From the NCBI GenBank assembly GCA_001303225.1, contig LJNI01000006.1, positions 1-27,088 of the forward strand: a DNA stretch of 27,088 nucleotides, written 5' to 3'. The position numbers and the translations under genes are program-made. Below the pieces are notes generated by a model. It worked only from the letters and a program-made list of their open reading frames with translations. It was not told where the DNA came from and searched no databases. Of the stretch, positions 1 through 27,088 are shown piece by piece. Each line of letters begins with the position of its first letter. The first letter of the stretch is position 1. The stretch is from a candidate division TA06 bacterium DG_78 (GTDB lineage Bacteria > Hydrothermota > Tepidihabitantia > SM23-42).

Positions 1-1496
1 GGATACTCATGGTCAGTGTAATCGATAATGTGTTTTTCGGCTCGTTTGCTTCCAAAAACACTGAACACATCGAGGCCTCGTGGAAACCCGCGAATTGAAT
101 AGGCAAGGTCAGGCTGTATTCGCTCATCAGGTATGTAGACGACAGTAAACCTCTCTGGAATTTTCCGCGGGATCGTACCGACAGCTGGAGAAACGAGTTG
201 GCCGAGAATATAGGAGTCAGGAATATACCGTTGACCCATGAACCTGAATCCCATCGTGTATTCGAGGATCTGATCCAACTGCTTGACCGATGTGAACTGA
301 TGACCTTGATACCCACCAGGATCAATGCCCGCACCACCAGTTCCAGAAAAGATTGCTGGTGGTTTCAGTTTGGCGAGCTCAAAGAGAAATTGAGCATACT
401 GAGTCTCGTTTTCCATTTCCTGCGCAGAGAACGTACTGCCGAAAATAGTACGCATCGCATTCCGATAATCATACAGCGTGAGATCATCAGCAAATCCTGC
501 ATAAAATGCGGTTACTGCATAAATCCTGTTCCACACATCGGCAACACTCCTTCCATCAGGAAGCTTGAGCTGTCCGCAGCGAGCTGCGATGAGCGCTGCT
601 TGGAGTGTCTGGATTTTTGCTGTTTCTCGGTCGGTCAATGCTTCTGCTGGTGGAATGATGTCACCGAATTTTTCATGACCCTTAAGCAAAAAAGTCATTC
701 TACCATACCACATCATTCCCTTAAAATACTTTTCGAGTACTTCACTTCTGGTATAATGTCCACGTGGCTTATACTGGCTGTAGTCCTCAGGTATTTTGAA
801 TAGCGATAGTTCTCGTGCAGTGCCGTAATCTGGCACACCCCTATGGTTTTCTATCTGCTCGCACTCCCAATCTACCCATGTCTTCACATACGACGGAACG
901 GAGAATTCTGGGTCAAGCTGCTTGAGTGCCACAGAAAAATAGGCAACATTCCTCTTCGCAGCTTCTTTTATATCTCCCTGAAACACTTTATAGTCGTCTT
1001 GTGATGCCTTGAACAGGGTACGCGTTACCGCAACAATATCTGTGTAAAAAACCTCCTCTTCAATTTCTCGCAGTGTTTCATCAAATTGGATATGAAAAAG
1101 ATGGAGTGGCGTATCAGCCGTTACATAGATTGGAATATCCTGCTCTCTGAGCCTCTTATACGGTATGGTAATATCATCTATAGTACCTCCATCAATGACG
1201 ACAAACCCGTTTTTCTGCAATGACGATTTGTATTCAGGTTTGGTAAGATAATGCTGAGCAACGTTTTTGAAATTGGTAACCTTGGTGAAATCCAAGGGTA
1301 ATACGTATTCCGGCATATCAATAATAAAATCCTCTGCAATCGGCTGGTAATGTTTAAGAAAGCTATTGTCCAAATCGCCGATACCAACTAATGGTGACAC
1401 ATCAAGTTCTTTCTCGATAGAACCGGTGCAGATGACCAAATTGACAATCAGAATAAGTACCCATTTGTAAGAAAAAATTCTTGTGAAATCGTTCAT
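1..1496 (-). CDS. DUF3160 family exported protein (3' part missing at window edge)
   Basis: The reading frame starts at ATG 1496-1494 behind an AGGGAGG ribosome site and stays open to the left edge, so the C-terminus lies outside the window. Residues about 10-25 are a hydrophobic export segment (KWVLILIVNLVICTG) with a poor lipobox-like Cys. Farther on are stretches typical of DUF3160: VPSYVKTWVDWECEQIE, then EDYSQYKPRGHYTRSE and YFKGMMWYGRMTFLL, and later FMGQRYIPDSYIL and FPRGLDVFSVFGS. The family is found in many bacteria and archaea; its function is not known to me. A strong promoter lies about 70 bases upstream. A plus-strand ORF at 198-803 is its antisense shadow. Family assignment comes from remembered motifs and is fairly secure; function is unknown. 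Confidence 0.85.
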   Translation of the reverse strand, partial: MNDFTRIFSYKWVLILIVNLVICTGSIEKELDVSPLVGIGDLDNSFLKHYQPIAEDFIIDMPEYVLPLDFTKVTNFKNVAQHYLTKPEYKSSLQKNGFVVIDGGTIDDITIPYKRLREQDIPIYVTADTPLHLFHIQFDETLREIEEEVFYTDIVAVTRTLFKASQDDYKVFQGDIKEAAKRNVAYFSVALKQLDPEFSVPSYVKTWVDWECEQIENHRGVPDYGTARELSLFKIPEDYSQYKPRGHYTRSEVLEKYFKGMMWYGRMTFLLKGHEKFGDIIPPAEALTDRETAKIQTLQAALIAARCGQLKLPDGRSVADVWNRIYAVTAFYAGFADDLTLYDYRNAMRTIFGSTFSAQEMENETQYAQFLFELAKLKPPAIFSGTGGAGIDPGGYQGHQFTSVKQLDQILEYTMGFRFMGQRYIPDSYILGQLVSPAVGTIPRKIPERFTVVYIPDERIQPDLAYSIRGFPRGLDVFSVFGSKRAEKHIIDYTDHEY

Positions 1497-1566
1497 GGTG
1501 ACCTCCCTTTTTTCTATATGTACACACAGTGCGAACTAAAATTCCCTGAATTGTGATCATTTTACC

Positions 1567-1594
1567 ATTGTAATGGCTGCAGGACAAAAGTCAA
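1567..1594 (-). promoter_or_regulatory. Promoter for the DUF3160 gene
   Basis: On the minus strand TTGACT (1594-1589), a 16-base spacer and TACAAT (1572-1567). The predicted start is about 60-65 bases before the ATG at 1496, leaving a leader with a normal ribosome site. Confidence 0.7.
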
Positions 1595-1605
1595 TATGGA
1601 GGTTT

Positions 1606-1644
1606 ACAATAAAGAAACCCCCTTTACGGGGGTTTCTTTATTGT
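1606..1644 (-). terminator. Intrinsic terminator overlapping the end of the cold-shock gene
   Basis: A perfect 17-base inverted repeat (1606-1622 and 1628-1644) around a 5-base TTTAC loop, with five G:C pairs next to the loop and a T-rich distal arm. The cold-shock gene's TAA stop (1640-1638) lies within the stem, so the last codons are part of the hairpin. The symmetric sequence may stop transcription from either side. Confidence 0.8.
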
Positions 1645-1850
1645 AGTTCGCGTTCAACCTGAGTGGCTTTTTCTCCTTTCGGAGAAGTGGTAATTTCGAA
1701 CTTTACCCTGTCTCCTTCGCGCAGGGAACGATAACCATCACCAACGATATCAGTATAATGAACGAATACATCGCCACTGCCGTCTTCTTTTTCGATAAAA
1801 CCATAGCCCTTCTTACCATTAAACCACTTCACACTTCCGTAGCTTGGCAT
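1638..1850 (-). CDS. csp: Cold-shock domain protein
   Basis: This 70-residue protein is a single cold-shock OB fold that binds single-stranded RNA and DNA and acts as an RNA chaperone. The RNP1 motif KGYGFI (about residues 13-18) and the RNP2-like VFVHYTDI (about 28-35) are present, followed by the usual [11 protein letters not shown] strand and a PKGEKATQV end. I start at ATG 1850 because AAAGGAG precedes it and the protein then begins at the usual place ([12 protein letters not shown]); the longer ORF from 1907 would add a non-family N-terminus. Its promoter lies at 1956-1929, giving a leader of about 70 bases with a small TATGC/GCATA hairpin. Whether it is cold-induced cannot be read from sequence. 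Confidence 0.95.
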
Positions 1851-1928
1851 ATACTCTCCTTTCAAGCCTCTATAGTTCGAGCATATGCGTGATGCATACA
1901 ACCTCAAACCTACGAAACGCTTATATTG

Positions 1929-1956
1929 AATGTATGCATATTTTTACTTTTGTCAA
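1929..1956 (-). promoter_or_regulatory. Promoter of the cold-shock gene
   Basis: Minus strand TTGACA (1956-1951), 16-base spacer, TACATT (1934-1929). The leader to the ATG at 1850 is about 70 bases. Confidence 0.7.
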
Positions 1957-1966
1957 TGATTATTTA

Positions 1967-2113
1967 TGAGAGCTCTGAAAAAGTATTCATCGCTCTCAAG
2001 ATTACGGCGATAACAGAAAGATTGCGGTGATATTTCATCGATAATTATCGTTGTAATCTTATACAAATCACTGTAATCGAAGATTTTTGGTTTTTTCAGG
2101 AATCTATTTATTG
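1967..2113 (+). repeat. Dispersed intergenic repeat, copy A (full length)
   Basis: This gene-free stretch begins TGAGAGCTCTGAAAAAG, continues TATTCATCGCTCTCAA and ends TTTTTCAGGAATCTATTTATTGAC. The ends match copy B at 8550-8637 (opposite orientation) and the left part matches copy C at 12079-12157. Internally, AGATTACGGCGATAA (about 2000-2014) can pair with TTATCGTTGTAATCTT (about 2045-2060), and GATTGCGGTGAT with ATCACTGTAATC, so the element can fold on itself. Its right end runs into the TTGACA box of the next gene. A short minus-strand ORF across it is not believable as a gene. Confidence 0.7.
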
Positions 2114-2138
2114 ACAAGAGTCGTATTCTATGTACAAT
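2111..2138 (+). promoter_or_regulatory. Promoter of the small exported protein gene
   Basis: TTGACA (2111-2116), 16-base spacer, TACAAT (2133-2138). The -35 box is formed at the right end of repeat copy A. Confidence 0.7.
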
Positions 2139-2157
2139 GATGCATAAGGAGGAAGAT

Positions 2158-2478
2158 ATGAAAAAATCACTCTTGTTGTTGATTCTCTGTATGCTTTTCT
2201 CATTTAGCATGGCGCGGGCCGATTTCATGAAAGGCTATCTCGATGAAATGGGTGATTCTGATTACTTCTTGCTCTATACTGATAAGGATAAAATTGAGGT
2301 CGAGTTTGATTACCCATCTGGTTCATCATTCTGGGTTCTCATACTCGGTGAAACCGGAGAAAAACTCGGCTATTTTGACCTTACCGAAGGCGAAATCATC
2401 AAGCTTACTGGTGGTGGTTATTTTACCGTTGTCATTATCTCCCATCAGGGAGATGGTAAATGGACAGCCTATTGGTGA
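2158..2478 (+). CDS. Small exported protein of unknown function
   Basis: A 106-residue protein with a clear Sec signal peptide: KK, then LLLLILCMLFSFSM, and a likely cut after ARA near residue 20. The mature part is short, acidic and beta-rich (KIEVEFDYPSGSSFWVLIL, then GGYFTVVIISHQGDGKWTAYW), suggesting a compact beta-sandwich in the periplasm or outside. I start at ATG 2158 because AAGGAGG precedes it by the right distance; an upstream in-frame ATG at 2137 falls at the -10 box. It stands alone between repeat A and a weak terminator. I do not recognise the family. Confidence 0.8.
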   Translation: MKKSLLLLILCMLFSFSMARADFMKGYLDEMGDSDYFLLYTDKDKIEVEFDYPSGSSFWVLILGETGEKLGYFDLTEGEIIKLTGGGYFTVVIISHQGDGKWTAYW

Positions 2479-2517
2479 GCTGCTGTCTCACGTTTACATA
2501 ACAGAAAATTTATTTTC

Positions 2518-2541
2518 AAGACTCTCTACAGAGAGCTTTTT
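2518..2541 (+). terminator. Possible weak terminator after the small exported protein
   Basis: CTCTC-TACA-GAGAG hairpin extended by AAG/CTT with one bulged A, followed by a short T run at 2537-2541. Weak, but correctly placed about 40 bases after the stop codon. Confidence 0.45.
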
Positions 2542-2625
2542 CCGGACATAACATTTATTCAGCACTTCTGTTCAATTCTTTATTCACCAACATGGCATCG
2601 TGGATAACTGTTGTGGCTGGAAAGA

Positions 2626-3843
2626 TTATTTGTTTACAACGATAACCTTACTGCAGAAGGTTTGATGCTCCTGCTCGCAGATGACAAAATAGATACCTGG
2701 AACGAGGTGAGTAACTGAACCTCGGCTAACAGCAATAAGCCGACCAGTAATGTCAAGGATTCTTATATCGTAGTTACTATTGACTACAAAAGTACCGTTA
2801 TTAGGATTCGGTAGAATGCTAAAGGGTGATGACTGCACAGTAGATTTTTTCTCTGCAATGCCTGTATTGCTCACCGTGACAAGCATGCTATCTCTTGTCG
2901 CGTTGTTTGCTGCATCATAGGCTATGATAACGACCCAGTAGTCTCCATCAGGAAAATCAGTCGTTATCCATGCGTATGCAGCGTCTGAGGCTTCGACGAC
3001 ACTGTCACCATCAGTATTTGTTATGATAAAGTAGTACTCGCGAGACCCATAGTCACCTTCAGTATCGCACGTGGCATCGTCTTTGTAGACGACACCAACA
3101 TTATCTGTCCAATGTAGGACACCAGCGAAAACAAAAGAGAGTGTCGTTGGAAGGTTCTGTTGTCCATGGATTTCATACTCGATCTTATAGGGAATGAGTT
3201 TCTCCCATACTGGGTTATAGAGGGGCAGACCGACATCATCATAGATCTTAGCAATGATATCCACGTTACCGCTCAGATTATCTGGTGACAGGTACATGCT
3301 CGTATTATTCTGACAAAACGCAAATTTATTACCTCCATAAGCATTTTCAAATACTGGCTTGGTTGTGTCATCATACGGCGTGATAATATTAAGTGGATTC
3401 TCAATAAATGCCCAATCACCAAATTGCCATACTGCGCCCGCATCTTTAATACGGGCAAAGTGTAAATGATCGAACCCTGTCACTGGCCATTCAACAAGGT
3501 ATCCAATGAGTTCTGCTTCAGCAACAGTATCGCCAACATTTTTATGGTACAGATCAGCATCGATGTGCGCGTAGAGCCATGCTTCGACTGAATCAGTTGT
3601 TTCATAGTCCGCAATTGCGAGACGCCAGTGCCACTCTCCTGCTGTTGTGAGCCACGCCTTCACGACACCAGAATCAACGGCATAGACCGGCTTTCCAATC
3701 GTGATTCCCATGACATCAATACCAGGATGGAGATACGAATAGCCATCGTACTGCTGGTACTCACCCCAATTATTACCGAGCGCGTGGAGCGTATCCATGG
3801 GCGCGAGCGGCCAACCAGTGGCGATAAGAAAAATAAGAAGCAT
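2626..3843 (-). CDS. Secreted M23 (LytM-like) peptidase-fold protein with type IX sorting domain
   Basis: A 405-residue exported protein. After a short signal segment (MLLIFLIATGWPLAPM) comes a duplicated hybrid-motif/LytM fold of the M23 family: HPGIDV supplies His39 and Asp43, YAHID His93, and DHLHF His126 and His128, the expected zinc ligands and catalytic histidines. M23 enzymes cut peptidoglycan cross-links or other glycine-rich peptides, so an intact active site suggests an active endopeptidase. A beta-rich middle follows (PDGDYWVVIIAYDAANNATRDS). The last 80 residues are a Por/type IX sorting domain (ILPNPNNGTFVV, ILDITGRLI, VPGIYFVI). The start ATG lies 3 bases after the upstream stop with AGAAGG inside that gene's end, so the two are translationally linked. 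Confidence 0.85.
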   Translation of the reverse strand: MLLIFLIATGWPLAPMDTLHALGNNWGEYQQYDGYSYLHPGIDVMGITIGKPVYAVDSGVVKAWLTTAGEWHWRLAIADYETTDSVEAWLYAHIDADLYHKNVGDTVAEAELIGYLVEWPVTGFDHLHFARIKDAGAVWQFGDWAFIENPLNIITPYDDTTKPVFENAYGGNKFAFCQNNTSMYLSPDNLSGNVDIIAKIYDDVGLPLYNPVWEKLIPYKIEYEIHGQQNLPTTLSFVFAGVLHWTDNVGVVYKDDATCDTEGDYGSREYYFIITNTDGDSVVEASDAAYAWITTDFPDGDYWVVIIAYDAANNATRDSMLVTVSNTGIAEKKSTVQSSPFSILPNPNNGTFVVNSNYDIRILDITGRLIAVSRGSVTHLVPGIYFVICEQEHQTFCSKVIVVNK

Positions 3844-3846
3844 TAC

Positions 3847-4452
3847 TTACCTTCTCTCACCAGTTTCGGAATCGAAAACCTCGGTGCCTGATGGTAATTC
3901 TACGATAATAGATTTTTGATCATCTGAGAATGAGAGATTTCTAATGTATGGTGTTGATAATTGCTTTATAAATTTTTGCTTACCATCTTCATACACAAAC
4001 AGCGTATCAGTGGAAATTATTGCAATAATCTTTCCCTTATCTGTACTGGCGAATAATCTGCCAGGAGTGAATGTATAGATGAGCTCTCCACCACTCGAAT
4101 AGGCAAAGAGACCATCTCTATCTGAGGCAAAAAACAGTTCATGATCAGGTGAAAATCCAAAAGCATTAGCACAATTGAGATCTTTTAAAAGTGTCTCTTC
4201 ACCATTGTGATTATAAAAGTAGAGCTGTTTTTCATTGAGTGCATAGACAACACCCGTATTACCTATATAAAAGGTATGTGTTACTGGTTTACTCTTTGTA
4301 TACAATAGTTCATTGCTATCGCCGTAGAGTGTAAAACTTTCGACAGAGAGTTCAGCGCCTCCACCGTATTCTACTATGGCATGAAATAATCCATTGTCAG
4401 AACTCGCGGTCGAGGTAAATAATACTATAATACTCGCTGTTATTACTATCAT
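3847..4452 (-). CDS. Exported beta-propeller-like protein of unknown function
   Basis: A 201-residue protein with an N-terminal export segment (MIVITASIIVLFTSTASS). The rest is a chain of short beta strands with propeller-like repeats: GNTGVVYALNEKQLYFY, then FSPDHELFFASDRDGLFAY, TDKGKIIAIISTDTLFVY and FSDDQKSIIVELPSGTEVF. This resembles WD40/YVTN-type blades, but there are too few for a full propeller. The ATG follows the -10 box of its promoter by only 8 bases and has no ribosome site, so it is a leaderless candidate. It ends 3 bases before the M23 gene, so the two probably act together outside the cytoplasm. No specific function can be named. Confidence 0.75.
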   Translation of the reverse strand: MIVITASIIVLFTSTASSDNGLFHAIVEYGGGAELSVESFTLYGDSNELLYTKSKPVTHTFYIGNTGVVYALNEKQLYFYNHNGEETLLKDLNCANAFGFSPDHELFFASDRDGLFAYSSGGELIYTFTPGRLFASTDKGKIIAIISTDTLFVYEDGKQKFIKQLSTPYIRNLSFSDDQKSIIVELPSGTEVFDSETGERR

Positions 4453-4460
4453 AGCGCTTA

Positions 4461-4488
4461 ATTGTACACACCTTCAGGAAGAAGTCAA
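4461..4488 (-). promoter_or_regulatory. Promoter, leaderless type, overlapping the upstream stop codon
   Basis: Minus strand TTGACT (4488-4483), 16-base spacer, TACAAT (4466-4461), then 8 bases to the ATG at 4452. The -35 box shares bases with the TGA stop of the gene at 4485-5099. Confidence 0.7.
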
Positions 4489-5099
4489 TTGAGAATCACC
4501 GTATCTTTGTCATTTTTTGTTCGTATTGCATTGAGAACCCTATCTATTGGTTCGATACACCGAGCAAGAATATCGCAATGGAACAAGACTGTTTCGACAA
4601 ATCTACTCTCGCGCAGTATATTCACCCATTGTCGAGGTGTATACGGTAATTCATAATAGAGGGCATATTCATGCTCGCTGATTATTGGGAAATCGAGGGA
4701 TGTTTGTATTTCTTTTGTATAGTTGCTGAACAGACGCTGGAATTCTTCTTTGTTCTGCCTGTTTGTACCTCGTTTCTGTATCCAGACATACGCAATTGGC
4801 CTCTCGATTGTTGTACCCAAGAGGTTATCTAATGAGAGATTGTCGATACCAATCTGAATAGTATCGTGCTGATCATCTCCGAAATACCATGTTTTTTTCC
4901 AGAAAAAGAGGGCATCGCTTTGATACACTGGCGGTACGAACTCTTCTGTCCACCACGTGCTATGTTGCAACCCAATTTTGATAATGTCAAAGAGTCTATT
5001 GATTTTCTTTTGAAGCATTTCAGTGCCCTCTTTTACCTTTATCACCTCTATCCAGTTGCTCAACAAGAATTCTTCTGTTGATGTTACTGTACTCATCAT
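4485..5099 (-). CDS. Conserved-looking soluble protein of unknown function
   Basis: A 204-residue protein without signal peptide or membrane segment, rich in aromatic residues (STWWTEEFVPP, FFWKKTWYFGDDQHD, IAYVWIQKRG, YALYYELPYTPRQWV). The pattern suggests a mixed alpha/beta cytoplasmic fold. The start at ATG 5099 is supported by GAGGAGGT five bases upstream; a second ATG follows directly. It heads a run of three minus-strand genes, though the next gene has its own promoter. I do not recognise a family. Confidence 0.75.
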   Translation of the reverse strand: MMSTVTSTEEFLLSNWIEVIKVKEGTEMLQKKINRLFDIIKIGLQHSTWWTEEFVPPVYQSDALFFWKKTWYFGDDQHDTIQIGIDNLSLDNLLGTTIERPIAYVWIQKRGTNRQNKEEFQRLFSNYTKEIQTSLDFPIISEHEYALYYELPYTPRQWVNILRESRFVETVLFHCDILARCIEPIDRVLNAIRTKNDKDTVILN

Positions 5100-5200
5100 A
5101 GTCTACCTCCTCTCTTTAATTAGTGCTCAATGATACTATCTGATGAGAGTACCTTCATATAGATATACTACTATTATGCTATTTTATTCCAGCACTCATA

Positions 5201-5229
5201 TTGACTTTTGTGGAAACCCTTGGTATACT
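5201..5229 (+). promoter_or_regulatory. Promoter, leaderless type
   Basis: TTGACT (5201-5206), 17-base spacer, TATACT (5224-5229), then 9 bases to the ATG at 5239. No ribosome site fits between. Confidence 0.65.
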
Positions 5230-5238
5230 ATATTTAAT

Positions 5239-5853
5239 ATGGACAAATTTACCCTCATCATAGGAATCATAGGTGTTCTCGTACTTGTTGCTGCTGTATC
5301 CCTTATTATATCTGCATTCGTGAACACGATACGAGGGAAGAAGAAATTTAAAAATTTCCTCACATCATTCGTTTTGTTTTTAATACTTTTTGGCTTTGCT
5401 ACTTCTTTCATATATTTAGCGCTCTTTCTTCAAACATTCTCCCGTTACACACATGAGCAGAGGATTGGGTGGATATTCGCAGATGGCTCAGATACGAGGA
5501 TAGCCATGACGTTTTACGACGAAACAAAAAACAGTACTTACTATTTCAATCTCTCTGGTAATCAATGGATGGTAGAGGGATATTTCTTACGGTGGAGCAC
5601 ATTTTTAAGATGGGCAGGAGCTGAATCGTACTACCGGGTGACGAGATTCACGGGAAGGTGGGAAGGCAAACAGGAGACACTATCAACGTATGAAGTTCAT
5701 GTGACAGAAAAATTATGGAAATTCCTGCTTACGTATGGAGAACAACTACCGTTTATCGACGCAGCGTACGGTATAGGAGTATTCCAGTATCCACAACAGG
5801 ATACGTTTTACCTCTACATAAACGGCACAGGTTTTGTTCTAAAAAAACATTAA
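5239..5853 (+). CDS. Two-helix membrane protein (family often labelled 'multidrug transporter')
   Basis: A 204-residue protein with two transmembrane helices (about residues 4-24, FTLIIGIIGVLVLVAAVSLI, and about 37-58, TSFVLFLILFGFATSFIYLA), then a soluble domain of about 145 residues: YTHEQRIGWIFADG, GNQWMVEGYFLRW, ESYYRVTRFTGRWEG, PFIDAAYGIGVF. This pattern (THEQ..., DQWQ-like strand, YR...R.sGR, DA.YG) matches a conserved family in Proteobacteria that databases often call cation/multidrug efflux, without transporter-like topology. I regard that name as unsupported. I start at ATG 5239, 9 bases after the -10 box, rather than at 5143, which would lie upstream of the promoter. The stop is 3 bases from the convergent gene's stop. 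Confidence 0.8.
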   Translation: MDKFTLIIGIIGVLVLVAAVSLIISAFVNTIRGKKKFKNFLTSFVLFLILFGFATSFIYLALFLQTFSRYTHEQRIGWIFADGSDTRIAMTFYDETKNSTYYFNLSGNQWMVEGYFLRWSTFLRWAGAESYYRVTRFTGRWEGKQETLSTYEVHVTEKLWKFLLTYGEQLPFIDAAYGIGVFQYPQQDTFYLYINGTGFVLKKH

Positions 5854-5856
5854 ATA

Positions 5857-7827
5857 CTACTCTTTGATTGTCATGAGATTTTCGATGCCATCGATGATCT
5901 CACCATACGGGTTATATACAGTTAGTGAAATTTTCTGTTCATCTGCCGTAAAGATGAGGATATGATCTTGTGAGCTGAAGAGATAGTGCTCCGTATCATT
6001 TTGTATTTTCCAGTGCCTGTTCCATGGTGTTTCTACTTCGGCATAGTAGGGTGCACCTGCATCACCAGCTGAAAAATACCAGGTTGGGTATTGTAGATCT
6101 GATAGGTTTGAATATGTTTCTCCGGTGTCACCGAGCTTACCATTACTGTTCGTATCATCTGTTTTTGGAACACCGATCGGAACCGTATTATTGATCATAA
6201 TCTTACTATAAGAATGTTCATCAGCTCCCAACACTGCAGCGACTTTTTTGCAGTGTGACACTGCCCGCACCAAATCATTCCTGATGTCGATAATTCCTTT
6301 ATTCTCCGCAACTAATGTTCTTTTTTCCATAATATACGTATATGCACGGATATTGTTATTGCCATCATACCACATCGCATCGTCATAATGTACACTATTC
6401 GGGAATACTGGTTCCTGGGCAAACAGAACAATATATTTGATAGTGGGATTCTTTTCAGCCTTTTCTAATTCCTGTATTATCCATGATAGTTGATCATCCA
6501 TAATATACCCTTCAGGAGCACCGCCGAATTTCCCAGATTGGTACGATACCCAATAGTTATTATTGAAGGCAATTACTTTCACTGGACCGTACTGGAATGA
6601 ATACACATTTTCGGTATAGGTTGGTCTCCGCTTATCACTGACACGTGGTCCATTACGAGGGTGTACGAATTCCTGAGCGAATACTGCTTCAGCACTTTCG
6701 GTCTCATATGGCCATCGATCGAGCGATATTCCGTAAGGTGTCCCATCATCAAAAACTCTGAGTAGTGCTTCGTGATTTCCCATGCCAGTATATACAGGTC
6801 GCATGTGCCAGAATCCAGCGAGCGTTTGTTTCCAGAAGTAGAGTTGATTGATAAAATCATCTTTTATTGTTGTATATCCATTGATCAAATCGCCACCAAC
6901 CAGGAAAAAATCCGTTCCCTTTAGATAGATAAGATTAGCAATTTTGTCTAATATTGTACGGTTAATACCCATAAAAGTCCGTCCGATTCCACCATGGCCT
7001 TCGCGGGTGTCACCAACGTAGGCAAAACAAATTTTCCCTTTACCTGGGAGGGGCGCTGATTTGAAGGTGTAGGATTTTGTTTTATTTTCTCCTATTTGCA
7101 CACAGTACTCATAGTGTTTGTCAGGATGTAGCCCTGTTATTGATATTTCATGTTTCGTGGTTGGTTGTTTTTCAACAAATACAGCTTTATCATTGAGGAC
7201 GACCCGTGCTATAACAGCCACGTCTGTTTGAAAACTTATGACGATTACTTGAGGATCATCACTCGTAACCATATTGACAAATGGTCCCTCGATAATCGAC
7301 GGCGTTCTTATATACATGGTATCTTCTTTCTTAAAGGAAACATACGTATCATAAATTCCAAGGTTTCTATCGCACGTATCAGTTTCACAATAGAGTTCAA
7401 GACGAGCAATAACTGTGCCTCTATCTATCCATTCCTCACTATTGAGACCTGGTTGTAGGAGGTAGTCGATGAGTAGTGCTCCTTTACCATTTTCTATTTT
7501 AGAGCCGAGTCTGAATCTGTGATATGCATATTGTACTTCGTGTGATTCAAAAGGGTAGGGACCACTGTATATAAATCCATAGACACGAGATGGATCAATT
7601 TCTGAACCATCGAGCAGGTTCGTGATGCCTGTCATGTCGAAGATCAAACCATCAGCCGAACCGGTTTTCATGCAGGAATGAATCTGCTCTATACTTAATA
7701 AATTGCGCACACCAGAATATTGCATCTCTGGATAGGACTCGTTTCGGGGGTCTTTTACCGGCAAATTGGTTTGTGCAAAGCTAAATCCGGTAAGAATGTA
7801 GAAAACTATGGATAATAATTTTTTCAT
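5857..7827 (-). CDS. Secreted calcineurin-like metallophosphoesterase
   Basis: A 656-residue protein with signal peptide (KKLLSIVFYILTGFSFAQ). Residues about 180-260 form a fibronectin/purple-acid-phosphatase-type N-terminal beta domain (EGPFVNMVTSDDPQVIVISF, then LHPDKHYEYCVQIG). The catalytic domain follows with the dimetal motifs in order: GDTREG (about 273), GGDLINGY (about 312), GNHEAL (about 350), and later VLFAQEP and GADEHSYSKI as the distal His motifs. A bound dinuclear metal centre would hydrolyse phosphate esters outside the cytoplasm; the substrate cannot be told. The second of two adjacent ATGs is chosen because GGAGG lies five bases before it. It follows the phosphoribosyltransferase gene by 35 bases, with no promoter between, so they form an operon. 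Confidence 0.85.
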   Translation of the reverse strand: MKKLLSIVFYILTGFSFAQTNLPVKDPRNESYPEMQYSGVRNLLSIEQIHSCMKTGSADGLIFDMTGITNLLDGSEIDPSRVYGFIYSGPYPFESHEVQYAYHRFRLGSKIENGKGALLIDYLLQPGLNSEEWIDRGTVIARLELYCETDTCDRNLGIYDTYVSFKKEDTMYIRTPSIIEGPFVNMVTSDDPQVIVISFQTDVAVIARVVLNDKAVFVEKQPTTKHEISITGLHPDKHYEYCVQIGENKTKSYTFKSAPLPGKGKICFAYVGDTREGHGGIGRTFMGINRTILDKIANLIYLKGTDFFLVGGDLINGYTTIKDDFINQLYFWKQTLAGFWHMRPVYTGMGNHEALLRVFDDGTPYGISLDRWPYETESAEAVFAQEFVHPRNGPRVSDKRRPTYTENVYSFQYGPVKVIAFNNNYWVSYQSGKFGGAPEGYIMDDQLSWIIQELEKAEKNPTIKYIVLFAQEPVFPNSVHYDDAMWYDGNNNIRAYTYIMEKRTLVAENKGIIDIRNDLVRAVSHCKKVAAVLGADEHSYSKIMINNTVPIGVPKTDDTNSNGKLGDTGETYSNLSDLQYPTWYFSAGDAGAPYYAEVETPWNRHWKIQNDTEHYLFSSQDHILIFTADEQKISLTVYNPYGEIIDGIENLMTIKE

Positions 7828-7862
7828 CATTTCCTCCTTACGGTACTGTCACTACTCATTGT

Positions 7863-8492
7863 TTACCTATTTCCCCATCTGTTAAGTATTTCATTTACTT
7901 CTCGGTTGGAAACATCATACCAGTTTCTATACGCCTGGGCAACTGCCCGGAACATGAACGGGGTTTCTAGTACGACTATTTCGTCAACGAGTTTAGCTAC
8001 TTCTTGCTTATTACGTTTACCAGTTACTGGTACAGCGACAACTATTTTTTTCACCTTTCTCTTTTTGCACAGTGTAATACATGCGCGCATTGTCGAACCC
8101 GCAGCAATACCATCATCGACTAAAATAACAATCCTATTCTCTATATGTGGTAGTGGCATATTTTTCCGAAGGACTTCAATTCTCCGCTTTATTTCTTGCA
8201 GTTGTTCTTTAATAATTTTATCGATTGTCTTTTGATCAACCCAGTGAGTGGCGTCGTCAGATAGAAATATGCTTCCATCTTCTGCGATTGCCCCAAATCC
8301 TGCTTCTGGTAAATCTGGGAATGGTAATTTTCGTGCGATGAGTATGGAGAGTTCAGCATTGAGATAGGTTGCTACTTCAAATCCTACTTCGACACCACCT
8401 CTGGGAATGGCAAGTACAAGGACATTCTTATTTTTATATTTAATCAATGTCCTGCCGAGCTTTTTGCCTGCATCTTCTCTATCCAAAAACAT
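7863..8492 (-). CDS. Type I phosphoribosyltransferase family protein
   Basis: A 209-residue cytoplasmic protein of the PRTase fold. The PRPP-binding loop is VILVDDGIAAGSTMRA, and other family landmarks are LAIPRGGVEVGFEVA, RKLPFPDLPEAGFGAIAEDG and VPVTGK. This is the group of stand-alone predicted phosphoribosyltransferases (Rv0571c-like) whose substrate is not established. I start at ATG 8492 (MFLDREDAGKKLG), the usual family N-terminus, preceded by GAGGT; the longer frame from 8555 begins within the -35 box of its own promoter and would span the transcription start. First gene of an operon with the metallophosphoesterase. Confidence 0.85.
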   Translation of the reverse strand: MFLDREDAGKKLGRTLIKYKNKNVLVLAIPRGGVEVGFEVATYLNAELSILIARKLPFPDLPEAGFGAIAEDGSIFLSDDATHWVDQKTIDKIIKEQLQEIKRRIEVLRKNMPLPHIENRIVILVDDGIAAGSTMRACITLCKKRKVKKIVVAVPVTGKRNKQEVAKLVDEIVVLETPFMFRAVAQAYRNWYDVSNREVNEILNRWGNR

Positions 8493-8526
8493 AGTAGTAG
8501 CTACCTCATGATCGTATGACCGGATT

Positions 8527-8555
8527 ATTCTAATCTTTCCTGATTGTTTTGTCAA
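8527..8555 (-). promoter_or_regulatory. Promoter of the phosphoribosyltransferase operon
   Basis: Minus strand TTGACA (8555-8550), 17-base spacer, TAGAAT (8532-8527). The -35 box is at the end of repeat copy B, just as the -35 box at 2111 is at the end of copy A. Confidence 0.75.
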
Positions 8556-8637
8556 TAATGAGATTTCTGAAAAAATCAGAAATCTAAGATTACAATGATA
8601 ATAATTTTGAGAGCGATGAATACTTTTTCATATCTCA
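8550..8637 (-). repeat. Dispersed intergenic repeat, copy B (short form)
   Basis: Read on the minus strand it begins TGAGATATGAAAAAG, continues TATTCATCGCTCTCAA, contains TTATCATTGTAATCTTA and ends TTTTTCAGAAATCTCATTATTGAC. These blocks occur in the same order in copy A (1967-2113), which carries about 60 extra bases in the middle. It lies between two divergent promoters. Confidence 0.7.
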
Positions 8638-8647
8638 CAATACTCTC

Positions 8648-8675
8648 TTGACAATATACATCTATTTTATAGAAT
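8648..8675 (+). promoter_or_regulatory. Promoter of rubredoxin gene 1
   Basis: TTGACA (8648-8653), 16-base spacer, TAGAAT (8670-8675), then a 25-base stretch with AAGGAGG. Very similar to the promoter of rubredoxin 2 at 22781-22808. Confidence 0.8.
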
Positions 8676-8700
8676 CGTCTGCGGAGTAAGGAGGTAGATG

Positions 8701-8877
8701 ATGGACAAATGGCGTTGCACTGTTTGCGATTATATCTACGACCCAAGCGAAGGTGATTCTGAAAATGGTATCTCACCAGGGACATTATTTGAGGACCTTC
8801 CAGAAGATTGGGTCTGTCCAGTTTGTGGTATAGGCAAGGAACTATTTGAGCCCTATACTGGGGAAATTGAGGAATAA
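8701..8877 (+). CDS. Rubredoxin 1
   Basis: A 58-residue rubredoxin, too short to stand out among longer frames but unmistakable: [14 protein letters not shown] near the start, then [20 protein letters not shown]. The two CxxC pairs (C6/C9 and about C39/C42) bind one iron atom for single-electron transfer in the cytoplasm. The length is that of classical rubredoxins. Of two adjacent ATGs, 8701 is chosen because AAGGAGG sits five bases before it. It is monocistronic. Likely partners, not seen here, would be oxidoreductases of oxygen or peroxide defence. A close paralogue lies at 22833-23030. Confidence 0.95.
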
Positions 8878-9208
8878 GCTTTACCAAAGAATAATTCTTA
8901 TACAATCGATGACATGAGACTTGGAGCAACAAATCATCGTTACTGCTGGCACACAAGCCAGAGCTGCGATAGTAGCCCACAAATATCTTTTTAATTATTA
9001 AACTATGACCTAGATGCCACCATCATATATTTGGAAGTGAGTTTATATATCACTGTTAGTTAATCGTATTGGAATTTCAATAAATTAAAATCCCAACAGA
9101 ACCCAGCACCTATTTTATAGAATACTTTTCTACATTCCGTATGTTTCTTTTGGTAGCGGTGAAGCAATTAAAAGTGTCTGTAGACTATTAAGAATAGGTG
9201 CTGAGTGC
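8878..9208. other. Gene-free stretch between rubredoxin 1 and the FG-GAP gene
   Basis: About 330 bases with no convincing ORF in any frame; the minus-strand frame at 8576-8980 is antisense to rubredoxin. No T-tailed hairpin is evident. The right third holds a long imperfect inverted repeat (9104-9203, listed separately). A CTATTTTATAGAAT string at 9110-9123 repeats the -10 region of rubredoxin 1 but lacks a -35 box. Confidence 0.5.
9104..9203. repeat. 100-base inverted-repeat unit
   Basis: CAGCACCTATT at 9104-9114 is matched exactly by AATAGGTGCTG at 9193-9203; with small gaps the match extends to about 17-19 bases (TTATAG / CTATTAAG). It ends five bases from the stop codon of the FG-GAP gene. 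It could be a small MITE-like element, or a structured 3' end or small RNA. No flanking target duplication is visible. Confidence 0.5.
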
Positions 9209-10930
9209 TTATCTGGTAATTACTGCCTTGTCACATACCTTAGTACTACCATCGTTGAATTCGACAAGGTAAATACCATTTGGTAGTTTTCTGCCACCAT
9301 TATCTGAGCCATCCCATATTACAAGCGTAGGGCGTAAAGCGTTTGGCGTAAGGCGTGTAAAGTCTTTAACTAAACGACCAGTCACGTCATAAATTTTCAA
9401 GCTACTGACTGATGCAACTCCAGGCAGGAAAGATACAGAGTATTCGGTGCTCAGCGCGATCTGTGTTTTTAAAGAGAATGGATTAGGAGAAATCAAAAGA
9501 CTGACACCCGGCAATGTAGGTTGTTTGGTATCGTCTTCTGCGATCATGGCAGCAGTATTATGAAAAAGATAATTACCAATATCACTCATCCAGTTTGTTA
9601 CACCGAGGTCTGGGTACGGACTGTAGGTATATTTAATCTCGATATTGTCAGAACCAGTGCTCGGTGCATCCTTAAATGATATCCATCCAGTTAAAGGGTC
9701 GTACGCGAAGTCTGCTGGTGGTACGAGCGTATCGTTTACCAAAACTTCATGGAACGTTTGAATGGGATGGTGGTCAAAGTAAAATAACTTCATTGCTCCA
9801 TCACCACTTTTATAGTCGCTGACCGCAACGAGTGCACAATTTCTCACGTCACCCCACATCACAGTTTCGCAGACTAAATTGCCTCCACCATTCCACGACC
9901 AGGTCGGGATAGTGTCGAGAGTTCCTGCGTTATTTTCAAAAACTACAACTGGTTCCCACCATCCACCAGCAGCAAGATCGATCCAACCGTCATTATTTAC
10001 ATCACCCCATTCAACGCATGAACAGAAATTTGTAGATTTTAACATCATAAAGGCAGGTGGTGTTTGGAGAACACCAGATTGGTTGGTATAGACTTCGATA
10101 CGGCTTGAATCACTTGGTGGTAATTGTCCATTACAAGCAATTGCCACATCCTTAAAACCATCGTTGTTATAATCTCCTACTGCTATTCGTAGAATCCATC
10201 CTGGTTCGCTCGTTGACCAAGAGGCACTATCTTCTAGTGCACCACCGATGTTTTTAAAAAGCGCAATTTTATGGCGGTAACCGACAATTAAATCAAGGTA
10301 GCCATCGTTATCTATATCGATCCAACGACATGCATTACCCGGTGAAGAATCGACTGATGTCCAAGAGGGTGTTGTTTCCATCACACCGCTATTATTTTTA
10401 TAAACGCGTGTCGGCGACTGAAATGCAGAGTACGCATCTCCTGCTGCGACTGCGAGGTCGAGGTCACCATCAAGATCTACATCACCGAATGCACAGTCAA
10501 AAGAGTTGTATACATCTGATGATGTCCACCAGGCAGTTGTGTTAAGTCCATTTCCTTCATTTCTATAGATACTCGTTGGCCCGACATTTGGACTGCCAAA
10601 ACCCAGAAATGCAACAGCCATGTCTGGGAAGCTATCATTATCGACATCTCCGACATAAATATGCGAAAAATATCCGCTCTCATCAGAGCGCCACGATGCC
10701 GTAGTTTCGAGTGAACCATTTTGGTTGATATAGACGGCATTTTTGTTAGATGCCATGTCATTGCCATTACCAGTACAATAATCAATCCAGCCATCCATGG
10801 TTACATCGTAGAGTGCACCACCAGTTGAATAATCATTATCAATTGATGTCCAGGATGGTGTATCAGATAATGGTACGCCTGCAAAAGAGAGGCCTATAAA
10901 ACATATACTCACTACAACTATTATTTTCAT
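9209..10930 (-). CDS. Secreted FG-GAP/VCBS repeat protein with type IX sorting domain
   Basis: A 573-residue protein with signal peptide (MKIIVVVSICFIGLSFAG). At least six calcium-loop repeats of the FG-GAP/VCBS type follow: VGDVDNDSFPDMAVAF, FGDVDLDGDLDLAVAAG, WIDIDNDGYLDLIVGY, VGDYNNDGFKDVAIAC and WGDVNNDGWIDLAAGG. They predict an integrin-like propeller with Asp-rich calcium sites on the cell surface. The end is a FlgD/Por-type sorting domain (ISPNPFSLKTQIAL, LKIYDVTGRLVKDF, NGIYLVEF). I start at 10930, where the signal peptide begins, not at 10996. The role may be adhesion or surface binding; the ligand is unknown. The sorting domain holds an odd low-complexity insertion (see findings). 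Confidence 0.85.
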   Translation of the reverse strand: MKIIVVVSICFIGLSFAGVPLSDTPSWTSIDNDYSTGGALYDVTMDGWIDYCTGNGNDMASNKNAVYINQNGSLETTASWRSDESGYFSHIYVGDVDNDSFPDMAVAFLGFGSPNVGPTSIYRNEGNGLNTTAWWTSSDVYNSFDCAFGDVDLDGDLDLAVAAGDAYSAFQSPTRVYKNNSGVMETTPSWTSVDSSPGNACRWIDIDNDGYLDLIVGYRHKIALFKNIGGALEDSASWSTSEPGWILRIAVGDYNNDGFKDVAIACNGQLPPSDSSRIEVYTNQSGVLQTPPAFMMLKSTNFCSCVEWGDVNNDGWIDLAAGGWWEPVVVFENNAGTLDTIPTWSWNGGGNLVCETVMWGDVRNCALVAVSDYKSGDGAMKLFYFDHHPIQTFHEVLVNDTLVPPADFAYDPLTGWISFKDAPSTGSDNIEIKYTYSPYPDLGVTNWMSDIGNYLFHNTAAMIAEDDTKQPTLPGVSLLISPNPFSLKTQIALSTEYSVSFLPGVASVSSLKIYDVTGRLVKDFTRLTPNALRPTLVIWDGSDNGGRKLPNGIYLVEFNDGSTKVCDKAVITR

Positions 10931-11011
10931 GATAAAATTGTGGATAATAGTAAGACTTAATGTATTGAATCGAATATGATAGGAGAGGTGTTCCACAGAA
11001 TACGTTATAAT

Positions 11012-11449
11012 CTAAACATCAGCAGCTTGACCGATCGCAATGTGGCGCGTTGAATCTGCAATAACATACACCTTCTCATTGTTGCTCAGTGGATCAACTG
11101 GCATGATATAAAATCCTCTGAAATTTTTACCATAATCAAAACTGGTACCCCTGATGATTTCTCCATCGGTAAACTCGGCCTTGATCTTTATGCCTCGACG
11201 ATTACGACTATCGACATCACTAAAGTGTTTCTTTTCAACATAGTCCTTGTTGCCCTCGAGTGTTTTGACGAAGAAGAGTGCTTTTAGATCATTGGTTCTC
11301 ACCTCATACGTATTTTCTTTACCTCTTCCATATGTTGACCTGAGATGAAATGTTTCTTGTGCTGGAATAAAATCATCAGTATATCCTTTCAGTAATTTAC
11401 CGCTCTTAAAATGGGCAACAATACAGTGCTTTGTATGTGATATATTCAT
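11012..11449 (-). CDS. KGYT-family two-repeat protein, copy 1
   Basis: A 145-residue soluble protein, one of four homologues in this window. It is built from two related beta-rich halves: IVAHFKSGKLLKGYTDDF near the N-terminus and IKAEFTDGEIIRGTSFDY near residue 95, each an 'F.DG...GYT/GTS' unit, joined by LKALFFVKTLEGNKDY and followed by GFYIMPVDPLSNNEKVYV. I recall this domain from deltaproteobacterial proteins as a domain of unknown function (possibly DUF6982), sometimes near PilZ domains; I am not sure of the number. I start at ATG 11449, nine bases after a perfect TATAAT, since the ATG at 11467 overlaps that box. It lies 126 bases downstream of a MshEN gene. Confidence 0.8.
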   Translation of the reverse strand: MNISHTKHCIVAHFKSGKLLKGYTDDFIPAQETFHLRSTYGRGKENTYEVRTNDLKALFFVKTLEGNKDYVEKKHFSDVDSRNRRGIKIKAEFTDGEIIRGTSFDYGKNFRGFYIMPVDPLSNNEKVYVIADSTRHIAIGQAADV

Positions 11450-11458
11450 CGTTTTTTT

Positions 11459-11486
11459 ATTATACATCTATTTTTATACGTGTCAA
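11459..11486 (-). promoter_or_regulatory. Promoter, leaderless type, for KGYT copy 1
   Basis: Minus strand TTGACA (11486-11481), 16-base spacer, TATAAT (11464-11459): both boxes match the bacterial consensus exactly. The ATG follows after nine bases with no ribosome site. Confidence 0.85.
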
Positions 11487-11575
11487 TCTGTGGAATAGTG
11501 TTTCAATACATACTTTGTGATAGTGTGTGAGATGACATGTTGATACGTTGAAATATGAACCGTGCGATTAGTCTT

Positions 11576-12040
11576 TTATTCACCTGTAGATTCATTGAAG
11601 AGATAATCGGTCATATCGATCAAGAAGAATTTATCGAGTAATTTTACAATGCGCTCTGGTTCAGCAACTAACGGCACAATTTCTTTTTCGGTAAACTTCT
11701 TGAACTTATTAATCATTTCATGGTTAGTTGGATCACCAATGGCGACGTGGAGTTTGTCCTTTATTTCATAGAGTGGAATGACTCTATTTTTATAGAGGAA
11801 TTCTTCAGGAAACGATTTGATGAGATCTTCATCGAGCATTTCTGGCTTAAGCTCTACAAATGGCATTGCTGCTTGCTCGCTGAGCATCCGAATCAAAACA
11901 TCAGAATTTACATACCCTAATTCCATCAGTATTTCTCCAAGTCTCTTTTTCTTAGTTTTCTGAAGTTCGAGTGCCTCATTAACCTGATCCTCGACGATAA
12001 TGCCACTCTGTACGAGCAGTTCACCAATTCTCTTTGCCAT
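11576..12040 (-). CDS. Stand-alone MshEN / GspE N-terminal domain protein, copy 1
   Basis: A 154-residue protein that matches only the N-terminal domain of type II secretion/type IV pilus ATPases (GspE, PilB, MshE); no Walker ATPase domain follows. It has the tandem pattern RIGELLVQSGIIVEDQVNEA then LELQ, and KRLGEILMELGYVNSDVLIR then MLSEQ, i.e. RLGxxL...LxxxLxxQ twice. In MshE this pattern binds cyclic di-GMP. The second part (FLYKNRVIPLYEIKDKLHVA, IGDPTN, EPERIVKLLDKFF) is the usual alpha/beta half. The ATG lies six bases after its -10 box, so it is a leaderless candidate. Paralogues are at 22278-22700 and 25437-25889. Confidence 0.85.
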   Translation of the reverse strand: MAKRIGELLVQSGIIVEDQVNEALELQKTKKKRLGEILMELGYVNSDVLIRMLSEQAAMPFVELKPEMLDEDLIKSFPEEFLYKNRVIPLYEIKDKLHVAIGDPTNHEMINKFKKFTEKEIVPLVAEPERIVKLLDKFFLIDMTDYLFNESTGE

Positions 12041-12046
12041 AGGCTA

Positions 12047-12074
12047 ACTCTAACCAAAAAATTTCAATTGTCAA
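12047..12074 (-). promoter_or_regulatory. Promoter, leaderless type, for MshEN copy 1
   Basis: Minus strand TTGACA (12074-12069), 16-base spacer, TAGAGT (12052-12047), then six bases to ATG 12040. Confidence 0.7.
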
Positions 12075-12078
12075 GACA

Positions 12079-12157
12079 GAAAAAAAGTATTCATTACTCT
12101 CAAGATCACCCCATAAGTTTAACAATTTACGAGGAAAGATTACAGTGATATTCCGAT
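12079..12157 (+). repeat. Dispersed intergenic repeat, copy C (partial or diverged)
   Basis: Starts GAAAAAAAGTATTCATTACT, continues CTCAAGAT, and has GAAAGATTACAGTGATATT in the middle, matching copy A's AGATTGCGGTGATATT block. The right end of copy A is missing. It fills the gap between the MshEN gene and the end of the PurF-like gene. Confidence 0.6.
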
Positions 12158-12160
12158 GAA

Positions 12161-13573
12161 TTACGAGCTCTTGACCTCTTTTCCTGTCCAGCAATAGGTA
12201 CATAAATTATCAACTCCCAATTCTGTTGCAGCACTCATATCTTCTAACTGTTGATATTTTAACGATGTTACATTCAAATCCTTTTCCATGACTCGTATCA
12301 TCTTTTTATATTGTGCTGACCCATGGTCGAGATAGGGTTCAACATTCTGGATGTGTTTTCCGTGCATCTGTTTGAGTATTCTTCGTGCAAATAATTCATC
12401 GAATCTCCTCGTGGAAAACAGAAACTTACATGGAAACATGAGCGCGGGACACGCTGGCCTCACGTGAACCTCTTTTGCACCAGCATTCCACAATTTCACG
12501 AGCAGATAATTCTTGAGTTGCGTTCCGCGGACGATGGAATCTTCAGTAATTACCATTCTTTGTTCTCTAATGAGAACGTCAGCGGTTATCTGTTTCATGA
12601 GTGCGATGAGATCTCTTACCTTCTGTGATGGTGGTACGTAACTCCGTGCCCAGCCAGGCGTATATTTTAAGAGCGGTATTTTTACTGGTATTCCTGATTC
12701 GTGTGAATAACCATGAGCATAGGCGGTTCCTGAGTCTGCTACGCCAGCAACGAAATCGACTTTCACGGTGTCCTTTCTTGCAATAATTCTTCCAGAATCT
12801 TCTCTAAATGCCTCGACATTTTTTCCTTCATATTCCGACGCGGGAAAACCCGTGTAGACGAATAGGAAAGTACACAATTGCATAATAGTACCAGGTTTCT
12901 TAACCTGCGTGACTTTATTCTCATGCAGCTGAATGATTTCTCCGGGCCCGAGGAATCTTATAGTTTTAAAGCCGAGATTTTTGTAGGCGCATGTTTCCGA
13001 TGCTACAATGTAGGCACCGTTTTTTTTAGCTAATGCTAATGGCGTCCTTCCATACTTATCACGTGCTGCATAAATTCCCTCTTTACCAAGCAGCAACAAT
13101 GACATAGAACCATCGATTTGTGTATGCATATATTCTATGCCATCCACAATAGTATTCCCCCTATTGATTAATTTGGCTACTAATTCTATTTGATTTACCC
13201 TACCATTCGGCATCTCGGAAAAAACTACGCCTTCAACAATCAGTGCCTTAGCGAGTCTGTTCTGGTTATTTATATAACCAGCGCCGCAGATAGCATACTC
13301 TCCAAATTTTAGCCGCATGATAAGTGGCTGTGTATCTCTATCACTTATGACGCCAATACCAGCATTGCCTTGCATGTTGATGTAATCAATGTCTTCTGAA
13401 AATCTCGACTTAAATTGTGCTCTTCCCATATTGTGAATTTTCTTGTCTATCTTTTTACCATCTGATATTGAAATACCTCCGTATGAAGTTCCGAGGTGAG
13501 TGTGATAATCTGTAGCATAGAATAAATCATCTTTGCAATCTTTTTTTGATAAAACACCAACAATACCACTCAT
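12161..13573 (-). CDS. PurF-like amidophosphoribosyltransferase homologue with Ser at the nucleophile position
   Basis: A 470-residue protein with the two-domain plan of glutamine PRPP amidotransferase: an Ntn-type glutaminase fold (about 1-230; landmarks DLFYATDYHTHLGTSYGG, GNAGIGVISDRD, GSMSLLLLG, ARDKYGRTPLAL) and a PRTase domain with an intact PRPP loop, MVITEDSIVRGTQLKN (340-355). In true PurF the residue after the initiator Met is the catalytic Cys; here it is Ser (AGT at 13570-13568). I recall a PurF-like subfamily with Gly or Ser there and the same CxxDLFY...DYxxHLGT start, so this is probably not a sequencing error. The end carries CTYCWTGKE. The role may be ammonia-dependent PRPP amination or another PRPP reaction. 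It lies 3 bases after the FAH gene. Confidence 0.8.
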   Translation of the reverse strand: MSGIVGVLSKKDCKDDLFYATDYHTHLGTSYGGISISDGKKIDKKIHNMGRAQFKSRFSEDIDYINMQGNAGIGVISDRDTQPLIMRLKFGEYAICGAGYINNQNRLAKALIVEGVVFSEMPNGRVNQIELVAKLINRGNTIVDGIEYMHTQIDGSMSLLLLGKEGIYAARDKYGRTPLALAKKNGAYIVASETCAYKNLGFKTIRFLGPGEIIQLHENKVTQVKKPGTIMQLCTFLFVYTGFPASEYEGKNVEAFREDSGRIIARKDTVKVDFVAGVADSGTAYAHGYSHESGIPVKIPLLKYTPGWARSYVPPSQKVRDLIALMKQITADVLIREQRMVITEDSIVRGTQLKNYLLVKLWNAGAKEVHVRPACPALMFPCKFLFSTRRFDELFARRILKQMHGKHIQNVEPYLDHGSAQYKKMIRVMEKDLNVTSLKYQQLEDMSAATELGVDNLCTYCWTGKEVKSS

Positions 13574-13576
13574 GCT

Positions 13577-14260
13577 TTATGCCCCTTCCACTGTTTCTTG
13601 TTCTGCTTTGAACATTAAGGTACCGATTCCTTCGATGCCTGCTTCGATACTATCGCCATGTTGTATCGGCCCAACACCTTCGGGCGTGCCAGTTGCAATG
13701 ACATCCAGAGGTTCGAGCGTCATGATCTTCGATATGTAGGAGATCAATTCTTTTACTGGGAAGATCATATTTCTCGTATTACTGTGCTGTCTGAATTCAC
13801 CGTTTATTTTCAACCATATATCGAGATTACTGATATCGATATCGCGCGCAGGTACTATTTTTGGTCCAATAGGAGCAAAGGTATCGAACCCCTTAGCTAC
13901 TGTCCATGGCAATCCTGTTTTGATTGCCTTCGCCTGGATATCCCGTGCTGTAATATCAACAATAATCGTGTAACCAAGAATATTTTTCAGCGCCTCGTGT
14001 GGAGATACTTTGCAACATCTATTTTTTATAACAACAGCGAGTTCCACCTCATAATCTACACGATTTGACATTTTTGGTAAAATTACCACTCCATTATTAC
14101 TGATCATCGCAGACGGTGGTTTGAGGAAAATGTTCGGGTTTTCTGATACTGATTGACCCATCTCGTCAGCGTGGGCTCGATAATTACGTGCAACGGCAAT
14201 GATTTTCGTAGCCTTGAGTTCAACTTTCTTGCCGTTAAAATCCAAGGTTACTGTATTCAT
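13577..14260 (-). CDS. Fumarylacetoacetate hydrolase (FAH) family protein
   Basis: A 227-residue single-domain FAH protein, the size of FAHD1/YcgM-type acylpyruvases, oxaloacetate decarboxylases and 2-hydroxyhepta-2,4-diene-1,7-dioate isomerases. Family landmarks are ARNYRAHADEMG, NPNIFLKPPSAMI, RVDYEVELAVVI (metal ligands Glu71 and Glu73), GYTIIVDITARD (Asp102), WTVAKGFDTFAPIGP and VIATGTPEGVGP. The divalent-metal site looks complete, so it should act on a beta-keto or acylpyruvate-type acid in the cytoplasm; the exact substrate is open. Start ATG 14260 has no ribosome site and no convincing promoter next to it. The downstream PurF-like gene begins 3 bases after its stop, so the two are co-transcribed. 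Confidence 0.85.
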   Translation of the reverse strand: MNTVTLDFNGKKVELKATKIIAVARNYRAHADEMGQSVSENPNIFLKPPSAMISNNGVVILPKMSNRVDYEVELAVVIKNRCCKVSPHEALKNILGYTIIVDITARDIQAKAIKTGLPWTVAKGFDTFAPIGPKIVPARDIDISNLDIWLKINGEFRQHSNTRNMIFPVKELISYISKIMTLEPLDVIATGTPEGVGPIQHGDSIEAGIEGIGTLMFKAEQETVEGA

Positions 14261-14285
14261 TTAGGACAAGAGCGAATATATTCAG

Positions 14286-14329
14286 TAAAAAAGCTAGATT
14301 CCCGTTTTTCTATTGAGAACACGGGAATC
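14286..14329 (-). terminator. Intrinsic terminator after KGYT copy 2
   Basis: GATTCCCGT (14297-14305) pairs with ACGGGAATC (14321-14329); on the minus strand the hairpin is followed by TAGCTTTTTT. It separates the KGYT gene from the FAH operon. Confidence 0.85.
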
Positions 14330-14368
14330 CTTATGTAAAATAAAAACATGTAGAAAGTAAAAGACGGT

Positions 14369-14830
14369 TTATGCTTCAGCTAAGGTTCCAATTGCGATAT
14401 CGAGTGGCGATTCAGCAAGTACATAAACCAGGTCATTATTGCACCGTGCGTCAATGGGCCTCAGATAAAATCCTGTAAAGATATGACGATAATCAGGCGT
14501 TGTTCCTCTGATTACCTCGCCATCATGGAATACCAGCTTCACCTTCAATCCGTGGAGATGAGACGCATCGCTCTTTTGAAATTTGTTTTTTTCATTGTAT
14601 TCTTTATTTCCCTCGAATGTTTTGACAAAGAAAAGTGCTTTGAGTGACTGCATATCAATTTCAGTGACGTCATCTTCGTTATGTGCTGAGATGATGGTAA
14701 ATATTTTATTTGGAGGAGCGAAATCTTTGGTATAGCCTTTCGCAAGGCTTCCGTCTTTAAAATGGGCAACAACCTTCTTCCTTCCATATTGCATATCGTC
14801 AAATGTTCCGTCAAACATCTCCTCAAACAT
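14369..14830 (-). CDS. KGYT-family two-repeat protein, copy 2
   Basis: A 153-residue paralogue of the proteins at 11012, 15057 and 21712. First half: VVAHFKDGSLAKGYTKDFAP; linker: LKALFFVKTFEGNKEY; second half: LKVKLVFHDGEVIRGTTPDY, then GFYLRPIDARCNNDLVYVLA and the end DIAIG. It has a 12-residue longer N-terminus (MFEEMFDGTFDDMQYG) than the others. Unlike copies 1 and 4 it has a conventional AAGGAGGA ribosome site. It is followed by a strong terminator and preceded by two promoters, one adjacent (14873-14878) and one about 190 bases upstream. No signal peptide; presumably cytoplasmic. Biochemical function is unknown. Confidence 0.8.
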   Translation of the reverse strand: MFEEMFDGTFDDMQYGRKKVVAHFKDGSLAKGYTKDFAPPNKIFTIISAHNEDDVTEIDMQSLKALFFVKTFEGNKEYNEKNKFQKSDASHLHGLKVKLVFHDGEVIRGTTPDYRHIFTGFYLRPIDARCNNDLVYVLAESPLDIAIGTLAEA

Positions 14831-14850
14831 GCTAGCTTCCTCCTTTTGTA

Positions 14851-14878
14851 ATATTATTCATATTTTCAGTATTGTCAA
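14851..14878 (-). promoter_or_regulatory. Promoter of KGYT copy 2
   Basis: Minus strand TTGACA (14878-14873), 16-base spacer, TAATAT (14856-14851), then a short leader with AAGGAGGA. Confidence 0.7.
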
Positions 14879-14992
14879 GCGCCGCAAAAGCTGAAAAGAC
14901 ACCGCAACAAAAAATCTTTCATCTGAAACTATTTGGACCTAACTAATCCTGATTCTTTTATTGAAGAACCAGAATATAACTTAACGTAGTAA

Positions 14993-15020
14993 AGTATAAT
15001 CAGAATAGTGAGGTTGTCAA
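14993..15020 (-). promoter_or_regulatory. Extra promoter with no gene directly downstream
   Basis: Minus strand TTGACA (15020-15015), 16-base spacer, TATACT (14998-14993). The next 100 bases have no plausible gene but can form a CTGGTTCTT/AAGAATCAG hairpin (about 14949-14972). It may drive a small RNA or be a second, long-leader promoter for KGYT copy 2. Confidence 0.5.
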
Positions 15021-15056
15021 TTGCGTATTTATTACGAAAAAACGATACATTTGTGT

Positions 15057-15494
15057 TTATTTATCAGCTTCAGTACCGACTGCAATATCGACCAGAGAAC
15101 TCGATACGACATAAATCATTTCATTATTGCTCTTGGGATCAACCGGTATAAGAAAGAAACCTCTGTAATGCTTGCTGTAGTCAAAACTCATTCCTCTGAT
15201 AATTTCACCATCAAAGAATTTGATCTTGATCTTCAAACCTCGGAGACCAAAGGCATCAAAATCATCAAATGTTTTCCTTTCGACATAATCGTTATTTCCC
15301 TTAAATGTTTTTACAAAAAAGAGTGCTTTAAGATCAACAGTATTTACCTCACTGACACTTTCCCGTTCATATGCTGATGCTACGGTAAATGTTTCTCGCT
15401 GTGGTATAAAGTCTTGGGTGTATCCTTTGAGCAAATTCCCATCTTTAAAGTGGGCAACAATACGATTACGTTCATATCGTAGTTCAGTTAACAT
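15057..15494 (-). CDS. KGYT-family two-repeat protein, copy 3
   Basis: A 145-residue paralogue, closest by eye to copy 1 (shared LLKGYTxDFIPxxETF, and FDYxK..RGF in the second half). Order: IVAHFKDGNLLKGYTQDF, LKALFFVKTFKGNNDY, IKIKFFDGEIIRGMSFDY, GFFLIPVDPKSNNEMIYVV, DIAVG. It has its own promoter and a GAGGAG ribosome site, and lies just downstream of the corrinoid operon in the same direction and upstream of copy 2, making a tandem pair. It is soluble, with no signal peptide. Function unknown. Confidence 0.8.
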   Translation of the reverse strand: MLTELRYERNRIVAHFKDGNLLKGYTQDFIPQRETFTVASAYERESVSEVNTVDLKALFFVKTFKGNNDYVERKTFDDFDAFGLRGLKIKIKFFDGEIIRGMSFDYSKHYRGFFLIPVDPKSNNEMIYVVSSSLVDIAVGTEADK

Positions 15495-15514
15495 GATACT
15501 CTACTCCTCTATCA

Positions 15515-15542
15515 ATAGTAGCAATATTCTCATCGATGTCAA
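15515..15542 (-). promoter_or_regulatory. Promoter of KGYT copy 3
   Basis: Minus strand TTGACA (15542-15537), 16-base spacer, TACTAT (15520-15515), then GAGGAG before ATG 15494. Confidence 0.7.
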
Positions 15543-15606
15543 GTAAAAGTGTACACTCACATAAAGTCGAGATACCCGATCATGAGTGCGAGACATGTCG
15601 TGTATA

Positions 15607-16500
15607 CTATTTGCAGCGCATCACTTCGACTGCTCTCTTTATTGCCCAGATGTGTTCAGGCGTTGTGCCACAGCAACCGCCGATGATTGACACGCCTAGA
15701 GAAACGAGTCTTTTTGCCCTCTCAGCCATAAACCTTGGTGTTTCAGGATAAATTGCTCTGGTGCCCTTCATTTCTGGCATACCGGCATTAGACTGAATAA
15801 TGATGGGGAGTCTGCTCTTTTGTTTGAATTCCTCGGCTATCATAATCATATTCTCTATGCCATTACCACAGTTTGAACCGATGATATCAGCTCCTGCTTG
15901 TTCAAGCTTTATTGCAGCCGTTGCTATGTCTGTTCCCATTATTGTGTAGAAACCTTTAGGTGTTGGATCAAATGTCATGGTTACGATGACAGGTATTGAT
16001 GGTGCAGCAGTCTTTGCTGCTTTCAACGCAATTATTGCTTCAGTCAGATCGGTCATTGTCTCTATACATATAATATCAACACCTTCGTCGTTGATGATTC
16101 GTATCTGCTCAACAAAACTGTTGTACACATCTTCCTGTTCAACATCACCGTACGGTTTGAGCAATCTTCCACATGGGCCGCACGATGCAGATACGTAAGC
16201 CTGTTCTCCGATTACCTTTTTTACTGCACGGATAGCAACCCTGTTTATTTGCTCGATTTTACCCTCCATTGAATAGAGTGATAACTTCACTGGAGAAGCA
16301 CCAAAGGTATTGGTCTGAATGATATCGGCTCCTGCTTCAAGGTAGAGTCTGGCAATTTCTTCAAGAACTTCAGGGTGCGTGAGGTTGAACGATTCTGGGG
16401 GTTCGCCAGGGTTCAGTCCGCGTTCCATGAGCATCGTTCCCATGGCTCCATCTGCAATGAGTATCTCACCACTCTTCAATCGCCGAAGCAGTTTTTGCAT
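15607..16500 (-). CDS. Homocysteine S-methyltransferase (MetH N-terminal module type)
   Basis: A 297-residue zinc enzyme of the MetH homocysteine-binding (betaine-homocysteine methyltransferase) barrel: LIADGAMGTMLMERGLNPGE at the start, then GADIIQTNTFGASPVKL and VSASCGPCGRLLKPYG. The zinc cysteines sit in GSNCGNG and GGCCGTTPEH near the end. It should activate homocysteine thiolate to take a methyl group from the methylcorrinoid protein encoded just upstream. Length equals the HMT module alone; there are no folate, B12 or activation domains. I start at ATG 16500, one base after the upstream stop; a TTG at 16518 would overlap the corrinoid gene. Last gene of the operon. Confidence 0.88.
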   Translation of the reverse strand: MQKLLRRLKSGEILIADGAMGTMLMERGLNPGEPPESFNLTHPEVLEEIARLYLEAGADIIQTNTFGASPVKLSLYSMEGKIEQINRVAIRAVKKVIGEQAYVSASCGPCGRLLKPYGDVEQEDVYNSFVEQIRIINDEGVDIICIETMTDLTEAIIALKAAKTAAPSIPVIVTMTFDPTPKGFYTIMGTDIATAAIKLEQAGADIIGSNCGNGIENMIMIAEEFKQKSRLPIIIQSNAGMPEMKGTRAIYPETPRFMAERAKRLVSLGVSIIGGCCGTTPEHIWAIKRAVEVMRCK

Positions 16501-16501
16501 T

Positions 16502-17140
16502 CTATCTTTGGTGGACAAGTTTTTTAATACACTCTACTGCCTTGATACTGTCATACCCGTATGCATCTGCGTCAATCTCTCGAGCAAATTCTTCTGATAC
16601 TGACGCACCACCTACTATTGTCCTTATGCTGTTGTTGAGACTCTTTTCTTTGAGCAGATCAACGACCTTCTTCATCACTGGCATTGTTGTGGTGAGCAGG
16701 GCAGACATGCCAATTACCGTTGCATTCTCTTGTCGGGCAGTTTCTACAAATTTTTCTGGTGCCACATTATTGCCGAGGTCGATAATTTCAAAACCAGCAC
16801 CTCTCAGCATAATGCCGACGAGATTTTTGCCTATGTCGTGTAAGTCGCCCTGAACTGAACCAATAACCACTTTTCCCATAGTTGGTATTTTCCCCTTGAT
16901 AAACAGTGGTTTGAGAATGTCCATTCCTGCATACATTGCTTTTGCTGCAAGGAGAACGTCTGGCAGGAAAATTTCATGGATCTTATATTTTTCACCGATA
17001 ATGTTCATACCATGTATGAGTCCATTGTTGAGTATATCTTTTGGTGCACATTTTTTTTCTATTGCCTGCCTTGTGAATGCAGATACCTTCTCTTCATTAC
17101 CTCGTTGTAAATATAGTGAAATTTCAGTTAGCACATCCAC
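16502..17140 (-). CDS. Corrinoid protein (MtbC/MttC-like, MetH B12 module)
   Basis: A 212-residue cobamide-binding methyl carrier. Residues about 1-85 are the helical cap domain (NGLIHGMNIIGEKYKIHEIF, LPDVLLAAKAMYAGMDIL). The Rossmann-like B12 domain has GDLHDIGKNLV with the D-x-H-x-x-G motif (Asp99, His101, Gly104) whose His is the lower cobalt ligand, then GMSALLTTTMPVM and the GGASVS end motif. It starts with GTG at 17140 behind AAAGGAG, 18 bases after the activation gene. It should receive a methyl from the MttB-type enzyme and pass it to the homocysteine methyltransferase. Confidence 0.92.
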   Translation of the reverse strand: MDVLTEISLYLQRGNEEKVSAFTRQAIEKKCAPKDILNNGLIHGMNIIGEKYKIHEIFLPDVLLAAKAMYAGMDILKPLFIKGKIPTMGKVVIGSVQGDLHDIGKNLVGIMLRGAGFEIIDLGNNVAPEKFVETARQENATVIGMSALLTTTMPVMKKVVDLLKEKSLNNSIRTIVGGASVSEEFAREIDADAYGYDSIKAVECIKKLVHQR

Positions 17141-17158
17141 CGTGGTACTCCTTTCATT

Positions 17159-17893
17159 TCAATCGTCCCTGTTACTCGTGCGTGTTTGAGCGAATTGTTT
17201 TATTCGGGTATGACAAGAGCGTGTTGTGCACTGTGTACAGAACGGATATGAATCTTTGAACATATGAATTTTTTTGTTTCCAGCAACTAATACACCTGAT
17301 ACTGATTTTAACGGCTTCATGAGGTAACTATCGAGTAACGTAATACCGATATCTTCTGGATGGAGGAATGTAAAGAGTTTTTTCTGGCCACTGATATGCC
17401 ACCCACAGTAACCCGGACTATATCGTACGATCGTGGTAGCAGGCGTACTTTCTCCTTTTTGAGTGAGCAGATTAAAAAAAAGCTTTTCGATACTGTCGGC
17501 TGCCTTTTCAACACCGAGTGAAGCAGTGGCATCCAGCATGCTTGCCAGAGCGAATTCATGTGTCTTAAAGAGTTCAGTTATTTTTCGACTCACCTCTTCA
17601 CCAACAGTTAACGCAAAGAGGGCTAAATGGTCAGCTTTTCTAAAAATTATATCCAGTGGCGTCTCTTTCTCATTCAGTGCTTCGCCATAGTAGATGTTCT
17701 CAAATTCTGGTTTTGAAATACCTATCATGATTCCAGCAGGTCGAGCCTGTTCACGAAAAAATTCTACTGCTCCGTTAAAGAGTGTTACCACTTTTTTAGA
17801 AGGTTTCTTGTCAGAAGGAATACCCTGCATTTCTAAGACATCACGCCTCTTTGGCGTCACATCACCTGTGGCAATTTTAATAATTTTTTTCAT
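17159..17893 (-). CDS. MetH activation-domain-like corrinoid reactivation protein
   Basis: A 244-residue protein resembling the C-terminal AdoMet-binding activation domain of methionine synthase (Met_synt_B12). Landmarks are ALFALTVGEEVSRK, DATASLGVEKAADS, and the motif RYSPGYCGWHISGQ (157-170), matching the R-x-x-x-G-Y AdoMet site of MetH. It continues FTFLHPEDIGITLLDSYLM and PLKSVSGVL. A C-x2-C-x4-C tail (Cys219, 222, 227) extends beyond the MetH domain and might hold a metal or take part in electron transfer. Expected role: rescue of the inactive Co(II) corrinoid by reductive methylation. Its ATG overlaps the MttB stop (ATGA), so the two are translationally coupled; the longer frame to 18067 is not used. 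Confidence 0.85.
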   Translation of the reverse strand: MKKIIKIATGDVTPKRRDVLEMQGIPSDKKPSKKVVTLFNGAVEFFREQARPAGIMIGISKPEFENIYYGEALNEKETPLDIIFRKADHLALFALTVGEEVSRKITELFKTHEFALASMLDATASLGVEKAADSIEKLFFNLLTQKGESTPATTIVRYSPGYCGWHISGQKKLFTFLHPEDIGITLLDSYLMKPLKSVSGVLVAGNKKIHMFKDSYPFCTQCTTRSCHTRIKQFAQTRTSNRDD

Positions 17894-19350
17894 GAATTTA
17901 CAGAAGACAAGTGCTCCATACCGTATTTCCGTGCTTCTTTTGTCATCAGTTTCGTTAATTCTTTTTTTACGCTCTCTGAAAGTCGTGAGGGCACATAATT
18001 TTGCAACAATTTTTCTACTTCTCGGTGTGCCCTCTCGAGAAGCGTCAGACCTCCTTCTTCGTGCCACCTCGTCCTATTCGCACGGTCAATGACCGGACCA
18101 GGAAGATACAGTTCTTCTCTCAGATATTTTTGGGTGTGTGTTGATATGAGTAGGTGTTTTTCCCTTACGAGTTCTTCGAATCGTGGTAGAGCAGGAAAAT
18201 CTTCTTTTGGTTCGATGCCCTTCACAAGACGAAGAACCATGCCACAGATTTCATTGTCGAGGACGAGTTTTTCAAGACTCTGACAGCTTTCAAAATCGAG
18301 CATACCAGGTCCTGATATATTGTTTATTCCTGAAAGGGCAGCCAAGGTTGCTCCCATTGAGGACTCGAGTCCTGCTTGCGCATCAAGCTGTTTCGAATCG
18401 CTGAGTGATATATATGCCTGAGTCGGCACACCAAGATGCTTTCCGATTTCGTTATAGGCACAATCAATCATCTGCGTTGCTGCATCGCCCATCGGCGTTG
18501 TTTCATATCGGACATCAAACACAGCAGGAGAACCACCATAGAGTACTGGTGTACCTGGATGGGTCAGCTGACTTATGACAATACCACTCAATGTCTCAGC
18601 AGTATGCTGGACTAATGTTCCAACGAGGGTGACCGGTGCCATAAATCCAGACAATGGCATAGAAATAAATTCTACAGGGATTGCGTATCGGGCACAGTCA
18701 ATGAGATTTTGGGAAGTAACATCGCTCCATTTAAGAGGCGATGTTGGGCAGCAGGAGAAAATTGTGAGTGGCTTTGTGGCAAGTTCCTCTTCTGTACCAC
18801 GAATAGCAAGCTGGAGGTCTCTCATAATAGTGAATGCCTCGATTGTAAATGCTCCAGTGACAACAGGTTTTGCACAATAGATGAGACTGAGATAGAGCCG
18901 ATAGCTATCTGAAATCTTTTCATGAACATCAGCAGGAATAAAGGCTGTGCTTTGCGAAGCAATATTATTAAGCTGACTGGTAATTTTTGCGTATTTGATA
19001 TAATCAGCGGTCTGTGGTTTACGTATTTTCTTTGTGGCATAATCGAGGATATTCAATGCGGCAGAACCAGGTGTAAAGTAGACATTATAATTTGAAAAGT
19101 CGTGAGTTTCATTGCTATGGACATCATAGAGTTTGAAAGATCGGGGGACTGTTTCTAATGCCTTGTCTATGATTGTATCAGTTAGTAAAACACGTTCTCC
19201 ACCCCTATCTACATGTGCTCCGTAATCATGGAGCAGAGAGAGAATATTTTTATTATGAATCTCAACCCCAAGTTTGCACAGGATATCCCGTGCTTCTGTA
19301 ATTATTTGCTTGATGAGCGTATCACTCAAAAATCTCACAACTGGTCGCAT
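17890..19350 (-). CDS. MttB-superfamily (trimethylamine-type) methyltransferase, non-pyrrolysine
   Basis: A 486-residue TIM-barrel methyltransferase of the MttB superfamily: VRFLSDTLIKQIITEARDIL, LGVEIHNKN, DYGAHVDRGGERVLL, YFTPGSAALNILD, then PLSGFMAPVTLVGTLVQHTA, PVLYGGSPAVFDVRY, GLESSMGATLAALSG and NNISGPGMLDF. Archaeal MttB reads an in-frame amber codon as pyrrolysine; here the frame has none, placing it with the non-Pyl members (for example MtgB, glycine betaine). It should transfer a methyl from a quaternary amine to the corrinoid protein. The substrate cannot be read from sequence. ATG 19350 gives the normal family N-terminus but has only a weak ribosome site; a 40-residue ORF ends 34 bases upstream. 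Confidence 0.9.
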   Translation of the reverse strand: MRPVVRFLSDTLIKQIITEARDILCKLGVEIHNKNILSLLHDYGAHVDRGGERVLLTDTIIDKALETVPRSFKLYDVHSNETHDFSNYNVYFTPGSAALNILDYATKKIRKPQTADYIKYAKITSQLNNIASQSTAFIPADVHEKISDSYRLYLSLIYCAKPVVTGAFTIEAFTIMRDLQLAIRGTEEELATKPLTIFSCCPTSPLKWSDVTSQNLIDCARYAIPVEFISMPLSGFMAPVTLVGTLVQHTAETLSGIVISQLTHPGTPVLYGGSPAVFDVRYETTPMGDAATQMIDCAYNEIGKHLGVPTQAYISLSDSKQLDAQAGLESSMGATLAALSGINNISGPGMLDFESCQSLEKLVLDNEICGMVLRLVKGIEPKEDFPALPRFEELVREKHLLISTHTQKYLREELYLPGPVIDRANRTRWHEEGGLTLLERAHREVEKLLQNYVPSRLSESVKKELTKLMTKEARKYGMEHLSSVNS

Positions 19351-19384
19351 GATTTATCGTGCCACTTTCAATTTAAGCATTACT

Positions 19385-19507
19385 TTAACAGTGTTTAATT
19401 AATTGAGGATTTTTTTCATAATCTTTGGTTATCTTCAGAGGAACAATTTCCCGAATCAGGTTGATACGGAGGAGACGGTAGTCTACTAGATATGTATTTC
19501 GGTGCAT
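19385..19507 (-). CDS. Possible leaderless 40-residue ORF at the head of the methyltransfer operon
   Basis: An ATG six bases after the operon's -10 box opens a 40-codon frame: MHRNTYLVDYRLLRINLIRE, then IVPLKITKDYEKNPQLIKHC, ending with TAA 34 bases before MttB. The composition (mixed charged and hydrophobic, no low complexity) looks protein-like and the spacing equals that of other leaderless starts in this window. No homologue is known to me. It could be a small regulatory or structural protein, an upstream ORF that controls mttB translation, or chance. Confidence 0.4.
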   Translation of the reverse strand: MHRNTYLVDYRLLRINLIREIVPLKITKDYEKNPQLIKHC

Positions 19508-19513
19508 ACGCTT

Positions 19514-19541
19514 ATTCTATCGGGTGCCAGGTAAAAGTCAA
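19514..19541 (-). promoter_or_regulatory. Promoter of the corrinoid methyltransfer operon
   Basis: Minus strand TTGACT (19541-19536), 16-base spacer, TAGAAT (19519-19514). The leader before mttB is about 157 bases. I looked for a cobalamin or S-box riboswitch in it and saw no core motif. Confidence 0.75.
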
Positions 19542-19563
19542 CATACTCAGCCGAGGTTTTGTT

Positions 19564-20460
19564 TTACGGAAACCTCAATTGTAAGACAAATGATTCCCAT
19601 TTTTCCTTGAACCTATCCATATCCTCTTCACCTACAATCTTCTGGAGTGTTTTATAGCCAGTCGGGTCTTCTTTTCGATTTTCATAAAATCGATGGTAAA
19701 ATTTTACCAGTAATCCGTGCTCCTGGAGATAGTAACAGAGATAGCGAGCCTGTGCGTAATTCGTGCCTCTGTCCTGCGTGTAAAAAGTATGTTCATCACA
19801 TGATGTAAGAGCTTCAAAAGAAGGCACCATATCGTTCGTAATTGCTTCCTGTAATCCACTCAGCCGCCAATTAGTGTATCCATATATGTGACCATCCTTT
19901 TCTCCACACTGTTCATACAGTGATGCAAGTCCCTCATTAAACCAGGTAGGGCAATCAGCGAAATTTGCCCGTATGAAGGGATGAACAATTTCATGGACGA
20001 GCGTACCTCCTCCTGTGCTAATGTTCATAACTAGAGCAGTGTGCTCTTCTGAAAAATAACCGAATGGAGTCGTCGGCTCGTCGCCAAAAATCTCCAGTGC
20101 ATGCTCAGTATAACTTTCTTCATCTTTGAATAGCCATATATCGATGATATCTAAAGGATCTTTTTCAAAGTAATCTTGTTTGAGCATATCAACTGACCAC
20201 TGAATAGTCTTCTCAGCGCGGAGCTTGACCATATCTGGTTGTTCATCTCCAATAACGACAAATGGCTTTTGTAAGATTATTGTGAATCCTGGGGGAATCT
20301 TTTCTTTGAGTTTCTTTACGTGCTGTTCATAGTCTCCATCAGTGAACCTTTTTTCATTACGTGGTTCATCTACGACCCGAGGTCGGCTGTCTTCGTTATT
20401 CGAAGTACACGTCAGGAGCATCAGTGATGTTAATCCTAATGCTAAACAGAATTTAATCAC
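19564..20460 (-). CDS. HExxH metallopeptidase-like lipoprotein
   Basis: A 298-residue exported protein. The N-terminus (MIKFCLALGLTSLMLLTC) has a lipobox LLTC, so Cys18 is probably lipidated. The zinc motif is VHEIVHPF (His156, Glu157, His160), followed about 16 residues later by WFNEGLASLYEQCG, where Glu176 fits the third ligand of gluzincins. It therefore looks like an active membrane-anchored peptidase of the type annotated near DUF1570; the substrate is unknown. The start is GTG at 20460 behind GAGAGG. Just upstream an AGAGGAG/ATG pair opens an 8-codon minicistron whose TAG overlaps this GTG (see findings). It follows threonine aldolase by 48 bases. Confidence 0.8.
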   Translation of the reverse strand: MIKFCLALGLTSLMLLTCTSNNEDSRPRVVDEPRNEKRFTDGDYEQHVKKLKEKIPPGFTIILQKPFVVIGDEQPDMVKLRAEKTIQWSVDMLKQDYFEKDPLDIIDIWLFKDEESYTEHALEIFGDEPTTPFGYFSEEHTALVMNISTGGGTLVHEIVHPFIRANFADCPTWFNEGLASLYEQCGEKDGHIYGYTNWRLSGLQEAITNDMVPSFEALTSCDEHTFYTQDRGTNYAQARYLCYYLQEHGLLVKFYHRFYENRKEDPTGYKTLQKIVGEEDMDRFKEKWESFVLQLRFP

Positions 20461-20508
20461 TAACGTCCTCTCGTGAATTTTTTCATGGTTCTCCTCTGCC
20501 TACGTGTT

Positions 20509-21552
20509 TTATTTAAGGTTTGCCATTACCTCATTCAATGCTTTTAAGGTGGTATCAATATCATCTCTACTGATGCCATAGTGTGTGACCATACGGTACC
20601 GCTTGGGTCCTGTGCGTAAAAATTTGATTCCTCTCTTTTCAAGCTGTTCTACTAATGCATCAGGCTTTATACGATCAGCAGTGAGGTCAAAATAGACGAT
20701 ATTTGTTTGTATTCTTTTGAGATCGATGGATACACCAGGGATTTTTTCAATTCCTTCAGCAAGACGTCGGGCATTGTCGTGATCTTCTTGTAGCCGTTCG
20801 ATCATCACCTCAATCGCTGTGATACCAGCAGCTGCAATGATGCCACATTGACGCATGCCGCCCCCTAAAATCTTTCGATTTCGACGTGCTTCTGCAATAA
20901 ACTTCTGACTACCGCATACTACTGATCCGATTGGTGCAGAAAGTCCTTTTGATAGACAGAACGTTACCGAGTCAACATGCTTTGTGAATTCCTTGACATC
21001 GACACCCAAGGCAACGACGGCATTGAATATTCGAGCACCATCACAGTGCACAGAGAGTTTATGTTGTCGGGCGAGTGATGCAACTGAGGTAAAATAGTCT
21101 GGTGTTAATGCAGCGCCAGAACAGCGGTTATGGGTATTTTCCAGACAGATCAACCGGGTACGTGCCCAATGTTCATTATCACCGCGAATTGCTGCCTCGA
21201 TGTCTTCCAGACGCATCGTCCCATCAGGCTGGTTGGGGATGGTATGGGGATGTATTCCGCCGATGACAGACATGCCACCAGCTTCGTTAAGAAACATGTG
21301 TGATTTGTCACCGAGAATTACTTCTTCACCACGTTTGCAATGGGTGAGCGTACACACGAGGTTGCCCTGGGTTCCACTGCTCACCAAGAGCCCTGCCTCT
21401 TTGTCCATCAACTCAGCAGCCATTGTCTGAAGCTGGTTTGTTGTTGGGTCTTCTGCAAAGACGTCATCGCCCAGTTCAGCATTATATATCGCTGTGCGCA
21501 TCTCATCAGTCGGTAACGTAACCGTATCACTACGTAAATCGATGAGCGACAT
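20509..21552 (-). CDS. ltaE: Low-specificity threonine aldolase
   Basis: A 347-residue PLP enzyme of fold type I that cleaves L-threonine or L-allo-threonine to glycine and acetaldehyde. Family landmarks: LIDLRSDTVTLPTDEMRTAI at the start, GDDVFAEDPTTNQLQ, SSGTQGNLV, GDKSHMFLNEAGG (His85 stacks on PLP), CLENTHNRCSG, HCDGARIFNA (Asp171, Arg174) and the PLP lysine in LSKGLSAPIGS (Lys202). Length is normal. The ATG at 21552 follows its -10 box by five bases with no ribosome site, so it is a leaderless candidate. It may supply glycine; a link with the neighbouring methyl/C1 operon is possible but unproven. Confidence 0.93.
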   Translation of the reverse strand: MSLIDLRSDTVTLPTDEMRTAIYNAELGDDVFAEDPTTNQLQTMAAELMDKEAGLLVSSGTQGNLVCTLTHCKRGEEVILGDKSHMFLNEAGGMSVIGGIHPHTIPNQPDGTMRLEDIEAAIRGDNEHWARTRLICLENTHNRCSGAALTPDYFTSVASLARQHKLSVHCDGARIFNAVVALGVDVKEFTKHVDSVTFCLSKGLSAPIGSVVCGSQKFIAEARRNRKILGGGMRQCGIIAAAGITAIEVMIERLQEDHDNARRLAEGIEKIPGVSIDLKRIQTNIVYFDLTADRIKPDALVEQLEKRGIKFLRTGPKRYRMVTHYGISRDDIDTTLKALNEVMANLK

Positions 21553-21557
21553 ACACT

Positions 21558-21585
21558 ACTTTAAACAAAATCTGTGTAAAGTCAA
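21558..21585 (-). promoter_or_regulatory. Promoter, leaderless type, for threonine aldolase
   Basis: Minus strand TTGACT (21585-21580), 16-base spacer, TAAAGT (21563-21558), then five bases to ATG 21552. Confidence 0.65.
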
Positions 21586-21660
21586 TATTATGTATTCTCC
21601 GTCGGTGATGTGGGTAAAGGTTGTTCTACTGAATTGTACAGCGAATCAGGATTTTTTTCT

Positions 21661-21697
21661 TGCGTAATGATATTTTACTGAGAGACATGAATACTCG
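21661..21697 (-). repeat. Possible decayed fragment of the dispersed repeat (copy D)
   Basis: On the plus strand GAGAGACATGAATACT resembles the reverse of the repeat core (GAGAGCGATGAATACT, 14 of 16 bases), and GCGTAATGATATTTT before it resembles the adjoining GCCGTAATCTT. The rest of the element is absent. Confidence 0.3.
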
Positions 21698-21711
21698 ATA
21701 GTGCTGAACTA

Positions 21712-22152
21712 TTATGTTACTGCTTTGCTTCCGATCTGAATCTGGACCGTCGAATCTGCCTCGACATATACCTTATCATTATTAGCTTTAGGATCTACTG
21801 GTATGACAAAAAACCCCCTAAAGATACTACCAGGATCAGGCGTTGTTCCTCTCATGATTTCACCATCGGAAAACGTGACCTTAACCTTCAGCCCTTGTCG
21901 GTCGAGCATGTAAGCATCATCGAATGTATTTTTTGCAACATATTGCTTATTGCCTTCAAATGATTTAACGAAGAAAAGGGCTTTCAGCTCAGTCGTGCGT
22001 ATTTCCATAATATCATCGGAACGCTCTCCTGATTGTATACTGAAGTTTTTTAGCGGAGGGATGAAATCATGAGTGTATCCTTTAATGATACGACCGTCCT
22101 TAAAATGAGCAACGACACGTTGTGGTTCACGTAACTTCTGATCAGGTGCCAT
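21712..22152 (-). CDS. KGYT-family two-repeat protein, copy 4
   Basis: A 146-residue paralogue: VVAHFKDGRIIKGYTHDFIP, LKALFFVKSFEGNKQY, VKVTFSDGEIMRGTTPDP, GFFVIPVDPKANNDKVYV and a short IQIG end. The conserved residues line up with the other three copies over the full length. It shares GTTPD in the second half with copy 2. The ATG follows its -10 box by five bases and lacks a ribosome site (leaderless candidate). It lies 125 bases downstream of MshEN copy 2, repeating the arrangement at 11012-12040. Soluble; function unknown. Confidence 0.8.
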   Translation of the reverse strand: MAPDQKLREPQRVVAHFKDGRIIKGYTHDFIPPLKNFSIQSGERSDDIMEIRTTELKALFFVKSFEGNKQYVAKNTFDDAYMLDRQGLKVKVTFSDGEIMRGTTPDPGSIFRGFFVIPVDPKANNDKVYVEADSTVQIQIGSKAVT

Positions 22153-22157
22153 ATCTT

Positions 22158-22185
22158 ATAATAGTGATATTTTACACTATGTCAA
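22158..22185 (-). promoter_or_regulatory. Promoter, leaderless type, for KGYT copy 4
   Basis: Minus strand TTGACA (22185-22180), 16-base spacer, TATTAT (22163-22158), then five bases to ATG 22152. Confidence 0.65.
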
Positions 22186-22277
22186 GCATTATCTGAGGCA
22201 GCTACCAAGAGGCCATGAAGAGAGTAATTGATGCTCCTCATGTGATTCAAAACATGAACAGCAACACATTGTGATTA

Positions 22278-22700
22278 TTATATCTTGACCAATAACCGTG
22301 TAATCTGCTTTGGTTCAGCTCCGCACAGAACAATTTGTTTTTTGGTGAGCTGTCGGAGTTTACGTGCCACCTTTTGATTTGCTGGGTCACCAGTGGCAAC
22401 ATGGAGCGTATTGCCTTTTTCATACAGCGGCAGAATATTATTTTCATAGAGCACTCTGTACGGAAACAATTTAGCAAGCTGTGTGTCAAGAATCTTTGAT
22501 TGGAGTTCCATAAAAGGGATACCTGCTTGCTCACAGAGCTTCTGACTTAGTATTCGAGGATGTACGTAACCCAATTGAAGCAGAATCTCTCCCAGCTTTT
22601 TCTTGGTATTTTTCTGTAACCTGAGTGCCTCTTCGACATGTTCGCTACGGACAACACCGGCCTTGATCAGCAATTCACCAATTAACATACGTTTCTTCAT
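22278..22700 (-). CDS. Stand-alone MshEN / GspE N-terminal domain protein, copy 2
   Basis: A 140-residue protein: MKKRMLIGELLIKAGVVRSE, then VEEALRLQ, KKLGEILLQLGYVHPRIL, KLCEQAGIPFMELQSKILD, LYENNILPLYEKGNTLHVAT and GDPANQ. It lacks an ATPase domain. In the first repeat the usual Arg of RLGxxL is replaced (MLIGELL), and in the second it is Lys (KLGEIL), so cyclic di-GMP binding may be weaker than in copies 1 and 3. I start at ATG 22700, seven bases after the -10 box; the TTG at 22718 used by a longer frame lies upstream of that box. It is divergent from rubredoxin 2. Confidence 0.82.
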   Translation of the reverse strand: MKKRMLIGELLIKAGVVRSEHVEEALRLQKNTKKKLGEILLQLGYVHPRILSQKLCEQAGIPFMELQSKILDTQLAKLFPYRVLYENNILPLYEKGNTLHVATGDPANQKVARKLRQLTKKQIVLCGAEPKQITRLLVKI

Positions 22701-22707
22701 TAATACT

Positions 22708-22735
22708 ATTTTAAACAAAATTACCTGTTTGTCAA
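22708..22735 (-). promoter_or_regulatory. Promoter, leaderless type, for MshEN copy 2
   Basis: Minus strand TTGACA (22735-22730), 16-base spacer, TAAAAT (22713-22708), then seven bases to ATG 22700. Confidence 0.7.
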
Positions 22736-22780
22736 GAGTATATCAGCATCTATCAATAAAAACTAGGTTACATTCTCCTC

Positions 22781-22808
22781 TTGACAAAGCTATTTTTATC
22801 TATAGAAT
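22781..22808 (+). promoter_or_regulatory. Promoter of rubredoxin gene 2
   Basis: TTGACA (22781-22786), 16-base spacer, TAGAAT (22803-22808), leader with AAAGGAGG. It shares CTCTTGACAA and TATAGAAT with the promoter of rubredoxin 1. Confidence 0.8.
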
Positions 22809-22832
22809 GTCTCGCATACAAAGGAGGCTATG

Positions 22833-23030
22833 ATGGATAAGTGGCAGTGCACACGCTGCGAGTATATCTATGATCCATTTATTGGCGATCCTGATAATGG
22901 TATCCAGGGTGATACATCATTCGACGATCTACCAAAAGACTGGGTTTGTCCGGATTGCGGTGCAAAGAAAAGCAAATTCCAGCCCTATGAGGAGCTTGAG
23001 GAAGATTGGGAAGAAGAAGAAGAACGATAA
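22833..23030 (+). CDS. Rubredoxin 2 with acidic tail
   Basis: A 65-residue rubredoxin: [16 protein letters not shown], then [20 protein letters not shown], giving the four iron-binding cysteines in two CxxC pairs. Compared with rubredoxin 1 it has a highly acidic extension ([13 protein letters not shown]) that may set partner choice. ATG 22833 is the second of two adjacent ATGs and has AAGGAGG five bases before it. It is monocistronic and ends in a strong hairpin terminator. Single-electron carrier; partner unknown. Confidence 0.95.
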
Positions 23031-23065
23031 AAAATATCGAGGGGTTGCTGTAGCGACCCCTCGAT
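23029..23065 (-). terminator. Bidirectional terminator between rubredoxin 2 and the TonB receptor
   Basis: ATCGAGGGGTTGC pairs with GCGACCCCTCGAT around a TGTA loop (23036-23065). On the minus strand it is followed by a T-rich run ending TTTTTT, an excellent terminator for the TonB gene; on the plus strand the tail TTTACTT is weaker but usable for rubredoxin 2. Confidence 0.9.
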
Positions 23066-23128
23066 TTACTTCAAAAGTGTCACTGCAACCTCTTCCACAA
23101 TGTTATTACAGAAATTTAGAATATTCGT

Positions 23129-25360
23129 TCAGAAATTTAAACTAATTCCTATTGTAGGAACAATTGGAAGTCCGTAATACGGTTCTTGAATAGGAGTGCC
23201 GTCATCTTCATAGCTGGCCGTATAACCCAGGACATTTTTCCGAAAATATGCGTTCAGTATCTCAATATAAACGTGAGATTCTAACCCGCCTAATAAAAAT
23301 TTCTTGTGGAGTGAGACATCGAACCGATGATAGTCAGGATAGCGCGCAGATTTTGCTTCACCGTTCACTGGTATCCAGTTGCCGAGCGTATCTTGTATAC
23401 CTTTTATTACGGGTGTATATGGTGACCCTGAAGAATACCGCCACTTCATCCCGAGCCTCCAGGTTTTCGCAAATTCATAATCAACAACAATAGAAATCAA
23501 GTGACGCTGGTCATATTCGAACCATGTTTCGGTTTCATCACCATATTCCTTACGCCGTGCCCAACTCAGTGCATATGAAATCCAACCAGAAAATGGCGCA
23601 CTCCTTTTTTGGAGAAACAATTCTGCGCCTCGGGCATAGCCAAAGCCGTTATTTGTGTAGTGTCCTGAACCATCAAACGTGGTCAATTTAGAATAATCTT
23701 TCTGATAGACTTCTATCCATCCTTTTATGTCAGAGGTGATCATACGTTCAAAACCGAGGATATAATGTATAGCGGCCTTTGCATCGAGGTTTGGGTTTTC
23801 TCCTAATTCATCTACAGTCGGTATCTGATGATAGTAACCGAATGCAGATCGTAGGGCAGTAGTGACATCGAGTTCATACCGTGCAGAGATACGCGGTGAT
23901 AAGGTTCCTTTTTTATTAATATTGTTATAATCATATCGTAACCCAACATTTGTGCTGACGTTCGGTATAATATTCCACTCCTCCTGAACATAAAAACCAC
24001 TCATCCAATAGTGTCCGTGCGTATCTCGTCTTGAACCCTGCACACTGCTGTCAGTCCATGCATTTTCATAGAACGGATCGAGCGGGATAAAAGTTTTCCA
24101 GTCGACTCGAGGATGCCGTATTTCAATGCCCATTTTTAACGTGTGAACATCATTCGGCTTCCATGTCAGGTCTTCTCGTACTCCTGGTTCATGTACCTCA
24201 CCGTCGATCCACCACTGATCCATCTCAAATTCCATATCAGCGGTCTGGAAGGTCACGGCGAGGGTTGAATACAGGTTACGATTCACAAACCATTTCCATT
24301 CGATACTCGATGTTGCAACTACGTAACGATCTTGTATGCGTTTCGGATAATCGTCTGGGTCTTCAAATTCCACTAATGCCCTTTCACCAGAGAGCAGCCC
24401 GCTGATGTAAATTTTATGGTCAGGCGCGAGTCCATATGTTATCTTTGCCTGAATATCATAAAATGATGGGATAGTAAATCCTTCTCTGTGTATCACAAGA
24501 TCGTAATAGGATCTGCGGGCGGAGAGAATGTACGAACTTTTTTCTGTTATTGGTCCCTCTATGAGAGCCATAGCATTGATGAGGCTCACTGTAGCTTTTC
24601 CTTTCCATGCATCATCTGCTCCGTCTCGCGACATGATGTTGACTACAGATGAGAGTTTATTACCAAATTTTGCTGGAAAACCGCCAGTATACAGTTCCAC
24701 ATTTTCTATCATCTCAGAATTGAAGGACGATTTCATGCCTCCGAAGTGGAAGGGCCAATACACAGGAACCCAATCCAAGAGCCATAAATTTTCATTTGGT
24801 GCACCTCCTCTCACACAGAGCCATGTTGAGAATTCGGTTACCGATGAGATTCCTGGAAAAGTCGGTAGTGTTCGCAGCGGGTCTTCAACGAGTCCATGGA
24901 ATCCTCGTAATTTGAGACCGTCTATTGTCTGAGCGCTCACCGATGTTTTTTCTACAAGTTTTTCAGCTGTAACGATAATTTCAGGTTGCGCAATTATTGT
25001 TTCTTCTAAGAGAAATATTACCTGTAATGCAGCAGAACTCGAGATAACGATTTCTTGTGTTGCGGGTTCGTATCCAATCATTGAAGCCTGCAATCGGTAC
25101 GAGCCTGGCGGTATGTTTGTAATGTAGAAATATCCAGTGTGGTCTGTGGCTTTAACTAAGTGCGTGCCAATGATTGCGACATGTGCTCCGATTAGATATT
25201 CATCAGTTTTCTTGTTCTTAACTACACCCTCTAGAGAACCGTTTTGAGCATTGAGTAAACCGAAGAAAAAAAGAAAAATAGAAATTGTTAATTCCTTCTT
25301 TAACCGCTTCAGAAGAGATAGTATTATTACACTATGCGTCATTAATTGCTTTATCTTCAT
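23129..25360 (-). CDS. TonB-dependent receptor with carboxypeptidase-regulatory domain
   Basis: A 743-residue outer-membrane protein. After an export segment (LTISIFLFFFGLLNAQ) comes a CarboxypepD_reg-like beta domain (about 42-120: GSLEGVVKNKKTDEYLIGA, GYFYITNIPPGSYRLQASMI), then the plug (LPTFPGISSVTEFSTWLCVR, GGAPNENLWLLD, ELYTGGFPAKFGNKLSSVVN) and a beta barrel of aromatic-ending strands closing in IGISLNF with terminal Phe. This is the SusC-like layout of the FCB group; it imports or exports a ligand using TonB energy. The substrate is unknown and there is no SusD partner here. The ATG at 25360 follows TATAGAAT by six bases, but no good -35 box is present; a second ATG six codons on is an alternative. 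Confidence 0.88.
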   Translation of the reverse strand: MKIKQLMTHSVIILSLLKRLKKELTISIFLFFFGLLNAQNGSLEGVVKNKKTDEYLIGAHVAIIGTHLVKATDHTGYFYITNIPPGSYRLQASMIGYEPATQEIVISSSAALQVIFLLEETIIAQPEIIVTAEKLVEKTSVSAQTIDGLKLRGFHGLVEDPLRTLPTFPGISSVTEFSTWLCVRGGAPNENLWLLDWVPVYWPFHFGGMKSSFNSEMIENVELYTGGFPAKFGNKLSSVVNIMSRDGADDAWKGKATVSLINAMALIEGPITEKSSYILSARRSYYDLVIHREGFTIPSFYDIQAKITYGLAPDHKIYISGLLSGERALVEFEDPDDYPKRIQDRYVVATSSIEWKWFVNRNLYSTLAVTFQTADMEFEMDQWWIDGEVHEPGVREDLTWKPNDVHTLKMGIEIRHPRVDWKTFIPLDPFYENAWTDSSVQGSRRDTHGHYWMSGFYVQEEWNIIPNVSTNVGLRYDYNNINKKGTLSPRISARYELDVTTALRSAFGYYHQIPTVDELGENPNLDAKAAIHYILGFERMITSDIKGWIEVYQKDYSKLTTFDGSGHYTNNGFGYARGAELFLQKRSAPFSGWISYALSWARRKEYGDETETWFEYDQRHLISIVVDYEFAKTWRLGMKWRYSSGSPYTPVIKGIQDTLGNWIPVNGEAKSARYPDYHRFDVSLHKKFLLGGLESHVYIEILNAYFRKNVLGYTASYEDDGTPIQEPYYGLPIVPTIGISLNF

Positions 25361-25436
25361 GGGGGTATTCTATAAAGATGCCTGACACCACCCTAACACA
25401 GATACCATATCAACAGGGTATTTTCTTTTATGATCT

Positions 25437-25889
25437 TTATTTTTTAACCTTACGATGTTTTGGGTCGGTTGTGAGATATTTATTTAATAACTCGGCAATC
25501 TGCTCGGGTTCAGCGCCGAATAATACAATTTCTTTATTGGTAAATTCTTGTAGTTTATTCACTATGTTACGATTGGTCGGGTCACCAGTTGCAACATAGA
25601 GGACCTCGTCGATTTCGTACAACGGTATTATATTATTCTTATAGAGAAATCTCATAGGGAATGAATTAACGATGCTCAGATCGAGCATTTTCGATTGGAG
25701 TTCCATATATGGCATATTTGTTTGCTCACAGAGCATCCTGGTTAAATCTCGAGAATTTATGTACCCTAATTCTACAAGAATTTCACCGAGCCTCATTTTC
25801 TTCTCTTTTTGTATTTCGAGGGCTTCTTCGACTTGTTCTCCTATGACGACACCCTTCTTAACTAATAATTCACCGATTCTTGCTGCCAT
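25437..25889 (-). CDS. Stand-alone MshEN / GspE N-terminal domain protein, copy 3
   Basis: A 150-residue paralogue with the cleanest tandem motif: RIGELLVKKGVVIGEQVEEA then LEIQ, and MRLGEILVELGYINSRDLTR then MLCEQ; next NMPYMELQSKMLD, FLYKNNIIPLYEIDEVLYVA, TGDPTN, AEPEQIAELLNKYL and a basic tail (KHRKVKK). It lacks an ATPase domain. Unlike the other two copies it has no KGYT gene downstream; the TonB receptor gene follows instead. A GAGGAG lies about 14 bases before the ATG at 25889, rather far for a ribosome site, and no consensus promoter is clear. Predicted cytoplasmic ligand-binding or adaptor protein. Confidence 0.82.
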   Translation of the reverse strand: MAARIGELLVKKGVVIGEQVEEALEIQKEKKMRLGEILVELGYINSRDLTRMLCEQTNMPYMELQSKMLDLSIVNSFPMRFLYKNNIIPLYEIDEVLYVATGDPTNRNIVNKLQEFTNKEIVLFGAEPEQIAELLNKYLTTDPKHRKVKK

Positions 25890-25929
25890 ATGTTACTATC
25901 ACACTCCTCTTTTTCCCAACCTCAATGTC

Positions 25930-25962
25930 GAGTAAGGGCACGGAACTGCCGCACCCTTACTC
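25930..25962 (-). terminator. Long hairpin after the duplicated-domain lipoprotein gene
   Basis: GAGTAAGGG and CCCTTACTC arms (25930-25938, 25954-25962), extended by G:U-tolerant pairs to about 14 base pairs. It has no T tail on the minus strand, so it could be a 3' stabiliser, an attenuator for the MshEN gene that follows, or a Rho-type stop. Placement right after the stop codon favours a 3' end role. Confidence 0.5.
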
Positions 25963-25972
25963 TCTGGTACGA

Positions 25973-26650
25973 CTATTTAACGGTAAATTCGATATGGGTA
26001 ATCTCATTACCATTATCATCAGTATCATGCAGGCGAAAATCATATTTACCGGGTTTCTCAGGTGCGATGAACGTGAGCAACCCTTGCGTTCTCTTCTCAA
26101 GATACTGGTACGCGATGTCATGTCTATCATTTTCGTCTTCGCTACCGTGTGGTACATCAGAAGGAATAATACCAACCCAAGCCCGCGGTCCGAAAGTTAC
26201 CGGTGCAGTAAAGGTGAGCCGTATTTCTTCGCCGGGTTTGAATGTGGTTTTTTCCAGTTCAAATCCAGCTCCCTCGGTTACTACCTTAACCTGGAATGAT
26301 ACAGCAGCTACTTCTTTTCCGTCATCATCAGTATCGTGCATCCTGAAATCATAAGAGCCAGCCTGTCCAGGAGCGGTGAAGGTCAGCACTCCTGCAGTCT
26401 GTTTCTGTAGATATTCATAGGCAATATCATATTGATCATTTACACCCTCATCACCGTGCGGAGTTTCGGAAGGAATGATACCTACCCATGCGTTTTCTGT
26501 ATAACTTGATGGTGCAGCGAAAGTAACCTTGATTTCCTCGCCAGGAGCGAATTCAGTTTTCTCTAAGGTCAAGGTTGGTTTAATCATTTCACCGCAGTTT
26601 ACCACGGCAATCAGACACAATACTAGAGTGAATAACACTACCTTGTGCAT
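25973..26650 (-). CDS. Exported protein with two tandem copies of an Ig-like domain
   Basis: A 225-residue exported protein, probably a lipoprotein (MHKVVLFTLVLCLIAVVNCG, with Cys after an atypical VVN). Two repeats of about 95 residues follow. Copy 1: LEKTEFAPGEEIKVTF, WVGIIPSETPHGDEGVNDQY, GSYDFRMHDTDDDGKEV. Copy 2: LEKTTFKPGEEIRLTF, WVGIIPSDVPHGSEDENDRH, GKYDFRLHDTDDNGNEI. They are clearly a recent domain duplication; the Asp-rich loops may bind calcium. I have seen this WVGIIPSxxPHG domain in other bacterial exported proteins but know no function. I start at ATG 26650 with GAGGAGGAA in front; the longer frame to 26767 begins upstream of the promoter. Confidence 0.8.
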   Translation of the reverse strand: MHKVVLFTLVLCLIAVVNCGEMIKPTLTLEKTEFAPGEEIKVTFAAPSSYTENAWVGIIPSETPHGDEGVNDQYDIAYEYLQKQTAGVLTFTAPGQAGSYDFRMHDTDDDGKEVAAVSFQVKVVTEGAGFELEKTTFKPGEEIRLTFTAPVTFGPRAWVGIIPSDVPHGSEDENDRHDIAYQYLEKRTQGLLTFIAPEKPGKYDFRLHDTDDNGNEITHIEFTVK

Positions 26651-26672
26651 GAATTCCTCCTCTCGTTCACTA

Positions 26673-26700
26673 ATAGTAATGAAAATAGAGTATTTGTCAA
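26673..26700 (-). promoter_or_regulatory. Promoter of the duplicated-domain lipoprotein gene
   Basis: Minus strand TTGACA (26700-26695), 16-base spacer, TACTAT (26678-26673), then GAGGAGGA before ATG 26650. The -35 box overlaps the stop region of the methyltransferase gene. Confidence 0.75.
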
Positions 26701-27088
26701 TGTTTTTGCATGATAAAAAATACTGACCCGTGGTATCTGGGATTCTTTTTAAATTCTTCGACTTCATTTTGTTCTCTGTCTAACATACGGAGGGTCGTGG
26801 GGTCATTACGGTACTGTATGCGGAGCTCTTTGATATTTTGCTCCAGCGGACCGTAATATTCCTTCCACCACACCTCTTTTGGTATTATAAATGTATCGAT
26901 GAGTTTATAGCCACAAAGAGACACCATTTCTCGTTTCTTGTTGATATTGCTAATTTCATCGTGAACGACCAGAAAACCATTAGGTTTAATAAACCTCCGC
27001 CACTCTTTAAGACCTCGTTCAAAATCAATGATCGCTATTACACCCTCTGCCCAGATGATATCAGAGCTCTCATCGGAGAATTTCATGT
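26697..27088 (-). CDS. Class I SAM-dependent methyltransferase, C-terminal part (start beyond right edge)
   Basis: The frame is open to the right edge, so the visible ATG at 27086 is almost surely internal. The 130 visible residues are the second half of a class I methyltransferase: FSDESSDIIWAEGVIAII (motif II-like Asp/Glu loop after strand 4), FERGLKEWRRFIKPNGFLVV (post-motif III helix and strand), then a C-terminal extension (EVWWKEYYGPLEQNIKELRI, FKKNPRYHGSVFFIMQKH). The AdoMet glycine loop lies outside the window. Substrate unknown. Confidence 0.75.
   Translation of the reverse strand, partial: MKFSDESSDIIWAEGVIAIIDFERGLKEWRRFIKPNGFLVVHDEISNINKKREMVSLCGYKLIDTFIIPKEVWWKEYYGPLEQNIKELRIQYRNDPTTLRMLDREQNEVEEFKKNPRYHGSVFFIMQKH

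Follow-up and report, generated by a model that had tools for sequence, protein, structure and literature searches.

Four adjacent minus-strand genes at positions 15607-19350 of the window, which is the whole analysed stretch of 27,088 nucleotides, are likely to encode a cobalamin-dependent methionine synthase of four proteins that is self-contained and independent of folate. Judged from sequence comparisons, this reading has a probability of roughly 0.7. Pfam and NCBIfam models and the reading of the gene junctions give, in order, an MttB-family protein, an activation protein, a corrinoid carrier and a homocysteine S-methyltransferase (HMT). In the proposed mechanism, which would run toward methionine, MttB is the donor module and would demethylate some compound that is not a folate. 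HMT would form methionine by moving the methyl group of methyl-Co(III) onto homocysteine bound at zinc. Oxidised Co(II) would be returned to use by the activation protein through reductive methylation with AdoMet, a task that falls to RamA-type activases in the published MttB systems. MttB would fill the role of the MetH folate module, and MTHFR would be unneeded.

The gene for the MttB-family corrinoid methyltransferase (486 aa) lies at 17890..19350 on the minus strand. Its stop codon TGA (17892-17890) overlaps, as ATGA, the ATG (17893-17891) of the gene for the stand-alone MetH-type AdoMet activation protein (244 aa, 17159..17893, minus strand), the proposed re-priming module. After a gap of 18 bases, the carrier starts with GTG (17140); it has 212 aa (16502..17140, minus strand) and consists of a helical cap and a B12-binding domain. 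A single base separates it from the ATG (16500) of the MetH-type HMT (297 aa, 15607..16500, minus strand). Because of the junction overlap, the activation protein is read from 17893, and a 302-aa GTG frame was set aside; junction spacing likewise led to the choice of ATG 16500 for the HMT and the rejection of a 303-aa TTG frame.

A sequence-only reading of the window had described this order of modules, their motifs and their tight packing. The order is borne out by Pfam domains (PF06253, PF02965, PF02607 with PF02310, and PF02574), the motifs RYSPGYCGWH, DLHDIG, GSNCGNG and GGCCGTT are all present, and the overlap and both gaps hold at exact coordinates. It had also remarked on the absence of a THF-methyltransferase gene, and the operon indeed contains no pterin-binding (PF00809) gene. 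Neither a RamA-like nor a DUF1638 reactivation protein is encoded inside it. With its functions on four chains, the operon reaches at most 180 bits with the metH model TIGR02082, against a cut-off of 1010.85.

The four-gene unit is real and not a chance grouping. The complete set is found on one strand and in the same order in 35 of 66 relative loci from several phyla, and in 29 of these 35 no junction gap exceeds 40 bases, some of the starts being guessed. These counts agree with the single-pathway unit that had been proposed, for which a search for the same gene order had been suggested. No activation gene was detected in three loci (L036, L042, L063), and four Asgard loci have HMT and MttB in a different order. 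The remaining 24 include many interrupted by gaps or the ends of contigs, some long ones without HMT, and seven that are more distant; clade MttBs in long loci without HMT occur in L049, L068, L069, L076 and L079. Clustering of the flanking genes of all 66 loci showed the operon genes recurring in 64, 41, 41 and 39 loci, and any other neighbour in six at most. Pairwise distances of the four proteins correlate at 0.88-0.94 over the 34 loci in which all four are near full length, and at 0.67-0.79 among 31 bacterial loci.

Two apparent features of individual loci were discarded. What looked like a natural "broken operon" in G085 arises where a masked stretch or gap adjoins unrelated sequence, and a threonine aldolase beside MttB, found only in the window and L069, is taken as coincidence.

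MttB matches PF06253 (MTTB) at 258 bits and TIGR02369 at 363.8 bits, under the cut-off of 525 for the latter, and finds the PDB structures 7xcl, 9yce and 2qne at E about 1e-52. It carries no pyrrolysine: Leu316 occupies the Pyl334 site, where the clade has L in 58 of 60 rows and F in two. With PF06253 and no Pyl at this site, the protein belongs to the non-pyrrolysine MttB superfamily, the known substrates of which bear a carboxylate or phosphate (PMC12155760). Residues Y94, N199, R309, H345 and F353 of MtgB, proposed from docking to bind glycine betaine (PMC6855144), are replaced by S, C, Q, S and E in 60/60 clade rows. This pocket is invariant in bacteria, and the Asgard rows have His in place of Gln. 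A 72-row MttB clade excludes MtgB with support 100/99 in a tree for which the program flagged long branches, and a quick tree with corrected reference rows gives the same separation. A grouping with enzymes that feed a THF methyltransferase had been named as evidence against the proposal; the clade stands apart from MtgB, an enzyme of that kind.

The activation protein matches PF02965 (Met_synt_B12) at 40.1 bits (cut-off 25), over profile positions 119-251 of 273, that is, in the C-terminal half only. It has an RYSPGY motif, of which the AdoMet GY is conserved in the invariant columns of the activation proteins, and a C-terminal C-X2-C-X4-C-X2-R tail. For alignment A1, 33 sequences were chosen, and L055, L062 and L074 were dropped for stops or doubtful starts. 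A 31-sequence profile finds 1j6r of T. maritima at 3.2e-12; its matches to MetH activation domains are weak. The 1j6r chain, which we take to be the activation protein TM0269, is 214 aa long; the match runs to 204 and does not reach the Cys tail. Huang et al. (2007) reportedly described a T. maritima MetH working with TM0269 as a separate activation protein; like that of the operon, it stands alone. The partner MetH presumably carries a folate domain.

The carrier combines PF02607 and PF02310 with the motif GDLHDIGKNLV, and D-x-HDIG is conserved in the carriers of relatives. Its best NCBIfam scores are for MtgC (202.9 bits) and pyl_corrinoid (195 bits), against 137.6 for metH, all under their cut-offs; by sequence it is closest to MtgC. 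HMT matches PF02574 at 237.5 bits. Its zinc-site cysteines lie in GSNCGNG and GGCCGTT, and all three are invariant in 37 distinct rows. The nearest solved structure is MetH of T. maritima (1q7m, E 4e-54).

The operon thus shares with MetH a homocysteine barrel with zinc cysteines, a cap with a B12 domain, and an activation domain. It differs in having no folate barrel, four chains, a carrier nearer MtgC, and an added MttB. The description "dissected methionine synthase" overstates descent, given the MtgC and pyl_corrinoid scores of the carrier and the C-X2-C-X4-C tail of the activation protein.

Genome content supports the folate-independent reading. In the window genome (79.5% complete), no MTHFR, MetE or folate-bearing MetH was detected, and the one PF00809 (Pterin_bind) match is a dihydropteroate synthase on another contig (TIGR01496, 296 bits, cut-off 162.6). 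Each of the single-contig genomes G075, G086 and G088 has the operon and a single pterin protein, of DHPS type; neither MTHFR nor MetE was detected in them. A second PF00809 match, such as an MtgD-like pterin subunit, is absent from the window genome and these three, by a model that probably misses MtgA-type THF methyltransferases. PF01717 has no match in the window genome or in any of 27 genomes of its family and order. MTHFR negatives are those of PF02219, which misses flavin-free MTHFR (PMC7857596).

Among these 27 genomes, MetH is present in 13/13 without MttB and in 7/14 with it (one-sided Fisher p 0.0039, from a hand-read table uncorrected for kinship). Ten of the 13 MetH proteins are in one frame, and those of G081, G082 and G092 are cut by contig ends. 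MTHFR occurs in 19 of the 20 MetH-bearing genomes (not G072) and in one of the seven that lack MetH (G084), a sub-cut-off hit in G073 being scored as absent. AdoHcyase is found in 23/23 family genomes. Over the 50 genomes that hold MttB relatives, 31 have MTHFR, and 13 lack MTHFR and show at most one pterin protein, a DHPS-type hit. The operon is the only B12-carrier-coupled methionine synthase found in some genomes and stands beside MetH in others. The folate-free operon proposed earlier gains from the content of G075, G086 and G088, from MetH in all the MttB-free relatives and from the separation of MttB from MtgB. The earlier reading had asked whether MetH or MetE folate modules are missing where the operon occurs; none was detected in the window genome or those three, and many other genomes with the MttB carry MTHFR and MetH. 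A full-length MetH, which would have counted against the proposal, was not found in the window genome.

In many other genomes MetH and the operon occur together, and methionine would have a further route there. G075, G086, G088 and G089 contain a second, divergent PF02574 protein with a GGCCGT motif. It scores about 107 bits in Pfam in G075 and stays under the NCBIfam cut-offs wherever these were applied, so homocysteine could be methylated in these genomes by a protein other than the operon HMT. MetH-bearing G083, G085 and G087 also have matches of this second type. No HMT was seen in over half of 147 phylum genomes, and methionine may therefore often be scavenged.

The methyl donor is probably an N-methylated compound and, to judge from the pocket residues, probably not glycine betaine. 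No importer or donor-making gene is linked to the operon in the flanks of the 66 loci or in the family genomes. Reading the donor from linked genes was given up, since no neighbour recurs often enough. Uptake of glycine betaine through importers was rejected as well, a BCCT betaine importer being present in 0/23 family genomes and OpuAC in 1/23. Of the earlier claim that methionine is made from a methylated amine without methyl-folate, the folate-free part stands; the amine donor is weakened by the replaced MtgB residues and the absent or rare importers.

Other readings of the operon can be weighed on the same evidence. It might serve as accessory methionine salvage whenever glycine betaine or a similar osmolyte can be scavenged, and not act as the main route. 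Frequent coexistence with MetH and MTHFR and the scattering of the operon over phyla fit this, but several genomes have no detected folate-linked methionine synthase, and the importer counts and the replaced betaine-binding residues make it unlikely. A catabolic demethylase, with MttB passing methyl groups to one-carbon oxidation or the Wood-Ljungdahl pathway by way of a THF methyltransferase from another locus and HMT as a side exit, would match the role of the known systems of MtgB and MthB (PMC12155760, PMC12478193). Some clade members have no local HMT, and MtgA-type enzymes probably escape PF00809. This is nevertheless improbable: G075, G086 and G088 have no detected MTHFR with which to oxidise methyl-THF and no detected MetH to use it, HMT is inside the operon in 35/66 loci, the activation protein is of MetH type, and each of the 27 phylum genomes with MttB has one match to it, whereas marine users have as many as seven (PMC12478193).

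A shade less probable again is that MttB literally substitutes for the folate module, taking methyl from 5-methyl-THF or another methyl pterin supplied via MTHFR, in an ordinary methionine synthase with a non-homologous subunit. MttB and MetH barrels have a common TIM fold (PMC9842639), a general donor would account for the absent importers, G084 combines the operon and an intact MTHFR in the absence of MetH, and 16 of the 27 MttB-bearing phylum genomes have an MTHFR match at E 0.001. The other 11 lack one, including G075, G086 and G088, and in the family MTHFR is for the most part found together with MetH, the two being neighbours in G085, G087 and G092. Hardly credible is the view that HMT is a direct betaine-homocysteine methyltransferase, with MttB and the carrier serving another pathway. 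The BHMT-type model PRK07534 scores 230.4 bits, but under its cut-off of 338; BHMT matches at 5e-22, far behind MetH, and the four genes are tightly coupled and co-vary.

Close prior art for the operon is the MtgBCDE system of Roseobacter, which needs a pterin subunit. Like the operon, this system and that of Phaeobacter inhibens, a split methionine synthase, have a separate MttB-family protein, carrier and HMT; they link quaternary-amine demethylation to methionine synthesis, as the operon may do (PMC12478193, PMC5764234). In Ruegeria pomeroyi, MtgBCDE needs the pterin subunit MtgD for methionine synthesis, MetF is present, and RamA-like and DUF1638 proteins are the presumed reactivators (PMC12478193, PNAS 2025). 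The operon described here has no pterin subunit and has an AdoMet-type activation protein of its own. MtgB/MtgC/MtgA of Desulfitobacterium and MthBCA of Eubacterium also pair an MttB superfamily enzyme with a corrinoid carrier, but the methyl group goes to THF, the Eubacterium system uses the activase RamQ (PMC7154762, PMC12155760), and MtgB falls outside the MttB clade of the operon. The core methionine synthases MesA-MesD likewise make methionine without methyl-folate, but are MetE-core (PF01717) proteins (PMC7857596); the operon uses instead a MetH-type PF02574 barrel and a dedicated MttB donor module. In the available open-licence literature, no description of the four-gene operon was found.

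Genomes without MetE, MetH and MTHFR are easily taken for methionine auxotrophs. If the proposed function is true, that reading would be wrong for parts of several uncultured phyla, where methionine would rest on a methylated donor and cobalamin, not on folate. The MttB superfamily would gain a new donor type, since the proposed carboxylate-binding residues are replaced here. A wider view, offered tentatively and with the odds against it, is that the operon represents a further class of folate-independent methionine synthase in many uncultured bacterial phyla and in Asgard archaea. The one donor common to the clade would not be a carboxylated betaine and may be produced by the cell itself, and entire lineages would have uncoupled methionine from folate.

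The four adjacent minus-strand genes that the sequence-only reading had recognized at 15607-19350 are present in the claimed order, and their domains are confirmed by Pfam. In transcription order they encode an MttB-family protein (17890-19350; PF06253, 258 bits), an activation protein (17159-17893; PF02965, 40.1 bits), a corrinoid carrier with cap and B12 domains (16502-17140; PF02607, PF02310) and a homocysteine methyltransferase, HMT (15607-16500; PF02574, 237.5 bits). The tight packing also holds: the MttB gene ends and the activation-protein gene begins within one ATGA, and gaps of 18 bases and 1 base follow. The source genome, G000, is assembled in 173 contigs totalling 2.09 Mb, with a completeness of 79.5%; its nearest named relatives by MttB protein search are mostly records titled candidate division WOR-3 or Candidatus Stahlbacteria.

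The window also encodes four DUF6982 proteins (11012-11467, 14369-14830, 15057-15494, 21712-22152) and three short stand-alone MshEN proteins (PF05157; 11576-12040, 22278-22718, 25437-25889), which resemble the N-terminal domain of type IV pilus ATPases with the ATPase part missing. The stretch 12161-14260 holds a PurF-like amidotransferase paralogue (TIGR01134, under cut-off) in direct coupling with a gene of the FAA-hydrolase family.

A protein search with the window's MttB gave 66 loci with relatives. Identity is 67-81% in 53 bacterial loci (records titled WOR-3/Stahlbacteria, Zixiibacteriota, Aminicenantes, Fermentibacteria, Planctomycetota, Spirochaetes, Electryonea, Neomarinimicrobiota and others), 46-48% in six Asgard loci and 29-46% in seven others. 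The four-gene order recurs in other genomes: 35 of the 66 loci carry the complete set, all co-directional and ordered as in the window, with every gap at most 40 bases in 29 of these. No activation gene was detected at L036, L042 and L063, and at the Asgard loci L080, L082, L087 and L094 HMT adjoins MttB in a different gene order. Many of the remaining 24 loci are interrupted by contig ends or a gap. HMT was not found near MttB at L049, L068, L069, L076, L079 and L083, which are long enough to show one. L068, L069, L076 and L079, from records titled Planctomycetota and Bacteroidetes, carry MttB of the same clade with neither carrier nor HMT found adjoining. Pairwise distances of the four proteins correlate at 0.88-0.94 across the 34 loci where all are near-full length; restriction to the 31 bacterial loci lowers this to 0.67-0.79. 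Comparison of the flanks of the 66 loci revealed no common genes beyond close relatives. A threonine-aldolase-like (GntG family) gene lies near MttB in the window (20509-21552) and, 71% identical, at L069:2326-3366, where it adjoins the planctomycete MttB without HMT; it was not found at the other loci searched.

The catalytic parts of the operon proteins are intact, as judged from alignments. All 37 distinct HMT rows keep the cysteines in GSNCGNG and GGCCGTT, and these line up with the T. maritima MetH cysteines; cysteines of these motifs bind zinc. Of 50 carrier rows, at least 98% retain the motif D-x-HDIGKNLV. Alignment columns place Leu316 of the window's MttB at the Pyl site and Ser346 at the position of Tyr364 of MttB, and by this measure it is not a pyrrolysine enzyme. 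Its clade stands apart from MtgB, pyrrolysine MttB and proteobacterial homologues (support 100/99; a second tree agrees), in trees with several long branches and unsure deep positions.

Docking has been used to propose five MtgB residues as holders of glycine betaine (PMC6855144). All 60 bacterial rows of the clade have S96, C201, Q311, S346 and E354 in their place; six Asgard rows match four of these replacements, with His instead of Gln. Among 23 genomes of the window's family, none has a BCCT importer and one has OpuAC. MthB is described as acting on phosphocholine, the other known substrates discussed bearing a carboxylate (PMC12155760). These observations hint at one donor common to the clade, probably carboxylate-free and not imported by classic betaine systems; the evidence is weak, docking being the sole source of the binding residues.

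The activation protein, aligned with 30 relatives, has 19 invariant columns, including G161 and Y162 of the AdoMet motif. Three cysteines and the Arg of a C-terminal tail, C-X2-C-X4-C-X2-R (residues 219-230), are invariant in all 31 sequences. Their profile gives E 3.2e-12 for 1j6r, a stand-alone protein of T. maritima, and 0.015-0.051 for MetH activation domains; the 1j6r match stops at residue 204/214, short of the tail. The tail may bind a metal or an Fe-S cluster, and might supply the electron that flavodoxin gives MetH.

A scan of 147 genomes of the phylum found MttB in 27, HMT in 69, Pterin_bind (PF00809) in 121, MetE-type proteins (PF01717) in 28, the activation domain in 30 and MTHFR (PF02219) in 63, above cut-off in 57. 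The window's genome, at 79.5% completeness, has the operon, a single HMT and a single Pterin_bind protein, a dihydropteroate synthase (DHPS; TIGR01496, 296 bits), with no match to MTHFR or PF01717.

The window's family and order comprise 27 genomes, for which tables were read by hand and p values ignore kinship. MetH occurs in all 13 MttB-free genomes; in ten, HMT and pterin domains share a single frame, and in G081, G082 and G092 the frames are truncated at contig ends. No MetH was found in seven of 14 MttB-bearing genomes (G000, G073, G075, G084, G086, G088, G089), and it is present in the other seven (one-sided Fisher p 0.0039, kinship ignored). Three of the MetH-lacking genomes, G075, G086 and G088, are each assembled as one contig, with completeness of 90, 93 and 96%. 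MTHFR mostly goes with MetH, occurring in 19 of 20 MetH-bearing versus one of seven MetH-lacking genomes (p 1.6e-4, kinship ignored; a G073 match under the Pfam cut-off scored absent). In G084 MTHFR is intact with no MetH adjoining; this MTHFR-family gene (L207:3551-4384), which follows MetH in relatives, has no MetH in the preceding 3.5 kb. In G087, MetH (777 aa; HMT, pterin, cap and B12 domains) adjoins an MTHFR-family protein (278 aa, 46.6 bits). No PF02965 activation domain turned up in the 13 MttB-free genomes; reactivation of their MetH (774-816 aa where complete) may thus proceed by other means.

A wider scan, reaching outside the phylum, took in the genomes behind 50 of the 66 loci, from which short-contig and distant loci had been excluded before the result; WOR-3 genomes recur among the 50. 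MTHFR is present in 31, and 13 genomes, of unstated completeness, have neither MTHFR nor any Pterin_bind protein other than one DHPS-type match, in a scan covering these two families. A PF00809 search probably misses MtgA-type THF methyltransferases; MtgA is described as having no sequence identity to solved structures (PMC7154762). Flavin-free MTHFR escapes PF02219 (PMC7857596). Among the 147 genomes of the phylum, G142 and G143 have MttB, carrier and HMT with no activation gene found adjoining (L022, L025, L036, L042), and each has a MetE-core-like 406-aa frame. Neither has a Pterin_bind match, and thus both possibly lack folate synthesis.

A second, divergent PF02574 protein, roughly 310 aa long and retaining GGCCGT, counts against a simple reading of the operon as sole synthase. 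It occurs in G075 (L203), G086 (L202), G088 (L204/L205, interrupted by masked stretches) and G089 (L206). The three tested, from G075, G086 and G089, fall far under all NCBIfam homocysteine-methyltransferase cut-offs, and matches of the same kind occur in the MetH-bearing G083, G085 and G087.

A search of open-access literature turned up no description of the operon. Among published systems it most closely resembles that of Ruegeria pomeroyi, MtgBCDE. There, as described in PMC12478193, the pterin subunit MtgD is required for methionine synthesis, and other participants are a MetF paralogue and a RamA-type protein; mtgBCDE is co-located in S. meliloti (PMC12478193). Unlike MtgBCDE, the window's operon has no pterin subunit, carries its own AdoMet-type activation protein and occurs in genomes without detected MTHFR. 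It shares folate independence with MesA-MesD, which are described as MetE-type (PMC7857596). AdoHcyase is present in all 23 family genomes, and therefore homocysteine should be formed there. The four proteins most likely work as a cycle, in which MttB would pass a methyl group from its donor to the Co(I) carrier, HMT would transfer it from the methylated carrier to homocysteine, and the activation protein would rescue the carrier in an AdoMet-dependent manner.
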